From contig NZ_LMOD01000001.1 in NCBI RefSeq assembly GCF_001423485.1, positions 6,617-70,616 of the forward strand: a stretch of 64,000 nt of DNA, given 5' to 3'. Positions 1 through 64,000 of this stretch are shown here, piece after piece. Source of the stretch: Microbacterium sp. Leaf320. Lineage in GTDB: Bacteria; Actinomycetota; Actinomycetes; Actinomycetales; Microbacteriaceae. How positions within the stretch are numbered: position 1 is the first letter of the stretch; each line of letters starts with the position of its first letter. The notes beneath the pieces are model-generated. The model saw nothing but the letters and a program-made list of their open reading frames with translations. It was not told where the DNA came from and made no database searches. The translations under genes and the position numbers were made by a program.

Positions 1-3
1 CTG

Positions 4-369
4 ATGCTCATGGCCGCTGACACTGAGGTCGACAAGCGCCTAGACGACCACCAGCACCGGCTCGAGTCGATAGAAACGTGGATTCGCGAAGAGACCCTCT
101 CAAGGCAGGTCGACAAGCGCCTAGACGACCACCAGCACCGGCTCGAGTCGATAGAAACGTGGATTCGCGAAGAGACCCTCTCAAGGCAGGTGGGGCCGCG
201 ACCCCAGGATTACTGGGAACAGTTGGTGCAGAAGTGTGAGGCCGAAACTTTCGGGGGAGAATCGGAGCATCAACGTGAAGGCGTCGTGCCGAGTGATCAC
301 AGCGACGTTGAGCGCCAGCGCGTCAGCTGGCTCAACAGGCTGATGCGAAGTATCACGGGCACTGGATGA
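4..369 (+). CDS. Coiled-coil hypothetical protein with duplicated 27-aa unit (5' end may be cut)
   Basis: I do not recognise this 121-aa protein. It is charged and mostly helical. A 27-residue unit beginning VDKRLDDHQHRLESIETW occurs twice back to back near the N-terminus because of an exact 81-bp tandem duplication (28-108 and 109-189). The duplication is in frame, so the gene stays open. Heptad-like spacing of hydrophobic residues suggests a coiled coil. The reading frame is open to the window edge, so the true start may lie upstream; ATG codons at 4 and 10 are only the first ones visible. The (GT)n tract and a broken gene follow. Confidence 0.45.
   Translation: MLMAADTEVDKRLDDHQHRLESIETWIREETLSRQVDKRLDDHQHRLESIETWIREETLSRQVGPRPQDYWEQLVQKCEAETFGGESEHQREGVVPSDHSDVERQRVSWLNRLMRSITGTG
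28..189. repeat. 81-bp exact tandem duplication
   Basis: Two identical 81-bp units lie at 28-108 and 109-189, each starting GTCGACAAGCGCC and ending TCAAGGCAG. The length is a multiple of 3, so it adds 27 residues to the host ORF without a frameshift. It is the first of three exact tandem duplications in the first 2.1 kb. Confidence 0.95.
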
Positions 370-459
370 AAACTGTTGCTCACCCAGCTGCCTCACACGG
401 GCGGCGAGCTTGACCCGCGCAAACCATCTGCATCTATCAGATGACCGTTCCGGGTGTAC

Positions 460-497
<38 letters not shown>

Positions 498-680
498 CGA
501 AGGAGTGCGAGAGCGCTGTGCCACCGGCCCATTAGGTGCCTTCAGCGATCCACACGTCCGGGCGGTAGTCATGAATCGTGTGGGAGCATCTGGTCATGCG
601 CACCGAGTTCGGGGAGTTTGTCGAGGGGGTGGAGCTTCCGGCAGTGCAGGGGACGCTGCCCGAAGGCAAAGAACTTGTCT

Positions 681-870
681 TCCAACTCACCCCACGGATG
701 AAAAGCCTCGAGTGGGCAGCACGCAAACGGCCCGAACTGTTCGGCGGTGCACTCCTCGCATTCGCGCAACGGCGATCCAACTCACCCCACGGATGAAAAG
801 CCTCGAGTGGGCAGCACGCAAACGGCCCGAACTGTTCGGCGGTGCACTCCTCGCATTCGCGCAACGGCGA
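681..870. repeat. 95-bp exact tandem duplication
   Basis: Units 681-775 and 776-870 are identical, starting TCCAACTCACC and ending CGCAACGGCGA. The same peptide, LTPRMKSLEWAARK, is encoded in frame 2 in the first copy and in frame 1 in the second, which shows that the duplication caused the frameshift. Confidence 0.95.
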
Positions 871-1875
871 TACGATGCCATGCAAGCGACACCCGATCTG
901 TTGCCCCCGCGCGCCTGGGGCGTATTGTCGATCATCCCCGCAACAGATCGACTTCGAACGACGCTCGGCGGAACTTGGGATCCGAGGGCCGCGCCCACCA
1001 ACTGGCCGAATCACCTCTTTCTCGGTGTCGATGACATTGTTCAGGTCTGTTGGTTCCTTCGAGCCGGCCTACCCGTTCCTGCCGCGCTCATCGCGCGGAG
1101 ACTGTTCGAGCGGTGGACACTGAACGTTGCCCACCAATTCGACCTCAGCCGGCAAGGGACCGAAAGCGAAGAGGCGTACATCACTCGCGTGTGGCGCACT
1201 CTGCGGCACCCGAGCCTGCCGGACGAGGCGGGCCGGTGGTGGGCGTGGTTGTCCGAGTTCCTGCACGCGCGCCCCGGTCACCCAGCGTTTGGCGACCCCG
1301 CGGCGCAGCCGCTGAGCCCCTTAGCAACTCAGAACGTTGCTCACCACAACGCCATATCCGCCGTCGTCGACATCGTCTTGGGGTACATGCGGGGAGGAAT
1401 CGATCTCCTCGCGGAACAGCAAGGGATTGACGACGCGTCTCTGTCGCTGCGCTCCTTGCATCGCGACATGGCCATCGCAGAGCCATTCGGACTCAGCTTC
1501 GCGTTCGTGCCACTCGAGTACTTCGAGGTGTACAGAAAGCGATCCGAGCAATGGGTGCGCGGCGGTCAGGCCTACCGAGCTGACGTCACCGACGAGGTCT
1601 GGGGACTGGCCGACAAGACCAACTCCCTCATGACCGTCCGCGCCCTCCTGGAACGGCGCGGGCGGGCAATCGAACGAGCGCGAGGGGCATTCGATGATGA
1701 GAAAGCAGTATTGGGTGAGGAGTTCTCACCCGGCGACCTCGCATCACGCATGTTCCGTCAGTGCACCATCGCTGAGATGGCCCGACAGATCGTCCCGGAC
1801 GCGAGCGGAGCAGAACGGGACGCACTGATCGTGGCGGCGCAAGCAGCGGACGGCGCCACTCACCTATGGTTGGAA

Positions 1876-2077
1876 GACTCCGACGACGCCGTTGGCTGCA
1901 TCCGTGTCCTTCTCGAGCAGGTAGCGCGATTGCGCACCCACCGGCTCAAACCGGGACGAGCCCAGCGGTTGGAAGCGACTCCGACGACGCCGTTGGCTGC
2001 ATCCGTGTCCTTCTCGAGCAGGTAGCGCGATTGCGCACCCACCGGCTCAAACCGGGACGAGCCCAGCGGTTGGAAGC
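1876..2077. repeat. 101-bp exact tandem duplication
   Basis: Units 1876-1976 and 1977-2077 are identical, starting GACTCCGACGACG. The sequence GGTTGGAAG occurs just before the first unit and at the end of each unit, so a short microhomology flanks the event. The peptide DSDDAVGCIRVLLEQ appears in frame 1 and again in frame 3. Confidence 0.95.
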
Positions 2078-2775
2078 GGCGGGAACGCCATCGTCGTCCC
2101 GGTGGCTCAGCGAATCGGGGTGGGGTCGGCTAGCCGTGCTCATGAGGGCGCTCAACGAGTACGCGCACCTCGGCATCCGTAGTCGGCGACGCGGCGCTGC
2201 AGCGTTGCTCCGTGAAGTCCAATCCAACGTGAACGGCGAGGAATCCAGGCGAGGGTCCGCTGTCAACGCAGCGTTCATGATCTTCGCCTTCGAGCTGTTC
2301 GACCGTCTCACGGACACCAACCCCGAGGTCGCGCGAGAGTTCAGTAGACAGGTCACGCTGTTCGACCGCGACCTTCACCTACAGATCATCGAGGAGTACC
2401 TGAACAGGGTCTTCGCCAGACGCGCCCATGACTTTGGTGATCCTGACTACGGGCGATTTCCCGGCTCAGGGTCGTCAGGATCGTCCTCCTGAGCACTGCC
2501 ATCAGGCTCTTTCGCCGACGTGTGGGCGCTGCCGACTCAGCGGCCTCACCATGGCGAACGAGGTCTGTCCGGGTGGACAGAGGATTATCTCGGCGCCGGC
2601 GGAGGATCGGCGGAATCCCGGTGTAAGAAGAGGTGCGGAAACACGCGGCAGGATGAGATCCACGTACAACTCACCATCGAAAAGCTCCGGACAGCCGCAG
2701 GCATCCGGGGCTTTCGTCGTCTCCGCCGTGGACGCGGCAGTATGGATGCAGCGACAGATCATCCGGGGGAGCGCT

Positions 2776-3159
2776 GTGGACGAAGATGACCGGCGAGCGC
2801 TGCGCCGATGGGCGAGAGGCGCCTTGCAGTACTTCGTGTGCCTGCTGCCTCTCGGAGCCGCCGCCGCCGTGTTCTTCCTCGTGGCGGGCAGTGTGAGAGT
2901 GGCCACGCACGCTGAGCTTCAGCATGCGGTGTTCGGGTGGCCATTCGGGTGGGTGACGCAGGATCTCTCGCGCTACGAACCCGTCGCTTACCCCGCCACG
3001 ATCGAATTCGAGTATCAGCGCGCGTGGCATGATCCGATCGTGACCTCGTACGACTGGTGGCTGTTCGCAGCGAACAGTGCGATTCTGAGCGCCATCCTGA
3101 CAACGATCCTGCTGATCGGCCTCGGAATCCTCAGGGTGAGGCGGGCGCTGCGCGAGTAG
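2776..3159 (+). CDS. Small two-TM membrane protein, unknown function
   Basis: I do not recognise this protein of about 127 aa. The GTG start at 2776 is chosen because GGGGGA lies 5 nt upstream and because the sequence before it (Arg/Pro-rich, from 2428) looks non-coding. There is one hydrophobic segment near residues 20-40 (YFVCLLPLGAAAAVFFLVAG) and a second near the C-terminus (SAILSAILTTILLIGLGIL), ending in a basic tail. The roughly 55-residue stretch between them contains Tyr and Trp residues and probably lies outside the membrane. It starts about 280 bp after the broken gene. Confidence 0.6.
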   Translation: MDEDDRRALRRWARGALQYFVCLLPLGAAAAVFFLVAGSVRVATHAELQHAVFGWPFGWVTQDLSRYEPVAYPATIEFEYQRAWHDPIVTSYDWWLFAANSAILSAILTTILLIGLGILRVRRALRE

Positions 3160-3204
3160 GCGAGCTACAGTCTGAGGCGAGTCGTCCACGAGAGAGGCAT
3201 GCCG

Positions 3205-3678
3205 ATGAGTGATCACGCGAGGCTGGCACAGCTGGAGGCGGAGCACGTCGAGCTCGTACTCCGCCGGTTCGACCGCAGGGATGCCTGGGATCTCGGGCGC
3301 TCCATAGCGGAGAGGGCACTGGCCGAGGGCTTCCCCGTGGCCGTGGATGTGCGCACGTCGTCCGGCATCCTGTTCCATGCGTCCTTGCCTGGCGCGACCG
3401 GCGACAACGACGTGTGGGCCGCGAAGAAGGCGGCGACCGCCCTGCGGTTCGAGACCAGCACCGCACTGCTCGAGACACGAATCGAGAACGGCGGGCGCGA
3501 CATGTACGAGCCCGGATGGCTCGACCCCGTCGTGTACGCGGTTGCGGGAGGCGCAGTGCCCATCCGCGTCGACGGTGTGGGTGTCGTCGCAGTCGCCACG
3601 GTGTCCGGCCTTCCGTCGGCGGATGACCACGACCTGGTGGTGGCCGGGATCACGAGCCTGGGGCTGCTCCGCGACTGA
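3205..3678 (+). CDS. UPF0303 / HbpS-like family protein
   Basis: About 157 aa, the usual length of the UPF0303 family, a heme-degrading-domain-like fold related to GlcG/HbpS. Family-like features are the early segment DLGRSIAERALAEGFPVAVDVR, the central NDVWAAKKAATALRF and the glycine-rich VYAVAGGAVPIRV near residue 115. ATG 3205 is preferred over ATG 3199 because AGAGAGG (3191-3197) is 7 nt from the former but only 1 nt from the latter. Family members have been linked to heme or small-molecule binding; no specific substrate can be read from the sequence. It is followed by a divergence-free 158-bp gap before the next small gene. Confidence 0.75.
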   Translation: MSDHARLAQLEAEHVELVLRRFDRRDAWDLGRSIAERALAEGFPVAVDVRTSSGILFHASLPGATGDNDVWAAKKAATALRFETSTALLETRIENGGRDMYEPGWLDPVVYAVAGGAVPIRVDGVGVVAVATVSGLPSADDHDLVVAGITSLGLLRD

Positions 3679-3836
3679 CGACGTCGGCTTGGCGAGTCGG
3701 TGGCGGTCTCGCGAGCGCTCTCTCATCTGGATCCGCATCGAGGTTTCTGGACAGCGTGCAGAAATAGCTGGACAGTGACGCCTCGCAAGCGCATAATCGT
3801 CACACACAGGACGTGGCCGTTGCGAAGGAGCATCCC

Positions 3837-4103
3837 ATGAGTGACACGAACGAACCCTCGGAACTGTTCACCTCGGCTGACGGGCCCAGCGGCGCGTCGA
3901 TCACCGACTGGACCGATCTCGGGCGGGAGATGTGGGCATACCTGACCGGTCGAGGCGCTGCCGTGAATTACACGTTCGACGATATGACCGTCGAGGTGCC
4001 GCGGGATATCGGACCGGACGCCCCTCGTGCCACATGGAAGTTCAACGGGACTCTGCGTGTCACCACCAGTGACAGCGCCACCGGCGACTCCCGCTCGGTC
4101 TGA
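3837..4103 (+). CDS. Small acidic hypothetical protein upstream of FHA gene
   Basis: Predicted 88 aa, starting MSDTNEPSELFTSADG. AAGGAG at 3825-3830 sits 6 nt upstream of ATG 3837. The middle part (NYTFDDMTVEVPRDIG, then ATWKFNGTLRVTT) looks like a small beta-rich domain. No family was recognised. It ends about 10-15 bp before the FHA-domain gene, so the two are probably cotranscribed and may work together. Confidence 0.6.
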   Translation: MSDTNEPSELFTSADGPSGASITDWTDLGREMWAYLTGRGAAVNYTFDDMTVEVPRDIGPDAPRATWKFNGTLRVTTSDSATGDSRSV

Positions 4104-4118
4104 ACGGAGTCGGTGCCG

Positions 4119-4982
4119 ATGATCCGCCTCGACATAGACCTGAGCGTCGAGCAGGTCGGACCGGACGATGACGCCCCGATGCGGTTCACCGTCCACGCCG
4201 CCGGGCAAGAGGTCATCATCACCTTCGATGACACTCACGGTCTCGGCGCGCTGAGCCGCCACGATCTCACGCACCTCGCCCCTCTCGCAGACGGTCTCGC
4301 ACGCAGGGGCATCAGCGTGCGTGTGGTCGGCCCGAAGGGCACCCTCGTGCAGTTGGGCGATGTGAAATCCGGCCCGGTCGGTCGGGCGATCGCCGGTTCC
4401 CCCCACATCAAGCTCGGTCGGCTCAGCGCGCTTCTCGCCGAGGTCCAGCATCGAGAACAGGGCAAGGCGTCGCCGTTCACCGTGCCACCGCCGACGCTGT
4501 TCCCCGTCATCCCCACTCTGGCCAGGGGTGTTCGGCGACGCGTCACGACGACTCACTACATCCCGGGGTCCGGCCGTCCACGGCTGATCTTCGCCGTCGG
4601 ATCCGGTGACTGGAACAACAGCAGACCGAGAGAATTCGATCTGCTGTCCGGACGCACGACGATCGGTTCGGGACCAGACGCAGATCTGCGACTGGACGGG
4701 CTGGAGAAGCTGCATGCCGAGATCCGACACAACGAGGATGACGAGTACGTCCTCTACTCGTTCGCCGCGACCGGCGGAGGGCGTCCGAACCTGCCGCACA
4801 GCAAAGAGGACGCCAGAATCCTCCGGACAGGTTCGCGCATCGAGATCGGCCCCTGGCGGCTCGCCTACTACCGCGAGGAGTTCGCCGACCACGGCCGCCC
4901 CTTCGGAGGGCGACAGGGCGGGGAGTACGCGTTCCAGCGACAGCAGCCGATTCGACCCTATGGGTCGGGGGAACTCGGCTGA
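4119..4982 (+). CDS. FHA domain-containing protein
   Basis: About 287 aa. The C-terminal third (from about residue 165) has FHA landmarks: RTTIGSGPDADLRLDG, then LEKLHAEIRHNEDDEYVLYS, then LRTGSRIEIGPWRLAYYREE. FHA domains bind phosphothreonine peptides, so the protein probably recognises a phosphorylated partner, although the usual RS..H arrangement here reads GSGP..LHAEI. The N-terminal 130 residues are a separate, unrecognised beta-rich region, joined to the FHA by a Pro-rich linker. ATG 4119 lies 9 nt from ACGGAG; GTG 4113 is an alternative. It probably forms an operon with the 88-aa gene just upstream. Confidence 0.75.
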   Translation: MIRLDIDLSVEQVGPDDDAPMRFTVHAAGQEVIITFDDTHGLGALSRHDLTHLAPLADGLARRGISVRVVGPKGTLVQLGDVKSGPVGRAIAGSPHIKLGRLSALLAEVQHREQGKASPFTVPPPTLFPVIPTLARGVRRRVTTTHYIPGSGRPRLIFAVGSGDWNNSRPREFDLLSGRTTIGSGPDADLRLDGLEKLHAEIRHNEDDEYVLYSFAATGGGRPNLPHSKEDARILRTGSRIEIGPWRLAYYREEFADHGRPFGGRQGGEYAFQRQQPIRPYGSGELG

Positions 4983-4995
4983 CGACCCGTCCGTG

Positions 4996-5514
4996 TCAGT
5001 AGTCGGGATGCAGGCGCAGCCGTGAGGCGATCTGCGCCGCCTGCTCGGCGGGAGTCAGCGCGATGTCGATCTCGATCGACCGCTCGTCTTCCTCCAGCGC
5101 TTCCAGCGTCGCGAACTGGGAGTCGAGCAGCGTCGTCGGCATGAAGTGCCCTTCACGTCGCAGCATCCGGTCGAGGATGAGTTGGCGCTCGCCTGTGAAG
5201 TGCACGAACGTGACCGCATCTCGGCGCAGCACGTCGCGGTAGCTGCGCTTCAACGCAGAGCAGGTGACGATGCCGGGCTCACCCGCCTCGATGCGATCGT
5301 CGATCCATTCGGCGATGAGGTCGAGCCACGGCCAGCGGTCTTCGTCGGTGAGGGCGTGACCGGCAGCCATCTTGGCGACGTTCGCCGCGGGGTGCAGGTC
5401 GTCGCCCTCTTCGAAGGCCCAGCCGAGGCGGCCGGCGAGCATCGCCGCGACCGTGGATTTTCCTGTGCTGGCGACGCCCATGAAGACGAGAACGGGTGCG
5501 TTGACGGACATCAT
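4996..5514 (-). CDS. gntK: Gluconokinase
   Basis: 172 aa. It phosphorylates gluconate to 6-phosphogluconate for the pentose phosphate pathway. Residues 13-20 are the Walker A loop GVASTGKS; EEGDDLHP and NVAKMAAGHALTDEDRWPWL are the typical substrate-site segments of the GntK shikimate-kinase-like fold, followed by CSALKRSYRDVLR and the lid region GHFMPTTLLDSQ. The start is at one of two adjacent ATGs (5514 or 5511), only 7 bp after the gntP stop, so the gene is cotranscribed with the transporter. The divergent GntR regulator is likely to control the pair. Confidence 0.95.
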   Translation of the reverse strand: MMSVNAPVLVFMGVASTGKSTVAAMLAGRLGWAFEEGDDLHPAANVAKMAAGHALTDEDRWPWLDLIAEWIDDRIEAGEPGIVTCSALKRSYRDVLRRDAVTFVHFTGERQLILDRMLRREGHFMPTTLLDSQFATLEALEEDERSIEIDIALTPAEQAAQIASRLRLHPDY

Positions 5515-5521
5515 GGCGCGC

Positions 5522-6931
5522 TCAGACGAAGATGCTCAGGACGAGGACGCCGGCGAGGCCGGTGACCGAGATCAGGCATTCGAGAACTGTCCACGACTTC
5601 AGAGTCTGCGGGATGCTGAGGCCGAAGTACTCCTTGATGAGCCAGAACCCCGCGTCGTTGACGTGCGAGAGGAAGACCGAGCCGGAGCCGATGGCGAGCA
5701 CGAGCAGGGCGACCATGGGCGAGTCGAGCGTCTCGGTGAGCGGCTGCAGGATGCCGGCGGCGGTGATGGTCGCGACGGTCGCGGATCCGGTCGCGATGCG
5801 GATGACGACGGCGACGAGCCACGCGAGGATCAGCACCGACACGGACGAGCCCGACACGAACTGCGCGATCACGTCGCCGATGCCGGTGTCGACCAGCACC
5901 TGCTTGAAGCCGCCACCGGCGCCGACGATCAGCAGGATGCCGGCGATCGGGCCGAGCGACGAACCCACGATGTCGTTGATCTTGGTGCGGTCGAACCCGG
6001 CGCCACGGCCGAGGATGAAGAATCCGGCGAGCACGGCGATGAGCAGCGCGATGACCGGCGTTCCGAGGAAGTCGAGCGCGACCTTCCAGGGGGCGTCCGA
6101 GCCTGCGGCCGAGATGTCGGCGACCGCCTTGGCGAGCATGAGGAAGACAGGGAGCAGGATGCTGAACAGCGTGGCGCCGAACGACGGGCGGCGACGCTGC
6201 TCCACGCCCTCGTCCTCTTCGGTGACGAACAGCTCGGGGACGGGGACGTCGACCCAACGGGCGGCGAAGCGGGCGAACAGCGGCCCGGAGATGATGACCG
6301 CGGGGATCGCGACGATGACGCCGAACGCGAGTGTGAGACCGAGGTTGGCGCCGAGCGCGTCGATGGCGGCGAGCGGGCCGGGGTGCGGCGGCACGAGTCC
6401 GTGCATCGCCGAGAGACCCGCGAGCGTGGGGATCGCGATGCGCATCAGCGGAGCGCCGGAGCGACGGGCGACGAGGATGATCACCGGCACGAGGAGCACG
6501 AGGCCGACCTCGAAGAACATCGGCAGACCGATGACGGCACCGATGAGGCCCATGACCCAGGGGAGGGAGCGGGCGCTGGCCCGGCTGACGAGAGTGTCGA
6601 CGATGCGGTCGGCTCCGCCGGAGTCGGCGAGAAGCTTGCCGTAGATCGCTCCGAGCGCGATCAGGATGCTGACGCCGCCCATGGTCGTGCCGAAGCCCGT
6701 CGAGAAGCTGGTGACGGAGGCGGCGATGTCCATGCCCGCGATCGCGCCCGTGGCGAGTGCTCCGATGGTGAGCGACAGCAACGGGTGCAGCTTCACCCAG
6801 GTGATCAGCACGATGATGATCGCGATGCCGATCACGGCTGCGGCGATGAGCTGGCCAGCAGGCTGAGGGGTGGCTGCGGTGTCGGTGGCGGCCATCATGA
6901 GCGCGTCAGCGGCGGGGGTGAAGAGTGCCAT
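5522..6931 (-). CDS. gntP: Gluconate:H+ symporter, GntP family
   Basis: 469 aa, with 12-14 hydrophobic segments along its length. Characteristic GntP sequences are GFGTTMGGVSILIALGAIYGKLL near residue 85, FFEVGLVLLVPVI, and HGLVPPHPGPLAAI. It imports gluconate by proton symport for the adjacent kinase. AAGGAAG lies 4 nt before the ATG at 6931. The first gene of the gntP-gntK operon, it is transcribed divergently from the GntR regulator at 7069, with 137 bp between the two start codons. Confidence 0.95.
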   Translation of the reverse strand: MALFTPAADALMMAATDTAATPQPAGQLIAAAVIGIAIIIVLITWVKLHPLLSLTIGALATGAIAGMDIAASVTSFSTGFGTTMGGVSILIALGAIYGKLLADSGGADRIVDTLVSRASARSLPWVMGLIGAVIGLPMFFEVGLVLLVPVIILVARRSGAPLMRIAIPTLAGLSAMHGLVPPHPGPLAAIDALGANLGLTLAFGVIVAIPAVIISGPLFARFAARWVDVPVPELFVTEEDEGVEQRRRPSFGATLFSILLPVFLMLAKAVADISAAGSDAPWKVALDFLGTPVIALLIAVLAGFFILGRGAGFDRTKINDIVGSSLGPIAGILLIVGAGGGFKQVLVDTGIGDVIAQFVSGSSVSVLILAWLVAVVIRIATGSATVATITAAGILQPLTETLDSPMVALLVLAIGSGSVFLSHVNDAGFWLIKEYFGLSIPQTLKSWTVLECLISVTGLAGVLVLSIFV

Positions 6932-6963
6932 GAGCTTCCTTGATCCGGGCGTTGTTTACGACC

Positions 6964-6978
6964 TTATGCCGTACATAA
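6964..6978. promoter_or_regulatory. Candidate GntR operator
   Basis: TTATG-CCGTA-CATAA is a perfect 5-bp inverted repeat with a 5-nt spacer, 33 bp upstream of gntP in the gntP/gntR intergenic region. The half-site size fits FadR-type GntR regulators, but the assignment rests only on symmetry and position. Confidence 0.35.
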
Positions 6979-7056
6979 TAAGCACGCATACCACGTCATG
7001 CGCAACATAACCGAAACATAGGTGTGAGATGTCCCGCCTGACGACGTCGCCGAGGG

Positions 7057-7068
7057 CATACTCGTCAT
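7057..7068 (+). promoter_or_regulatory. -10 box for leaderless gntR transcript
   Basis: CATACT at 7057-7062 lies exactly 6 nt before ATG 7069. This is the spacing expected when transcription starts at the start codon. Confidence 0.45.
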
Positions 7069-7776
7069 ATGACCGTCCCCAGCTTCGGAAGCCCCGTTCA
7101 CGACTCCCTGGTCGCCGAACTCGGGCGCGCGATCGTCGACGGAGTGCACGCTCCCGGGTCGAGGATGCTCACGGTCGACGTCGCACAGGAGCGAGGTGTG
7201 TCCCGCTCCGCCGCGCGCGAAGCAGTTCGCGTCCTCGAGTCGTTCGGCCTGGTCTGGGTGCGCCGCAAGTCGGGCGTCGAGGTGCGGCCTCGCGCGGACT
7301 GGAACGTCTACGCCCCCGAGGTCATCGCCTGGAGGCTCGCGGGGCCGGGCCGCGACGAGCAGCTCCGCGAGCTCAGTCAGCTCCGTTCGGTCATCGAGCC
7401 TCTGGCCGCGCAGCTCGCCGCGGGCACGGCGACCTCCGAACAGAAGGTCGACCTCGTCTCGCTCGTCGTGGCGATGGGGCAGGAGGATCACGAGGCGGAC
7501 CGTGAGCGCTATCTCACTGCCGACGTCCGCTTTCACCGCCTGCTGCTGGAGTCCTCCGGCAACGGGATGCTCGCCGCTCTCGGAGGCACGGTCGAAGCTG
7601 TGCTGCGGGGGCGGACCGTGCACGATCTGATGCCGCACGTGGCGAATCAGAGCGCGGTGCAGTGGCACAGGGATGTGGCGTTCGCGGTGGCGAGCGGCGA
7701 CGCGGATGCCGCGGCCGCCGCCATGCGGAACATCGTCTCGGAGGCTGACGAGGCGATGCAGCGGGCCGCCGAGTAG
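7069..7776 (+). CDS. GntR-family (FadR/FCD) transcriptional regulator of gluconate genes
   Basis: 235 aa. The N-terminal winged helix spans about residues 5-70 (ERGVSRSAAREAVRVLESFGLVWVRRKSG is the recognition helix and wing). The C-terminal FCD ligand-binding domain contains ADVRFHRLLLESSGN and QWHRDVAFAVASGD, which carry the Asp/His residues that usually bind a metal. Divergence from gntP-gntK strongly suggests a local gluconate- or phosphogluconate-responsive repressor. No Shine-Dalgarno is evident; a CATACT box 6 nt upstream suggests a leaderless message. Confidence 0.88.
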   Translation: MTVPSFGSPVHDSLVAELGRAIVDGVHAPGSRMLTVDVAQERGVSRSAAREAVRVLESFGLVWVRRKSGVEVRPRADWNVYAPEVIAWRLAGPGRDEQLRELSQLRSVIEPLAAQLAAGTATSEQKVDLVSLVVAMGQEDHEADRERYLTADVRFHRLLLESSGNGMLAALGGTVEAVLRGRTVHDLMPHVANQSAVQWHRDVAFAVASGDADAAAAAMRNIVSEADEAMQRAAE

Positions 7777-7895
7777 GCGGACGCCTGCGGTCCCACTGAT
7801 ATCTCGGTATACGTACGCACGTGCAGTATTCCGGGATCGTTTGCAGACCTACGATCGGAGCGCGGAGAGTTTCGCGTTCTCGGGGGAGGCGAACG

Positions 7896-10538
7896 ATGGA
7901 GCAGGACCCAGGACGGCGAGCGCGCGGGGCGCGTCTTCCGCTGCACATGCTCGATCGCCCGAGGCTGACCGAGGTCTTCGATCGTGGTCACGCTCTGACG
8001 GTGGTGAGCGGCCCGGCAGGGGGAGGCAAGTCGGTTCTGCTCAGCCAGTGGGCGGCGGTGCAGGACAGCCGAGGGATCGCATCGGTGAGGCTCGGGTTCG
8101 ACGAGAACATGACGAACGAGCACCTCATGCTCCGCGACATACTGGCGCAGCTCGTCGTTCAGGACCTGATCGCCGACCGGAGCGGCGCGCGTTCTACGCT
8201 TCGCGGGTTCGACAGCGTCCGCGATCCCGCGGACGAGCTCGGGCGCCTGCTCGGCGAGCTCAGTCGGGACTGCGTGATCATGATCGACAACGCGGAGAGG
8301 GTCGACGAGACATCCTTGCTACGCCGGGCGCTCGATCTGCTCGATGCGGCACCCCTTCTGCGGATCGTCGTGGCGACGCGCCGCTCGACTGTGACGCGGA
8401 CGTTGCAGATGCTCGTCTCCGCGGATGTCTGTGTCATCGGACCCGCACATCTCTTCTTCACCCGAGACGAGGCTCGCGATGTGGTGGAACGGGTGTCTGC
8501 GCAGAAGATCCCTCCGCATGCGCTCGGAGACGAGAGCGCGCTGCCGCTCGCCGCTCGAGCGCTCGGGCTGACGATCGCGACGCAGAGCGCACCCGTCGAG
8601 ATCGCCGCGATCGAGGTGCAGGAACTGGCTGACGCTCTGATGGCGGGACTCATCGGTGCGGATGCCCCGGCGGACTTCGAGGAGTTCCTGTTGCGGACCT
8701 CGATTCCCGGTCGGGTGACGCGCGAGATCGCCGAGCGTCTCGGATGGCCGGACGGCGGCGCCGAGCACCTCGATCGAGCGGAGCTGTATGGACTGGGGAT
8801 GTGGGAGGCGGGTGCCGACGGTCTGGCCTTCCTCTATACGCCGCTGCTGCGGGAGGCGCTCGTGCGCAGACTCGATCAGCGATCGTCCGAGTCCGTGGCG
8901 CCGATCCGTCGAACGGTCGCGCTCTGGGCGTCCGAGAACGGCCGCCATCTCGAGGCGTTGACGAACGCGCTGAGGGCGAAGGATTACGTTCTCGCGACGC
9001 GTCTCGGACGCAAGTCGTGGTTCATCCTGTCCAGATCGAGTCCGCAGGACGTCGAGGCGCTGCTTCGACGGGAGAACCCCGTCGTTCTCGCGCGTCATCC
9101 GCTGCTCGGCATGCTGCTGGCTCTGGTGCTGCTGCGTCTCGGCCAACGGCTACGAGCGTTCGCATACTTCCAGGGGGCCGCGCTGTCCCTCCGTCGCCGG
9201 GGGCTGGACGATGATCCGGTCGAGCGATTCTGGATGCTGAGCGCGAAGACTCTCGCCGAGCGATTCGCCGGACAGTTCCGGCGTTCGGGAGCCACGGCCG
9301 ATCTGGTGGTGGCGGCGTACGGCGAGATGGACGCCGAGCAGCGCGCGGAGTGCACCGGGTTCGCGGCGCTTCTGCTCAGCAACTGCGGGCTGAGCTTCCT
9401 GCAACTCGGGCGGATCTCAGATGCCGTCGAGGTGCTGGAACTGGGCATGACGATCCACGTCGCGCACACCGTCGTGATCCTCGAAGACGGGGTCGGACTC
9501 CGGATGCCTGATGACGGCGGCGGCTGGTACCACTGTGCGGCGGCTCTCGCCGGTGCCTACGCCCTGCGGGGGCGGCTGTCCGACGCGCGTCGGGTCCTGG
9601 AGGAGATCGACGACGCGGATCCACCGCCCGCCTGGCGCACCGAGCAGTTCGGGATCCTCGAGCAGATCGCGCACGCGATCGTCGCCGTCGCGGCGCTCGA
9701 TCTCGCTGAAGCCCGGCATCGCACGGATTCGATCGCCCACCATCTCGGCACCACCGAGCTGTGGCCGTACCTGGTGTGCATCCGGAGCGAGATCGATCTG
9801 CGAGATGGCCATCCGGCTGAGGCATCGCGACTGCTCACTCACGCGCTCGGTCGGGGAGTCAACTCGGCGGTCTCCGATCACGGGTCGTCCAGACTCGCGT
9901 TCGCCCAGGCGATGACCTCTCTGTCGATGTGCGACCAAGCCGCCGCCCGTCGAGCCGTGGCCGCTCTGCCGGCGGACGAACCACCGCGAAAGGTCATCGA
10001 GGCATTGGTCGCGCTGCTCACCCGTGACGACCCGCACGCCTTCGCGGCCGCCGAGGTCGCACAGGTGGAACGTGATCCTGATCTCGATCGAGCCTGTCTC
10101 GCGGCGTTGATCACTGCGACTGCGGCTGCTCGGCTGGGCAGGCATGAGGCAGCCGCGAGGGCGGCCTCATGGGCCGTCGCGGTCATGCGGGAGGAGCATT
10201 CGTATGCTCCCCTCGCACTGTTCGGAACGGACGTTCTGCGTGAACTCCGCGACCTCTGTGCAGCGGCCGAGCGGGAATACCTCGACTCGTATCTCTCGCG
10301 TGCATCGGAGACAGGACCTTTTCCGGCGCTGCCTCCTCCGGTCCGGCTCACGTCGAGGGAACTCGCCGTCATGCGAGAGCTTCGGAGGACATCGTCCACG
10401 GATGCGCTCGCCGCGGCTCTCTTCGTCTCACCGAACACGGTGAAGGTGCAACGTCGGAGCGCGTATCGCAAGCTCGGAGCCTCGAACAGAGAACAGGCTC
10501 TTCTGCGGGCCGCGGAACTGGGCCTGCTCGACGAGTGA
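7896..10538 (+). CDS. Large MalT-like ATP-binding LuxR-family transcriptional regulator
   Basis: 880 aa. Domains in order: an STAND/AAA-type NTPase with Walker A GPAGGGKS at residues 39-46 and a Walker B-like CVIMIDNAERVDE near 130; a long helical TPR-like middle; and a C-terminal LuxR helix-turn-helix (LTSRELAVMRELRR, then DALAAALFVSPNTVKVQRR). This is the layout of LAL/MalT regulators, which couple ligand and ATP binding to promoter activation. ATG 7896 is chosen because GGGGGAGG lies just upstream; the frame is open to 7821 without a better start. It is an orphan regulator, and its target and ligand cannot be read from the neighbours. Confidence 0.85.
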   Translation: MEQDPGRRARGARLPLHMLDRPRLTEVFDRGHALTVVSGPAGGGKSVLLSQWAAVQDSRGIASVRLGFDENMTNEHLMLRDILAQLVVQDLIADRSGARSTLRGFDSVRDPADELGRLLGELSRDCVIMIDNAERVDETSLLRRALDLLDAAPLLRIVVATRRSTVTRTLQMLVSADVCVIGPAHLFFTRDEARDVVERVSAQKIPPHALGDESALPLAARALGLTIATQSAPVEIAAIEVQELADALMAGLIGADAPADFEEFLLRTSIPGRVTREIAERLGWPDGGAEHLDRAELYGLGMWEAGADGLAFLYTPLLREALVRRLDQRSSESVAPIRRTVALWASENGRHLEALTNALRAKDYVLATRLGRKSWFILSRSSPQDVEALLRRENPVVLARHPLLGMLLALVLLRLGQRLRAFAYFQGAALSLRRRGLDDDPVERFWMLSAKTLAERFAGQFRRSGATADLVVAAYGEMDAEQRAECTGFAALLLSNCGLSFLQLGRISDAVEVLELGMTIHVAHTVVILEDGVGLRMPDDGGGWYHCAAALAGAYALRGRLSDARRVLEEIDDADPPPAWRTEQFGILEQIAHAIVAVAALDLAEARHRTDSIAHHLGTTELWPYLVCIRSEIDLRDGHPAEASRLLTHALGRGVNSAVSDHGSSRLAFAQAMTSLSMCDQAAARRAVAALPADEPPRKVIEALVALLTRDDPHAFAAAEVAQVERDPDLDRACLAALITATAAARLGRHEAAARAASWAVAVMREEHSYAPLALFGTDVLRELRDLCAAAEREYLDSYLSRASETGPFPALPPPVRLTSRELAVMRELRRTSSTDALAAALFVSPNTVKVQRRSAYRKLGASNREQALLRAAELGLLDE

Positions 10539-10552
10539 GCCGGGTGGTCGAC

Positions 10553-10593
10553 TGAGGCGCACCTCGTGATCGGGTGACGCGAGGTGCGCCTCA
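10553..10593 (+). terminator. Hairpin terminator after LuxR gene
   Basis: A perfect 14-bp stem (10553-10566 with 10580-10593, core GAGGCGCACCTCG) encloses a 13-nt loop, 15 bp after the stop codon. It has no T tract. Confidence 0.65.
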
Positions 10594-10785
10594 CAGTCGG
10601 GAGCGTGTGGGAGGGGCGAACCTGGGGGTTCGTGCTCTCGTCGACCTGTGTTCACGATAGGTGGGAGCCGGACCGTCGACTCGACCGTCTGGCTCATCCA
10701 CGCGTTTTTTCACCCCGGAACTCACCCCGGGTGTAGGGAAGAGCGAGCAGCCGGACCGGATGGCGCCGATGCCCTGACGTCTTCA

Positions 10786-10797
10786 TAGACTGGACGG
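10786..10797 (+). promoter_or_regulatory. -10 box, leaderless FBP gene
   Basis: TAGACT at 10786-10791 is exactly 6 nt before ATG 10798. There is no Shine-Dalgarno, so the transcript is probably leaderless. Confidence 0.6.
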
Positions 10798-11289
10798 ATG
10801 CGAGCGCTCACCGAAGCAGACATCCGCGCGTCCTTCGTCAACGCGGATGAAGACGAGCTGCGGGTCATGGAGATGCCCCACGATCTCGTGCTGATCGACT
10901 GGGACTACCTGGATTTCTTCGCGTGGCGGGATCCGGGTGCAGGTCGCCGGGGCTACGTCCTGACCCAGCACGAGGGACGGGTCGCGGGCGTCGTGCTCCG
11001 GGCATCGGACCCCGGTCGGCATCGTTCGGGGATGTGCAACATCTGCCACACGCTGCAGCCGGGCAACCAGGTCGCCCTGTTCTCCGCGCGGCGCGTCGGC
11101 GAGGCCGGAGCACGCGGCGACTCAGTGGGCACCTACATGTGCGCCGACCTGTCATGCCACGAGAACGTGCGGCTCGCGCACCCCCTCGCACCCAACGAGG
11201 TGCTGGCGCCTGGGCAGGTCGACCTACGTCTCGACGGCACCAGGCGGCGTATGGAGGGTTTCGCCAAACGCGTGCAGGAACAGCACTGA
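10798..11289 (+). CDS. FBP-domain zinc-finger protein (FusB/EF-G-binding-like)
   Basis: 163 aa. The C-terminal half carries a four-Cys treble-clef pattern: MCNICHTLQPGNQVALFSA followed by TYMCADLSCHENVRLAHP, matching the FBP domain of EF-G-binding proteins related to FusB. FusB proteins bind EF-G and rescue it from fusidic acid; in actinobacteria the family is widespread and its role unproven. The N-terminal part (DYLDFFAWRDPGAGRRGYVL) is the usual family lead-in. The gene stands alone between a LuxR regulator and an enoyl-CoA hydratase. Confidence 0.8.
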   Translation: MRALTEADIRASFVNADEDELRVMEMPHDLVLIDWDYLDFFAWRDPGAGRRGYVLTQHEGRVAGVVLRASDPGRHRSGMCNICHTLQPGNQVALFSARRVGEAGARGDSVGTYMCADLSCHENVRLAHPLAPNEVLAPGQVDLRLDGTRRRMEGFAKRVQEQH

Positions 11290-11335
11290 TCGTGATTACC
11301 CTGGGGGCCTACGTCCTGTGCTCGAAGGAGAAGCC

Positions 11336-12133
11336 ATGAGCGATGCCATCCTGTTCTCGGTCGACGAGGGGTTGGCTCGGCTCACGCTGAACCGCCCCGC
11401 GCGACTCAACGCCTTCAACGCCGATCTCGCGCACGCCTGGCGCGATGCAACGGCGGAGGCGACGTCTCGGGCTGACGTGAAGGCCATCCTTGTCGATGCG
11501 GCGGGTCCCGCGTTCTGCGCTGGCGGCGACGTCATCGAGATGGCGACGACGATGGGCTCCGGTGACGAGATCGCCGCGCTCGCCGAGGTGATCAACAGCG
11601 GCATCCGCTCGCTGACCGAGTCTGCGGTGCCCGTGGTCGCGGCGGCCCACGGCACGACAGCCGGCGGTGGACTCGGCATCCTGCTCAGCAGCGACTACGC
11701 CGTCGTCGGCTCGCGCTCTCGCCTGGGCAGTCTGTACGCGAACATCGGTCTCACCCCCGATCTCTCCGTATCGGCGCAGCTGGCTCGCGCGATCGGACAA
11801 CGCCGCGCGCTTCAGCTCGTGCTGCAGGATCGTCTCCTCTCCGCCGCCGAAGCAGTGGAGTGGGGACTCGTCGCCGAGGCCGTCGCGGGGGTGGAGTCAT
11901 CGGACGAGGCCGAGAAGGTGCGGGCACGCGCCGAGGAGGTCGCCCGGTTCTGGCTCGCAGGCGCCGCGGAGGCATACGGCCACGCCAAGCGTCTGGTGCG
12001 TTCGCAACCCGAGCGCACGTTCGCGGAACAGCTGAGCGAGGAGGCCCGTTCGATCGGCGCGTCCATGGCGACGGCCGATGCACAGGCCAGGATCTCCGCG
12101 TTCGCCGCCTCGTCGGCTCGCAAGGGCGGTTGA
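11336..12133 (+). CDS. Enoyl-CoA hydratase/isomerase family protein
   Basis: 265 aa, crotonase fold. RLTLNRPARLNAFN near residue 14, GPAFCAGGDVIEMA near 56 (first oxyanion-hole strand) and AAHGTTAGGGLGILLSSDYAVVGSRSRLG near 100 (second oxyanion hole) are diagnostic. The classical catalytic Glu pair of fatty-acid hydratases is not obvious, so the substrate is open (hydratase, isomerase or related). GAAGGAG lies a few nt before ATG 11336. No beta-oxidation partner genes are adjacent. Confidence 0.85.
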   Translation: MSDAILFSVDEGLARLTLNRPARLNAFNADLAHAWRDATAEATSRADVKAILVDAAGPAFCAGGDVIEMATTMGSGDEIAALAEVINSGIRSLTESAVPVVAAAHGTTAGGGLGILLSSDYAVVGSRSRLGSLYANIGLTPDLSVSAQLARAIGQRRALQLVLQDRLLSAAEAVEWGLVAEAVAGVESSDEAEKVRARAEEVARFWLAGAAEAYGHAKRLVRSQPERTFAEQLSEEARSIGASMATADAQARISAFAASSARKGG

Positions 12134-12246
12134 GTCCGAAATCGAGCTCGTCGAGCTCGATGTTGTCCCCGGATCGCATCGGCACCAGTGGTCGGGCGGT
12201 GTTGCGTGCAAGGATGAACGCAACGCCGCTCAACGAGAGGAACGCG

Positions 12247-13242
12247 ATGTCGCAGCCGGAGATCGCCCCGCAGGCCCCTGCGCTGGTCGAGAAGAAGAAC
12301 ATGTCCCTCCTCATCCGAGGGGCGATCTGGATCGCCATCGGAGCGTTGATCGCTGCCGCGCTGGTCTGCGTGGTGTGGGTGCTGATCGGGGATCAGGACG
12401 GACTCATCGGTCGTGCCTTCCTGACTATCCTCCTGCTCGCCGCGTTCGCGGGGATCGCGATCCTCGAGGCAGGGCTCGCACCCAACCGTCCCGACTGGCT
12501 CGCGCTGTCGAGCATGGTCACCTGGATCGTCGCTCTGCTGGTCGGAGCCGTCAAGATCTGGCTGCCGGAGGACGACCAGTACTTCACCGGTGCGGAGCGG
12601 TTCTTCCAGCTCCTCCTGGTCGTCGGAATCCTCCAGCTCGCGCTGCTGCACGTGCGCCTGTTCACCCCGGCGGCACAGCGCCACGTGACGACCTTCACTC
12701 GCCTCATCTACTTCGCGACGATCGCCTTCCTCGCAGGGCTCGTCGGCATGCTGATCTTCTTCCTGACCTTCCCGCACACCTTCGAGTACGGCGAGCTGTA
12801 CTGGCGCATCGTCGTCGCCCTCACCATCCTCGCCGCGGTCGGCACCACGCTGATCCCCCTGCTGAACGCACTGTTCGCGCCGCGCAAGCCCATGGTTGCG
12901 GCGGCGACTCCGGGCTTCGCCGCCGCGCCGGCATGGCCGATGTACGCGGACGGTGTGACGCCTCTGCCCGTCCTGCCTGACGGATCGCCTGACTGGAACG
13001 CCTACTACACGGGGTATCCGTCGGTACAACCTCAGCTGCAGCAGGCTCAGCAGGCTCAGCAGGCTCAGCAGGCTCAGCAGCAGGCGGCGCTTCCGGTCGC
13101 ACCGGCTCCTCAGCCGTTCCCGACAGCTCCGTACCCCGCCGCCCCCGAGCCGTACGCGCAGGGCCACGCGGTTCCGCCGGTGCCGCAGGCGCCTGACGCA
13201 CCCGCTGCCTACCCGCCGGCTCCGCCGTACCCGCCGCAGTGA
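12247..13242 (+). CDS. Multi-pass membrane protein with Pro/Gln-rich tail
   Basis: 331 aa. About six hydrophobic segments lie between residues 20 and 215 (for example GAIWIAIGALIAAALVCVVW and LIYFATIAFLAGLVGMLIFF). The cytoplasmic-looking tail is rich in Pro, Ala and Gln and includes four perfect 9-bp repeats (CAGGCTCAG, 13042-13077) encoding QAQ units. AGAGG 6 nt upstream supports ATG 12247. The stop overlaps the GTG of the inositol monophosphatase gene (GTGA), so translation is coupled. Function unknown. Confidence 0.75.
   Translation: MSQPEIAPQAPALVEKKNMSLLIRGAIWIAIGALIAAALVCVVWVLIGDQDGLIGRAFLTILLLAAFAGIAILEAGLAPNRPDWLALSSMVTWIVALLVGAVKIWLPEDDQYFTGAERFFQLLLVVGILQLALLHVRLFTPAAQRHVTTFTRLIYFATIAFLAGLVGMLIFFLTFPHTFEYGELYWRIVVALTILAAVGTTLIPLLNALFAPRKPMVAAATPGFAAAPAWPMYADGVTPLPVLPDGSPDWNAYYTGYPSVQPQLQQAQQAQQAQQAQQQAALPVAPAPQPFPTAPYPAAPEPYAQGHAVPPVPQAPDAPAAYPPAPPYPPQ
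13042..13077 (+). repeat. 4 x 9-bp coding repeat (QAQ)
   Basis: CAGGCTCAG occurs four times in tandem, in frame within the tail of the membrane protein. Unit-number change would not disrupt the frame. Confidence 0.9.
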
Positions 13243-14033
13243 GCCTCGAACTCGAACTCACCGCCCTCGCCGCGAGCATCGCCGCCGAGGCCGGAGAACT
13301 CGCGCGTACGCGTCGGGCCGAGGGCGTGCACCTCGCGGCGACGAAGTCGAGCCTCGCCGACATCGTGACCGACGCCGATCGTGAGGTCGAGGCGCTGATC
13401 CGCGAACGGCTCCGGATCGCCCGACCGGGTGACGGGTTCCTCGGCGAGGAGTCCGAAGCCGAGCGCGGGGAGACCGGCATCACCTGGGTCGTCGATCCGA
13501 TCGACGGCACGGTGAACTATGCCTACGGCATCCCCTCCTATGCGGTGAGCATCGCGGCGGTGCGGGGCAGTGTGGTCCCGGGGGAGTGGGAGGCGCTCGC
13601 CGCGGCCGTCTACGCACCGGCATCCGGAGAGATGTTCACGGCCGCGCGCGGTGAGGGATCATTCCTCGGAGACCTTCGGCTCTCCGTCACGACCGAGACG
13701 CCGGCGGGCGCGCTGCTGGCGACCGGTTTCGGCTACGACCCGTCCACGCACGACGGCGATCTCGCCACCGTGCGCAAGGTCATGACGATCGCCAGGGATC
13801 TTCGTCGTGCCGGATCCGCTGCCCTCGACCTCGCTTTCGTCGCGGCCGGTCGGCTCGACGGATACTTCGAGCGCGGTCTCAAGCCCTGGGATCACGCGGC
13901 AGGAGCGCTGCTGGTGGCTGAAGCGGGCGGTCGGGTCTCGCTGACCGACACGGCGACGCTGAGACCCATGCTCGTCGCCGGTGGAACCCAGGTTCACGAC
14001 CGTGTGATCGATATTCTTCGAGATGAAACGTGA
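13239..14033 (+). CDS. Inositol monophosphatase family protein
   Basis: 264 aa. The metal and phosphate-site motifs are present in order: DIVTDADREVE, GEES (Glu ligand), WVVDPIDGTVNYAYG (the IMPase signature, about residues 87-101) and KPWDHAAGALLVAEAGG near 215. It hydrolyses inositol-1-phosphate or a related sugar phosphate using Mg2+. The GTG start overlaps the previous stop by 4 bp. In actinobacteria IMPases can serve inositol, histidinol-phosphate or fructose-bisphosphate metabolism; the sequence alone does not separate these. Confidence 0.9.
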   Translation: MSLELELTALAASIAAEAGELARTRRAEGVHLAATKSSLADIVTDADREVEALIRERLRIARPGDGFLGEESEAERGETGITWVVDPIDGTVNYAYGIPSYAVSIAAVRGSVVPGEWEALAAAVYAPASGEMFTAARGEGSFLGDLRLSVTTETPAGALLATGFGYDPSTHDGDLATVRKVMTIARDLRRAGSAALDLAFVAAGRLDGYFERGLKPWDHAAGALLVAEAGGRVSLTDTATLRPMLVAGGTQVHDRVIDILRDET

Positions 14034-14128
14034 CGAATTCATGGCATTCCCAGGTGGAGCAGGCTAGGGTTTATCCGATCGTTACTTTCATCGGCCCGAA
14101 TCGGTGAAGGTCGTAAGCGCCCCCGAGC

Positions 14129-15391
14129 TTGACGTTTGACCCGAGAGATTTTGATTTGCCCTTCGAGAATTCACAGGCTGCCTCTGCGCCCACGCGCCGC
14201 TCCAGCCGTCCCCGCACTGCGGCCTTCGAGGCCTCTGCGGCAGGAGTGACGGAAGCCGTCTCCGAAGCCGCCCCACTCACCTCGGACGCCCCTGTTTCCC
14301 GTCGCGCCGCTCGTGAACGGCTCAACACTGCCGAGGTCTTCCTCGCCGCGACCGCCGTCGCCGCCGCGTCCGCGGGCTCCGACTCGACTGAGATCGCCGA
14401 GGCCGATGCGCCAGCGATCGTCGTCGAGCCGATCGCCGAGATCGCTCAGGACCAGCCCGTCGAATCTGCGTCTATGGATGCCGGTGATGATGTCCCCGCG
14501 TCGAACGGCGAGTCCGACGAAGACGCCTTCGAGTCCGCATCCCGTGCTTTCCGCTCCGTCGCGCCCGAGGCCGCGCAGGCTTCTGCCGACGAGCGGCCCG
14601 AGGCTGCTGCAGCTGAGGAGGCGCCTGCCGAGCACGTCGCTCGTCGTCGCCCGCCGATGCGCAAGTTCCTCGCCGTCGGAGCAACCGTCGGCGTGATGAG
14701 CCTCGCCGGGCTCCTCGCTGTGGGCATGACCCTTCCTGCCGAGGCTGTAGCTGCCGTCCAGGGTTCCCAGTCGCTCGGCGCCACGTCTCTCGTCGCCGCA
14801 TCCGGTTCGTCGAAGGCGGGCGCGGCCGACGACGAGATCCAGGCGTTCGTCACATCCTCCGACGTGCAGAACGAATCGCTCGCGCGTGCGGACAGCTTCT
14901 CAACGGTGTCCCTGATCCAGGTGGCGTCGGAAGAGGGCATCAACTACTCCAACGAGGTCTTCACCAACGACACCGAGGCCGCGATCCAGTGGCCCTTCAA
15001 GGTCGGCGTGGGAATGAGCTCGGGCTACGGCATGCGCTGGGGCCGCCTGCACGAGGGCATCGACTTCGTGCCCGGTGAAGGCGCGCCCATTCAGGCGGTC
15101 GCCGACGGCGTCGTGCGCATCGCCACCGAGCAGGGTGGCGCCTACGGCGTCACCGTCTACATCGATCACGTGATCGACGGACAGGTCGTCACGAGCCACT
15201 ACTCGCACATGCAGTACGGCTCGCTCCAGGTCAAGGCAGGGCAGACCGTGAAGGTCGGCGACATCGTCGGGCACACGGGCAACACCGGTCGTTCGTACGG
15301 TGCTCACCTGCATTTCGAGATCATCATCAACGGCAGCACCATCGATCCGCTGCCGTGGTTGCGTGAGAACGCGGGCCGGTACACGTACTGA
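14129..15391 (+). CDS. M23-family peptidoglycan metallopeptidase, membrane-anchored
   Basis: About 420 aa. An acidic, Ala/Glu-rich cytoplasmic region (residues 1-175) is followed by one transmembrane anchor (FLAVGATVGVMSLAGLLAVG) and a C-terminal M23 domain from about 295: GRLHEGIDFVPG (first His/Asp zinc ligands), SHYSHM and GAHLHFEI (HxH). These act on peptide cross-bridges of the cell wall. The start is uncertain: TTG 14129 is the first possible codon but has a poor ribosome site. A TAGGGT box at 14065-14070 could be the -10. The gene precedes the tRNA pair. Confidence 0.85.
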   Translation: MTFDPRDFDLPFENSQAASAPTRRSSRPRTAAFEASAAGVTEAVSEAAPLTSDAPVSRRAARERLNTAEVFLAATAVAAASAGSDSTEIAEADAPAIVVEPIAEIAQDQPVESASMDAGDDVPASNGESDEDAFESASRAFRSVAPEAAQASADERPEAAAAEEAPAEHVARRRPPMRKFLAVGATVGVMSLAGLLAVGMTLPAEAVAAVQGSQSLGATSLVAASGSSKAGAADDEIQAFVTSSDVQNESLARADSFSTVSLIQVASEEGINYSNEVFTNDTEAAIQWPFKVGVGMSSGYGMRWGRLHEGIDFVPGEGAPIQAVADGVVRIATEQGGAYGVTVYIDHVIDGQVVTSHYSHMQYGSLQVKAGQTVKVGDIVGHTGNTGRSYGAHLHFEIIINGSTIDPLPWLRENAGRYTY

Positions 15392-15460
15392 CCCGCCTCG
15401 ATTTCATGAGGACGCCACAGTGATGGTATTCTCGTGTGGTTGCCCCGCGAGGGGCAGCAC

Positions 15461-15532
15461 GCCCCGATAGCTCAGTGGCAGAGCACTTCCATGGTAAGGA
15501 AGGGGTCGTCAGTTCAATCCTGACTCGGGGCT
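15461..15532 (+). tRNA. tRNA-Thr (anticodon GGT)
   Basis: The 72-nt cloverleaf has acceptor GCCCCGA paired with TCGGGGC plus discriminator T, anticodon stem CTTCC/GGAAG and loop ATGGTAA, giving anticodon GGT. The T arm contains GTTCAATCC. CCA is not encoded. Confidence 0.92.
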
Positions 15533-15566
15533 CACAGCGTTCGTATCTGCGATGCGGATGCGGTGT

Positions 15567-15640
15567 GGCAGGGTAGCTCAGCTGGTCAGAGCGCACGACT
15601 CATAATCGTGAGGTCGCGGGTTCAAGCCCCGCTCCTGCTA
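15567..15640 (+). tRNA. tRNA-Met (CAT), elongator type; integration site of the AICE
   Basis: The 74-nt cloverleaf has anticodon stem CACGA/TCGTG and loop CTCATAA, giving CAT. The absence of three consecutive G:C pairs in the anticodon stem argues against initiator tRNA. Its 3' part, from 15598, is inside the 48-bp repeat shared with 27130-27177, so the element restores the 3' half of the gene on integration. Confidence 0.9.
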
Positions 15641-15645
15641 CAGAT
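15598..15645 (+). repeat. attL (48-bp direct repeat in tRNA-Met)
   Basis: Identical to 27130-27177, beginning ACTCATAATCGTG in the anticodon loop and ending CTACAGAT just past the tRNA. Weaker similarity continues through the terminator on both sides. Confidence 0.93.
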
Positions 15646-15646
15646 C

Positions 15647-15672
15647 AAAACCCCTGGGATTCCGGGGGTTTT
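15647..15672 (+). terminator. Terminator after tRNA-Met (element-borne copy)
   Basis: Stem 15647-15657/15662-15672 (AAAACCCCTGG, with one G:T pair) ends in TTTT. A diverged, more perfect version lies beyond attR at 27179-27205, so the element carries its own terminator along with the tRNA 3' end. Confidence 0.8.
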
Positions 15673-15710
15673 GTCGTATCCGCGGCGATGGGTTGAGCAG
15701 CGCGGGGGAG

Positions 15711-15733
15711 GGCTGTGCCGGTTTTGTGCCGGT
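15711..15733 (+). promoter_or_regulatory. Left paired GTGCCGGT motif (candidate integrase arm site)
   Basis: Two GTGCCGGT copies (15715-15722 and 15726-15733) start 11 bp apart, one helical turn. The 23-bp block recurs at 27001-27023 with two differences, in the same orientation, near the other end of the element. Confidence 0.5.
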
Positions 15734-15864
15734 AGCAGCCACCCAAATCGCTCGAAAACTCTGATGCAGTAGCCGGAGTGGGCTGCGCTCACGTGGGTTG
15801 ACCATGCCTCGCGGGAAGCCGACCTGGATCTGGTGTCGACGTGGGCGAATTGAGCTTGATGCTC

Positions 15865-16746
15865 CTAGCGTCCGCCAAGTGCCAGCCACACTTGATCGCG
15901 TAGGGCCTGTGTCTTTATTGGCGTTCCGGCGAGCGTGTCGAGAAGCTGCTGCAGGTCCCATGACACGAGGTGTCCGAATCGTGCTGAATAAATGCCTACC
16001 CGTCCGATTCCGTACGTGTTCGACCGGTCGAAGAGCGCGTACGACACCAGCTGATAGAGGTCGGTGACGTCGAGCCGATCCGATCGACCCCCAGGGCGCG
16101 AAACCTTGGCCCCGAGCGAGGTCTTGAAGTCGAGGAGGAGGTCGGCGGCGATTACGTCCGCATCGGCAGCGCACAGAGTGGACCCATCGAAAGTCGGTCC
16201 TAGGCGGTACGGACCGTTTAGATTGGGCACCAGTGCTCGTCGTGCGACCTCCGTTAGAGACCGGAGTTGCCGTAGGGCGTCCTCGCCTGCGAGGCCCAGC
16301 AGGTTCTTGGCGGTCATCGCCTCGGGGGACGCAAGCTCAAACAGAGGTGATCCCGGCATCAGGCCGACGCGATACACCTCGGTGAGCAGAGCGAGGGCCC
16401 AACTAGCGCGGTAGACCGTTTCTTGATCGCCGTTACCCCTCGCCGCCTGCGCCGCGACTATCAATGCGTCGATCTCGGCGACGACCGTGGGGAAACCGAG
16501 AAACGCTGACTTCGCGAGGTCGCCATCGTAAGTCGGGCTCAGTTCAAAGCGCATCGCGTAGTCGAAGGCGCCACCTACTGTCCCCGGATTGGCGGAACCG
16601 CCATCGACGAGGAGCTCGGGTTCAGACTTGCGATACTCAGCTTGCACAACGCGAGTATTCGGAAGTGTGGTTCTCAACAGCGTGCTGAGCGGGGAGTCCT
16701 TGTCGCGAAGCGCTGCGGAGAGGTTGGAATAGCGGTAGATGGTCAT
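15865..16746 (-). CDS. Putative PD-(D/E)XK-type nuclease domain protein
   Basis: 293 aa and not firmly assigned. The C-terminal half contains ADADVIAADLLLDFKTSLG followed by LYQLVSYALF about 30 residues later. This resembles the D...(D/E)xK and QxxxY motifs of RecB/Cas4-like nucleases. The N-terminal half is helical and unrecognised. ATG 16746 has AGGA about 8 nt upstream. It is the element gene closest to attL. It could be a DNA-processing enzyme for the element or a defence or anti-defence cargo gene. The fold call is inference from motif spacing. Confidence 0.5.
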   Translation of the reverse strand: MTIYRYSNLSAALRDKDSPLSTLLRTTLPNTRVVQAEYRKSEPELLVDGGSANPGTVGGAFDYAMRFELSPTYDGDLAKSAFLGFPTVVAEIDALIVAAQAARGNGDQETVYRASWALALLTEVYRVGLMPGSPLFELASPEAMTAKNLLGLAGEDALRQLRSLTEVARRALVPNLNGPYRLGPTFDGSTLCAADADVIAADLLLDFKTSLGAKVSRPGGRSDRLDVTDLYQLVSYALFDRSNTYGIGRVGIYSARFGHLVSWDLQQLLDTLAGTPIKTQALRDQVWLALGGR

Positions 16747-16843
16747 GACCACGTTCCTACCAGTTGGTCATGACATTGGCAGCGGATTGCTGAAAGGCGC
16801 TCGAAAGCCGCCCCGCGTAAACAGCGTCGTCGGCCCATGTGAT

Positions 16844-17113
16844 CTAGGAATGTGCTCCGCGGGTTGGATTCTGTTCATCCGGGCGGCGGCGGGCATGGAC
16901 ATCGGGGCAGTCTGCGAGACAGCATCCGCAGATCGGGTGGTCTTGCGTCCCCATGTCGGCGTTGTTCGCGCAATCGCAGTCCGAGCACGCGCAGCGAGTG
17001 CCCAGCGCTGGATGTCCCAGTTCGGCGCGCTCGGCATCAGTGAGATCAGCGCTGAACACCGCGAGGTGCGTCTCGCCGTCGAGCTTGACGTACGTAGCTT
17101 CATGATTTGGCAT
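16844..17113 (-). CDS. Small cysteine-rich hypothetical protein
   Basis: 89 aa, starting MPNHEATYVKLDGETH. The centre is dense in Cys: CACSDCDCANNADMGT, then CGCCLADCPDVH, about eight Cys in 30 residues with nearby His, a likely zinc-binding knot. The longer upstream extension of this frame overlaps the CGATAG repeats and reads as non-coding. Function unknown. It lies between the putative nuclease and the GIY-YIG gene, on the same strand. Confidence 0.55.
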   Translation of the reverse strand: MPNHEATYVKLDGETHLAVFSADLTDAERAELGHPALGTRCACSDCDCANNADMGTQDHPICGCCLADCPDVHARRRPDEQNPTRGAHS

Positions 17114-17163
17114 AACGGAACAGGATACGCGATGGCGTTGCGAGAAGGTGGGGATCCGTTCTC

Positions 17164-17201
17164 GCCGATAGCTTCCGATAGTTCCGCTCCATCTATCGGA
17201 A
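17164..17201. promoter_or_regulatory. CGATAG repeat cluster with 9-bp inverted repeat
   Basis: TTCCGATAG (17173-17181) and CTATCGGAA (17193-17201) form a perfect 9-bp inverted repeat around 11 nt, and another CCGATAG lies at 17164-17170. It sits just downstream of the int operon and about 50 bp upstream of the Cys-rich gene, so it is either an operator for that gene or a terminator. Confidence 0.5.
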
Positions 17202-17237
17202 GTGCCTGTGCTGTCAGTCCTCGGAAGGCGGGGCGCG

Positions 17238-17942
17238 TCAGGCCCAGGCTCCTCGATACGCGATTGGAAGTTCATCGTTGAGCGACTCGAGTATCTCGCG
17301 GAACGGCGGCAGCGAGACATCATCGCTCCAGAACTCGGTCGCTCCCGCCCACTGAGCGATCCAGATTGGCGGCTCTGTGCGTGCTGCATCGACCCGGACG
17401 AGACATTCGCTTTCGAGCAGCCGCGCAAGGGTCCGGTTCTTCACTCGGACCGTGTCACGGACGATGCCGCCAGCTCGCGCCAGTGCTTGGGGGCGGCTTG
17501 TCGATGCTTTCGAGATGCCGACCTTGTACAGTCCCGGCTCTTCAAAATGAATGAGGTAGACGACGCACTCTTGGGCATCCTGAATCTCGAAGTCCAACAT
17601 GTCCCACGCATGCCGAAGGTACATCTTGATCTGTCGCGATTGATCTTCCGAGGAAGGCTTCGTGAGTTGACCCGTCCGGCGAAAGGCAACGCACAGATCG
17701 TCGTATCGAGGATCGGGACGACGCCACGCCGCGAGCCAGCTCCTTGCCTGGAGCCTTGTGGGATGACCCGACCACCAACCTTCTCCGGGCGTGCGTGCGG
17801 CGTCGGGGAGGGCGCGCCCGAGGATGGCTTCGATCTCGACGAAGCTCAGCAAGACCTCCTCCGCTTCCTCGTGGGTACGCAGGTAGTCGTACAGCGGCGC
17901 GTATGGCCCCATCTGCACTTCGTGGTGATCTCGCAGCGCCAT
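17238..17942 (-). CDS. DUF7662 - GIY-YIG/T5orf172-like fusion protein
   Basis: 234 aa. Residues 11-75 (YAPLYDYLRTHEEAEEVLLS, then ARTPGEGWWS) resemble the DUF7662 module found with DNA-processing enzymes. Residues 127-180 resemble the GIY-YIG superfamily as seen in T5orf172/MUG113 proteins: VVYLIHFEEPGLYKVGIS, a downstream Arg, a GG, and Glu178 in LLESECLV. The ATG at 17942 overlaps the integrase stop (TGATG), so the two genes are translationally coupled. A role in element processing or defence is inference. GTG 17945 and ATG 17912 are alternative starts. Confidence 0.6.
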   Translation of the reverse strand: MALRDHHEVQMGPYAPLYDYLRTHEEAEEVLLSFVEIEAILGRALPDAARTPGEGWWSGHPTRLQARSWLAAWRRPDPRYDDLCVAFRRTGQLTKPSSEDQSRQIKMYLRHAWDMLDFEIQDAQECVVYLIHFEEPGLYKVGISKASTSRPQALARAGGIVRDTVRVKNRTLARLLESECLVRVDAARTEPPIWIAQWAGATEFWSDDVSLPPFREILESLNDELPIAYRGAWA

Positions 17943-19066
17943 CACTTTGTTCCCATCAGTCTGTCGAGCGCACCGTTCGCGCGGACCGCCGCATCAGATC
18001 TTGCGCGGCTGTAACGCTCCGTGACCTGCATCGAGGAATGACCGAGGATAGCCTGGACATCGTTCGCAGCAGCGCCAGCATCGAAGAGCAAGGTCGCGAG
18101 TGTGTGGCGAAGGTCATGGATGCGAAGATCAGGGCGATCGAGACGATTCCGCAGATCGTCCCAGTCGACGGCCCGGCGAACATTCGATGTGTTGAGCCGA
18201 CCGCCGTTCGGGCCTGTGAACACCAGGTCATTCCGTCCGAGCCCTGCAACCCTACGAACAATGATCGAGCGCAGGGCGGAGGGGAGTGGCACAGTCCGTT
18301 CCTTGTGACTCTTTGGCGATTGTTCGCGCACTCTGCCACCGCCGGCAGGCGAGAAGCTACGCCGGACATGGATGACGCCGTGCGCCAGATCGACGTCGCC
18401 CACCCTCAACGCGCTTGCCTCGCCAGCACGCATGCCCGTGTACACCAAGGCCGCCAGATAATCGCGGTGAGGCCCCTCATCGACAGAGTCGAGCATCGTT
18501 GAGACCTCGGGCAGCGTTAGCGCCCGCGAACGAAAGCTGGACGGGCGTTCGTCGCGTGGACGCCTCGCCAACCGCACCGGATTCACTCCGATGATTTCTG
18601 CACGCGCAGCCCCCTCGAGTAGTCGACTGAGCACGGCCAGAGCGTCGTTGCGGGTGGATGCCGATCCGCTCCATCCTGTTATCGAGTCGTCCACGTCACT
18701 CACCCCGATGGACTCGATCTTTCGATGGCCAAGCCACGGCTGTACTCGGAGTCGCCACCCACGTTCGTACGCGGCAGTCGTCGCGGGGCGTAGTCCTTCT
18801 GTGAGCGACGCCCAATGCCGAACCTGCCAAGCATTCAGCGTCATCCCACCGTCCGGGCGCACCTGCGAACGCATCTCGCTACGGATCTTCTTCGCCTCGC
18901 CGAGCGTGTCCACGAGGTAGCTCCGCTCTCGGTCTTCTCCGTTGAGGCCGGTAGCCCACACGCGGACCTGATACTTGTTGCGGTCCGCACGATAGCGAAT
19001 GCCCTCGGGCAGCGGCTTGCGGGTCTTGGGGTCGATCCGCACGCTACTGGAGGCCACGAGTGCCAC
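17942..19066 (-). CDS. int: Tyrosine site-specific integrase of the element
   Basis: 374 aa. The N-terminal arm-binding region is followed by a core-binding SAM-like domain (about 75-165). The catalytic domain shows TGMRAGEASALR (first Arg, near 217), HDLRH (near 315) and LGHSSMQVTERYSR (His and nucleophilic Tyr near 352). It recombines attP with the tRNA-Met attB. It starts with GTG 19066 inside the end of xis (23-bp overlap); GTG 19057 is possible. Unlike many integrases it is not the gene next to the att site: three genes separate it from attL. Confidence 0.93.
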   Translation of the reverse strand: MALVASSSVRIDPKTRKPLPEGIRYRADRNKYQVRVWATGLNGEDRERSYLVDTLGEAKKIRSEMRSQVRPDGGMTLNAWQVRHWASLTEGLRPATTAAYERGWRLRVQPWLGHRKIESIGVSDVDDSITGWSGSASTRNDALAVLSRLLEGAARAEIIGVNPVRLARRPRDERPSSFRSRALTLPEVSTMLDSVDEGPHRDYLAALVYTGMRAGEASALRVGDVDLAHGVIHVRRSFSPAGGGRVREQSPKSHKERTVPLPSALRSIIVRRVAGLGRNDLVFTGPNGGRLNTSNVRRAVDWDDLRNRLDRPDLRIHDLRHTLATLLFDAGAAANDVQAILGHSSMQVTERYSRARSDAAVRANGALDRLMGTK

Positions 19067-19280
19067 CCGCGTCGAGGAAGGTTTCGATTGTCGACAGCCT
19101 CCACAGCATGTGCTTGCCCATGTGCGCGTCAGGAAACGGGACCCGTGCCTGTCGTCGCAACGAATCGAAGGTCGAGAGAGGCACGCGACAGCGGGCAGCC
19201 ACCTCCCGGCGAGTCAAGTACTTGTCCTCGACGGCCTCTGACTCAGCAGTGTTTTCGACCAGCTCAAGTTCTTTACGCAT
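19044..19280 (-). CDS. xis: Excisionase / MerR-like helix-turn-helix protein
   Basis: 78 aa. YLTRREVAARCRVPLSTFDSL is a helix-turn-helix and GKHMLWRLSTIETFL the wing region, as in AlpA/Xis proteins of actinobacterial elements. ATG 19280 lies 8 bp inside the end of repSA, and the 3' end overlaps int. It should bend or bind DNA near att to favour excision. Confidence 0.85.
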   Translation of the reverse strand: MRKELELVENTAESEAVEDKYLTRREVAARCRVPLSTFDSLRRQARVPFPDAHMGKHMLWRLSTIETFLDAGGTRGLQ

Positions 19281-20634
19281 CACTCTTTCCTCTCTGAGAT
19301 TCGAACCGCACCCGTCGTGCGTCTCGCCATTCACGTGCTGCGCGGGCTGCTTCGATCGCGAGAGCCCGGTCACCCTCATTCCGCCAGCCCATTCCCGCAA
19401 AGCTCCATGAGCCCACTACCAGCACCTCGTCGACGTCGTATCCTTTCTCTTTGGCTCGTTCCACGGTGCGTGCCAAGCGCCAAGCGCGACGGGCTCCTCG
19501 CAGCGAGCCGAGTGTCACCGAGTACCGGCGCGACTTCGAGGAGAAGTGTCCGCGGAAGCCCAGCATGTGCGACCGCTTCCCGAGCAGCGCGTAGGGGCTC
19601 TCCGGACCGTTCTCCTCGGCAATCAGCTCAGCGGTGGCCTTGATCGCTTTCACGTGCGGGCGGTCACGGCTCCCGCTACTGAGATCCTCCGTCGCCTTGG
19701 TGGCGTACTTTGCGATGTATGCCGCTACGGCTCGGTCAGAGAGCGTGCCGTCGAGCCCCTCACGACGAACGATCGGTTGAACATCGATCTGCGCACCCCA
19801 CCGGAGAACCCGAGCGGATGCCTCTCCACGCACCGCCGGAGCCTCATACGCGACTCGACGCGACGACTTCTGAACGGCAGCGATGAGACATGCTTCGGTC
19901 ACTTCGTCCGGGGCGGGCGGGAACTGTTCCGTCGGGCTTACGCCGTCGAGACGAATGATCGCGTGAAAGTGCACCGCTCCGCGCCGCTGAAACTCGGCGA
20001 CTTTGGCCAACTGGACTCGTACGATCTCCGCTGCGGCTTTCTGAGTCATCCCGAGCTCGTAAGCCAGCTGCCGCCGGAGCTGAATTGTGAACCGCCTCCA
20101 CAGCTCGGGTGCGAAGTATTGCCACACGACGTGGCCAACGTAGTCGTAGCATTCCTCGCACAGCGGCTCGCCGAGGAGTCCGTCGTCGTCGCGGTGATTG
20201 CAGAAGCACCCGCGCGGCTTGCCATGAACGCAGGTGCCACGTCTCCGGGAACCAGCCAGAGAGTGGACGGCACCGAAAGACGGAGCAGTGAGTGTGACGA
20301 ATGCCATCGGGTGTTCTCCCACTCCGTCGGGAACGCCTTTCATCCCACCCGCTGCGCCAGCCATGATCATGTGCCAGGTGTCGCCCTTGTACTCGTGGCT
20401 GCAGGATTCGCAGCGACGAGCGCGACGATTTCCGCACCTTGTGTAGGAGATGCCGTCAGGCTGCGTCTCCGCCACGAACTCACGGATCACCTCACCGGTC
20501 TGCGGATTCATCGTGGCCGACGAGCCGGTGAGTCGAACCGGGTTGGAGCAGAATCCGACGCGTGCCGCCCCTGCCATCCACTGATCGAACTCGGCGCTTC
20601 GCAACCGAGCGGCTACAACCTCAGCGATACTCAA
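19273..20634 (-). CDS. repSA: Replication initiator RepSA (rolling-circle, HUH-like)
   Basis: 453 aa, similar in layout to pSAM2 RepSA. The HUH-like motif is RGAVHFHAIIRLDG near residue 225. A conserved tyrosine region, AVAAYIAKYATKATE, follows near 320. A Cys-rich segment (CGNRRARRCESC) sits near 70. It should nick the double-strand origin to start rolling-circle replication of the excised circle. TTG 20634 is chosen because GGAGG is exactly 6 nt upstream; the frame is open to 20655. It overlaps both its neighbours. Confidence 0.9.
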   Translation of the reverse strand: MSIAEVVAARLRSAEFDQWMAGAARVGFCSNPVRLTGSSATMNPQTGEVIREFVAETQPDGISYTRCGNRRARRCESCSHEYKGDTWHMIMAGAAGGMKGVPDGVGEHPMAFVTLTAPSFGAVHSLAGSRRRGTCVHGKPRGCFCNHRDDDGLLGEPLCEECYDYVGHVVWQYFAPELWRRFTIQLRRQLAYELGMTQKAAAEIVRVQLAKVAEFQRRGAVHFHAIIRLDGVSPTEQFPPAPDEVTEACLIAAVQKSSRRVAYEAPAVRGEASARVLRWGAQIDVQPIVRREGLDGTLSDRAVAAYIAKYATKATEDLSSGSRDRPHVKAIKATAELIAEENGPESPYALLGKRSHMLGFRGHFSSKSRRYSVTLGSLRGARRAWRLARTVERAKEKGYDVDEVLVVGSWSFAGMGWRNEGDRALAIEAARAAREWRDARRVRFESQRGKSDA

Positions 20635-20995
20635 CGTCGACCTCCATTGGCACAACGCACGAGAGTGGAGCGCGCGTCAGCGGGTCGATGGACAGCGGGC
20701 GACAGACTCCGTCATCGAGCCCATTAGATCGCTGTTGGTCCTGCCAGGCGATGATCTGCGCATCAGAGCACGCATGATTCGCGATGCGTACGTCGATCGA
20801 ACCCTCATCGGCAACGGTCGGAACCTCACCCTGCGGGAACCACAGATTGCAGGACGAGGGCTGCAGGTCTGGCACATCCGATGAAGCGGTCGTGGATGCC
20901 GTTCCGAGTGTGTAACCGGCAGCTGCACCTAGACCGAGCAGGAGCGCAGCTCCCATAATCGATGCGCCGAGGACGGCGACTGTTCTCTTGTTCAT
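20621..20995 (-). CDS. Small exported or anchored protein of the element
   Basis: 124 aa. An N-terminal hydrophobic segment (VAVLGASIMGAALLLGLGAAAGYTLG) is followed by a Ser/Thr-rich linker and a small domain with four Cys (SSCNLWFP, NHACSDAQII, DGVCRPL, LSCVVP), probably two disulfides outside the cell. AGAGGAA precedes ATG 20995, which overlaps the tra stop (ATGA). No family recognised; small membrane proteins between tra and rep are common in AICEs and may help transfer. Confidence 0.65.
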   Translation of the reverse strand: MNKRTVAVLGASIMGAALLLGLGAAAGYTLGTASTTASSDVPDLQPSSCNLWFPQGEVPTVADEGSIDVRIANHACSDAQIIAWQDQQRSNGLDDGVCRPLSIDPLTRAPLSCVVPMEVDVEYR

Positions 20996-22395
20996 GATTC
21001 CTCTCCTGTTCTGTTCGTTGCATTTGACCGTGATGCCCGCGGACGCCGTACCCCTGGAGCAGCCACCTGCTCGACGGCTTGGACAGGGCGTGGACGAGGG
21101 GCGGCAAACGTCTCAGCCGCTTCTCTGATCTGCGCGTCCTCCGCGAAAGCTGCCCGCACACGCACCGGAGGCCCTGTTTCGGGAAGCACGTACGCGACTC
21201 CAGGCGTAGACGGCGAGATCTCGTGACACATCGCCCCTGCTGCAACTGCCCCGTCGCCAAGAACCATGGCCGTCTCGGTGCGGTCACGGAGCCTGAGCCC
21301 TACGGTCTGTGTGAACAAGCCCCGCGCCGGGAGCGTCTCTTTGCGGGGATCCTGCAAGCACGCGAAGACGATGAATCCCACCGCCCGTCCTTGGGATGCG
21401 AGCGTCGCGATTGCGGCATTCGCGCGGCGGAGCATGTCTCGATCGGTTTCGTACGATGTCAACGCTGCAAGCTCATCGATCAGCACGATCACGGTCGGGC
21501 TGTCGACCGAGGCGACGTGCTGCCTGGTCACCCCTGCAAGCTGGCGCGCTCTTATCTGCATCTGCGCGACAGCGTCTTCCAAGAGCGCTACGGAATGCGC
21601 TGCATCGTCTGCGAACCGCGTGAGCAGACGGCGGCCCATCGCAAGCTCCATGCCACCCTTGCGGTCGATGCCCCAAACTTCGATGAGGCCGGAGTGGATG
21701 GGCTGCGCCAGTCCCAGTAGAAGGCCCCACACGAGCGAGGCTTTACCGCTGCCGGATGACCCCGCGACCAACGTGTGTGGGCCGAGCGGGAGCCGCCAAT
21801 CGTGGCCACCTTCCGACACGCCCATCAGAACTGATCTGCCGTCCCAGTTGCTGCCGAGCTGAAGCGCGAACGAACGTGCCAGCACGTCGACGTAGTCGAT
21901 CCGCAACGCGAGCGCCCCGATCTGCTGGCCTTCTACGGCAACTCGAACGGCGTTGAAGGCCTCAGCGATGCGCCCTGTCGCCGCGACAAGATCCTCCCGC
22001 GCCAGTCCCGGAGGCATCGCAACGGGAAGGAGGCACGTCCATCCATCCCATTGCGGCTGCCCCGCGCCGGACACGAGGGGATTCCCCGCGATGTCCTTGA
22101 CCTCTAGCCGGAGGTTGCGGGCCAGGGCAGGCCATGACGCCAAGATCCATGCGCCCATCTGCTCTTGCCACCGCCGGTGCAACACGGTGTCCAGATCACG
22201 CGCTGCAAGAAGGCGGCGCAACACGACCACGGCGATCGCGCCCCCCACCAGCCAGTTGACGAGTTGGCCGACGAATGGCACCGCGCTGAAGAGCCCGAGG
22301 ACGATGAGCATTGGGATTAGCCACCATCCGCGACGCCAGAGGCGCGGCAACTCACCAGCCCAGTACGCGCGTTCGATCCGCCATGACCAGTCCAT
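20992..22395 (-). CDS. FtsK/SpoIIIE-type conjugal transfer ATPase (TraSA-like)
   Basis: 467 aa. Two transmembrane segments lie near residues 22-65 (LIPMLIVLGLFSAVPFVGQL and WLVGGAIAVVVL). The motor domain has Walker A GSSGSGKAS near 222 and Walker B TVIVLIDELAAL near 310. This is the single septal DNA pump that moves double-stranded DNA between mycelia or cells in AICEs. Ala follows the Walker A Lys, where Ser/Thr is usual. ATG 22395 overlaps the pra stop (TGATG). The longer upstream reading (to 22704) is Arg-rich shadow. Confidence 0.88.
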   Translation of the reverse strand: MDWSWRIERAYWAGELPRLWRRGWWLIPMLIVLGLFSAVPFVGQLVNWLVGGAIAVVVLRRLLAARDLDTVLHRRWQEQMGAWILASWPALARNLRLEVKDIAGNPLVSGAGQPQWDGWTCLLPVAMPPGLAREDLVAATGRIAEAFNAVRVAVEGQQIGALALRIDYVDVLARSFALQLGSNWDGRSVLMGVSEGGHDWRLPLGPHTLVAGSSGSGKASLVWGLLLGLAQPIHSGLIEVWGIDRKGGMELAMGRRLLTRFADDAAHSVALLEDAVAQMQIRARQLAGVTRQHVASVDSPTVIVLIDELAALTSYETDRDMLRRANAAIATLASQGRAVGFIVFACLQDPRKETLPARGLFTQTVGLRLRDRTETAMVLGDGAVAAGAMCHEISPSTPGVAYVLPETGPPVRVRAAFAEDAQIREAAETFAAPRPRPVQAVEQVAAPGVRRPRASRSNATNRTGEES

Positions 22396-22793
22396 CAGTC
22401 GTTGCTCCTCGGCTTGCCTGCGGGCTTCATCTCCCGAGCGCGGAGTGAGAATGCAACGCGCGGACGCCCACCGCTCTCCTTGACATACGGAGTCACTGAA
22501 AGCCCGTCGAAGAAGACCGGGCGGAAGGGGAGCCCGTTGGCCTCCGGCGGTGCCGCAGGTTCCGCGATGCTCGCGATCTTGACCGTGACCTCGTTCTGTC
22601 CCTTGCGGGCCTCGGGATCTGCGTCGATCACGCGCACCTGCCAGAGCGGGTGCCCGGTGTTCTTGTCCAGATCCTGTCCCTGTCGTTCTCCGTCGTCCGA
22701 CCACTTCGCGACGGGCTCGACCTCGCCGACCATGAACGCTCCACGAGGGAAGTACGCCTCGAAGCTGACCGGGATACCTGACTGCAGTGCCAT
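22395..22793 (-). CDS. pra: Pra-like replication, integration and excision activator
   Basis: 132 aa. The segment FEAYFPRGAFMVGEVEPVAKW, then GHPLWQVRVIDADPEARKG and LPFRPVFFDGLSVTPYV, is the typical pattern of Pra proteins of pSAM2-like elements, which activate the rep-xis-int operon. AAAGGAAC precedes ATG 22793. It is the first gene of a seven-gene overlapping chain, which fits a master-switch role. Confidence 0.85.
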   Translation of the reverse strand: MALQSGIPVSFEAYFPRGAFMVGEVEPVAKWSDDGERQGQDLDKNTGHPLWQVRVIDADPEARKGQNEVTVKIASIAEPAAPPEANGLPFRPVFFDGLSVTPYVKESGGRPRVAFSLRAREMKPAGKPRSND

Positions 22794-22835
22794 TGCTCGT
22801 TCCTTTCAGTTGGTGATGCTTTGTCTCTGTACGGA

Positions 22836-22865
22836 AGACTGCACGTCAGTACGGGTTTTAGTCAA
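22836..22865 (-). promoter_or_regulatory. Candidate promoter for pra operon
   Basis: On the minus strand, TTGACT (22865-22860) is followed after 18 bp by CAGTCT (22841-22836). Two GTACGG copies, at 22829 and 22848 on the plus strand, overlap it and could be regulator sites. Confidence 0.45.
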
Positions 22866-22900
22866 TCCTCGGTTTTTGTCTTTTTCTAGTTACGTACTCC

Positions 22901-22930
22901 TTACGGCAACGGGTTGCTCTCGGATAGGCT
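22901..22930 (+). promoter_or_regulatory. Candidate promoter for 22952 gene
   Basis: TTACGG (22901-22906), 18 bp, then TAGGCT (22925-22930), followed by GGAGG 7 nt before ATG 22952. Confidence 0.45.
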
Positions 22931-22951
22931 GTCGAGTATGGAGGTTGTGCG

Positions 22952-23560
22952 ATGAGTGAACTGTCCGCGCTACCCGTGTGGGGCGTCGTGCCGCCACCTG
23001 TGGCCGCGGTTCTTCAGCGCCTGAAAACCAAGGCGGCGGATGCTGTCAGCGCCATGGACGCGGCGCAGATCACGAGCAGTACGCCGCAGAACCACGACGA
23101 AGCGTTCTTGAAGATGTCCGCAGCGGCTGAGGCAGCGGACCGGGCGACTCGCGACTACCGGAGTGTGTTCAATGCCTACGCTCACAGGTTCCACAAGCCG
23201 AAGCCGCCCATCGGTGAACTTGCCGCGATGCAGGGCACCATCACGCAGTCTTTCGCCTCTCGCTACACGGCGAAAACGGTCGGCGCAATAGAGGCTCTAC
23301 TTTCACCGGCGCCGGACCTAGATGCCATCAGGCTTGGCATCCGCGCGCTCGGATTCGACGACCTTCGAGGTATCTCTCCCGAGCTGGACCATCAACTTGC
23401 GCTGGCGGAAGCCGACGCTAAGTTTGTCCCGTGGAAGCCGGTGCCAGACGCGTTCCGGCGCTACTCCGCAGTTGGCGAAGAGGCTGATCAGTCTCTCGGT
23501 GACCTCAGTTTCGACCTGTCGCGCAAGGTCTCATCCCCCGAACTGATAGCCGAGCTGTGA
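22952..23560 (+). CDS. Hypothetical helical protein of the element
   Basis: 202 aa with a strong ribosome site (GGAGG at 22940-22944, 7 nt before ATG). It is mostly alpha-helical, rich in Ala, with no Cys and no membrane segment. No family was recognised. It is divergent from pra and could be an element regulator or partner protein, but no DNA-binding motif is clear. Confidence 0.65.
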   Translation: MSELSALPVWGVVPPPVAAVLQRLKTKAADAVSAMDAAQITSSTPQNHDEAFLKMSAAAEAADRATRDYRSVFNAYAHRFHKPKPPIGELAAMQGTITQSFASRYTAKTVGAIEALLSPAPDLDAIRLGIRALGFDDLRGISPELDHQLALAEADAKFVPWKPVPDAFRRYSAVGEEADQSLGDLSFDLSRKVSSPELIAEL

Positions 23561-23581
23561 GAACTTTCTTTACTCGTTCAA

Positions 23582-23681
23582 GGCCGGCCTCCGGCCGCCC
23601 GCTCTGGATCGGGCCGCGCCTGCGGTGCGTCCGTCCTCGCTGCGCTGCGGGCGGGCGCTCCTCGTCACGGTCCGATCCAGA
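23582..23681. other. GC-rich nested inverted-repeat block
   Basis: GGCCGG-CCT-CCGGCC (23582-23596) is followed by a long-range 13-bp inverted repeat with one mismatch: TCTGGATCGGGCC at 23603-23615 against GGTCCGATCCAGA at 23669-23681. The intervening 53 nt are themselves GC-rich and self-complementary. It lies between the 22952 gene and the methyltransferase. It could be a terminator, a transfer locus (clt) or a replication origin. Confidence 0.5.
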
Positions 23682-23717
23682 ATTGACAGCCGCGCCTTCC
23701 CGTGTTGAGCTCGACAC

Positions 23718-24953
23718 ATGATGGATCACACCAAGCCGACCGTACTCTCTCTGTTCTCGGGAGCAGGAGGCATGGATCTCGGGCTCGAAGCAGCTGGGTT
23801 CGGACACGTCGGGGTCGTGGAGATTGATCAAACTGCAGCCGCGACTCTCGCGCACAACAGGCCGGACTGGACGCATCTCGCTGGAGGTGACGTCCTAGTA
23901 GCGGCACAGACCCTAACACCGGCGTCGGTGGGTATGTCTCCGGGTGAACTCGATTTGTTGGCGGGTGGACCACCCTGCCAACCCTTTTCTCTCGCGGCAC
24001 AATGGGCCGCAACCGGGCGACGTGGTATGGAAGACACTCGAGCGCAGACAGTGCACGCAACGATGAACTTGATCCGGGCCTTCCTCCCCAAGGCGGTCCT
24101 TATGGAGAATGTTCTAGGTTTCGTGCAGGGTCAGCATTCTGCGATCAGCTTTCTCCAGAGCGAGTTTGAAGCGATATCAAAGGACACTGGTCATTCTTAC
24201 AGGCTCGAATGGCGACTACTAAACGCGGCAGATTACGGGGTCCCTCAGAACCGCCGACGCGTAATCGTCGTCGCGATCAGGGATGACCTCAGCTTCGAGT
24301 GGCCCACTCCAACACACTCCACGAATCCGATCCGTGCATGGGACGCAATCGGCGATCTGAAGAACACCTCGATTCCTAGATCCGCAGGTAAGTGGAAGGG
24401 TTTGCTGGAGAGTATCCCAGCCGGGACAAACTATCAGTGGCTCACGAGCAAGGGGGGTGGCGACGAGGTGTTTGGATATCGCACGAGGTACTGGAATTTC
24501 TTGCTCAAGCTTTCTCCAATCGAACCCTCCTGGACCCTTTCGGCATCCCCGGGGCCCGCAACCGGCCCATTCCACTGGGAGAATCGGCACCTCACAATTC
24601 GCGAGCAGCTGCGTCTACAGTCTTTTCCTGATGACTGGGAGCTGTTGGGAGATGAGCGCCAGCAGGTGAAACAAGCGGGCAATGCTACCCCCTCTTTGCT
24701 CGCTGAGGTGCTGGGCTTGGCGCTCCTCCGCTCGCTCGGTCATGACCGATCCACATCTCCGACTCTCGCGCTAAGCCGAGCCAGCACTGAACCCCCTAGA
24801 CTGGCCGAGCCACGCTCAGTTCGTCCTGAGTATCGCGACCTTATCGGGTCGAAGGCAGCTCATGCTGGAACCGGCCGAGGCCCTGCTCCCCGAGCCACGT
24901 CCGAATCAGCACAAGGGATTGCACTCTCACAGACGGGAAGAATCAATGCCTAA
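23718..24953 (+). CDS. C5-cytosine DNA methyltransferase
   Basis: 411 aa. All main C5-MTase motifs are visible: I (LSLFSGAGGMDLGLEAAGF), IV with catalytic Cys87 (GGPPCQPFS), VI (MENVLGF), VIII (PQNRRRVIVV) and X (KQAGNATP). The target recognition domain lies between VIII and X and its site cannot be read. It would methylate host and element DNA. The stop overlaps the next gene's ATG by 8 bp, so it is the first member of a three-gene unit. Lower GC than its surroundings suggests transfer. Confidence 0.93.
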   Translation: MMDHTKPTVLSLFSGAGGMDLGLEAAGFGHVGVVEIDQTAAATLAHNRPDWTHLAGGDVLVAAQTLTPASVGMSPGELDLLAGGPPCQPFSLAAQWAATGRRGMEDTRAQTVHATMNLIRAFLPKAVLMENVLGFVQGQHSAISFLQSEFEAISKDTGHSYRLEWRLLNAADYGVPQNRRRVIVVAIRDDLSFEWPTPTHSTNPIRAWDAIGDLKNTSIPRSAGKWKGLLESIPAGTNYQWLTSKGGGDEVFGYRTRYWNFLLKLSPIEPSWTLSASPGPATGPFHWENRHLTIREQLRLQSFPDDWELLGDERQQVKQAGNATPSLLAEVLGLALLRSLGHDRSTSPTLALSRASTEPPRLAEPRSVRPEYRDLIGSKAAHAGTGRGPAPRATSESAQGIALSQTGRINA

Positions 24954-26082
24954 CGACGATGCGGCAGCCTCCGCTGTGACGATCGGCCCGCCGATTGCTA
25001 TCGTGCGGCTGCCAGTTACAAGTCTCGCGCTCGACCCTGAGAATCCTCGCCTGCCCGAGGAACTTCTCGGATCCACCGAGGCCGCAATGCTCTCGTGGCT
25101 AGAAGAGACCTCAAACCTCGAGGAACTCGCCTCGTCGATGATCCAGAATGGCTTCTTCGATCATGAGCCCCTGATCGTCCGCACCACCCCCGACCCTCAG
25201 AAGTATGTGGTTGTAGAAGGCAACCGACGATTCGCCACGATACAGATCCTGCTTCAAACGGATGCAGCGGTTGCCGCGGACCTCGAGTTCGATTTTGAGG
25301 TTGAACCGACGGCAGAACAGCTTGACCTGATTCGGGTGGTGCCTTGCGTCGTCGTCACCAGCGATGCGGAGGTGCGTAAGTTCCTCGGCTACCGCCATAT
25401 CGGGGGCATCAAGACTTGGAGCGCTGAAGCCAAAGCGCGATATTTAGAGACCGAGGTCGAGGGAGCCGCGGCGGCAGGGAGCGTCAATCCGTTTAAGGAC
25501 GTAGGAAAGCGCGTCGGGACGAACGCTCTAGGGGTCCGCGGGCCTTACTTGGCGCTGAAAACCCTCAAGGTGGCGCGTGACGACCTTGACCTCGGTGAAA
25601 CAGCTAGAACAGTTCTTCGAGAACGTTTCGGAGTCTGGAATCGACTTCTGAACAGCGCTGAAGTCCGAACCTTCATCGGGCTTGGGGACGCGATGGACTA
25701 CGCTGCGATTCAATCGCGACTGACTCAATTGAGTCGGCCAAATCTGAAGATGGTCCTCGACGACTTGGTTCCTCAGGCAGGAACACGGCTCGCCTTGCTG
25801 CAGGACTCTCGAGACGTCACTACATACGGTCGGGTTCTCGCGAATGATGCTGCTCGCGAGGCGTTGATTGTGTACCGCGATCTTGATCTTGCTGCTCAGG
25901 TTGCCGATGGTTCGACTTTGCCTCAGAAGCTGCGCAACATCACTAAGAGCTTGGATCTCTTGGTGCGAAATATCGATTCGTTCGAAATCGGATCGAGCGA
26001 AGTAGAAGCAGCTGCGAGCTTGTTCAATATGGCGCGGTCGCTCAATGTTCTTGTGAAGGACCGCCTCGATGGCGAAGATTGA
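24946..26082 (+). CDS. ParB/Srx-fold (ParB N-terminal-like) protein of the cassette
   Basis: 378 aa. The N-terminal 110 residues follow the ParB/sulfiredoxin pattern: DPENPRLPEELLG, LEELASSMIQNGFF, EPLIVRT, then the box EGNRRFATIQIL at residues 91-102. LGYRHIGGIKTWS (147-160) is a second conserved-looking stretch. The rest is helical. Proteins of this fold may bind CTP/ATP or act as nucleases. ATG 24946 has GGGAAG upstream and overlaps the methyltransferase stop. Its own 3' end overlaps the next gene by 14 bp. A role in DNA sensing or cleavage is inference. Confidence 0.75.
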   Translation: MPNDDAAASAVTIGPPIAIVRLPVTSLALDPENPRLPEELLGSTEAAMLSWLEETSNLEELASSMIQNGFFDHEPLIVRTTPDPQKYVVVEGNRRFATIQILLQTDAAVAADLEFDFEVEPTAEQLDLIRVVPCVVVTSDAEVRKFLGYRHIGGIKTWSAEAKARYLETEVEGAAAAGSVNPFKDVGKRVGTNALGVRGPYLALKTLKVARDDLDLGETARTVLRERFGVWNRLLNSAEVRTFIGLGDAMDYAAIQSRLTQLSRPNLKMVLDDLVPQAGTRLALLQDSRDVTTYGRVLANDAAREALIVYRDLDLAAQVADGSTLPQKLRNITKSLDLLVRNIDSFEIGSSEVEAAASLFNMARSLNVLVKDRLDGED

Positions 26083-26992
26083 ACCGCTGATCGATAAGTA
26101 CGGCACATTCGCGCGAGCATCATTCTTCGCAGATTACCTCGAGGTTGTCGCGCTACGCGACCAGCGGGTGAAGCTGTCCTCTCTGCGCGATCTCATTGAA
26201 GAGACCTACCCTCGAGTGAAGCGAATCTTACGGCCTGGGGGCGACGAAGAAGACCTCCCGGACTGGAAGCCGACCGATCTGGCCGATGAGGCCTGGACTT
26301 GTATCCTTCAGCGAGCAGATGTGCTCGGAGATCGTTACCCGTTCACCATTCGGCGTGAAGTACTGAACCGTGCTGCGGGGCTGAACCCGGCCGATTCTGT
26401 GTATGTCGGCCTGTTGGCGATTACGGTGAGCCACGCGTTCAGCATCATGGCGCCGAGCCTCGTGGAACACCTGTTGGAAGAGGTCGTGAGCGATTCGCTG
26501 GAGAACGTGGGGCTAAAGGTGGGGCGGCTCGGACCGCTCTCCCGATCAAGCGGATTCGACTTCGTGCGAACGATGGACGCGCTCGGACAGGCGCTCTCGA
26601 TTCCAATCAATGCCAATGCAACGACTCGGCGTAACAACGCTAACGACGAGGACGTGGATATTGTTGCCCACCTCGATTGGGGCACCGCTCGATCGGGACG
26701 ATGGTTGTTCGTTGGTCAGGTCACCTGCGCTGTGAGCGACGACTGGAGGAAGAAGGCTCAGGAGCCAGCAGTCAATGACTGGCAGAAGTTCTTCGGCGAA
26801 GTGATCGCCCCCGTACCGTTCCTCGCTGTTCCTCACCACGCTGACGATGAGACTTTCAAGTACGTAACGAGCATCTCTGTAAATATCCTCGATAGAACGC
26901 GCATCGTCCAAAACCTGCGTCAGAACACAGCGGCTCAGCGAGACGTCGTTGACGCGCTGATGGATGCAGAGTACGCGTCGTTCAAGGTCTGA
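26069..26992 (+). CDS. Putative restriction endonuclease-like protein of the cassette
   Basis: 307 aa. The N-terminal half is helical. The C-terminal half has DVDIVAHLDWGTARSGRWLF (Asp197 candidate) then GQVTCAVSDDWRKKA (216-230) and VPFLAVPHH, the order and spacing of strand motifs in some PD-(D/E)XK restriction enzymes. The usual acidic-x-Lys is replaced by QVT, so catalysis by this site is uncertain. Its 14-bp overlap with the ParB-like gene and position after a methyltransferase make it the natural restriction partner. AAGGA lies about 9 nt before ATG 26069. Confidence 0.6.
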   Translation: MAKIEPLIDKYGTFARASFFADYLEVVALRDQRVKLSSLRDLIEETYPRVKRILRPGGDEEDLPDWKPTDLADEAWTCILQRADVLGDRYPFTIRREVLNRAAGLNPADSVYVGLLAITVSHAFSIMAPSLVEHLLEEVVSDSLENVGLKVGRLGPLSRSSGFDFVRTMDALGQALSIPINANATTRRNNANDEDVDIVAHLDWGTARSGRWLFVGQVTCAVSDDWRKKAQEPAVNDWQKFFGEVIAPVPFLAVPHHADDETFKYVTSISVNILDRTRIVQNLRQNTAAQRDVVDALMDAEYASFKV

Positions 26993-27000
26993 CCAGAGAT

Positions 27001-27023
27001 GGCTGTGCCGGTTCCGTGCCGGT
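27001..27023 (+). promoter_or_regulatory. Right paired GTGCCGGT motif (candidate integrase arm site)
   Basis: GTGCCGGT at 27005-27012 and 27016-27023, again 11 bp apart and in the same orientation as the left pair at 15711-15733. It lies about 106 bp inside attR. Confidence 0.5.
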
Positions 27024-27129
27024 GGCTCTGCTGAAACCACCATCAACCAGTCGCGACCAACGATGACACCATCCGCGGAATCACGCGGCCAACGGGGACG
27101 AACAAGTACCCGTCACCCCACAGCACCTA

Positions 27130-27177
27130 ACTCATAATCGTGAGGTCGCGGGTTCAAGCCCCGCTCCTGCTACAGAT
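27130..27177 (+). repeat. attR (48-bp direct repeat, tRNA-Met 3' remnant)
   Basis: Identical to 15598-15645. It is the displaced 3' end of the original chromosomal tRNA-Met gene, followed by its original terminator. It lacks the 5' half and is not a functional tRNA. Confidence 0.93.
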
Positions 27178-27178
27178 G

Positions 27179-27205
27179 AAAACCCCCGGGATTCCCGGGG
27201 GTTTT
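27179..27205 (+). terminator. Original chromosomal terminator of tRNA-Met
   Basis: A perfect 12-bp stem, AAAACCCCCGGG (27179-27190) with CCCGGGGGTTTT (27194-27205), has a 3-nt loop and ends in a T run. Confidence 0.85.
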
Positions 27206-27218
27206 TGCGTATCCGGAG

Positions 27219-27782
27219 TCAGTTCCGGTCCGAGGAAGCCAGTGCATGCTCGGTGAGCCGTGTGTACATATACATGTCCCGGGGATTGCCGTCGATCCGT
27301 TTCCACGCCCGCAGGAGCGCTTCCCGCTCGTAACCGGCCCGCTCTGCCAAGAGCCAGGACCCTTCATTACCTGGCTCTATGTGCAGCTCGACCCGATCGA
27401 GGTTCTCGAGTGCTGTCGCCCATGCCGTCACGGTGAGCAGTGCGTCGAGCGCGTACCCGCGGCGGCGATGCGAGGAGGCGATCCAGTAGCCCACGCTCGC
27501 GCGCCTGCCGCCGGCGAGGAAGAGACCGATGTGCCCGACCGCGTGACCGTCGAGGTCTGCGATGGCGAACGCGTAGCCGGTTCCGGAATCGAGGCGATCG
27601 TGCTGGCGTTCGATGAATGCCAGAGCCTCCGCCTCACCTGCGGTGCGAGGGACGGTCGTGACGAGTGTGATCAGCGGGTCGCCGGATGCCTCCTGCACGA
27701 CGGAGACGTCATCGGCGCGCCACTCCCGGAGGCGCGTTCGTTCGCCCGTGAGGGTCGGAAGGGCCAGCGGAGTGTCGTTCAT
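27219..27782 (-). CDS. GNAT-family N-acetyltransferase (RimJ/RimL-like)
   Basis: 187 aa, with the RimJ/RimL-type layout: LTGERTRLREWRADDVSVVQEAS at the start, VGYWIASSHRRRGYALDALLTV (acetyl-CoA pyrophosphate loop R-R-G-Y-A, near residue 110) and IEPGNEGSWLLAERAGYEREALL near 140. It transfers an acetyl group from acetyl-CoA to an amine; the substrate (ribosomal protein N-terminus or antibiotic-like amine) cannot be inferred. First chromosomal gene after the element. Confidence 0.85.
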   Translation of the reverse strand: MNDTPLALPTLTGERTRLREWRADDVSVVQEASGDPLITLVTTVPRTAGEAEALAFIERQHDRLDSGTGYAFAIADLDGHAVGHIGLFLAGGRRASVGYWIASSHRRRGYALDALLTVTAWATALENLDRVELHIEPGNEGSWLLAERAGYEREALLRAWKRIDGNPRDMYMYTRLTEHALASSDRN

Positions 27783-27916
27783 GCTCCGATGGTCGCATGG
27801 TCATCGTCGGCATCGCGAGACGCGCGCGAGGTCGCCTCGATGTCAAGGGGATGCCGGCCGACTCGCGCAGCGCCGAGACTGATGGTCCTTTGCCGCAACC
27901 GACGACAGGAGCGAAC

Positions 27917-28099
27917 ATGTCAGACCCTCAGGCAACGCCGGAAGAAGGCTCCGGGATCGATGCGATCGGCGTGGACGCCGATTTCGTGACGAACGACCCG
28001 GATCCCGAGGTCGACCCGGCGACTCCGGGCGAGGATCAGAAGGCCGACGGCGACAACGCCGATCATCCTGACGAGCTCGAGGTCGGCGACCTCCCCTGA
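27917..28099 (+). CDS. Short, highly acidic protein
   Basis: Predicted 60 aa, starting MSDPQATPEEGSGIDAIG, rich in Asp, Glu and Pro and probably disordered. AGGAG is 5 nt before ATG 27917. The upstream in-frame extension to 27797 lacks a ribosome site. Function unknown. Confidence 0.55.
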   Translation: MSDPQATPEEGSGIDAIGVDADFVTNDPDPEVDPATPGEDQKADGDNADHPDELEVGDLP

Positions 28100-28106
28100 C
28101 CACACA

Positions 28107-28148
28107 CGCCACGGGCCCGCTTCTCATTCGAGGAGCGGGCCCGTGGCG
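28107..28148. terminator. Bidirectional terminator
   Basis: A perfect 15-bp stem, CGCCACGGGCCCGCT (28107-28121) with 28134-28148, and a 12-nt loop. It separates the acidic-protein gene from the convergent MFS gene. Confidence 0.75.
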
Positions 28149-28160
28149 TCCGTGAGAGGG

Positions 28161-29855
<1,695 letters not shown>

Positions 29856-30467
29856 TCAGTCGGCTTTCTGTGATGGTGCGTACACGGTGCGGGCGACCTC
29901 GAGCCGACGGCTGACGAGGTCGCGGAACGAGTCGGTCGAGTGGCGGTGGAGCAGCCGGTCCATGCTCAGGCGCACCAGTGCGCCGACCGAATGGACGAGG
30001 ACCTCGGCGCGCAGCTCGGCGTCATCGCCTTCGCCCGTTCGCCTCACGATGAGTGCCATGTCGCGGCGCTCGTTCTTGGCGATCTGCTCGAACGCGGCCT
30101 TGATGAGTCGGGGTTCCTGCTCGATCACGGCGAAGAGCGCGGGGGCGTCGTCGAGTGGGTTGACGAGATCGAATCGGGCGATCGTCAGCGCGATGAAGTC
30201 GTCGAGCAGGTCGCCGCCACGGGCCACGAAGTCCTCTTCGAGAGCCTCCTGCCGAGGGTCGATCGCGGCGAAGCCGAAGACCGCGTTCTCCTTGCTCTCG
30301 AAATAGTTGAAGAACGTCCGCCGAGAGACGCCGACCTCCGCGCACAGTTCTTCGACCGTGAACCCGGCGAAGCCCTGCTCGGCGGTCAGGCGTCGGGCGG
30401 TCTCTGCCAGCGCGCGCGACGTCTCGCGCTTGCGCTGCTCCCGCAGTGAATCTGCACTCTCACTCAT
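29856..30467 (-). CDS. TetR-family repressor of the MFS exporter
   Basis: 203 aa. The N-terminal helix-turn-helix is FTVEELCAEVGVSRRTFFNYFESKENAVFG at about residues 34-63; the remainder is a helical ligand-binding domain. ATG 30467 is preferred over TTG 30476, because the inverted repeat 30468-30487 then sits directly before the start. Adjacent to the exporter gene, it should repress both genes and be released by an exporter substrate. Confidence 0.9.
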   Translation of the reverse strand: MSESADSLREQRKRETSRALAETARRLTAEQGFAGFTVEELCAEVGVSRRTFFNYFESKENAVFGFAAIDPRQEALEEDFVARGGDLLDDFIALTIARFDLVNPLDDAPALFAVIEQEPRLIKAAFEQIAKNERRDMALIVRRTGEGDDAELRAEVLVHSVGALVRLSMDRLLHRHSTDSFRDLVSRRLEVARTVYAPSQKAD

Positions 30468-30487
30468 AGAGTGCAATCTTGCACTCT
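30468..30487. promoter_or_regulatory. TetR operator, perfect 9-bp inverted repeat
   Basis: AGAGTGCAA-TC-TTGCACTCT is perfectly symmetric and directly abuts the tetR start codon. TAGGTT (minus strand, 30494-30489) just upstream is a plausible -10. A further AGAGTGCACT half-site lies at 30496. Confidence 0.75.
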
Positions 30488-30620
30488 TAACCTAAGAGTG
30501 CACTGTGAAGATTTCTCGGAGCAGTTTGTGACGAATCGTTCGTAGCATCCGTCTTAGTGGTGTCGCGGCACTGCGACCCGCACCCTCGAGGAGGCGGACA
30601 CTCAGACGAAGGAGCGCATC

Positions 30621-31076
30621 ATGGCGAACGTGACGAACAGCACCGGGTCGAAGGCCCAGGTCGCACCGACCGCGACGGGTGCGCCGTCGACAGGCCAGAC
30701 GGTCATCGAGAACGGTGTGGTCGCGAAGATCGCCGGCATCGCTGCTCGCGAGGTGACGGGCGTCCACGCTCTCGGCGGGGGAGCGGCCCGTGCGGTCGGT
30801 GCCATCCGCGACGCGCTCAACTCCACCGACCTCGCCCAGGGCGTCAGCGTCGAGGTCGGAGAGACCCAGGTCGCCGTCGACGTCACGATCGTCGCCGAGT
30901 ACCCGGCCGCACTGCACAAGGTCGCCGACGACGTGCGAGCGGCGATCTCCGTCGCGATGGCCGAATACGTCGGCAAGCAGGCAGTCGAGGTGAACGTGAC
31001 CATCAACGACGTGCACATCCCGGCTGACGACGACGACGCCGACAGCGTCCAGTCCGACGAGACCCGAGTCCAGTAG
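30621..31076 (+). CDS. Asp23/Gls24-family envelope stress protein
   Basis: 151 aa. The Asp23 core runs from about residue 27: TVIENGVVAKIAGIAAREVTGVHALG, then VSVEVGETQVAVDVTIVAEY and VNVTINDVHIP. A low-complexity Thr/Ala N-terminus and acidic C-terminus flank it. Asp23 proteins form membrane-associated assemblies in alkaline or cell-wall stress. It starts a four-gene locus with an ECF sigma factor and two more Asp23-like genes. Confidence 0.9.
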   Translation: MANVTNSTGSKAQVAPTATGAPSTGQTVIENGVVAKIAGIAAREVTGVHALGGGAARAVGAIRDALNSTDLAQGVSVEVGETQVAVDVTIVAEYPAALHKVADDVRAAISVAMAEYVGKQAVEVNVTINDVHIPADDDDADSVQSDETRVQ

Positions 31077-31205
31077 TCCTCGCACGGACGAGGTGACCAT
31101 GACCGAATCGGAGCGTCGTGGCCTCGTCGTCGGGGGATCGTCGATCCCATCCGATGACGGGTCGGTTCCGAACCTCCCAATGGGACTGAACGAGGGAGTG
31201 GCCAA

Positions 31206-31772
31206 GTGGCTGGGGAACGATTCCGTACTGCTCTCGAGCAGGCTGACGATCGAATCGTCGCCGGACGCGCGATGGACGGCGATGTCGCCGCGTTCGCGGT
31301 GCTCGTCCGCAGGTACACGCCGATGATGCGCGCATACACGCACAGGATGCTGAATGCCTCCGCCGACGTCGACGACATCGTGCAGGAGACGTTCGTGACC
31401 GCGTGGCAGCGGTTCTCGGAGCTCGACGACCCTGCGAAGGTCAAGAGCTGGCTGATGCGGATCGTGAGCCGTAAGGCGGTGGACCGTATCCGCGCGCTCC
31501 GCCCGACGCTCGATGTCGATGATATGGAGCAGGCGGCCCCCTCGAAGGACTCGCCTGCGCGGGTCGTCGAGGCGCGGGAGGGCGTGGCGGCGCTGGGAGC
31601 AGCGCTGCAAGAGCTGCCTGCCGCGCAGCGCGAGTGCTGGGTGCTCCGCGAGATGGGCGGGTACTCCTACGACGAGATCGCCGCGGAACTGGGGATCTCG
31701 GTCTCGACCGCACGCGGCCTGCTAGCCAGAGCCCGAAAGTTCATGATCGTGCGGATGGAGGCATGGCGATGA
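31206..31772 (+). CDS. ECF-type RNA polymerase sigma factor
   Basis: 188 aa. Sigma region 2 covers about residues 28-95 (FAVLVRRYTPMMRAYTHRML, DVDDIVQETFVTAWQ); region 4 covers 130-180 (LPAAQRECWVLREMGGYSYDEI, ELGISVSTARGLLARARKF). No region 1 or 3. GTG 31206 has GAGGGAG 7 nt upstream. The stop overlaps the next start (ATGA), so it is cotranslated with the likely anti-sigma/Asp23 protein. Confidence 0.88.
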   Translation: MAGERFRTALEQADDRIVAGRAMDGDVAAFAVLVRRYTPMMRAYTHRMLNASADVDDIVQETFVTAWQRFSELDDPAKVKSWLMRIVSRKAVDRIRALRPTLDVDDMEQAAPSKDSPARVVEAREGVAALGAALQELPAAQRECWVLREMGGYSYDEIAAELGISVSTARGLLARARKFMIVRMEAWR

Positions 31773-32392
31773 CTGAAGAGCAGGAGACTCCCGACGTGCG
31801 TCAGCTCGGTCTCGAACCGAGTGATCTCGACGGACACACTCTCGAAGAGCTGAGCGACTACCTCGAGGCGGGTCGGCTGCCGGCCGATCCCGACATCGAG
31901 GGCTCACCCGGGTGCCAGCTCGCGCTCGATGCGCTCGAGCGTCTGCGCGGGCTGGGTGGGCAGCTGATGGAGGCGGATGCCGCGGCGATGCCGGAGGTCG
32001 ACGACAGCTGGGTCGACCGCATCCTCAGCGGGATCGCTCTGGACGCCCGTGCCGGCCGCCGCATCCCGTTCGACGAGCCGGAGGCGGGTGTCGACTTCGG
32101 GATCACCGAGGGAGCCGTTCGTGGCCTGATCCGCTCTGCGGAGAACGCCGTCCCCGGCATCCTCGTCGGTCACTCGACCCTCTACGGCGACGTCACGACC
32201 GTGGGTGCGCCGATTCGGATCGCGATCGAGGTGAACGCGCTGTACGGCGTGTCGATCCCCGTGGCGGTCGAACGGCTGCGCCAGGAGGTGGGCGAGCGCG
32301 TGCACAGGCACACCGATCTCGTTCTGACCGGAATCGACGTCACGGTGCGTGACGTCCAGAGGCTCAGCGACCCGACGGAGGACGAGTCATGA
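31769..32392 (+). CDS. Putative anti-sigma-like / Asp23 fusion protein
   Basis: 207 aa. The N-terminal part (TLEELSDYLEAGRLPADPDI, then GCQLALDALERLRGL) looks like a helical sigma-binding region. The C-terminal half (GAVRGLIRSAENAVPGILVG, then VEVNALYG-type strand and GIDVTVRDVQRL) is an Asp23-like domain. GGAGG is 8 nt before ATG 31769, which overlaps the sigma stop. Control of the adjacent sigma factor by an Asp23-family protein is inference from coupling and order. Confidence 0.6.
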   Translation: MTEEQETPDVRQLGLEPSDLDGHTLEELSDYLEAGRLPADPDIEGSPGCQLALDALERLRGLGGQLMEADAAAMPEVDDSWVDRILSGIALDARAGRRIPFDEPEAGVDFGITEGAVRGLIRSAENAVPGILVGHSTLYGDVTTVGAPIRIAIEVNALYGVSIPVAVERLRQEVGERVHRHTDLVLTGIDVTVRDVQRLSDPTEDES

Positions 32393-32745
32393 CGACCACA
32401 GCGCGGCACGAGGAGCTCGCGGAGCGTGTGGAGGCAGCGGTGCTCGCAACGTCGGGCGTCCGCAGCCTCTACCGCGCCGGTTCGCTGATCTCGAATCTCG
32501 TCGGCACGAGCGCGGTCGCGCTCGGAATAAACCGCTCCGACGAACCTCTCGTCGCGGTGCGGATCTCCGGCGATGACGCGCAGGTCGAAGCGTCGCTCGG
32601 GATCGAATACTCGGCGGGCGCCGTCGACACGCTCCGCGAGGTGCGTGCGGTGGTCGAGCGGACCCTCACCGCTGACGGCCTGGCGCTCGCCGACATAGTG
32701 CTCACGATCGCGTATGTCCATCCTCGGGAGGCATCGTCGGACTGA
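32389..32745 (+). CDS. Short Asp23-like protein
   Basis: 118 aa. ELAERVEAAVLATSGVRSLYRAG and VVERTLTADGLALADIVLTIAYVHP match the start and end of an Asp23-type alpha/beta domain. The ATG overlaps the previous stop (ATGA). Last gene of the sigma/Asp23 locus. Confidence 0.7.
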   Translation: MTTTARHEELAERVEAAVLATSGVRSLYRAGSLISNLVGTSAVALGINRSDEPLVAVRISGDDAQVEASLGIEYSAGAVDTLREVRAVVERTLTADGLALADIVLTIAYVHPREASSD

Positions 32746-32760
32746 GTCCGCGTGAGCACG

Positions 32761-32795
32761 AGAGGCGCCGATCTTGGGTGAAGGTCGGCGCCTCT
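32761..32795. terminator. Bidirectional terminator
   Basis: AGAGGCGCCGATCTT (32761-32775) pairs with 32781-32795 with one G:T, loop GGGTG. It ends the Asp23 locus and the convergent qorB gene. Confidence 0.75.
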
Positions 32796-32824
32796 GGCGT
32801 GCGCGGGCGTGCCGCCTGTGCGCG

Positions 32825-33670
32825 TCAGGCGATGGCGCGCAGACCGTCGATGAGCGGTGTGGTCGGCCGGCCGATGAGACGGGCGAGAGTGCCGTCGGTG
32901 TCGGCGAGTGCGCCGGAGCGGATGCCGGAGTCCAAGGCGACCACGAAGCCGGCCGTGCCCTCGTCGAGACCCGCAGCCAGAAGACCGTCGCGCTGCTCGT
33001 CCGCCGTCAAGGGCTGGTAGGACACTTCGCGCCCGGAGACCTCGGAGATCGCCGCGGCGAGATCGTCGTAGCTCCAGGCGACGTCTCCGCCGAGCTCGTA
33101 CACCTCGCCGATGTGGCCGTCCTCCAGCAGGACGACGGCTGCGGCTTCCGCGAAGTCCTTGCGGTTCGCCGAGGCGACGCGGCCGTCGCCGGCTCCGGAT
33201 GCGAGAACGCCCGTCTCGGCGGCGCGGGCGAAGTCGGCGGCGTAGTTCTCGGTGTACCAGTTGTTGCGCAGGATCACGGAGGGAAGCCCCGAGGCCTGAA
33301 TGAGCTCTTCTGTCGCCTTGTGCTCGGGAGCGAGGACGAGGTCGCTCGTCGTCGCCTTCGGAGCGCTGGTGTAGACGAACTTCGCGACCCCGGCATCCTT
33401 GGCGGCGTCGATGACGGCCTTGTGCTGTGCGACGCGCTGTCCGACCTCCGAGCCCGAGATCAGCAGGACGGAGTCGACGCCGTCGAGAGCAGCCGTGATC
33501 GAGGCAGGATCGGAGTAGTCCAGTCGCGCGACCGGCACGCCGAGATCCTGGGCCTTGGCGACATCGCGGACACCGGCGACGATCGACTGCGGATCCGCGC
33601 CGCGCTCGAGGAGGCTGGCGATGACGAGGCGTCCGAGGTTGCCGGTGGCGCCGGTGACGAGGATGGTCAT
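32825..33670 (-). CDS. qorB: NAD(P)H:quinone oxidoreductase-like NmrA/SDR protein
   Basis: 281 aa. The start TILVTGATGNLGRLV is the Rossmann dinucleotide loop, followed by VARLDYSDPASITAALDGVDSVLLISG, typical of QorB/YtfG. LRNNWYTENY near residue 140 is the conserved substrate-side segment. It is expected to reduce quinones with NADPH. The start is ATG 33670, not the longer frame to 33766. Divergent from an HxlR regulator, as in the ytfG-ytfH pair. Confidence 0.85.
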   Translation of the reverse strand: MTILVTGATGNLGRLVIASLLERGADPQSIVAGVRDVAKAQDLGVPVARLDYSDPASITAALDGVDSVLLISGSEVGQRVAQHKAVIDAAKDAGVAKFVYTSAPKATTSDLVLAPEHKATEELIQASGLPSVILRNNWYTENYAADFARAAETGVLASGAGDGRVASANRKDFAEAAAVVLLEDGHIGEVYELGGDVAWSYDDLAAAISEVSGREVSYQPLTADEQRDGLLAAGLDEGTAGFVVALDSGIRSGALADTDGTLARLIGRPTTPLIDGLRAIA

Positions 33671-33736
33671 GGGGTGTCCTTTCGTAGGTGACATGACCCA
33701 CAACCGCGTAGTGTGAGCGGAACATTCCAGAACGTC

Positions 33737-33764
33737 GGTACCCACTTTGAAGTAAGGTACATAC
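33737..33764 (+). promoter_or_regulatory. HxlR operator overlapping a leaderless -10
   Basis: The imperfect inverted repeat GGTACC-CACTT-TG-AAGTAAGGTAC (33737-33760) overlaps TAAGGT (33753-33758), which is exactly 6 nt before ATG 33765. This fits autoregulation and control of qorB. Confidence 0.5.
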
Positions 33765-34151
33765 ATGACGGTAAGTTATGCGCAGATCCGGGAGTCCACA
33801 CCGCAGATATTCGAGCCTGGCTGCAGCACTCGCGTGATCCTCGACCACGTGATGAGCAAGTGGGGTGTGCTCGTGCTCTCCTCGCTGTCCGACGGGACCC
33901 GCCGCTGGGGCGAGTTGCGGCGCGAGGTCGGCGGCATCAGCGAGAAGATGCTCGCCTCGACGCTCCGGACTCTGACCGACGACGGGCTCGTGCGCCGCGA
34001 ATCCTTCCCGACGGTTCCGCCGCACGTCGAGTACAGTCTCACCCCGCTCGGCCGCGATCTCATGGAGCGCATGCTGCCGCTCGTCGAGTGGGTCGCCGAT
34101 CACGCGGACGGCATGATCGACCGAGACCAGCTCGACGGAATTCGTCGCTAG
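33765..34151 (+). CDS. HxlR-family transcriptional regulator
   Basis: 128 aa. The winged helix has HVMSKWGVLVLSSLSDGTRRWGELRREVGGISEKMLASTLRTL, the HxlR signature. A single Cys near residue 20 (EPGCSTRVIL) is at the position used for redox sensing in YodB/QorR relatives. Divergence from qorB suggests a quinone- or oxidant-responsive repressor. Confidence 0.88.
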   Translation: MTVSYAQIRESTPQIFEPGCSTRVILDHVMSKWGVLVLSSLSDGTRRWGELRREVGGISEKMLASTLRTLTDDGLVRRESFPTVPPHVEYSLTPLGRDLMERMLPLVEWVADHADGMIDRDQLDGIRR

Positions 34152-34217
34152 ACCTCGCATAAGTCCACGGAATCCGTCGCCAAAAGAAAAGGATTGACGC
34201 GATAACCGCAGTAGCCG

Positions 34218-34229
34218 TATGTTCTGAGC
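34218..34229 (+). promoter_or_regulatory. -10 box, leaderless permease gene
   Basis: TATGTT (34218-34223) lies exactly 6 nt before ATG 34230. Confidence 0.5.
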
Positions 34230-35771
34230 ATGTCAGCTACGACGCCGATCCATCTCGAACGCCCCGCCGGCAAGGGGCTCGCAAGCGGTTCGCTGGGGCT
34301 GTGGGGTTCCACCGTCATCGGGCTCGCGTCCACCGCACCGGTGTACTCGCTCGTCGCCACGCTCGGCTTCGTTGTCCTGGCCGTCGGAGCGCAGGCACCG
34401 ATCGCCTTCATCATCGCCTTCGTGCCGATGCTGCTCATCGCCTTCGCCTATCGCGAGCTGAACAACGCCGTGCCCGACTGCGGAACCACGTTCACCTGGG
34501 GAACCAAGGCATTCGGACCGTGGGTCGGCTGGATGGGTGGATGGGGCGTCGCGGTCGCCGGCATGGTCGTGCTCGCGAACCTCGCGCAGATCGCGTCGGT
34601 CTACTTCTGGTCGCTGATCGGATTCGATCTCGAGAACAACGACTGGCGGATCATCCTCGTCGCCGTGCTCTTCATCGCTGCCATGACCTGGGTGAGCTGG
34701 CGCGGCGTCGAGATCGGCGAGCGCATCCAGAACATCCTGCTCGGGATCCAGTATCTGGCTCTCGCCGTCTTCGTGGTCGCCGCCCTCTGGCAGTTCTTCG
34801 CGGGCACGGCGCCGAACCCGACTCCCTTCGACATGGAATGGCTCAACCCGTTCGGCTTCACCTCCTGGTCGGGCTTCACCGAGTCGATCCTGCTCGCCCT
34901 GTTCATCTATTGGGGCTGGGACACCTGCCTCGCGCTCAACGAGGAGACGAGAGACCCGAAGAAGATCCCGGGCCGTGCGGCCCTGCTGACCACCGTCATC
35001 CTTCTGTTCACCTACGTCGGCGTCACGATCGCCGCCATGATGTACGCGGGCCTGGGCGACACGGGCACCGGGCTCGGCAACGAGGCCAACGCCGACGACT
35101 TCTTCCTTGCGATCAAGGACGGACTCCTCGGACCCTTCGGCTGGGTGCTGGTGGTCGCCGTGATCATCTCGGCGATCTCGTCGACCCAGACGACGATCCT
35201 CCCGACCGCGCGCGGCACCCTGGCGATGGGCGTCTACCGCGCGCTGCCCGCCAAGTTCAAGGACGTGCACCCGACCTACAAGACGCCGTCGTTCTCGACC
35301 ATCGTCATGGGTGTCGTCGCGTCGGCGTACTACGTCGGCATGACCCTGATCAGCGACAACATCCTGCAGGACTCGATCCTGTCGCTGGGTCTCGCGATCG
35401 CGTTCTACTACGCGATCACCGGCTTCGCCTGCGTCTGGTACTTCCGCAAGGACCTCACGACCTCGGCTCGGGACTTCTTCTTCAAGGGACTGTTCCCGCT
35501 GCTCGGCGGTCTCATGCTGACGGGCGCGTTCGTGCAGTCGGCGATCGACATGTGGGACGTGGGTTACGGCTACACGGTGCTCTTCGGCATCGGCGGCACT
35601 TTCGTGATCGGTATCGGATCGCTCGCCTTCGGTCTCGTGCTCATGTTCCTCTGGTACCTCTTCCCGCGCTCCAAGAGGTTCTTCCGCGGCGAGAGCCTGA
35701 ACCGCGACACCCAGGTCATGGTGCCGGACGAGCCCGGCGACCTCATCCGCTCGATCGACGGCGGCATCTGA
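34230..35771 (+). CDS. APC-superfamily amino acid permease
   Basis: 513 aa with 12 or more hydrophobic segments. GSLGLWGSTVIGLASTAPVYSL is TM1 with the APC glycine pattern; YRELNNAVPDCGTTFTWGTKAFGPWVGW is the conserved loop and TM3 region. ALNEETRDPKKIPGRAAL is the conserved cytoplasmic loop after TM6. It probably imports an amino acid or polyamine by H+ symport; the substrate cannot be inferred. Confidence 0.88.
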   Translation: MSATTPIHLERPAGKGLASGSLGLWGSTVIGLASTAPVYSLVATLGFVVLAVGAQAPIAFIIAFVPMLLIAFAYRELNNAVPDCGTTFTWGTKAFGPWVGWMGGWGVAVAGMVVLANLAQIASVYFWSLIGFDLENNDWRIILVAVLFIAAMTWVSWRGVEIGERIQNILLGIQYLALAVFVVAALWQFFAGTAPNPTPFDMEWLNPFGFTSWSGFTESILLALFIYWGWDTCLALNEETRDPKKIPGRAALLTTVILLFTYVGVTIAAMMYAGLGDTGTGLGNEANADDFFLAIKDGLLGPFGWVLVVAVIISAISSTQTTILPTARGTLAMGVYRALPAKFKDVHPTYKTPSFSTIVMGVVASAYYVGMTLISDNILQDSILSLGLAIAFYYAITGFACVWYFRKDLTTSARDFFFKGLFPLLGGLMLTGAFVQSAIDMWDVGYGYTVLFGIGGTFVIGIGSLAFGLVLMFLWYLFPRSKRFFRGESLNRDTQVMVPDEPGDLIRSIDGGI

Positions 35772-35800
35772 GCAGAGCTGGATCGCGCGCAGGTACGCCC

Positions 35801-35812
35801 TAGGCTTTATCC
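35801..35812 (+). promoter_or_regulatory. -10 box, leaderless truA
   Basis: TAGGCT (35801-35806) lies exactly 6 nt before GTG 35813. No Shine-Dalgarno. Confidence 0.6.
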
Positions 35813-36661
35813 GTGCGCATCCGGCTCGACATCGCCTACGACGGCACCCACTTCCGCGGGTGGGCCAAGCAGCCGACCCTGCGCACCGTGCAGGGGACTC
35901 TCGAAGCGGCGCTCGCGCGCATCGTCGGCTCCGACGTGCAGTTCGTCGTCGCGGGCCGTACGGATGCGGGCGTGCACGCGCAGGGGCAGGTCGCGCACGT
36001 CGACCTCGACGACGAGCAGTGGGCGCGCATCGAATCGCGACAGGGGCGCACGCCGCAGGATCCGGCGGCCTCCATCGCCCGCCGCATGCGCGGAGTCCTC
36101 GGCGCCTACCCCGATGCGACCGTGACGCGCTCGTCGATCGCCCCTGCGGGATTCGACGCCCGCTTCTCCGCGGTCTGGCGTCGTTACCGCTACCGACTCG
36201 CAGACGAGGCCGCCGGGTTCGACCCGCTCCGTCGGCACGACACGACCTCGCATCGGGGCGTGCTCGACGAGCAGGCGATGGATGCCGCGGCGCGCACGTT
36301 GATCGGACTCCACGACTTCGCCGCCTACTGCAAGCCGCGCGAAGAGGCGACGACCATCAGGACGCTGTTGGACTACCGGTGGACCCGAGACGCCGAGGGC
36401 GTGCTCGTCGCCGAGGTCAAGGCAGACGCCTTCTGCCACAGCATGGTGCGGGCGCTGGTGGGTGCATGTGCCGCGGTCGGCGAGGGCCGCCTCGATGTCG
36501 CCGACCTGGTCGTGCTGCGCGACCAGCTCACGAGGACCAGCGAGTTCAAGGTCCTCGCTGCCAGAGGGCTGACGCTCACCGAGGTCGGATACCCCGCCGA
36601 CGATCTGCTCTCGACCAGGGCCGAGCAGACGCGCGCTCGCCGCGACAGCACGAGCGCGTGA
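35813..36661 (+). CDS. truA: tRNA pseudouridine synthase A
   Basis: 282 aa. It makes pseudouridine at tRNA positions 38-40. IRLDIAYDGTHFRGWAKQP at the start, VVAGRTDAGVHAQGQVAHVD (catalytic Asp near residue 52), VWRRYRYRL, and FCHSMVRALVGACAAVGEGRL near 205 are family motifs. The start is GTG. The stop overlaps the next gene's GTG, so the downstream membrane protein is coupled. Confidence 0.95.
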   Translation: MRIRLDIAYDGTHFRGWAKQPTLRTVQGTLEAALARIVGSDVQFVVAGRTDAGVHAQGQVAHVDLDDEQWARIESRQGRTPQDPAASIARRMRGVLGAYPDATVTRSSIAPAGFDARFSAVWRRYRYRLADEAAGFDPLRRHDTTSHRGVLDEQAMDAAARTLIGLHDFAAYCKPREEATTIRTLLDYRWTRDAEGVLVAEVKADAFCHSMVRALVGACAAVGEGRLDVADLVVLRDQLTRTSEFKVLAARGLTLTEVGYPADDLLSTRAEQTRARRDSTSA

Positions 36662-37953
36662 AGGGGCACGGCGGCGCGGACTTCGTCGAGGTCTCCTCGA
36701 GTGCGTGGTCGTTCTGGCGTGCTGTGGTCGACACCTGCATCGGGCTGATCGCCGGCACGCTCTACACCTTCGTCGGCATCATCGTGGTGGGCATCGTGGG
36801 GGAGGAGGCGCTGTCGTCGCTGTATTGGCAGATCGACCTCGATCCGCTGTTCAGGGCGAGCATGGGAGTGTTCCTTCTGGTGGCCGCCGTCCTGGCGATC
36901 GTCGTGCCCCTGGCCGTCGTCGCGGAGCGCTTCGCCGCCCTCCGCGCCGTCGAGGCGGCAGCGCGTGAGAACCCGGATGCCGTGCCGCAGCGTTCCCTGC
37001 GCCTCGCACTTCAGGCGCCGCCCGCCGCGCTCCTTCAGACGACCGGCACGGTGCTGTTCTGGTGCCTGGCGGGGCTCGGCGGCATCTTCGCGCTGGGGGT
37101 GTTCTTCACCGAGGATCTCCGCGAGGACTGGGAGAGCTGGGTCGCTCTCCTCGTCATCGTCGTGCTCGCCACCGGCGCCGCAGCGGTGCGGCGGCTCGGC
37201 AGACGCCTCGTCGAGCGCGACGTGGCGCGGATGGACGAGCAATGGGGCCGGTGGAAACGGCTCGTCCCCGACGCGGAGAAGGGTGATGCGGACCGCAGGG
37301 ATGCGGCGATGCGCGCCGTCGCGCCCCGCTGGCTGTCGGTCCCGAGCGCGCGGACGATCGTTCGCATCGGGAGCGTCCTGCTGACCGCGACGCTCGTCTC
37401 TCTCGGGGCATTCATGCTCTCGGTCTTCATGAGGCAGCGGTGCCGCACCTGCGAGCCGGTCTACTGGGACGAGCCGATCGAGAACGGCATCGACGTGCTG
37501 AGCCTGACCAGTGGTGCGGCGATCGCGGTGTGCGCCGCCCTCGGCATCCTCGCGTGGGTCGGAGGGGTCATCCTGCAGTTCGCTCGGGAGCGCGCGCTGT
37601 CAGCGTGGGTCGCGGATGGAGCGCCTCGCCGTGTCGATGTGAGTCTGGTCGCGCCCCTGCTCTCGGGCAACCGGTCGATGGTCCGCCTGCAGCTCGGGCT
37701 GTCGGCGGTCGGTGCGGGGGCGCTGGTCGTGGGCACGGGGGCGGTGTGGGCGGACTGGACCGCGATGGACACGCGTGCGATCCTGCTCGTCGCTGTCGTC
37801 CTGATCGCCGTCGGATTCGTCATCGGCTGGGCGGATGCGCGACGCAGTCGCAGGGAGCGCCAGCTCGCACGCGACGCCCTGTTCCCCGGCGATGTCGGGC
37901 GAGTCGGTGACGAGACGCGCAAGGTCGCACGCGAGCGCCGACGGCGCCGCTGA
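36658..37953 (+). CDS. Multi-pass membrane protein coupled to truA
   Basis: 431 aa. Several strong hydrophobic segments, for example LIAGTLYTFVGIIVVGIVG, MGVFLLVAAVLAIVVPLAVV, VLFWCLAGLGGIFALGVFF and LLTATLVSLGAFMLSVF, give about eight TM helices. A short Cys pair (RQRCRTCEPVYWDEP) sits in a loop. The tail is basic. GTG 36658 overlaps the truA stop by 4 bp. Function unknown. Confidence 0.75.
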   Translation: MKGHGGADFVEVSSSAWSFWRAVVDTCIGLIAGTLYTFVGIIVVGIVGEEALSSLYWQIDLDPLFRASMGVFLLVAAVLAIVVPLAVVAERFAALRAVEAAARENPDAVPQRSLRLALQAPPAALLQTTGTVLFWCLAGLGGIFALGVFFTEDLREDWESWVALLVIVVLATGAAAVRRLGRRLVERDVARMDEQWGRWKRLVPDAEKGDADRRDAAMRAVAPRWLSVPSARTIVRIGSVLLTATLVSLGAFMLSVFMRQRCRTCEPVYWDEPIENGIDVLSLTSGAAIAVCAALGILAWVGGVILQFARERALSAWVADGAPRRVDVSLVAPLLSGNRSMVRLQLGLSAVGAGALVVGTGAVWADWTAMDTRAILLVAVVLIAVGFVIGWADARRSRRERQLARDALFPGDVGRVGDETRKVARERRRRR

Positions 37954-37958
37954 CCGAT

Positions 37959-37990
37959 TCGTGGCCGCCTTCCCCCGAAGGCGGCCACGA
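37959..37990 (+). terminator. Hairpin terminator
   Basis: A perfect 13-bp stem, TCGTGGCCGCCTT (37959-37971) with 37978-37990, loop CCCCCG. Confidence 0.7.
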
Positions 37991-38120
37991 TGCGGGAGAG
38001 CCGCCACGGCAAGCCCCAGACCGTCCGCGGCGGTGACGACTCGTGCAGGCCGAGGGGGTGGCGCTGCCGAGCCGTATGCTGATATTACGGACGGCGTCTT
38101 CACACTGCGGCGGGGGAACT

Positions 38121-39014
38121 GTGACGGAGCGGATCGAGGATCAGGGCGGTGCTTTCGCCGCCGCCCTGCGAGCGGCGATCTCCGAACGGGGCATCACCCT
38201 CGCGCGCCTGCGGAGTCAGCTGATCGACGACGGCAACCCGGTCTCGATGGCGACGCTGAGCTACTGGCGCTCCGGCGATCGGCAGCCCGAAGGAGCGCAG
38301 TCGCTGAGCGTGGTCGACGGCATCGAGGACCGCCTCGGTCTGGATCGCGGTCATCTGGGCGCTCTGCTGCGCGCGCCCACTCGTCTGGGCCCCGTGGCGC
38401 CGCCGCGGCTGCCGTTCGACGAGGAGCGGGAACAGCGCGAGACCGAGGAGACATTGCGCGAGCTGCGCGCAGCGCCGCAGGACGCCCTCCGCGACCTCTC
38501 CACGCAGGTCACCGTGTTGGTGGGTGCCGCGGGCTCTGTCGAGAAGGTGATCATGCGCTGCCTCGTCCAGTCGACGAAGGGGACGATCTCCGAGGTGCCG
38601 CTGATCGACGTCGCCCCGGTCGAGACAGACGTCATGTCGGTGATCTCCGAGGTCGTGGGCGGACGTGTCGACCGCGAGTACCTGCACCCGGGGCGACTGC
38701 TCTCCGGTGTGGTGATCGCCCTCGACGAGCCGATCGAGACGGGCGCGACCACTCTGTTCGAGTTCACCGAGACCTTCCCTGCCGGCTACCCGCCGCGCCA
38801 GTCCGCCTGGCATGCCACCTCGAGGCCGGCCCGGGAGAGTCTCGTCTGGGTGCGCTTCCACCCCGAGGCGCTGCCGAGCTGGTGCGAGGAGTACATCGAG
38901 ACGGACGACGAGTACTCGTCATCGATGCGCTCCGTGCACAGTGGTTCGGTGCATCTCGTGCGTCATGGATTCGGCCCCGGTGTTCTGGGGATCCGCTGGG
39001 GCTATGACGAGTGA
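38121..39014 (+). CDS. XRE-like helix-turn-helix regulator
   Basis: 297 aa. The N-terminal 80 residues (FAAALRAAISERGITLARLR, PVSMATLSYWRSGDRQPEG) form an XRE-type helix-turn-helix. The remaining 200 residues are an unrecognised alpha/beta region rich in Glu and Trp near the end, perhaps a sensor. GGGGGA is just upstream of GTG 38121. The longer frame to 38043 lacks a ribosome site. Single gene, target unknown. Confidence 0.7.
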   Translation: MTERIEDQGGAFAAALRAAISERGITLARLRSQLIDDGNPVSMATLSYWRSGDRQPEGAQSLSVVDGIEDRLGLDRGHLGALLRAPTRLGPVAPPRLPFDEEREQRETEETLRELRAAPQDALRDLSTQVTVLVGAAGSVEKVIMRCLVQSTKGTISEVPLIDVAPVETDVMSVISEVVGGRVDREYLHPGRLLSGVVIALDEPIETGATTLFEFTETFPAGYPPRQSAWHATSRPARESLVWVRFHPEALPSWCEEYIETDDEYSSSMRSVHSGSVHLVRHGFGPGVLGIRWGYDE

Positions 39015-39089
39015 CGAGGACAGGGCATTCGCGCACAGCATGGGCGATTGCCACCGGAATCCAAGCCTGACGGACTACCGTGAGGTGCG

Positions 39090-39758
39090 ATGAAGGTCAT
39101 CTCGTACAACCTGCAGAAGCACCGCGCCGTGGGAGAGCTCTCCGCGCTGGCCTCGGAGCACGATCCCGACATCCTGTGTCTTCAGGAGTGCGATGTCGCT
39201 GATCTGCCCGAGACCATCGGCGACCTCACTCTCGCGGATGCCACGCAGGGGAACCGGCTCGGACTCGCGATGTTCTACCGTGCGAGCGAGTTCCACCTCC
39301 AGGGCATCCGGACGATCGAGTTGAAGAAGTCGCTGCACGATCGCATCGCGAAGCCCGCGCACGAGCGCGTGCTCGGTGCGCGGCTCCGGGACATCGACGC
39401 AGGCCGCGATTTCATCGCGGCGTCGTTCCACGCGGCGCCGCTCACCGCGCTGAACTCGCTCCGGCGCCATCAGATCCGCGCAGCTCTCACCGAGCTCGCG
39501 ACCCTCGGCGAGGGGCTGCCGCAGCTGATGGTCGGGGATTACAACTATCCGGTGTTCAAAGAGAACCTCGGCAAGACGGTGCGCGAGCACGGCTACGCGC
39601 TCACGATGAGCGACGACCACACCTACACGCGTTACCGCGTCTTCCGCGGTCACTACGACTTCGCGACGTCGGTCGGCTTCGAGATCCAACGCGTCACGAC
39701 CCTGCCCCAGGGGCTGAGCGACCATCGCCCGATCCTGGTGACCACGCGATTCGACTGA
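39090..39758 (+). CDS. Endonuclease/exonuclease/phosphatase (EEP) family protein
   Basis: 222 aa, the usual length of a single EEP domain. MKVISYNLQKHR (N ligand), ILCLQECDVADLP (catalytic Glu), SFHAAP, LMVGDYNYP (D-x-N) and GLSDHRPILV (terminal SDH) appear in order. It hydrolyses phosphodiesters or phosphomonoesters in a Mg2+-dependent way. The substrate (DNA, RNA or lipid) is not apparent. TACCGT lies 8 nt before the ATG, a possible leaderless promoter. Confidence 0.88.
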   Translation: MKVISYNLQKHRAVGELSALASEHDPDILCLQECDVADLPETIGDLTLADATQGNRLGLAMFYRASEFHLQGIRTIELKKSLHDRIAKPAHERVLGARLRDIDAGRDFIAASFHAAPLTALNSLRRHQIRAALTELATLGEGLPQLMVGDYNYPVFKENLGKTVREHGYALTMSDDHTYTRYRVFRGHYDFATSVGFEIQRVTTLPQGLSDHRPILVTTRFD

Positions 39759-39773
39759 CTGCCGCGGCCCGGA

Positions 39774-39802
39774 TTGGGAATCCCGCTCCGAATGACGTAG
39801 GC
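39774..39802 (+). promoter_or_regulatory. rplM-rpsI promoter
   Basis: TTGGGA (39774-39779), 17 bp, TAGGCT (39797-39802). Transcription would start near 39809, giving a 125-nt leader. Confidence 0.65.
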
Positions 39803-39810
39803 TGTCTCTT

Positions 39811-39892
39811 TGGTACTCGACTGCCGAGTGCCGCGAACGTGAGCCCTCCACTGGCGTGTTCCTCCCTGTAGGGAAGAACCACCCCGGAGTGG
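39811..39892 (+). promoter_or_regulatory. Structured rplM leader (candidate L13 autoregulatory element)
   Basis: A first hairpin is GGTACTCG (39811-39818) with 39824-39831. A second nested structure has outer CCACT (39848) with AGTGG (39888) and inner GTTCCTCCCT (39858-39867) with AGGGAAGAAC (39870-39879, one mismatch). It occupies most of the leader before GTG 39935. Ribosomal protein L13 operons are autoregulated in other bacteria; the link here is inference. Confidence 0.45.
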
Positions 39893-39934
39893 GATTCACG
39901 AACTTCTCCGTTCGAACAAGAAAGCAGCACTATC

Positions 39935-40381
39935 GTGACGCGCACTTACACTCCGAAGGCCGGCGAGGTCCAGCGTGACTGGGTCGTCATCGACGCCACT
40001 GACGTCGTTCTCGGCCGCCTGGCTTCGCACGCCGCTACGCTCCTGCGTGGCAAGCACAAGCCCACCTTCGCCAACCACATCGACTCGGGTGACTTCGTCA
40101 TCATCGTGAACGCCGACAAGGTCGCGCTCACCGGTCAGAAGCTCCAGAAGAAGCTGGCTTACCGCCACTCGGGTTACCCGGGCGGCCTCAAGTCGGTCAC
40201 CTACGCCGAGCTCATGGAGAAGAACCCGGTCCGCGCTGTGGAGAAGGCCATCCGTGGCATGCTCCCCAAGAACAGCATCGGCCGTCAGCAGCTGTCGAAG
40301 CTCAAGGTCTACGTCGGTTCCGAGCACCCGCACGCCGCTCAGCAGCCGAAGACGTACACCCTCGACCAGGTCGCCCAGTAA
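39935..40381 (+). CDS. rplM: 50S ribosomal protein L13
   Basis: 148 aa. [28 protein letters not shown] at the start and [22 protein letters not shown] near residue 95 are diagnostic of bacterial L13. The start is GTG. It is followed 27 bp later by rpsI, the conserved pair. Confidence 0.97.
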
Positions 40382-40408
40382 GCGCCGTAAAGACTTAAGG
40401 ACATACTC

Positions 40409-40894
40409 GTGGCTGACATCCAGGACACCACCGAAACCCCCCAGAACTTCTCGACGTCGACTCCCGAGACCGACGCAGTCGAGGCGGCTCCCCGCCCCGT
40501 GCTGAGCGTCCCGGGCGCCGCTGTCGGCCGTCGCAAGCAGGCCATCGCCCGCGTGCGTCTCGTCCCCGGTTCGGGAACGATCACGGTCAACGGCCGTACG
40601 CTCGAGGACTACTTCCCGAACAAGCTGCACCAGCAGCTGATCAACGACCCGTTCACCATCCTCAACCTCGCCGGTGGCTACGACGTCATCGCGCGCATCT
40701 CCGGCGGTGGCCCCTCGGGCCAGGCCGGTGCACTGCGCCTCGGCATCGCTCGCTCCCTCAACGGGATCGACGAGGAGAACAACCGTCCGACCCTGAAGAA
40801 GGCCGGCTTCCTGTCGCGCGACGCGCGCGTCAAGGAGCGCAAGAAGGCTGGACTCAAGAAGGCCCGTAAGGCGCCTCAGTACTCGAAGCGTTAA
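40409..40894 (+). CDS. rpsI: 30S ribosomal protein S9
   Basis: 161 aa. An acidic N-terminal extension of about 35 residues, common in actinobacteria, precedes the S9 core [38 protein letters not shown] and the basic tail ending [12 protein letters not shown] are typical; the tail reaches the P-site tRNA. The start is GTG 40409. Confidence 0.97.
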
Positions 40895-40908
40895 GGTCCA
40901 CCGCTCCG

Positions 40909-42267
40909 ATGCCGATCTTTGGCACGGACGGCGTGCGAGGGCTTGCCAATGGCATCCTCACCGCCGACCTCGCGCTCACCCTGGCCCAGGCGACTGCTGT
41001 CGTCCTGGGCCAGGGCCGTACTGCGGAGGCTCGCAAAGCCGAAGGCAAGCGACTCACCGCAGTCGTGGCCCGCGACCCCCGGGTCTCCGGTCACTTCCTG
41101 ACTGCCGCGGTCTCGGCAGGGCTCGCGTCCTCCGGCGTCGACGTGCTCGAGGCCGGAGTCATCCCGACGCCGGCGCTCGCCTTCCTCGTCGCCGACCGTG
41201 ACGCCGATTTCGGCGTGATGATCTCGGCGTCGCACAATGCGGCGCCCGACAACGGCATCAAGATCTTCGCCCGTGGCGGAGTGAAGCTCCCCGACATCGT
41301 CGAGCAGCGCATCGAAGAGGCGATGGCGGGAGAGAAGCTTCGTCCGACCGGTGCCGGCGTCGGCCGGATCGACCGGTTCTCCGACGCCGAGGACCGCTAT
41401 GTCGTGCACCTCCTGGGTTCGTTGCCGAACCGCCTGGGCGGCATCAAGGTCGTCCTCGACTGCGCGCACGGCGCGGCCTCCGGCGTGTCTCCGGAGACCT
41501 TCCGCGATGCGGGTGCCGACGTCACCGTGATCGGCGCCGACCCCGACGGCTGGAACATCAACGACGGCGTCGGGTCCACGCACCTCGACCAGCTCGCAGA
41601 AGCGGTCGTCAGGCTCGGGGCGGACATCGGCATCGCGCACGACGGCGACGCCGACCGCTGTCTCGCCGTCGACGCGCAGGGCAACGTCATCGACGGCGAT
41701 CAGATCATGGCGATCCTCGCCGTGTCGATGAAGCAGCGCGGTCATCTGACCGACGACACGCTGGTCGCCACCGTGATGAGCAACCTCGGTCTTCACGTCG
41801 CGATGCGCGAGCAGGGCATCACTGTGCGTCAGACCGCGGTCGGCGACCGCTATGTCCTCGAGGACATGAACGCGGGCGGCTACGCCCTCGGCGGCGAGCA
41901 GTCGGGTCACGTGATCATGAGCGAATACGCCACGACCGGTGACGGCCTGCTCACGGGGCTCCACCTGGTCGCTGAGATGGCACGCCAGAACAAGACGATC
42001 GCCGAGCTCGCGAGCGTGATGACCGTGTACCCGCAGGTCCTCATCAACGTGCGTGATGTCGACAAGGACGCGGTCGACTCCGATGAGGTCGTGCAGGCTG
42101 CGGTCCGCGAAGTCGTGGCCGAGCTCGGCGAGACCGGCCGGGTGCTGCTGCGCAAGTCCGGCACAGAGCCGCTCGTCCGCGTCATGGTCGAGGCGGCCGA
42201 CGCCGATTCGGCTCAGGCGTATGCCGATCGTCTGGTCGACGTCGTGCGTGAGCGCCTCTCCCTCTGA
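40909..42267 (+). CDS. glmM: Phosphoglucosamine mutase
   Basis: 452 aa. It converts glucosamine-6-phosphate to glucosamine-1-phosphate for cell-wall UDP-GlcNAc. [15 protein letters not shown] opens the protein; [18 protein letters not shown] holds the catalytic Ser near residue 104; [15 protein letters not shown] is the metal loop near 244; and [17 protein letters not shown] is the phosphate-binding loop near the end. It follows rpsI by 14 bp, as in other actinobacteria. glmS, the preceding enzyme of the pathway, is 2 kb away. Confidence 0.96.
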
Positions 42268-42318
42268 AGCACCACTCCCTCTGAACAGGCGAGCGCGCCG
42301 CGTGGCACCGTCGATCGG

Positions 42319-43263
42319 TCAGCCGCGCGGCGCGCTCCAGTTCAGCTGCTCGATGTATCGCAGCAGGACACCCTCGCGCAGGGCCCACGGCGAGACCTCG
42401 AGCTCGTCGACGTCCAGCGCGGTCATCGCGGTGTGCAGCGAGACCGCTGCGGCGACGATCTGGAACGTACGGTCTGCGGTGATCCCGGGAAGCTCCTGCC
42501 GTGCGGATGCGGGGAGGCGAGCGAGCCGCGGGATCCACGATCCCAGCGCGGCGCGCGGCAGCACCATGCGCTGGATGCCCGACCACCCGGGAACCGGGTA
42601 GCCGGCGAGTCTCGCGAGCGAGCGGATCGCCTTCGATGAGCCCACGACATGGTCCGGGCGGGGGAGCGCCGTGAACCGGGGGAGGACCTCGGCGAGCGTC
42701 GCGGTCGCATGCTCGCGGAGACGCTCGACATCGTCCTCGCCGGGAGGGTCGTGCGGGAGGAACTGCACGGTCATGCGTCCGGCGCCCAGCGGGACGGATG
42801 CCGCGGCATCCGGCATCTCATCGCCTCCGGCGGCGACCTCGAGCGAACCACCGCCGATGTCGAGGAGCAGCAACTGGCCTGCTGACCAGCCGAACCACCG
42901 GCGGACCGCAAGGAACGTCAGCTCCGCCTCTGTCTCGCCGTCGAGAACCTGAAGCGGCTGTCCGAGGGCCGCCTCGATGCGGGCGATCACGTCGGCTCCG
43001 TTGCGGGCGTCGCGCACAGCGCTCGTGGCGGTGGCGAGGAGCTCGTCGACCCGCTCGGCCTCGGCGACCTTCCGCGCCTGCGTCACGGCCGACTCGAGCG
43101 CGATCACGCCTTCTTCCGAGATCGACCCATCATCGGTGAGGTACCTCATCAGACGCAGAACCGTGCGGTCGCTGGTCTTCGCCAGAGGCCTGCCACCGGG
43201 GCGGACGTCGGCGGCGAGCATATGGACGGTGTTGGAACCGATGTCGAGGACTCCGAGGCGCAC
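42319..43263 (-). CDS. Ppx/GppA-family exopolyphosphatase
   Basis: 314 aa, the short form of the family. RLGVLDIGSNTVHMLAADV at the start is the ASKHA phosphate-1 loop, and LLLLDIGGGSLEVAAGG near residue 143 the second. It hydrolyses polyphosphate or pppGpp. GTG 43263 is 6 nt from TAGTCT (43275-43270, minus strand), so a leaderless transcript is likely. Divergent from coaA, with only 36 bp between the start codons. Confidence 0.9.
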   Translation of the reverse strand: MRLGVLDIGSNTVHMLAADVRPGGRPLAKTSDRTVLRLMRYLTDDGSISEEGVIALESAVTQARKVAEAERVDELLATATSAVRDARNGADVIARIEAALGQPLQVLDGETEAELTFLAVRRWFGWSAGQLLLLDIGGGSLEVAAGGDEMPDAAASVPLGAGRMTVQFLPHDPPGEDDVERLREHATATLAEVLPRFTALPRPDHVVGSSKAIRSLARLAGYPVPGWSGIQRMVLPRAALGSWIPRLARLPASARQELPGITADRTFQIVAAAVSLHTAMTALDVDELEVSPWALREGVLLRYIEQLNWSAPRG

Positions 43264-43275
43264 GGATAGAGACTA
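43264..43275 (-). promoter_or_regulatory. -10 box, leaderless ppx
   Basis: TAGTCT on the minus strand (43275-43270), then 6 nt, then GTG 43263. Confidence 0.6.
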
Positions 43276-43287
43276 CTCGCGCGCCGT

Positions 43288-43299
43288 TACGATGTATGC
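43288..43299 (+). promoter_or_regulatory. -10 box, leaderless coaA
   Basis: TACGAT (43288-43293), 6 nt, then GTG 43300. Confidence 0.55.
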
Positions 43300-44244
43300 G
43301 TGACCACCGCCGACCCCACGCTGCCGCTGTCGCCGTATCGAGAGATCGGACGCGATGAATGGGCGCGACTTGCGGCAGGACTCGACCAGCCGCTCACCGA
43401 GACCGAGGTCGTGGAGCTCCGCGGCATCGGAGACCGTCTCGACCTGACCGAGGTGCGCGAGGTCTATCTCCCGCTGAGCCGGCTGCTCAGCCTCTATGCG
43501 ACGGCCACGAAGCGATTGGGCGCCGCGACGAGCTCGTTCCTGCAGGAGGACGACACCACGACTCCGTTCGTCGTGGGCGTCGCCGGCTCGGTCGCGGTCG
43601 GCAAGTCGACGATCGCCCGTCTGCTGCGCGAACTGATGAGCCGGTGGCCGGGTACGCCGCGGGTCGAGCTCGTGACCACCGACGGCTTCCTCTACCCGAA
43701 CGCCGAACTCGAGCGTCGGGGCCTGATGGAGCGCAAGGGCTTCCCCGAGTCGTACGATCGTCGTGCGCTGCTCGAGTTCCTCACCGAGGTTAAGAGCGGC
43801 GCCGCCGAGGTTCGGGCGCCGTTCTACTCGCACATGCGCTACGACATCGTTCCTGACGCGCATGTCGTCGTGCGCCGCCCGGATGTCGTGATCGTGGAGG
43901 GGCTGAACGTCCTCCAGCCTCCGCCCGCACCCAACGACGTCGCCGTGAGCGATCTGTTCGACTTCTCGATCTTCGTGGACGCCGACACGTCGCACATCGA
44001 GAGATGGTATGTGGATCGGTTCCTCGCGCTGCGGCAGGGAGCGTTCTCGAACCCCTCGTCGTACTTCAACGTCTTCGCGCACCTCACCGATGATGAGGCG
44101 ATCACCACAGCTCTCGGATATTGGAACGAGATCAACATGCCGAATCTGGTCGAGAACGTCATGCCGACCAAGCACCGGGCCCGTCTGGTGCTCAACAAGG
44201 GTGTCGATCACAGCGTCGAGAGCGTGCTGCTGCGCAAGCTCTGA
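43300..44244 (+). CDS. coaA: Type I pantothenate kinase
   Basis: 314 aa. First step of CoA synthesis: ATP-dependent phosphorylation of pantothenate. [17 protein letters not shown] near residue 93 is Walker [33 protein letters not shown], typical of bacterial CoaA, follows. EGLNVLQPP and [18 protein letters not shown] come later. Confidence 0.95.
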
Positions 44245-44301
44245 TCGGGCGGAGGGTTTCGTTCGGGACCTTCGCAAAATGCCCGGCTTACTCTTGACGA
44301 C

Positions 44302-46149
<1,848 letters not shown>

Positions 46150-46186
46150 GCCTCATTCGCGGGCCTGCGCTGACAGGTCGGAACCA

Positions 46187-46225
46187 CGGATGCATGCCCG
46201 GATCAGCGATCTGGGCATGCATCCG
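46187..46225 (+). terminator. glmS terminator
   Basis: CGGATGCATGCCCGGATC (46187-46204) pairs with 46208-46225 with one G:T, a 3-nt loop, then TTCTTT. Confidence 0.8.
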
Positions 46226-46305
46226 TTCTTTGAGCATGCATTCGGCTTTCCGGGGCGGCAGGTGGCCGGAGGTCCGTGACGACGGCCGACAGAGGATGCC
46301 GCGAC

Positions 46306-46317
46306 TAGGCTGAACGG
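46306..46317 (+). promoter_or_regulatory. -10 box, leaderless acpS
   Basis: TAGGCT (46306-46311), 6 nt, then GTG 46318. Confidence 0.6.
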
Positions 46318-46677
46318 GTGATCATCGGGACCGGCATCGACCTCGTGGACATCCCGCGGTTCGAGCGCACACTCGAGCGCACGCCACGACTTCTCGAGCG
46401 ACTCTTCGCGCCGGGGGAGCGGGCGCTGCGCCTTCCGTCTCTCGCCGCGCGGTACGCCGCGAAGGAGGCCCTGATCAAGACCCTCGGAGGATCCGACGGA
46501 GTCCACTGGATCGAGATCGAGATCGCCTCCGAGACCTCAGGGCGCCCGCACTTCGTGTTGACGGGGACCACGGCGGAGGTGGTCGCCGAGCGAGGCATCA
46601 CCAGACTGCACCTGACCCTCACTCACGACGCGGGGCTCGCCGCCGCATTCGTCGTCGCCGAAGGAGAGCCGCTGTGA
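46318..46677 (+). CDS. acpS: Holo-[acyl-carrier-protein] synthase
   Basis: 119 aa. It transfers 4'-phosphopantetheine from CoA to acyl carrier protein. IIGTGIDLVDIPRFE (Mg-binding Asp) and RYAAKEALIKTLGG (Glu) are the two family motifs. The stop overlaps the alr GTG by 4 bp. CoA for the reaction comes from the pathway of nearby coaA. Confidence 0.95.
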   Translation: MIIGTGIDLVDIPRFERTLERTPRLLERLFAPGERALRLPSLAARYAAKEALIKTLGGSDGVHWIEIEIASETSGRPHFVLTGTTAEVVAERGITRLHLTLTHDAGLAAAFVVAEGEPL

Positions 46678-47780
46678 CCGTTCCGTTCCGTGAAGCGCGC
46701 ATCGACCTGGACGCCATCACCGACAACGTCCGCCACTTCCGTCGGCTCACCGGCGTGCAGGTCATCGCGGTCGTCAAGGCGAACGCCTACGGCCATGGCG
46801 CGGCCGCGGCGGCGGTCGCAGCGCTCGCGGGCGGTGCGACGCGTCTCGGCGTCGCCGAGATCCCCGAGGCCCTCGAGCTGCGACGACAGGGCATCACCGC
46901 GCCGATCGTGGCGTGGCTGCACGCGCCGGGCGAGCGGTTCGAGCAGGCGGCTGAGCAGGACGTCGAGGTCGGCATCTCGTCGTTCGACCAGCTCGAGGCC
47001 GCGGGGGCCGCGGCATCCGTCGACAGCCCGGTAGGGGTGCACCTCAAGTTCGAGACGGGACTCTCGCGCAACGGGATCGCGCCCGCCGACTGGCGTCGTG
47101 TGCTCGCGGAAGCGGCTCGTCTCGAGCGCATCGGCCGCCTTCGCATAATCGGACTGTTCAGCCATCTGTCGAACACCTCCGCGCAGGACGACCGCGACGC
47201 CCTGGCGAAGTTCGAGGAGGGCGTCGCAGCCGCGGCAACCTTCGGCATCCATCCGGAGATCCGTCACATCGCGGCGACGGCTGCCGCGATCGACCTGCCG
47301 GAGATGCGTCTGGATGCGGTGCGCATCGGAGTCGGCATCTACGGACTCTCCCCGTTCGATGACCGCTCGTCCGCCGAGCTGGGACTCCGCCCCGCCATGA
47401 CACTGCGTGGCGCGATCGCCGCTGTGCGCAGGGTTCCCGCAGGTGCGGGGGTCTCGTACGGCTACGATCACCGCGCGCCGCATGACACCACCCTCGTGCT
47501 CGTGCCGCTGGGCTATGCCGACGGCGTGCCCCGCCACGCATCCGGTCGGCTGCCGGTGTCGATCGGCGGGCGTCGCTACACGAACGTCGGCCGCATCGCG
47601 ATGGACCAGTTCGTGGTCGACGTGGGCGACGCACCCGTGTCGATAGGCGACGAGGTGGTGCTGTTCGGCGACCCGACCCTCGGAGTCCCGTCGGCGGCGG
47701 AGTGGGCGAACGTCGCCTCGACCATCAACTACGAGATCGTGACCCGCATCGGCGCGCGCGTCGCCCGGCGGTCCGCATGA
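46674..47780 (+). CDS. alr: Alanine racemase
   Basis: 368 aa, PLP-dependent, making D-alanine for peptidoglycan. VIAVVKANAYGHGA holds the PLP Lys near residue 35. HLKFETGLSRNG, VRIGVGIYGLSP, and SYGYDHRAP with catalytic Tyr near 263 follow. NVGRIAMDQFVVD is the second-half loop. It is followed by tsaE with an ATGA overlap. Confidence 0.96.
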   Translation: MTVPFREARIDLDAITDNVRHFRRLTGVQVIAVVKANAYGHGAAAAAVAALAGGATRLGVAEIPEALELRRQGITAPIVAWLHAPGERFEQAAEQDVEVGISSFDQLEAAGAAASVDSPVGVHLKFETGLSRNGIAPADWRRVLAEAARLERIGRLRIIGLFSHLSNTSAQDDRDALAKFEEGVAAAATFGIHPEIRHIAATAAAIDLPEMRLDAVRIGVGIYGLSPFDDRSSAELGLRPAMTLRGAIAAVRRVPAGAGVSYGYDHRAPHDTTLVLVPLGYADGVPRHASGRLPVSIGGRRYTNVGRIAMDQFVVDVGDAPVSIGDEVVLFGDPTLGVPSAAEWANVASTINYEIVTRIGARVARRSA

Positions 47781-48277
47781 GCGTCGACCCCGCGTTCCTC
47801 GGTCGCCTCGAGATCGAGACGTCGGAGGCGATGGAGCAGCTCGGCTTCCGTATCGGCGAGCAGCTCGAAGCGGGAGACCTGCTGATCCTCACCGGCCCCC
47901 TCGGTGCCGGCAAGACGACGTTCACGCGAGGGCTCGCCGAAGGCCTCGGCGTGCGCGGTCCGGTGCAGAGCCCGACCTTCGTGATCGCGCGGACGCATCC
48001 CTCGCTCGTCGGACGCGCGCCACTGGTGCATGTGGACGCCTACCGTCTCGGCTCAGGGGCGGAGCTCGACGACCTCGATCTCGATCTCGCGCGCTCGGTC
48101 GTCGTGATCGAATGGGGGCGCGGGATGGCCGAGGACCTCGCAGACACCTGGTGGGACATCGAGCTCGAACGTCCTGTCGGCGGCGGCGACGACGATCTCG
48201 ACCCCTCCGAGCTCGATGCCGACGCTCCGCGGCACGTGACGATCACGCGCGGAGGACGCTCAGCGATCGCCGGTTGA
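47777..48277 (+). CDS. tsaE: tRNA t6A biosynthesis ATPase TsaE
   Basis: 166 aa. GDLLILTGPLGAGKTTFTRGLAEGLG is the P-loop near residue 40; VQSPTFVIARTH and HVDAYRL are TsaE motifs. It drives the TsaB-TsaD complex in t6A37 synthesis. The ATG overlaps the alr stop. A Gly/Asp-rich insertion sits near the C-terminus (GGGDDDLDPSE). Confidence 0.95.
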   Translation: MSVDPAFLGRLEIETSEAMEQLGFRIGEQLEAGDLLILTGPLGAGKTTFTRGLAEGLGVRGPVQSPTFVIARTHPSLVGRAPLVHVDAYRLGSGAELDDLDLDLARSVVVIEWGRGMAEDLADTWWDIELERPVGGGDDDLDPSELDADAPRHVTITRGGRSAIAG

Positions 48278-48285
48278 ACCCCGAC

Positions 48286-48297
48286 TACCCTGGAGAG
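48286..48297 (+). promoter_or_regulatory. Possible internal -10 before tsaB
   Basis: TACCCT (48286-48291), 6 nt, then GTG 48298; GGAGAGG overlaps the same 6 nt, so a ribosome site is an equally good reading. Confidence 0.35.
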
Positions 48298-48921
48298 GTG
48301 ATCCTCGCCGTCGACACCTCCCTGGGCACCGCCGTCGCCCTCATCGATGACGACGGCACCCTTCGCTCCGACGCGTCCGCCGCGGACCCCCTCGGGCATG
48401 CCGAGGTGATCGGAGATCTGCTGGTCAGAGCGATCAGCGACGCCGGAAGCGGCGAGATCGCCCATGTGGTCGCCGGCATGGGACCCGGCCCCTTCACCGG
48501 GCTCCGCATCGGCATCGCCGCCGCGCGCGCGTTCGCGCTGGGTCGTGGCATCCCCGTCATCCCCGTGCCGAGCCATCTCGCCGCGGCACTCACCGCGATC
48601 GAGCGGGATGCCGTCTCGGGGCCGTTCGCGATCGTCACCGACGCACGTCGTCGTGAGGTCGCCATCACGGTGTTCGACGGGGCGGATGCCGACGGCATCC
48701 CGCTCGTGACCGTCGACACGAGGCTGGTGCCCAGCATGGACGCGGATGAGCACCTCGACGGGGTCCGTCGCATCGATGTCGCGACCCTCTCTGCCGTGGA
48801 CCTCGCCCGTGTGGGGGCCAGGGCCGTGGCGGCGGGGCGCACCCTCGCCGGTGACGAGCCGCTGTATCTGCGGCACCCCGATGTGACCGTGCCCGGCGCG
48901 CCGAAGAAGGTGGGGCGATGA
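48298..48921 (+). CDS. tsaB: tRNA t6A biosynthesis protein TsaB
   Basis: 207 aa. ILAVDTSLGTAVALIDDDG at the start, HAEVIGDLLVRAI and VVAGMGPGPFTGLRIGIAAARAFALG are the TsaB scaffold motifs. It dimerises with TsaD. The start is GTG; the stop overlaps rimI (ATGA). Confidence 0.94.
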   Translation: MILAVDTSLGTAVALIDDDGTLRSDASAADPLGHAEVIGDLLVRAISDAGSGEIAHVVAGMGPGPFTGLRIGIAAARAFALGRGIPVIPVPSHLAAALTAIERDAVSGPFAIVTDARRREVAITVFDGADADGIPLVTVDTRLVPSMDADEHLDGVRRIDVATLSAVDLARVGARAVAAGRTLAGDEPLYLRHPDVTVPGAPKKVGR

Positions 48922-49424
48922 CTCTGCGCGACGCGACGCCGGACGACCTCGACGCCATCATGGCGATAGAGCACCGTTCCTTCCCCACCGACGCGTGGAG
49001 CTCACAGGCCATGGCTCTCGAGCTCGCGAGTCCGCATGGGCGCTATCTGGTCGACGAGATCGACGGCGCGATCATCGGCTACGGGGGAGTCCGAGCCCTC
49101 GAGGGCTCTCGGGATGCCGATATCCAGACCATCGCCTTGGACGCCGACCACCGAGGCGCGGGGCGAGGGCGTGCGCTGCTGCGCGCACTGCTCGACGCGG
49201 CGGGGGAGAGAGGCGCTCGCGAGGTCTTCCTCGAGGTCCGCGCCGACAACCCGAGTGCCGAAGGGCTGTACCTCTCCGAAGGCTTCGAGGAGATCGGCCG
49301 CCGCCCGCGGTACTACCAGCCCGATGACGTCGATGCGATCGTGATGCGCCTCGCCCTGCAGCATCCTCGCTCCGCACATCAGGACGAGGCGATCACAGAT
49401 GCCGCCGAGGAGGCCACTGCATGA
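48918..49424 (+). CDS. rimI: Ribosomal protein S18-alanine N-acetyltransferase
   Basis: 168 aa GNAT domain. [20 protein letters not shown] and [27 protein letters not shown] (acetyl-CoA loop), then [30 protein letters not shown], are typical of RimI. It sits between tsaB and tsaD, its usual place, with 4-bp overlaps on both sides. Confidence 0.93.
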
Positions 49425-50491
49425 CCGAGCCGCTGGTGCTGGGCATCGAGACGAGCTGCGACGAGACCGGGATCGGGGTCGTGCGCGGCCGCACCCTGCT
49501 GTCGAACACGATCGCCTCGAGCATGGATGAGCATGCTCGATACGGAGGAGTCGTTCCGGAGGTCGCGGCACGTGCGCATCTCGAGGCGCTGCAGCCGTCG
49601 ATCGACGCCGCACTCGCCGAGGCAGGTGTGCGACTCGACGACCTCGATGCGGTGGCCGTGACGAGCGGCCCCGGCCTCGCGGGCGCGCTCATGGTCGGAG
49701 TGGGGGCCGCGAAGGGCCTGGCCGTCGCGCTCGACAAGCCTCTGTACGCGGTGAACCATCTCGTCGGCCATATCGCGGCCGACATCCTCACCCCGGACTC
49801 CGATCCGCTGGAGTATCCGACGATCGCGCTGCTCGTCTCGGGTGGACACACGTCGCTGCTCCATGTGCGCGACCTCACCACCGACGTCGAGATGCTCGGC
49901 GAGACCATGGACGACGCGGCCGGTGAGGCGTTCGACAAGGTCGCCCGCCTGCTGTCGCTGCCGTACCCCGGCGGGCCTGAGATCGATCGGGCAGCCCTCG
50001 ACGGCGACCCGAACGCGATCCGATTCCCCCGGGGTCTCTCCCGGGCATCCGACCTGGCGAAGCACCGTTACGACTTCTCGTTCTCGGGCCTCAAGACGGC
50101 CGTCGCACGCTGGGTCGAGCGCTGCGAGGCAGACGGCGTGCCCGTGCCCGTCGCCGATGTTGCTGCGAGCTTCCGCGAGGCCGTCGTGGATGTGCTGGTG
50201 ACCAAGGCACTCGCTGCCTGTGCCGACCTCGGCGTCCCCCGTCTGCTGCTCGGCGGCGGCGTGATCGCGAACCGTCGGCTGCGCGAGGTCGCCCTCACCA
50301 GGGCCGAGGCCGCGGGAGTCACCGTCCGCATCCCCCCGCTGTCGCTGTGCACCGACAACGGGGCGATGATCGCCGCGCTCGCGGCCGAGCTGATCGCGTC
50401 GGGCCGTCGCCCGTCGACCTTCGCGTTCGGCGCGGACTCGACCCTTCCCGTCACCGCGATCCAGGTCGATGAGCGCGTCGCGGTGATGTGA
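49421..50491 (+). CDS. tsaD: tRNA threonylcarbamoyladenosine synthase TsaD
   Basis: 356 aa. It transfers the threonylcarbamoyl group to tRNA A37. [29 protein letters not shown] with the metal-binding His, [22 protein letters not shown] and [12 protein letters not shown] are the ASKHA family motifs in order. The stop overlaps the next gene's start. Confidence 0.96.
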
Positions 50492-51003
50492 TGAGCGACG
50501 TTCCCCGCCTCCCCGCCCCGCACGGGGGCGATCCCGCTTCAGTGCCGGACGCAGCCCTCCCTCGTCCCCGGATCGAGGGGCCCAGCGGCGAGGTCGAGCA
50601 CCCGGCCGGCTCTGCACGGATTCCGGGCGCACGGCGCGACGGCTACACCAAGCTGCCCACGGGACCGGTCGGTATCGAGCCCGTGGTCGTGAGCGGACCG
50701 GTCGCCGATGACATCGGTCACGATGCCGAGTGGCAGCCGTCGACCGCGGATGCAGCCATCGACGACACCAGGCTCGCGCCGTGGGCGCTGATGGCGGCGA
50801 TCGTCGCCCTGGTGGCGTCGTTCTTCGTCGGCTGGGGCGTTCCGATCGCTGTCGTCGCGGTGATCGCGGCGATCATGTCGTTGCGGCGGCCGGTCGAGAG
50901 CCGCGCGATCGCGCGATGGGCGCTCGTCCTCGGCCTGTGCGCGACCGTGTACAGCCTCGGATGGCTGGTGTGGGCAGGCATGCAGTTCGAGAGGCTCGGC
51001 TAG
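50491..51003 (+). CDS. Small two-TM protein (DUF4190-like)
   Basis: 170 aa. About 95 hydrophilic, Pro-rich residues are followed by two hydrophobic segments (LMAAIVALVASFFVGWGVPI and ARWALVLGLCATVYSLGWLVW) with a short basic loop. The C-terminal half resembles DUF4190 membrane modules. Start codon overlaps the tsaD stop. Three bases separate it from the paralogue pair downstream. Confidence 0.7.
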   Translation: MSDVPRLPAPHGGDPASVPDAALPRPRIEGPSGEVEHPAGSARIPGARRDGYTKLPTGPVGIEPVVVSGPVADDIGHDAEWQPSTADAAIDDTRLAPWALMAAIVALVASFFVGWGVPIAVVAVIAAIMSLRRPVESRAIARWALVLGLCATVYSLGWLVWAGMQFERLG

Positions 51004-51006
51004 CGG

Positions 51007-52122
51007 ATGCTCGACGCCCAGGACGCCGTCGAGCTGCGTGCCCTGCAAGCACGCGCCTACGGTCGTGCCGGTGCGCTGAGCGACGCCGAGGCGGCGCGCC
51101 TGGGCGAGCTGGAGGCGGCGCGAACGTCGGAGAGCGAGTCGCAGGCGGCGAAGGATCCCCGGTCCGAGCATGTGGACATCGCGCCGTCCGCGGACCCGTC
51201 GGTGGCCTCGGTGCCGGCGACGGCCGCCTCAGCCGCTGCGCGCTTCGCCGGGGCTGATACCGCCGCGCCATCGGGTCAGGGCACCGGGTCGGACGCCGAC
51301 TCGCAGGGCGAGTCCCTCGCCACGGCCCTGCGACGGCATTGGCGACTCGCACTCGTGATCACCGTGGGGGTCGCCGTCATCGGAGTCGCGGCCGGGTGGC
51401 TGCTGTTCTCCGACCGCGGCGCTGCCCCCGTCCAGCTGACGGCGGAGCAGCAGGAGTGGCAGCGCACGATCGTCGCGTCGGGCGACTTCGACTCGGGCTC
51501 ACTCCGCGCGATGGCGGAGGAAGAGGGTGTCGTGATCTCGTTCGCGACCAAGAACGGCGGCGCAGATGTGTGCCTCGTGCTCGCCAGCGCCGATGCCACC
51601 GCTCCCGCGTGCACGACCCGTGAGCAGGCGACGATCCAAGGCGTGAACGCGACCCTCACGAAGGCCGTGGACGCGTCTCAGAGCTACGACATCCAGGCGC
51701 AGATGTTCCTCACCCCGGACGGCCGACCGGCGGTCATCGCCCGCAGTTACATCACGTCTCCGCAGTCGACGTCGATGTTCGCCAGTCAGGCCGAGGCAGA
51801 GGCAGCGGCGGCCCTCGCCGAGAAGACCGGTCTCGATAGCCGCAGCATCATGGTCGCCGGCTACGACGACGACGTGCCGATCTGGACCGGGATCGACATG
51901 TCGACGCAGCGGTACTGCCTCGTCTACGACGGGTCGATGCCGGATCCCCCGATGGTGTGCGACGACAGTCTGATGCTCGCCGATGCCGACCGCACGCTGG
52001 TGCTCGAGGTCACCGGCGTCGAGGACGGCGAGATCACGCGCTACGAGTACCGATTCAGCTACGGTCAGCAGTACCTCACCGTGACGAAGGGTTCGGGTGC
52101 CGACGATGCTGCAGGAGAGTGA
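51007..52122 (+). CDS. Membrane-anchored protein, first of two tandem paralogues
   Basis: 371 aa. A helical head (AVELRALQARAYGRAGALSD), an acidic linker, one transmembrane segment (LALVITVGVAVIGVAAGWLLFS near 115-135) and a 230-residue extracytoplasmic region with Cys residues. The head and the segment after the membrane (GDFDSGSLRAMAEEEGVV) match the next gene. Family unknown. Confidence 0.75.
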   Translation: MLDAQDAVELRALQARAYGRAGALSDAEAARLGELEAARTSESESQAAKDPRSEHVDIAPSADPSVASVPATAASAAARFAGADTAAPSGQGTGSDADSQGESLATALRRHWRLALVITVGVAVIGVAAGWLLFSDRGAAPVQLTAEQQEWQRTIVASGDFDSGSLRAMAEEEGVVISFATKNGGADVCLVLASADATAPACTTREQATIQGVNATLTKAVDASQSYDIQAQMFLTPDGRPAVIARSYITSPQSTSMFASQAEAEAAAALAEKTGLDSRSIMVAGYDDDVPIWTGIDMSTQRYCLVYDGSMPDPPMVCDDSLMLADADRTLVLEVTGVEDGEITRYEYRFSYGQQYLTVTKGSGADDAAGE

Positions 52123-53308
52123 CGCCGCCGAGCTGCGCGCTCTGCAGCTGAAGGCCTACGGACGCGACGGCGGTCTGACGCGTGCCGATGCCGCACGGTT
52201 GCGTGAACTCGAGGCGACCAGGGAGTCGACGCCGGCCGCGACTGCGGCACAGGATGCTGCCGTACCGGAGACGACCGCCGTGGAATCGTCGCAAGCGGAA
52301 TCCACCGACGTGCCCGTCGCCGAAGAAGCCGCCGACGAGGACTCGGCGAATGCGGCGGACACGAGCGCGCCGACCCGCGACGCGCAGGCTCTCGAGACGA
52401 CGGCCCTGCGCGCCGCCCTCCGGCAGCATTGGAAGGCGATCGCCGCAGCCTCCGCCGTATTGCTCGTCGTCGGTCTCGCGGCAGGGTGGGCTCTCTTCGG
52501 TCGGGCAGGAGGAGTCGAGCTCACCGCAGCTCAACAGGAGCGCCGCGCCGAACTCCAGGCTGAGGGCGGGTACGACGCCGGAAGTCTGAGGGCGATCGGA
52601 CAGGAGGAGGGTGTCCTCGTCTGGCACGCCACCAAGGAGGACGGGGAGATGGTGTGCCTCGTCCTCGACACCCCGCAGGACTCAGCGACCCAGTGCCAGC
52701 GGAGCGAGGACGCTCAGAACGGCAACGGCATCGGTGTGTCTGTCAACCTCGATTCCGTCGAGGGTGAGGGCGCCGAGCAGATCTGGGCGTCCGCCGTGCG
52801 GACCACCGAGGGCGAACTCGTGGCGATCATCCAGCGGTGGCCGAGCTCGCAGAACGACTGGCTGTCGCAGTTCGCGGGTGAGGAGCGCGTGCGCGCTGAA
52901 GAGCTTCTGGAAGAGGGATTCCAGGACTACTCCTTCTCCGTCGTGGGCTACTTCCAGGACGCCCCCATCTGGTACGGACAGCGCCTTGTGGGAGCGACGG
53001 CCGAGGATTGTCTGGTGGTCGACGCGATCGACGGGATCGCGTGCGGGCCGCTGGGTGAAGCACAGTCCTCCGGCCTCAGCCTCGGCGGTATCACCGCAGA
53101 TGTCTCAGGGAGCCCCGAGGACTCCTGGAGCATCACGCTGGCTTTCACGTCGAACCAGACCCCGTACCTCGTCATCGCGGGAGACGTGTCGGCGGCTGAC
53201 ATCGCGAAGCCCGGTCTGACCGTGAAGCCCGGCGAGACGCTGGAGCTGGGTGGGGAGTACCAGGACCCGATCCAGGTGGAGATACCGGCCGACGGCACCG
53301 AAGGGTGA
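52106..53308 (+). CDS. Membrane-anchored protein, second tandem paralogue
   Basis: 400 aa, with the same layout as the previous gene: head AAELRALQLKAYGRDGGLTR, Glu/Asp/Ala-rich linker, TM AIAAASAVLLVVGLAAGWALFG, then GGYDAGSLRAIGQEEGVLVW and a Cys-containing outer domain. ATG 52106 is chosen to match the paralogue; it overlaps the end of that gene by 17 bp. The outer domain ends in an acidic tail. Function unknown. Confidence 0.75.
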   Translation: MLQESDAAELRALQLKAYGRDGGLTRADAARLRELEATRESTPAATAAQDAAVPETTAVESSQAESTDVPVAEEAADEDSANAADTSAPTRDAQALETTALRAALRQHWKAIAAASAVLLVVGLAAGWALFGRAGGVELTAAQQERRAELQAEGGYDAGSLRAIGQEEGVLVWHATKEDGEMVCLVLDTPQDSATQCQRSEDAQNGNGIGVSVNLDSVEGEGAEQIWASAVRTTEGELVAIIQRWPSSQNDWLSQFAGEERVRAEELLEEGFQDYSFSVVGYFQDAPIWYGQRLVGATAEDCLVVDAIDGIACGPLGEAQSSGLSLGGITADVSGSPEDSWSITLAFTSNQTPYLVIAGDVSAADIAKPGLTVKPGETLELGGEYQDPIQVEIPADGTEG

Positions 53309-53312
53309 ACGG

Positions 53313-54521
53313 TCAGTCCGCCGCGGGCACCCTGTCGGCGAGGATCGCGCGCCGCTGGTCGCCGATCCTGGTGAGGATCAACGTCGCCGACTGACTCCCC
53401 TTGAGCGTGAGCTTCTTGCGGAAGGCCGCGGGATCGACGTCCATGCCGCGTTTCTTGATCTCGAGAGTGCCGATTCCGTGAGTCTTTAGCACTGCGCTGA
53501 CGGCCTTCGGATTCGCCGCCATCGTCTCGCGTACCCGGAACGACTGCACGAACGGGCTCGTCAGCGCGGCATCCGAGGTCAGATAGGCGATGCGCTCATC
53601 GAGCATGCCCGCATCGAGGCTCCGCCCGACGTCTCCGATCAGCCGTGCGCGGATGACCGCTCCGTCCGGTTCGTGCAGGAAGGCCCCGAGTCCGCGCACC
53701 GCGACGTCCTCCGCGTCAGCCCCGGCCGTGAGCTCGTGTGAGCGCTCGCCGCGGATCACGAGTGCCGCGCGGCGGACGCCCGTACGCGCGAGCGCTCCGG
53801 TCCACAGCACCAGCTCGACGACGCTGCCCTCGGCGCTCACCCACTGCGCCTCGGCGTCGGCGGGCAGGGAATCACGATCGTGTCCGGGGCCGAGCTTGAT
53901 GCCCGTCGGCCGACGGGATGCCAGGTCGAAGGCCCAGTCGAGCGGAGGCGAGTAGTCATCGGACGACACCCGCCGCGTCTCGCTGTGCCCCGAGGTGCGC
54001 CGAGCAGGGTCCATCCAGATCGCACCGGTGTCGCTCACCACGGACGGCACGTTCTCCTGCGCCGTGCCGTGCCTCACGACCGCGCTCTCGCCGAAAGGCG
54101 CGAGGTTGTAGGCCGCGATCGCGGCCGTCACCTCGTCGGCATCCACCGCCTGCACGTCGAGGCCGGCACCGGCGAAGGCGAGGGAGTCTCCGCCGATTCC
54201 GCAGCCGAGGTCGGCGACGCTCGTGATTCCGGCCCGACGCATCCGCTGCGCGTGGCGGGCGGCGACACCGAGACGTGTCGCCTGCTCGAGTCCTGCACGG
54301 GTGAACAGCATCCTCGCCGCGAAGTCTCCGAACTTGGCCTTCGCCTTGGCCCGCAGGTGCGCCTGCCCGACCACGGCCGAGACGAGATCGGGGGAGTGTC
54401 CGGCTGATCGCAGGCGCGATACCGCACGGGCCACATCGGCGACCTGATCGACGGGGCCGAGCGCATCCAGCAGTTCGAGGCCCTCGGGCGTGAGCAGGGC
54501 GCGCAGCTCGGAGATCTCCAC
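53313..54521 (-). CDS. Class I SAM-dependent methyltransferase (THUMP-like)
   Basis: 402 aa. The N-terminal helical region is followed by VADLGCGIGGDSLAFAGAG (SAM-binding motif I near residue 103), VDADEVTAAIAA, WMDPARRTSG (motif IV region) and a C-terminal THUMP-like part (LEIKKRGMDVDPAAFRKKL). Probably an RNA methyltransferase. GTG 54521 is preceded by TAAGCT at the leaderless spacing. Confidence 0.8.
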   Translation of the reverse strand: MEISELRALLTPEGLELLDALGPVDQVADVARAVSRLRSAGHSPDLVSAVVGQAHLRAKAKAKFGDFAARMLFTRAGLEQATRLGVAARHAQRMRRAGITSVADLGCGIGGDSLAFAGAGLDVQAVDADEVTAAIAAYNLAPFGESAVVRHGTAQENVPSVVSDTGAIWMDPARRTSGHSETRRVSSDDYSPPLDWAFDLASRRPTGIKLGPGHDRDSLPADAEAQWVSAEGSVVELVLWTGALARTGVRRAALVIRGERSHELTAGADAEDVAVRGLGAFLHEPDGAVIRARLIGDVGRSLDAGMLDERIAYLTSDAALTSPFVQSFRVRETMAANPKAVSAVLKTHGIGTLEIKKRGMDVDPAAFRKKLTLKGSQSATLILTRIGDQRRAILADRVPAAD

Positions 54522-54533
54522 CTGCCCAGCTTA
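54522..54533 (-). promoter_or_regulatory. -10 box, leaderless methyltransferase gene
   Basis: TAAGCT (54533-54528, minus strand), 6 nt, then GTG 54521. Confidence 0.5.
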
Positions 54534-54554
54534 GGCGGCGGCCCGATCAGCGCA

Positions 54555-54581
54555 TTGGCACTCGCATTGCGTGAGTGCCAG
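54555..54581 (+). promoter_or_regulatory. CIRCE element 1 (HrcA operator)
   Basis: TTGGCACTC-N9-GAGTGCCAG. Two positions differ from the classical TTAGCACTC-N9-GAGTGCTAA. It overlaps a possible -35 (TTGCGT, 54567) paired with -10 TAGACT (54591-54596). Confidence 0.85.
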
Positions 54582-54599
54582 CGGAACGCATAGACTGGA

Positions 54600-54626
54600 T
54601 TAGCACTCTCGGGTTGAGAGTGCGAA
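54600..54626 (+). promoter_or_regulatory. CIRCE element 2 (HrcA operator)
   Basis: TTAGCACTC-N9-GAGTGCGAA, one base from consensus on the right arm, 38 bp before groES. Centre-to-centre spacing from the first CIRCE is 45 bp. Confidence 0.9.
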
Positions 54627-54664
54627 AAGTCTTCCTGTCAGCGTCAAGAAAGAAGAGGTAGACC

Positions 54665-54961
54665 GTGTCGGTTTCCATCAAGCCGCTCGAGGACCGCATC
54701 GTCATCAAGCAGGTCGAGGCCGAGCAGACCACCGCGAGTGGCCTGGTCATCCCCGACACCGCCAAGGAGAAGCCCCAGGAGGGCGAGGTCGTGGCCGTGG
54801 GCCCCGGTCGCATCGATGACAACGGCAACCGCGTTCCGCTCGACGTCGCCGTCGGCGACCGTGTCCTGTACAGCAAGTACGGCGGCACCGAGGTGAAGTT
54901 CGGCGCAGACGAGTTCCTCGTCCTGTCGGCGCGCGACGTGCTCGCAGTCGTCGTCCGCTGA
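54665..54961 (+). CDS. groES: Co-chaperonin GroES
   Basis: 98 aa. [46 protein letters not shown] and [15 protein letters not shown] are the GroES core, with the mobile loop near residue 25. It caps GroEL. The start is GTG. No groEL follows: a terminator and rarD come next, so groEL must be elsewhere. Confidence 0.97.
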
Positions 54962-54975
54962 GACAACGTCTTCGG

Positions 54976-55008
54976 AAGGACCCGGATGCATCGCGCATCC
55001 GGGTCCTT
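54976..55008 (+). terminator. groES terminator
   Basis: AAGGACCCGGATGC (54976-54989) with 54995-55008, a 5-nt loop, then TTTC. Confidence 0.85.
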
Positions 55009-55092
55009 TCTGCTTCCCGCCACATGACTACCGATTCCTGCCATTCTCCGACCGAGACGGGCGCCCGGCGAGGAGCCGGTTCGCGCCGGGAA

Positions 55093-55104
55093 TAGGGTTG
55101 TGCG
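55093..55104 (+). promoter_or_regulatory. -10 box, leaderless rarD
   Basis: TAGGGT (55093-55098), 6 nt, then GTG 55105. Confidence 0.6.
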
Positions 55105-56043
55105 GTGACCCCGACGAACGCCGCGACCCGAGCCACTCAGACGGCGGGAGTCGCGTATGCAGGGGGTGCGTACCTGCTCTGGGGCGTGCTGCCCCTCTAC
55201 TTCCTCCTGCTCGTGCCGACGGGCCCGTGGGAGGTCGTCGCGTGGCGAGTGCTGCTGTCGCTCGTCTTCTGTCTTCTGCTTCTCACCGTGACGCGCGGCT
55301 GGGCGGCGTTCAATGCGATCATCCGCCAGCCGAGACTGCTGGCATGGACCGCTCTCGCCGGTGTCCTGATCTACGTCAACTGGCAGGTGTTCCTCATCGG
55401 CACCCTCTCGGAGAACATCGTCGAGACCAGCCTCGGGTACTTCATCAACCCGATCACCACTGTGCTGCTCGGCGTATTCGTGCTCAAGGAGCGCATCCGC
55501 AGGCTGCAGTGGGCCGCAATCGGCATCGCCGCCGTCGCAGTGATCGTGATCGTCCTCTTCTATGGCGAGTTCCCGTGGATCGCCCTCTCGCTGACGGCCT
55601 CGTTCGGGGTCTACGGCCTCATCAAGAAGAAGATCGGCCCCGCGGTCGATGCGATCAGCGGACTCACTCTCGAGTCGTTCTGGCTGATCCCGATCGCCGT
55701 CGCGCAGCTGATCCTCGTCGCCGCCACCCCCGACGGAATCACGATGGGCTCCCACGGCGTCTGGCACGCGGTGCTTCTCGCCTTCGCGGGAGTGGCGACA
55801 GCGGTGCCGCTGCTGCTGTTCGCCGCCGGCACACGACGCATCAACCTGACCGTCATCGGGATGATCCAGTTCATCACGCCGGTCATGCAGTTCATCATCG
55901 GCGCGGTCGTGCTGAGCGAGCCGATGCCGCCCGAGCGGTGGGCGGGGTTCATCATCGTCTGGGTCGCCATCCTGGTGTTCGTGATCGACCTGCTGCTCGC
56001 GGCGCGGCGAGGGCGTCGGATCACTCAGCCCCAGCTGGTCTGA
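55105..56043 (+). CDS. rarD: EamA/RarD-family transporter
   Basis: 312 aa with ten hydrophobic segments, the EamA two-repeat fold. YLLWGVLPLYFLLL, NWQVFLIGTLSENIVETSLGYFINPI and FAAGTRRINLTVIGMIQFITPVMQFIIG are RarD motifs. A drug/metabolite-type exporter; its substrate is not known. Confidence 0.88.
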   Translation: MTPTNAATRATQTAGVAYAGGAYLLWGVLPLYFLLLVPTGPWEVVAWRVLLSLVFCLLLLTVTRGWAAFNAIIRQPRLLAWTALAGVLIYVNWQVFLIGTLSENIVETSLGYFINPITTVLLGVFVLKERIRRLQWAAIGIAAVAVIVIVLFYGEFPWIALSLTASFGVYGLIKKKIGPAVDAISGLTLESFWLIPIAVAQLILVAATPDGITMGSHGVWHAVLLAFAGVATAVPLLLFAAGTRRINLTVIGMIQFITPVMQFIIGAVVLSEPMPPERWAGFIIVWVAILVFVIDLLLAARRGRRITQPQLV

Positions 56044-56187
56044 ACCGGCGGATCAACAGCTGCGAAACCCGGTGTCGGATCGTTAACGCACCGAAACATC
56101 GGCGACCCCTACGCGAGACCTTTCAGTCCTAGTGTTAGAGCACCCGACCGTGGTCACAATCCACGGCCAGTCACGCAAGGGAGCATC

Positions 56188-57456
56188 ATGACCGCATTCA
56201 CGCGCTCGCGCAGCGCCAAGATCCTCGCCGGAGTCGCGCTGCTGAGCGTCTCGGCGATGGTCGTCGCAGGCTGCAGCAGCACGCCCTCGGACGAGCCGTC
56301 CGACGGTGGCGGATCGTCCGCCGACCTCACCCTCAAGCTGGGTTCGCTGCTGCCGCAGACCGGATCGCTGTCGTTCCTGGGCCCGCCCATGGAATCCGGC
56401 GTCGGACTCGCCGTCAAGGAGGTCAACGACGCTGCAGCAGGCGTCACGATCGACCTGACCGCAGAAGACGAGGGCGACACCGACACCAAGGCCTACGAGA
56501 CCTCCATCACCAAGCTCCAGGGTGCAGGGGTCACCGCGATCGTCGGCGCCGCCGCATCCGGTGTCTCGCGCCTGATCCTCGACGGCAACGTCTCCGCAGG
56601 CATCCTGCAGATCTCCGCCTCGAACACCGGCCCCGACTTCACCGACTGGGACGACAACGGGCTCTACTTCCGCACGGCTCCCAGCGACCTGCTGCAGGGC
56701 GAGGTTCTCGGCAACCTGATCGCCGAGGACGGCCACAAGACGCTGGGTGTCATCTACCAGAACGACGCTTACGGCACGGGTCTGTTCGAGAACATCAAGT
56801 CGACGTTCGAAGGCGCCGGTGGCGAGGTCGTCGCAGACGCGTCGTACAACGTCGGTGACGGTCAGTTCGATGCACAGGTCGAGACGATCAAGGCTCAGAA
56901 CCCCGACGCCGTCGCGATCGTGTCGTTCGACCAGTTCAAGACCATCGCCCCGCTGCTGGTGAACGCGGGCATCTCGCCCGACAAGTTCTACCTGGTCGAC
57001 GGAAACCTGTCGGACTACGGCTCGTCGCCCGACACGAACTTCCCGTTCTCGCTCGAGGGCGCTCAGGGCACCAAGCCGGGGCCTGCGCTCGAGGACGACT
57101 TCACCGACCGTCTGCAGACGTTCTGGACGGGTGAGGGCAACCCCGAGGTCAACGACTTCACCTACGCGGCCGAGGCATACGACGCCGTCGTGCTCGTCGC
57201 ACTCGCCTCGCTCGCGGCAGGTTCGACCGAGGGCGCGGACATCGCGGCCAAGATGGCCGAGGTCTCGGGCGGCACGGGCGACGGTGAGAAGTGCACCAGC
57301 TTCGCCGACTGCGCCACGATCATCAACGACGGAGGCACCGCCGACTACGACGGCTACTCCGGCGAGATCACGTTCGACGAGAACGGCGACCCGCAGGGCG
57401 CCTCGATCGGCACGTACGTCTACGGCGCGGACAACCTCATCTCCCGCACCAACTGA
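56188..57456 (+). CDS. Branched-chain amino acid ABC transporter, binding lipoprotein
   Basis: 422 aa. The signal peptide ends in a lipobox, VAGCSS (Cys near residue 30), followed by an Asp/Ser/Gly linker. The periplasmic-binding-protein type I fold shows LGSLLPQTGSLSFLGPPMESGVGLAVKEVNDA and GVIYQNDAYGTGLFENIKS. It should bind branched-chain amino acids or a related ligand for the LivHMGF permease encoded convergently downstream. Confidence 0.9.
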   Translation: MTAFTRSRSAKILAGVALLSVSAMVVAGCSSTPSDEPSDGGGSSADLTLKLGSLLPQTGSLSFLGPPMESGVGLAVKEVNDAAAGVTIDLTAEDEGDTDTKAYETSITKLQGAGVTAIVGAAASGVSRLILDGNVSAGILQISASNTGPDFTDWDDNGLYFRTAPSDLLQGEVLGNLIAEDGHKTLGVIYQNDAYGTGLFENIKSTFEGAGGEVVADASYNVGDGQFDAQVETIKAQNPDAVAIVSFDQFKTIAPLLVNAGISPDKFYLVDGNLSDYGSSPDTNFPFSLEGAQGTKPGPALEDDFTDRLQTFWTGEGNPEVNDFTYAAEAYDAVVLVALASLAAGSTEGADIAAKMAEVSGGTGDGEKCTSFADCATIINDGGTADYDGYSGEITFDENGDPQGASIGTYVYGADNLISRTN

Positions 57457-57471
57457 TCAACTGATCACGAG

Positions 57472-57504
57472 CGAAGGCCCCGGATTCAGCATCCGGGGCC
57501 TTCG
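57472..57504 (+). terminator. Terminator after the binding-protein gene
   Basis: CGAAGGCCCCGGAT (57472-57485) with 57491-57504, loop TCAGC. Confidence 0.8.
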
Positions 57505-57562
57505 TCGTGTCCGGGACTCTCGTGGTGCCCGGATCCTTCCTCGCGTAGAGGCCGAATGCAGA

Positions 57563-57606
57563 CACGGAAGAGGGGCGGATGCCGCAGCATCCGCCCCTCT
57601 TCCGTG
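57563..57606 (-). terminator. Terminator of the livHMGF operon
   Basis: A perfect 20-bp stem (57563-57582 with 57587-57606) and 4-nt loop CGCA, directly after the livF stop on the minus strand. Confidence 0.85.
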
Positions 57607-57612
57607 GTGCCG

Positions 57613-58374
57613 TCAGGCGGCGTCGGTGCCCAGCGTTCCGAGGTACAGGCCGATGACCTTCGGATCGTTCAGCAGGTCGCGCCCTGTGCCCTCGTACGCG
57701 TCCTTGCCCTGATCGAGCACATAGCCGCGATCGCAGATCTGCAGGCAACGGCGTGCGTTCTGCTCGACCATGATCGTGGTGACTCCCGCCTTGTTGATGT
57801 CGGAGACACGGATGAACGCGTCGTCCTGACGTACGGGGGAGAGGCCGGCGGACGGCTCGTCGAGAAGCAGTACCGACGGGTCCATCATGAGCGCTCGCGA
57901 CATCGCCACCATCTGGCGTTCACCGCCGGAGAGAGAGCCCGCGCGCTGCTTGAGGCGCTTGCCCAGCTCGGCGAAGATGCCGGTGACGAACTCGAGACGC
58001 TCTGTGTAGATCTTGGGGTTCTGGTAGAGCCCCATCTGCAGGTTCTCCTCGATGGAGAGCGACGGAAAGACGTTGTTCGTCTGCGGCACGAAGGCCACGC
58101 CGCGCTTGACGAGCTTGTCGGCCTTGAGCCCGACGATGCTCTCGCCCTTCACGGTGACGTCACCGCTGCGGACGTTGACCATGCCGAAGATCGACTTCAG
58201 CAGAGTCGACTTGCCCGCGCCGTTGGGCCCGATGATGCCGATCAGCTCGCCCTGTCGTGCGATGAGGTTGGCGCCGTTCAGGATGTTGACCCCTGGCAGA
58301 TAGCCGGCGTGCACGTCCTTGAGCTCGACGACGACGTCGTCGGTTGGCGACGTTGCGGGGATCTCGGCGCTCAT
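57613..58374 (-). CDS. livF: Branched-chain amino acid ABC transporter ATPase LivF
   Basis: 253 aa. GIIGPNGAGKSTLLKSIFG is Walker A near residue 44, VPQTNNVFPSLSIEENLQ the Q-loop, SLSGGERQMVAMSRALMM the signature, and VLLLDEPSAGLSP Walker B. The ATG overlaps the livG stop (ATGA). Last gene of the operon. Confidence 0.94.
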   Translation of the reverse strand: MSAEIPATSPTDDVVVELKDVHAGYLPGVNILNGANLIARQGELIGIIGPNGAGKSTLLKSIFGMVNVRSGDVTVKGESIVGLKADKLVKRGVAFVPQTNNVFPSLSIEENLQMGLYQNPKIYTERLEFVTGIFAELGKRLKQRAGSLSGGERQMVAMSRALMMDPSVLLLDEPSAGLSPVRQDDAFIRVSDINKAGVTTIMVEQNARRCLQICDRGYVLDQGKDAYEGTGRDLLNDPKVIGLYLGTLGTDAA

Positions 58375-59393
58375 GCGTTGCCTCTCTGGTCGGGATCGGC
58401 GGTACTCGTCGCTGCGAGTTCCGCCTCGGCCTCTGCTTCGATCTGCTCGCGGAGCTTGGCCGCGGCAGCGTTCTCGATCACGGGGATGCGGCCGGTGACG
58501 GCTCCGAGATCGAGGTCCTGGTGGGCGCCGAGGTAGGCGTCGACCACTGCGGGGTCCTCCATGACCTCGTCGGGCGGTCCCTCCGCGACAACCCGACCCT
58601 CTGCCATCACGACGACCCAGTCGGCGATGTGGCGCACCATGTGCATGTCGTGCTCGACGAACAGCACCGTCATCCCGAGTCCCTTGAGGTCGAGGATGTG
58701 GTCGAGGAGCGACTGCGTGAGAGCAGGGTTGACGCCTGCCATCGGCTCGTCCAGCATCACGAGCGTCGGATCGCTCATGAGCGCCCTGGCCATCTCGAGG
58801 AGCTTGCGCTGCCCGCCCGAGAGCGAAGCGGCGAAGTCCTTCTCCTTGGCGTCGAGCTTGAAGCGGGCGAGCAGCTCGCGCGCCTTCACCTCGATCTCCT
58901 GGTCCTGCTTGCGCCACAGGAACGGGAAGAGGCTCGACCAGAATCCCTCGCCGCGCTGACCGGGGGCTCCGAGCTTCATGTTCTCGAGCACGGTGAGCAG
59001 CGACAGCGACTTGGTCAGCTGGAACGTGCGCACCTGTCCCATACGCGCCACCTTGAAGGAGGGGACGCCCGAGAGGTTCTTGCCGTCGAACGACCAGGTG
59101 CCGCTGTTGGGCTTGTCGAATCCGCAGAGCAGGTTGAACAGCGTGGTCTTGCCCGCACCGTTCGGCCCGATCAGCGCCGTGATGGCGCCGCGCGGGATCT
59201 CGACGTGGTCGACGTCGACGGCGGTCAGGCCGCCGAAGCGTCGCTGCACGGCGTCGGCCACGAGGATCGGGTCGACCTTGGGGACTCCGGGGGCCGCAGG
59301 ACCCTTCGCGAGCCCGGTGGTCTTGGGGCGTCGGATGCTGCCGGTCTGGGGTGCAGCCTCGACGTTCTCGTCGGGGGTGGGTTCAATTGACAA
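58371..59393 (-). CDS. livG: Branched-chain amino acid ABC transporter ATPase LivG
   Basis: 340 aa, with Walker A ALIGPNGAGKTTLFNLLCG near 73, FQLTKSLSLLTVLENMKLG, signature LSGGQRKLLEMARALM and Walker B LVMLDEPMAGVNP. It is about 80 residues longer than usual: an N-terminal Pro-rich extension and a C-terminal Glu/Ala-rich tail. The start is TTG 59393, with AGGGAG 7 nt upstream inside livM. Confidence 0.93.
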   Translation of the reverse strand: MSIEPTPDENVEAAPQTGSIRRPKTTGLAKGPAAPGVPKVDPILVADAVQRRFGGLTAVDVDHVEIPRGAITALIGPNGAGKTTLFNLLCGFDKPNSGTWSFDGKNLSGVPSFKVARMGQVRTFQLTKSLSLLTVLENMKLGAPGQRGEGFWSSLFPFLWRKQDQEIEVKARELLARFKLDAKEKDFAASLSGGQRKLLEMARALMSDPTLVMLDEPMAGVNPALTQSLLDHILDLKGLGMTVLFVEHDMHMVRHIADWVVVMAEGRVVAEGPPDEVMEDPAVVDAYLGAHQDLDLGAVTGRIPVIENAAAAKLREQIEAEAEAELAATSTADPDQRGNA

Positions 59394-60360
59394 AGGTCAT
59401 CTCCCTCTTGTCTCCGAGGATGCCCTGAGGACGGAAGATCACGAGCAGCATCAGGGCGATGCCGACGAAGATGAACACCAGCGTCGAGGCCTGGCTGTCG
59501 GACATCGGCAGGATGCCCGCCTTCGCCAGGGCCGGAAGCAGGTTCGCCATGAACGCGAACACGACCCAGAACAGGATCGCGCCGAGCGTGGGACCGAAGA
59601 CCGTCGCGGCGCCGCCGAGAAGCAGCACGGTCCACAGGAAGAAGGTGAGCGACGTGGTGTAGCTGCCGGGGACCACGGCGGAGGGGAGGACGAACACGAT
59701 CCCACCGGCTGCGCCGATCATTCCACCGACCACGAGCGCCTGCATCTTGTAGGCGAAGACGTTCTTGCCGAGCGAGCGCACGGCGTCCTCGTCTTCGCGG
59801 ATTCCCTTGAGCACGCGGCCCCACGGGCTGCGCATCAGCGCCCACACGAGCAGGATCGCGATGGCGAGGACGATGATCCCGAACACGCGGTTCCACAGGT
59901 CGTTGGCGCTGAAAGTCCACGGACCGAAGCCGTAGGTGCCAGGGGGGAACGGGTTCGCGTCGCGGAATCCGCCGTTGAACTGAGCGAGTCCGTCGGCCGA
60001 GTTGGTGTACTCGTCGAAGATCTGCGTCGTGAACAGCAGGCGCACGATCTCACCGGCCGCGATGGTCGCGATCGCGAGGTAGTCGGCACGCAGTCGCAGC
60101 GTCGGGATGCCGAGGAGCACCGCGAAGAACGCGCCGCCGAGGAGGCCGATCAACATGCCGATCCACCAGGGGAGACCGAAGGTCAGCACCGAGATGGCGT
60201 AGCCGTAGCCGCCGATGGCCATGAACGCGGCCATACCGAAGTTCAGCAGGCCCGCGTAGCCGAAGTGCACGGCGAGACCAGTCGCCGCGAGCGCATAGGC
60301 GATCGTGACCGGGCTGAGCAGATAGACCGCGGTGTTGGAGAGGATGCTTCCGAAGTCCAT
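59383..60360 (-). CDS. livM: Branched-chain amino acid ABC transporter permease LivM
   Basis: 325 aa with about eight to ten TM segments. VHFGYAGLLNFGMAAFMAIGGYGYA near residue 30, RADYLAIATIAAGEIVRLL, and RSPWGRVLKGIREDEDAVRSLGKN (ATPase-coupling loop) are LivM motifs. ATG 60360 lies 2 bp after the livH stop. Confidence 0.93.
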   Translation of the reverse strand: MDFGSILSNTAVYLLSPVTIAYALAATGLAVHFGYAGLLNFGMAAFMAIGGYGYAISVLTFGLPWWIGMLIGLLGGAFFAVLLGIPTLRLRADYLAIATIAAGEIVRLLFTTQIFDEYTNSADGLAQFNGGFRDANPFPPGTYGFGPWTFSANDLWNRVFGIIVLAIAILLVWALMRSPWGRVLKGIREDEDAVRSLGKNVFAYKMQALVVGGMIGAAGGIVFVLPSAVVPGSYTTSLTFFLWTVLLLGGAATVFGPTLGAILFWVVFAFMANLLPALAKAGILPMSDSQASTLVFIFVGIALMLLVIFRPQGILGDKREMTFVN

Positions 60361-60362
60361 GG

Positions 60363-61712
60363 TCAGCCCAACCTTTCCTTGCGTCCGAGCAGACCTTGCG
60401 GCCTCACCAGGAGGATCACGATGAGCACGACGAGGGCGCTCGCGTACTTGAGGTCGGACGGGATCCACAGGGTGGAGACCTCGACCGCGATTCCGACGAT
60501 GAGCGAGCCGACGAGGGCGCCGAACGCGGTTCCGAGACCACCGAGCGTGATGGCGGCGAAGATGAGCAGCAGCATCTGCATGCCCATGTCCCACTTCACA
60601 CCGGGGCGGAAGTACGCCCACAGGATGCCCGAGATCGCGGCCAGCGTGCCGGCGAGGATCCAGACGTACCGGACCACCTTGTCGACATCGATACCGGATG
60701 CTGCGGCGAGCTGCGGGTTGTCGGAGATGGCGCGGGTGGCCTTGCCGATGCGGGTGCGCGTGAGGAAGAACGCGACGCCGATGATCACGACGATGCTCAC
60801 GACGATGCCGATCAGGTCGATGTACGACAGCGAGATCGGACCGAATCGGAACGGCTCGGGGCTGGCTCCGGGGAGCTGCCGGGTGCCGCCGCCGATCATG
60901 TACTGGAAGGCGTAGCGCAGTGCGAGCGAGAGTCCGATGCTGACGATCATCAGCTGTACGACTCCGAGGCCGCGTCGCCGGAGCGGACGCCAGATGCCGG
61001 CGTCGAGCGCCCAGCCGAACAGACCGCCGCCGATCACGGCGGCGATGATGCCGAGCCACAGGGGGAGGTGCCAGAAGCTCGTCGTCACGAGGGCCACCAG
61101 GCCGCCCCACGTCACCATCTCGGCGTGGGCGAAGTTCGACAGGCGCGTCGTGCCGTAGATCAGCGCCGCACCCATCGAGGCCAGGGCCAGAAGGAGGCCG
61201 AAGTTGAGACCGCCCACGAGTCGCGAGGCGAGCTGATCGATGAACGACGTCGTCATGCGCTCTCCCTCACCGAGGAAGAGGTTCATGATCTTGGTGCCCG
61301 TCAAACCGAACTCGACCTCGAACGAGGCGGTCGTGCCCGCGATCGGCTGTGTGCCCTCCGGCAGCTGCGCGGCATCGACGATCACGCCGTCGGGGAGGGT
61401 CTCCTCATCGACGGTGAGCGTGTACGTCTCCTTCTCGGGAACGTACAGGCGCCACTTGCCCTCGGCGTCGGTCTCGGTCTCGCCCTCGAACCCGTTGCCC
61501 TTGATCGCCATCACGACGCCCTCGACAGGGTCGTCGTCGAAGGTGATCACGCCGGCGAAGTAGAAATCGGTGATCTCCTGCCCGTCGTCCGTCTCTTCGG
61601 CAGATGCCGATGCGGGCGGCTGCAGCCACAGGAAAGCGATGGCGAGAAGCGTCGCGATCAGGGTGATGACCCATCGCGTTCCACTTCGTTTCGCCGAGAT
61701 CGTCGGACTCAC
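60363..61712 (-). CDS. livH: LivH permease with N-terminal extracytoplasmic beta-domain
   Basis: 449 aa. A signal-type segment (VITLIATLLAIAFLWLQPPASASA) is followed by a roughly 110-residue region like a carboxypeptidase-regulatory/prealbumin fold (FAGVITFDDDPVEGVVMAIKG, TDAEGKWRLYVPEKETYTLTVD). The LivH permease begins near residue 155 (SRLVGGLNFGLLLALASMGAALIYG, EAVTW-type loop, RIGKATRAISDNPQLAAASGID). GTG 61712 is chosen for GGAGG 4 nt upstream; GTG 61733 is an alternative. First gene of livHMGF. Confidence 0.9.
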   Translation of the reverse strand: MSPTISAKRSGTRWVITLIATLLAIAFLWLQPPASASAEETDDGQEITDFYFAGVITFDDDPVEGVVMAIKGNGFEGETETDAEGKWRLYVPEKETYTLTVDEETLPDGVIVDAAQLPEGTQPIAGTTASFEVEFGLTGTKIMNLFLGEGERMTTSFIDQLASRLVGGLNFGLLLALASMGAALIYGTTRLSNFAHAEMVTWGGLVALVTTSFWHLPLWLGIIAAVIGGGLFGWALDAGIWRPLRRRGLGVVQLMIVSIGLSLALRYAFQYMIGGGTRQLPGASPEPFRFGPISLSYIDLIGIVVSIVVIIGVAFFLTRTRIGKATRAISDNPQLAAASGIDVDKVVRYVWILAGTLAAISGILWAYFRPGVKWDMGMQMLLLIFAAITLGGLGTAFGALVGSLIVGIAVEVSTLWIPSDLKYASALVVLIVILLVRPQGLLGRKERLG

Positions 61713-61829
61713 GGAACCTCCAGCCGAGTACACAGGCCATGACGGAGTTGTTCATCGGCCTTGATGTACGACGGTATGAGCGTAATGTGTCGGCTCTGTT
61801 TCAACCAAGGCACGATCTGCTCACGGTGA

Positions 61830-63482
<1,653 letters not shown>

Positions 63483-63490
63483 GACGAATG

Positions 63491-63526
63491 AGAGGGGGCC
63501 GGATGCGACAGCATCCGGCCCCCTCT
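63491..63526. terminator. Bidirectional terminator after guaB
   Basis: A perfect 16-bp stem, AGAGGGGGCCGGATGC (63491-63506) with 63511-63526, loop GACA. Confidence 0.85.
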
Positions 63527-63537
63527 TCTGCGTGCGG

Positions 63538-63954
63538 TCAGCTGCAGGTGTAGGTGACGCCGTCGACCTGCCAGACGCCCGGGCCGAGCTCGGCGCACAT
63601 CGAGAACAGGTTCGCGAACACCGTCACGAGCAGCACGATGCCGATGATCCACAGGACCGTGATCACCGCACCGACGATGATGCCCGCGATCGCGAGTCCC
63701 TTCGACGCCCCGGCCTTGCCGAGCTTGACGGCGGCGACGATGCTGAGGATGAGACCGAGCGGGGCGACCACGAACGCGAGGACGAGTCCGGCGATCGCGA
63801 GTCCGTTCCCGGCAGGCGCGGGCGGCGGGGTCGTATAGCCGGGGCCGGCGACCGGGTATGCGGCCGGGTTCGTGGACGGGTCCGCAGCCGGAGCCGCGCC
63901 GTCCCATGCCGGCGGGGTGTACTGCGAGTCTCCGGGCGGTGGCGGGTTCGTCAT
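63538..63954 (-). CDS. DUF4190-like small membrane protein
   Basis: 138 aa. A Pro-rich, disordered N-terminus (about 48 residues) precedes two TM segments (GLAIAGLVLAFVVAPLGLILSIVAA and GLAIAGIIVGAVITVLWIIGIVLLV) separated by a short basic loop (KLGKAGASK), the DUF4190 pattern. A short extracytoplasmic tail has two Cys (MCAELG, TYTCS). GGAG precedes the ATG. Function unknown. Confidence 0.75.
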   Translation of the reverse strand: MTNPPPPGDSQYTPPAWDGAAPAADPSTNPAAYPVAGPGYTTPPPAPAGNGLAIAGLVLAFVVAPLGLILSIVAAVKLGKAGASKGLAIAGIIVGAVITVLWIIGIVLLVTVFANLFSMCAELGPGVWQVDGVTYTCS

Positions 63955-64000
63955 GGTCGCTCCGATCTGCGTGGGCGGTCGCTGGGGTGTCCGCGCTCGT

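Follow-up and report, generated by a model that had tools for sequence, protein, structure and literature searches.

What does a mobile element gain from three overlapping genes that encode a DNA methyltransferase (MTase), a ParB-like protein and a protein with a nuclease-like core? The trio lies in a window of 64,000 nucleotides (the whole stretch of DNA that was analysed) and had been proposed in an earlier note as a candidate defence system matching no classic type II pair. The evidence described here suggests that it is probably a restriction-modification-like defence module, carried as cargo of an AICE (integrative element), in which a ParB-type protein licenses a separate nuclease. No description of the trio was found in the passages of open-access papers that were searched.

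Three overlapping genes at the border of an integrative element

The three open reading frames (23718-24953, 24946-26082 and 26069-26992) are all located on the + strand and overlap by 8 and 14 bp, as the earlier note had claimed. Gene 2 was assigned the ATG start at 24946; the longest frame begins at 24862. A promoter scan returned 0 sites, and terminator-like sites numbered 7 versus 3.2 in shuffles. An AICE of 11.5 kb, inserted in tRNA-Met (15567-15641), carries the genes at its attR end. It is delimited by an 86-nt direct repeat on the + strand whose copies, 90% identical, lie on the attL side in the tRNA gene (15587-15672) and, 126 bp past gene 3, at the element's right border (27119-27204). 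The repeats flank a backbone on the - strand (17942-22793) that was assigned by Pfam and comprises an integrase (17942-19066), RepSA (19273-20655), FtsK (20992-22704) and an additional frame (22395-22793); these genes were taken as context and are not part of the trio. The cassette had been described as mobile cargo near attR with a deviating base composition, and both descriptions hold: the GC content of the three genes is 0.57-0.60, that of the remaining element mostly 0.61-0.66 and that of the flanking chromosome 0.65-0.71. In another genome (G034) the same AICE backbone bears other cargo, the corresponding slot being taken by a different MTase-anchored operon, and a third related element was observed at locus L181. 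The frame at 22952-23560 was considered as a further member of the unit and rejected, since a homologue (29%) adjoins the same backbone in G034, where the trio is absent.

The first protein (P0001, 411 aa, 23718-24953) is a C5-cytosine DNA methyltransferase: residues 8-335 match Pfam DNA_methylase (PF00145, E 3e-54), TIGR00675 is matched with 166 bits (cut-off 100.65), and the motifs PPCQPF, ENV and QNRRR are visible, the codon of the catalytic PCQ cysteine lying at about 23976-23978. The assignment and the catalytic motifs had been read correctly in the earlier note. Such an enzyme could act as an orphan that protects the element.

The second protein (P0002, 378 aa, 24946-26082) models as a full ParB/KorB-type protein (AlphaFold pLDDT 92.7), with a predicted NTP-binding domain (residues ~16-155), a ParB-type DNA-binding domain (~141-306) and a helical tail (310-378), the first two composing a ParB-CTPase fold. 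Foldseek matched the model to Noc (7.6e-6), and VIA-align to KorB (Z 11.5 over 203 residues) and to ParB-CTP structures (Z 10.6-10.7). The ParB/sulfiredoxin box attributed to this gene, EGNRRFATIQIL, is present, and ParB_N (PF02195) is matched with E 1e-4 at 22.6 bits, below the Pfam gathering cut-off of 26.3. In the alignment of ParB-like proteins (A4), E91, G92, N93, R94 and R95 are each found in 91/91 rows; they form an EGNRR motif (25216-25230, +) that occupies the P-motif position, and an H151...W158 motif is likewise invariant. For proteins of the ParB-CTPase fold, sequence is no reliable predictor of the nucleotide used, according to passages of a published account (PMC12704722).

The third protein (P0003, 307 aa, 26069-26992) is a presumed nuclease whose AlphaFold model (pLDDT 91.5, pTM 0.90) shows a PD-(D/E)XK core fold, in agreement with the earlier suspicion of a degenerate core of this kind. 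The best VIA-align row is 1y88 (Z 9.2, 111 residues, 2.8 A, against a stated background best of 7-8 for the tool); PD-(D/E)XK nucleases make up the majority of the 50 rows listed. Foldseek E-values were weak, the top match being MspJI (best 0.027), and a sequence search of the PDB gave three weak matches, with two endoglucanase chains above MspJI. The suspected string DVDIVAHLDW...GQVTCA is present and its guessed D and Q are conserved (alignment A3): D197 (26657-26659) in 91/91 rows and Q217 (26717-26719) in 90/91. Together with K229 (26753-26755; 89/91) they delimit a putative active site (26657-26755, +), in which W226 is kept in 85/91. The usual QxK lysine is absent, K229 sitting in the next helix, and the protein may therefore lack activity or work by a different chemistry. 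No family was found for P0003 in Pfam, NCBIfam or PADLOC; across the 91 members Pfam returned 14 families with one member each (best E 0.0036; Mrr_cat E 0.02) and PADLOC two single-member matches (E 0.006-0.007). Protein 3 corresponds to PHROGs 3984 and 14650, both of unknown function.

A constant pair with an exchanged methyltransferase

The family was revealed solely by a ParB profile run over large collections. Searching with P0003 alone recovered 1 of 58 relatives (itself) and 2 of 394 genomes of the class (itself and G101); none of its 47 pattern matches in genome contigs nor of the 7 in viral contigs was confirmed, and plasmids yielded none. A profile of six third proteins detected 2 of 396 genomes of the phylum, one being the window's own, and a search with P0002 in 148 relatives gave three matches, itself and two long-branch proteins. 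Among the best 80 of 349 relatives found with the ParB profile, a relative of protein 3 directly follows the ParB-like gene in 78 genome loci, the two exceptions being cut by a contig end. The pair is spread over several phyla, where chromosomes, plasmids and P2-like phages carry it; in P2-like prophages it adjoins the portal gene, and coliphage Wφ (NC_005056) has the whole trio as mth, gp96 and gp98.

Of 138 pair loci, 118 have an MTase no more than 1.6 kb away, which belongs to the C5 class in 84, to the Dam-like D12 class in 30 and to the N4/N6 class in 4. In counts made with the same profiles, the 2 kb nearest to the pair hold 2.61 MTases per 10 kb, and more distant DNA 0.10-0.22. The closest matches of P0001 among the fetched loci are themselves pair-adjoining enzymes (L033, 53% identity; L013, 52%). 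Of the 89 loci having 3 kb on both sides, there are 11 in which none of these three kinds of MTase lies 1.6 kb or less from the pair. Proteins 2 and 3 are inherited together, their distances correlating with r 0.86 over 91 rows; in the 60 C5 rows the correlation is 0.85 between them and 0.50 with the MTase. Conservation of the motif residues in 91 relatives and the density of MTases near the pair establish the trio as more than a chance arrangement. The expectation that it is conserved elsewhere was borne out in other genomes and phages; as a fixed unit of three it stood only in part, because what stays constant is the pair of ParB-like and nuclease-like genes, whereas their MTase varies in class.

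A ParB-type switch as a possible recognition step

In the module that we favor, the C5 MTase would methylate a short target in resident DNA, as its family suggests, and so protect it, while protein 2 would most likely recognize or load on the unmethylated target, its NTP switch presumably controlling loading or sliding. Its role would then be to recruit or license protein 3, with its PD-(D/E)XK fold and D-Q plus displaced-K putative active site, which would cut the invading DNA. In favor of this reading we count the constancy and co-inheritance of the pair, the MTases near it, the two modelled folds with the near-invariant D, Q and K, the homology to PD-λ-5, the place beside the portal gene in P2-like prophages and the MTase-anchored operon in the slot of G034; the pair loci that have no MTase nearby, the weak Foldseek values of protein 3, its missing QxK lysine and the possibility of an orphan C5 MTase count against it. 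A broader proposal, possible although we hold it with less assurance than the module itself, is that an NTP-gated clamp of the ParB/KorB type, and not a nuclease or helicase, reads unmethylated sites and loads or licenses a PD-(D/E)XK nuclease; an ancient portable pair would have recruited MTases of the C5, D12 and N4/N6 classes one after another, and its relative in PD-λ-5 would use the same recognition module with another C-terminal domain and without the nuclease gene.

The trio may instead bring about abortive infection triggered by restriction-modification, in which the ParB-like protein senses methylation state (or NTP pools altered by a phage) and the nuclease attacks DNA indiscriminately, so that the cell is killed or stopped. 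We regard this as rather unlikely. Can2 and Card1, two nucleases that are activated by a signal and whose structures were determined with cA4, rank among the top fold rows of protein 3, and the discoverers of PD-λ-5, a system with the same ParB-like part, call it in passages of their report (PMC9519451) a compacted prophage form of an RM+Abi system. However, the long PD-λ-5-like branch has no protein 3 and bears another C-terminal region, which means that the two systems need not have the Abi part in common.

Restriction of a type IV-like kind, in which proteins 2 and 3 attack DNA bearing foreign marks while the MTase serves as a decoy or competitor, appears improbable. It draws on MspJI, a one-protein, modification-dependent enzyme, which is the top Foldseek match and the sole nuclease of the three weak sequence matches, and on the pair-only loci L039 and L057, which lie among mraW-like or sugar-metabolism genes. 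The MspJI sequence match, however, spans the nuclease core only in part, and a reader of a single modification leaves unexplained why MTases of three families stand beside most pairs. Element maintenance, combining ParB-like partition or transcription control and an orphan protective MTase with a protein 3 whose degenerate, non-cutting REase fold serves as an adaptor, would suit the KorB/Noc/ParB architecture of protein 2 and the missing QxK lysine, but is likewise improbable given the spread of the pair over chromosomes, phages and plasmids of several phyla, the lack of a ParA family in the Pfam matches of the 10 window proteins scanned, and the near-invariance of D197, Q217 and K229, a degree of conservation that one would not anticipate in a dead enzyme.

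The known roles of ParB-type NTP switches lie in chromosome segregation and gene control. If such a switch is the recognition step of restriction, it would be a new way of reading methylation and would offer a reason why mobile elements carry many orphan ParB-fold proteins, and the two PHROGs would gain a likely role. The proposal is directly testable because coliphage Wφ carries the trio.

Comparison with known systems

As in type II restriction-modification with a C5 MTase, an enzyme of the right family and motifs adjoins a gene for a predicted nuclease-fold partner. The trio differs by its regular ParB/KorB-like partner, by keeping the nuclease while the MTase class is exchanged and by an active site without QxK. 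The Mrr-like nuclease core of MspJI has D...Q motifs that HMMER aligns with those of protein 3, but the match is weak (E 0.027 by structure and 1.4 by sequence) and the QxK lysine is missing in protein 3. The two modelled domains of P0002, one of the NTP-binding and one of the DNA-binding kind, are shared with ParB, Noc and KorB (VIA-align Z 8-11.5); unlike these proteins, P0002 has EGNRR and the H151...W158 motif, no ParA among the window proteins scanned, and an operon with a nuclease-fold protein and an MTase.

We know of no ParB-type DNA-binding domain in GmrSD or SspE. P0002 resembles SspE in its ParB/Srx-fold NTP module (6jiv, Z 5.1), but their nuclease is HNH-like and their motif differs from that of P0002. 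In these DUF262 systems the module is linked to an HNH-like nuclease in the same chain or in a partner, according to parts of PMC10952713. MTase-containing systems are also among those validated with DefensePredictor, as stated in portions of its report (PMC13092281).

PD-λ-5, which passages of PMC9519451 describe as protecting E. coli and as cloned in a host without the mrr region, is the closest known relative. The N-terminal ~250 residues of protein 2 are common to PD-λ-5_A, an E. coli defence protein; the PADLOC model PD-Lambda-5_A matches P0002 residues 21-170 (E 1.6e-24), and all 91 pair-type ParB rows match such models at 1e-5 or better. The alignment of pair-type ParB with the long PD-λ-5-like branch spans 246 columns (probability 100%), both D12 MTases tested beside pairs match PD-Lambda-5_B (L131, 8e-87; L108, 5e-94), and the prophage setting is shared. 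The candidate undescribed system of the earlier note does have a known relative in PD-λ-5. Membership in PD-λ-5 was nevertheless rejected on two defining features: P0002 (378 aa) is matched not in full length but at positions 6-162 of 466, and the window's MTase is C5 instead of D12, PD-Lambda-5_B not being among the best 25 of 63 PADLOC matches. The C-terminal region of protein 2 also differs, with no alignment, and the ParB-like gene is followed here by a separate PD-(D/E)XK gene for which PADLOC has no model; the idea that the long ParB proteins contain protein 3 as a fused part was rejected as well (hhalign probability 0.2%). The trio has the look of a cousin, so far unrecognised, of this phage-defence system, and PD-λ-5 would be placed in a larger modular family in which MTases and effectors are exchangeable.

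Anatomy and mobile setting of the trio

The C5 methyltransferase (MTase) gene (23718-24953, + strand), the ParB-like gene (24946-26082, +) and the third gene (26069-26992, +) overlap by 8 bp and 14 bp, respectively, and occupy the right end of an integrative element. Its borders are 86-nt repeats, 90% identical, located in tRNA-Met (15587-15672) and at 27119-27204, and they enclose genes for integrase, pSAM2-type RepSA and FtsK, a combination characteristic of actinomycete ICEs. The GC content of the trio is 0.57-0.60 compared with 0.65-0.71 in the chromosome flanks. These features confirmed the earlier note, which had described an overlapping cassette of unusual base composition at the end of a mobile element. 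The host genome encodes another C5 MTase (G000, C2:328589-329617) with 34% identity to that of the window.

The same-genus genome G034 carries a related element with the same att sequences, in which the integrase, RepSA, FtsK and ORF 22395 are 73-94% identical and three smaller backbone ORFs 29-68% identical to those of the window. The trio is absent from this element, and the slot (L180, 489-7259) contains instead N6/N4 MTase, PRTase-CE, ORC-CDC6-like and CARF6 genes as well as a Schlafen/AlbA gene matched below the Pfam cut-off; thus, each of the two elements has its own MTase-anchored conflict operon in the slot. The window ORF 22952-23560 (202 aa, without any family) has a 29% identical homologue adjoining the same backbone in G034 and so looks like a backbone gene, not a trio-specific one. 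At another G034 locus (L174), a RepSA homologue (75% identical) contains two in-frame TGA codons within the match.

The ParB-like protein and its nuclease-like companion

Searched alone, the third protein had almost no detectable relatives. With the ParB-like gene as query, the one distant match and four matches on plasmids each revealed a ParB-like gene of ~370 aa with a third-gene relative (~285-365 aa) behind it. A ParB profile scan of ~85,000 genomes gave 349 relatives, and among the best 80 of these the third-gene relative came directly after the ParB-like gene in 78, the ParB ORF reaching the contig end in the other two (L026, L037). Of 78 viral loci, 54 contained the pair, 22 belonged to a longer ParB branch (447-554 aa, except one of 369) that lacks the third gene, and two were cut short. 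Together with L006-L010 and L094 the genome and viral pair loci amount to 138, including near-copies (e.g., L024/L025, L042/L043, L066/L067/L110, L135/L153) and what looks like one duplicate (L015/L094). Removal of incomplete rows, of the loci obtained from other sources and of rows with >70% identity in protein 3 leaves a stricter set (n = 90). Among the hosts are Actinomycetota, Pseudomonadota, Bacteroidota, Acidobacteriota, Planctomycetota, Chloroflexota, Verrucomicrobiota and Bacillota. The median distance between the stop of gene 2 and the script-picked start of gene 3 is 3 bp (123 loci with both genes nearly complete). In Microbacterium sp. BR1 (L045, 8836-10884) the ParB-like gene is divided between two ORFs that overlap, which may mean a broken copy or a misassembly.

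The predicted structure of protein 2 (pLDDT 92.7) was matched by VIA-align to KorB (Z 11.5 over 203 residues, model 16-306), ParB-CTP complexes (Z 10.6-10.7) and Noc (10.5), and its residues 141-305 to the DNA-binding domains of DNA-bound Spo0J, Noc and KorB (Z 5.5-6.1). The model thus shows the full ParB plan, in which an NTP domain and a DNA-binding domain are followed by a helical tail. All 91 rows of the alignment keep EGNRR, H151 and W158. According to a ParB-fold survey, CTP, ATP and GTP binders all occur, the nucleotide is not reliably told from sequence, and bulky loops such as GFFKP are commoner in ATP binders (PMC12704722); the corresponding loop here, GFFDHEP, is a weak hint of ATP.

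For protein 3, in which the earlier note had seen a possible degenerate PD-(D/E)XK core, the predicted structure (pLDDT 91.5, pTM 0.90) and the conservation in a 91-row alignment support such a fold: D197 (91/91), Q217 (90/91), K229 (89/91), R276 (91/91), W226 (85/91) and E137 (67/91). MspJI filled the first three Foldseek rows (E 0.027-0.036), none of 77 rows having E <0.001. The best VIA-align row was 1y88 (Z 9.2, 111 residues, 2.8 A), followed at Z 7-8, a level at which best scores are common, by Can2, BsaWI, BspD6I nickase, XisH-type proteins, EndoMS and others, with MspJI at Z 6.1; most of these are PD-(D/E)XK nucleases. The best BFVD row (E 0.0017) is named restriction endonuclease. A PDB sequence search with the family gave three weak matches, two endoglucanase chains (E 0.43, 0.44) and MspJI (E 1.4), of which MspJI alone covers the motif region, aligning 'DgGlDvvaw...gQcAs' with 'DGGVDFIG...LGQAKC'. 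PHROG families 3984 (87/91) and 14650 (84/91), both of unknown function, match the family, and Pfam and PADLOC gave weak single-member matches only among its 91 members. The QxK lysine is replaced, and the next helix carries the near-invariant K229; the simplest reading is a displaced catalytic lysine, the alternative an inactive enzyme.

The methyltransferase as an exchangeable partner

The expectation that the trio recurs elsewhere was borne out. Profiles derived from clustered flanks detected an MTase within 1.6 kb of the pair in 118 of 138 loci (84 C5, 30 D12, i.e., Dam-like, PF02086, and 4 N6/N4) and in 80/90 of the stricter set; loci flanked by 3 kb or more of DNA on each side give 78/89 and 53/59, respectively. 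With the same profiles, MTase ORFs number 2.61 per 10 kb up to a distance of 2 kb from the pair vs 0.10-0.22 beyond. The MTase is therefore a regular but exchangeable partner. The 11 of 89 loci without a near MTase count against this regularity: in L007, L010, L082, L085 and L088 a C5 MTase lies 2-6.5 kb off (L085 and L007 also having Z1-domain genes), the one C5 sequence of L052 is a fragment 7.3 kb away, L073 has an Mrr_cat gene upstream, and L006, L039, L057 and L076 complete the list. The related pairs of L039 (8929-11153, near a MraW-family gene) and L057 (8944-11144, near sugar-metabolism genes) have no MTase of the three classes in the examined locus DNA and offer a natural test of whether the pair functions alone.

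In the 91-row ParB-like tree, a 22-row set (support 99/99) comprises 18 D12, 3 N4 and one locus without MTase, and the window falls within a 10-row all-C5 set (100/100). The five labels require 13 changes vs 29.2 when shuffled, so that exchange does occur, though with constraint. Uncorrected for shared ancestry, the pairwise distances of protein 2 correlate with those of protein 3 at r 0.86 (91 rows); in the 60 C5 rows r is 0.85 between them vs 0.50 and 0.48 with the MTase. The best match of the window MTase among the loci examined (L033, 53%) accompanies a ParB protein outside the window's 10-row set, a pattern that fits exchange.

Three close relatives have an extra gene after the pair, located between pair and C5 MTase in L014 (2268-3086) and L016 (11013-11903) and represented by a relative in L017 (4993-6279), whose MTase ORF amounts to a 540-nt piece. 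It resembles an EndoIII/Mig-type glycosylase, and beside a C5 MTase would fit repair of deaminated 5-methylcytosine.

In E. coli P2-like prophages the ParB, third and adenine methylase genes lie between replication endonuclease and portal, in 20 of 5426 genomes (megablast sensitivity, L108 version as query). Profiles confirmed the trio in coliphage Wφ (gp98, gp96, mth) and the C5 version in phages vB_PaeM-D14A and vB_EcoM-12474III. RM cargo is already known in this phage group, as P2-like KL3 is described with a classical EcoRII-type RM module (PMC3091744).

Proposed action and relation to PD-λ-5

The earlier interpretation was largely right in anatomy, and its function is what we infer: methylation would mark self, unmethylated sites would be read by the ParB-like protein, which would load on DNA via an NTP switch, and the loaded protein would license the nuclease. 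The trio may instead act by killing (Abi) or in a modification-dependent mode. What the earlier interpretation lacked is a known relative, PD-λ-5, with a common ParB-like module. This system gives E. coli broad protection and has been described as an RM+Abi system in compacted form; its cloning host lacked the mrr region (PMC9519451).

Both long-branch ParB members tested (L152, L011) match PD-Lambda-5_A, and PD-Lambda-5_B is matched by neighbours of L142, L152, L158 and L161, with no such match for the L011 neighbour; 22/24 long-branch loci have a D12 MTase no farther than 1.6 kb away. Two D12 MTases beside the pair also match PD-Lambda-5_B (L131, 8e-87; L108, in a P2-like prophage, 5e-94). 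Alignment of the long with the short ParB proteins extends over 246 columns (probability 100%) and stops there. The trio and PD-λ-5 are thus alike in the ParB-like module and, in part, in the type of MTase, and unlike in the presumed effector.
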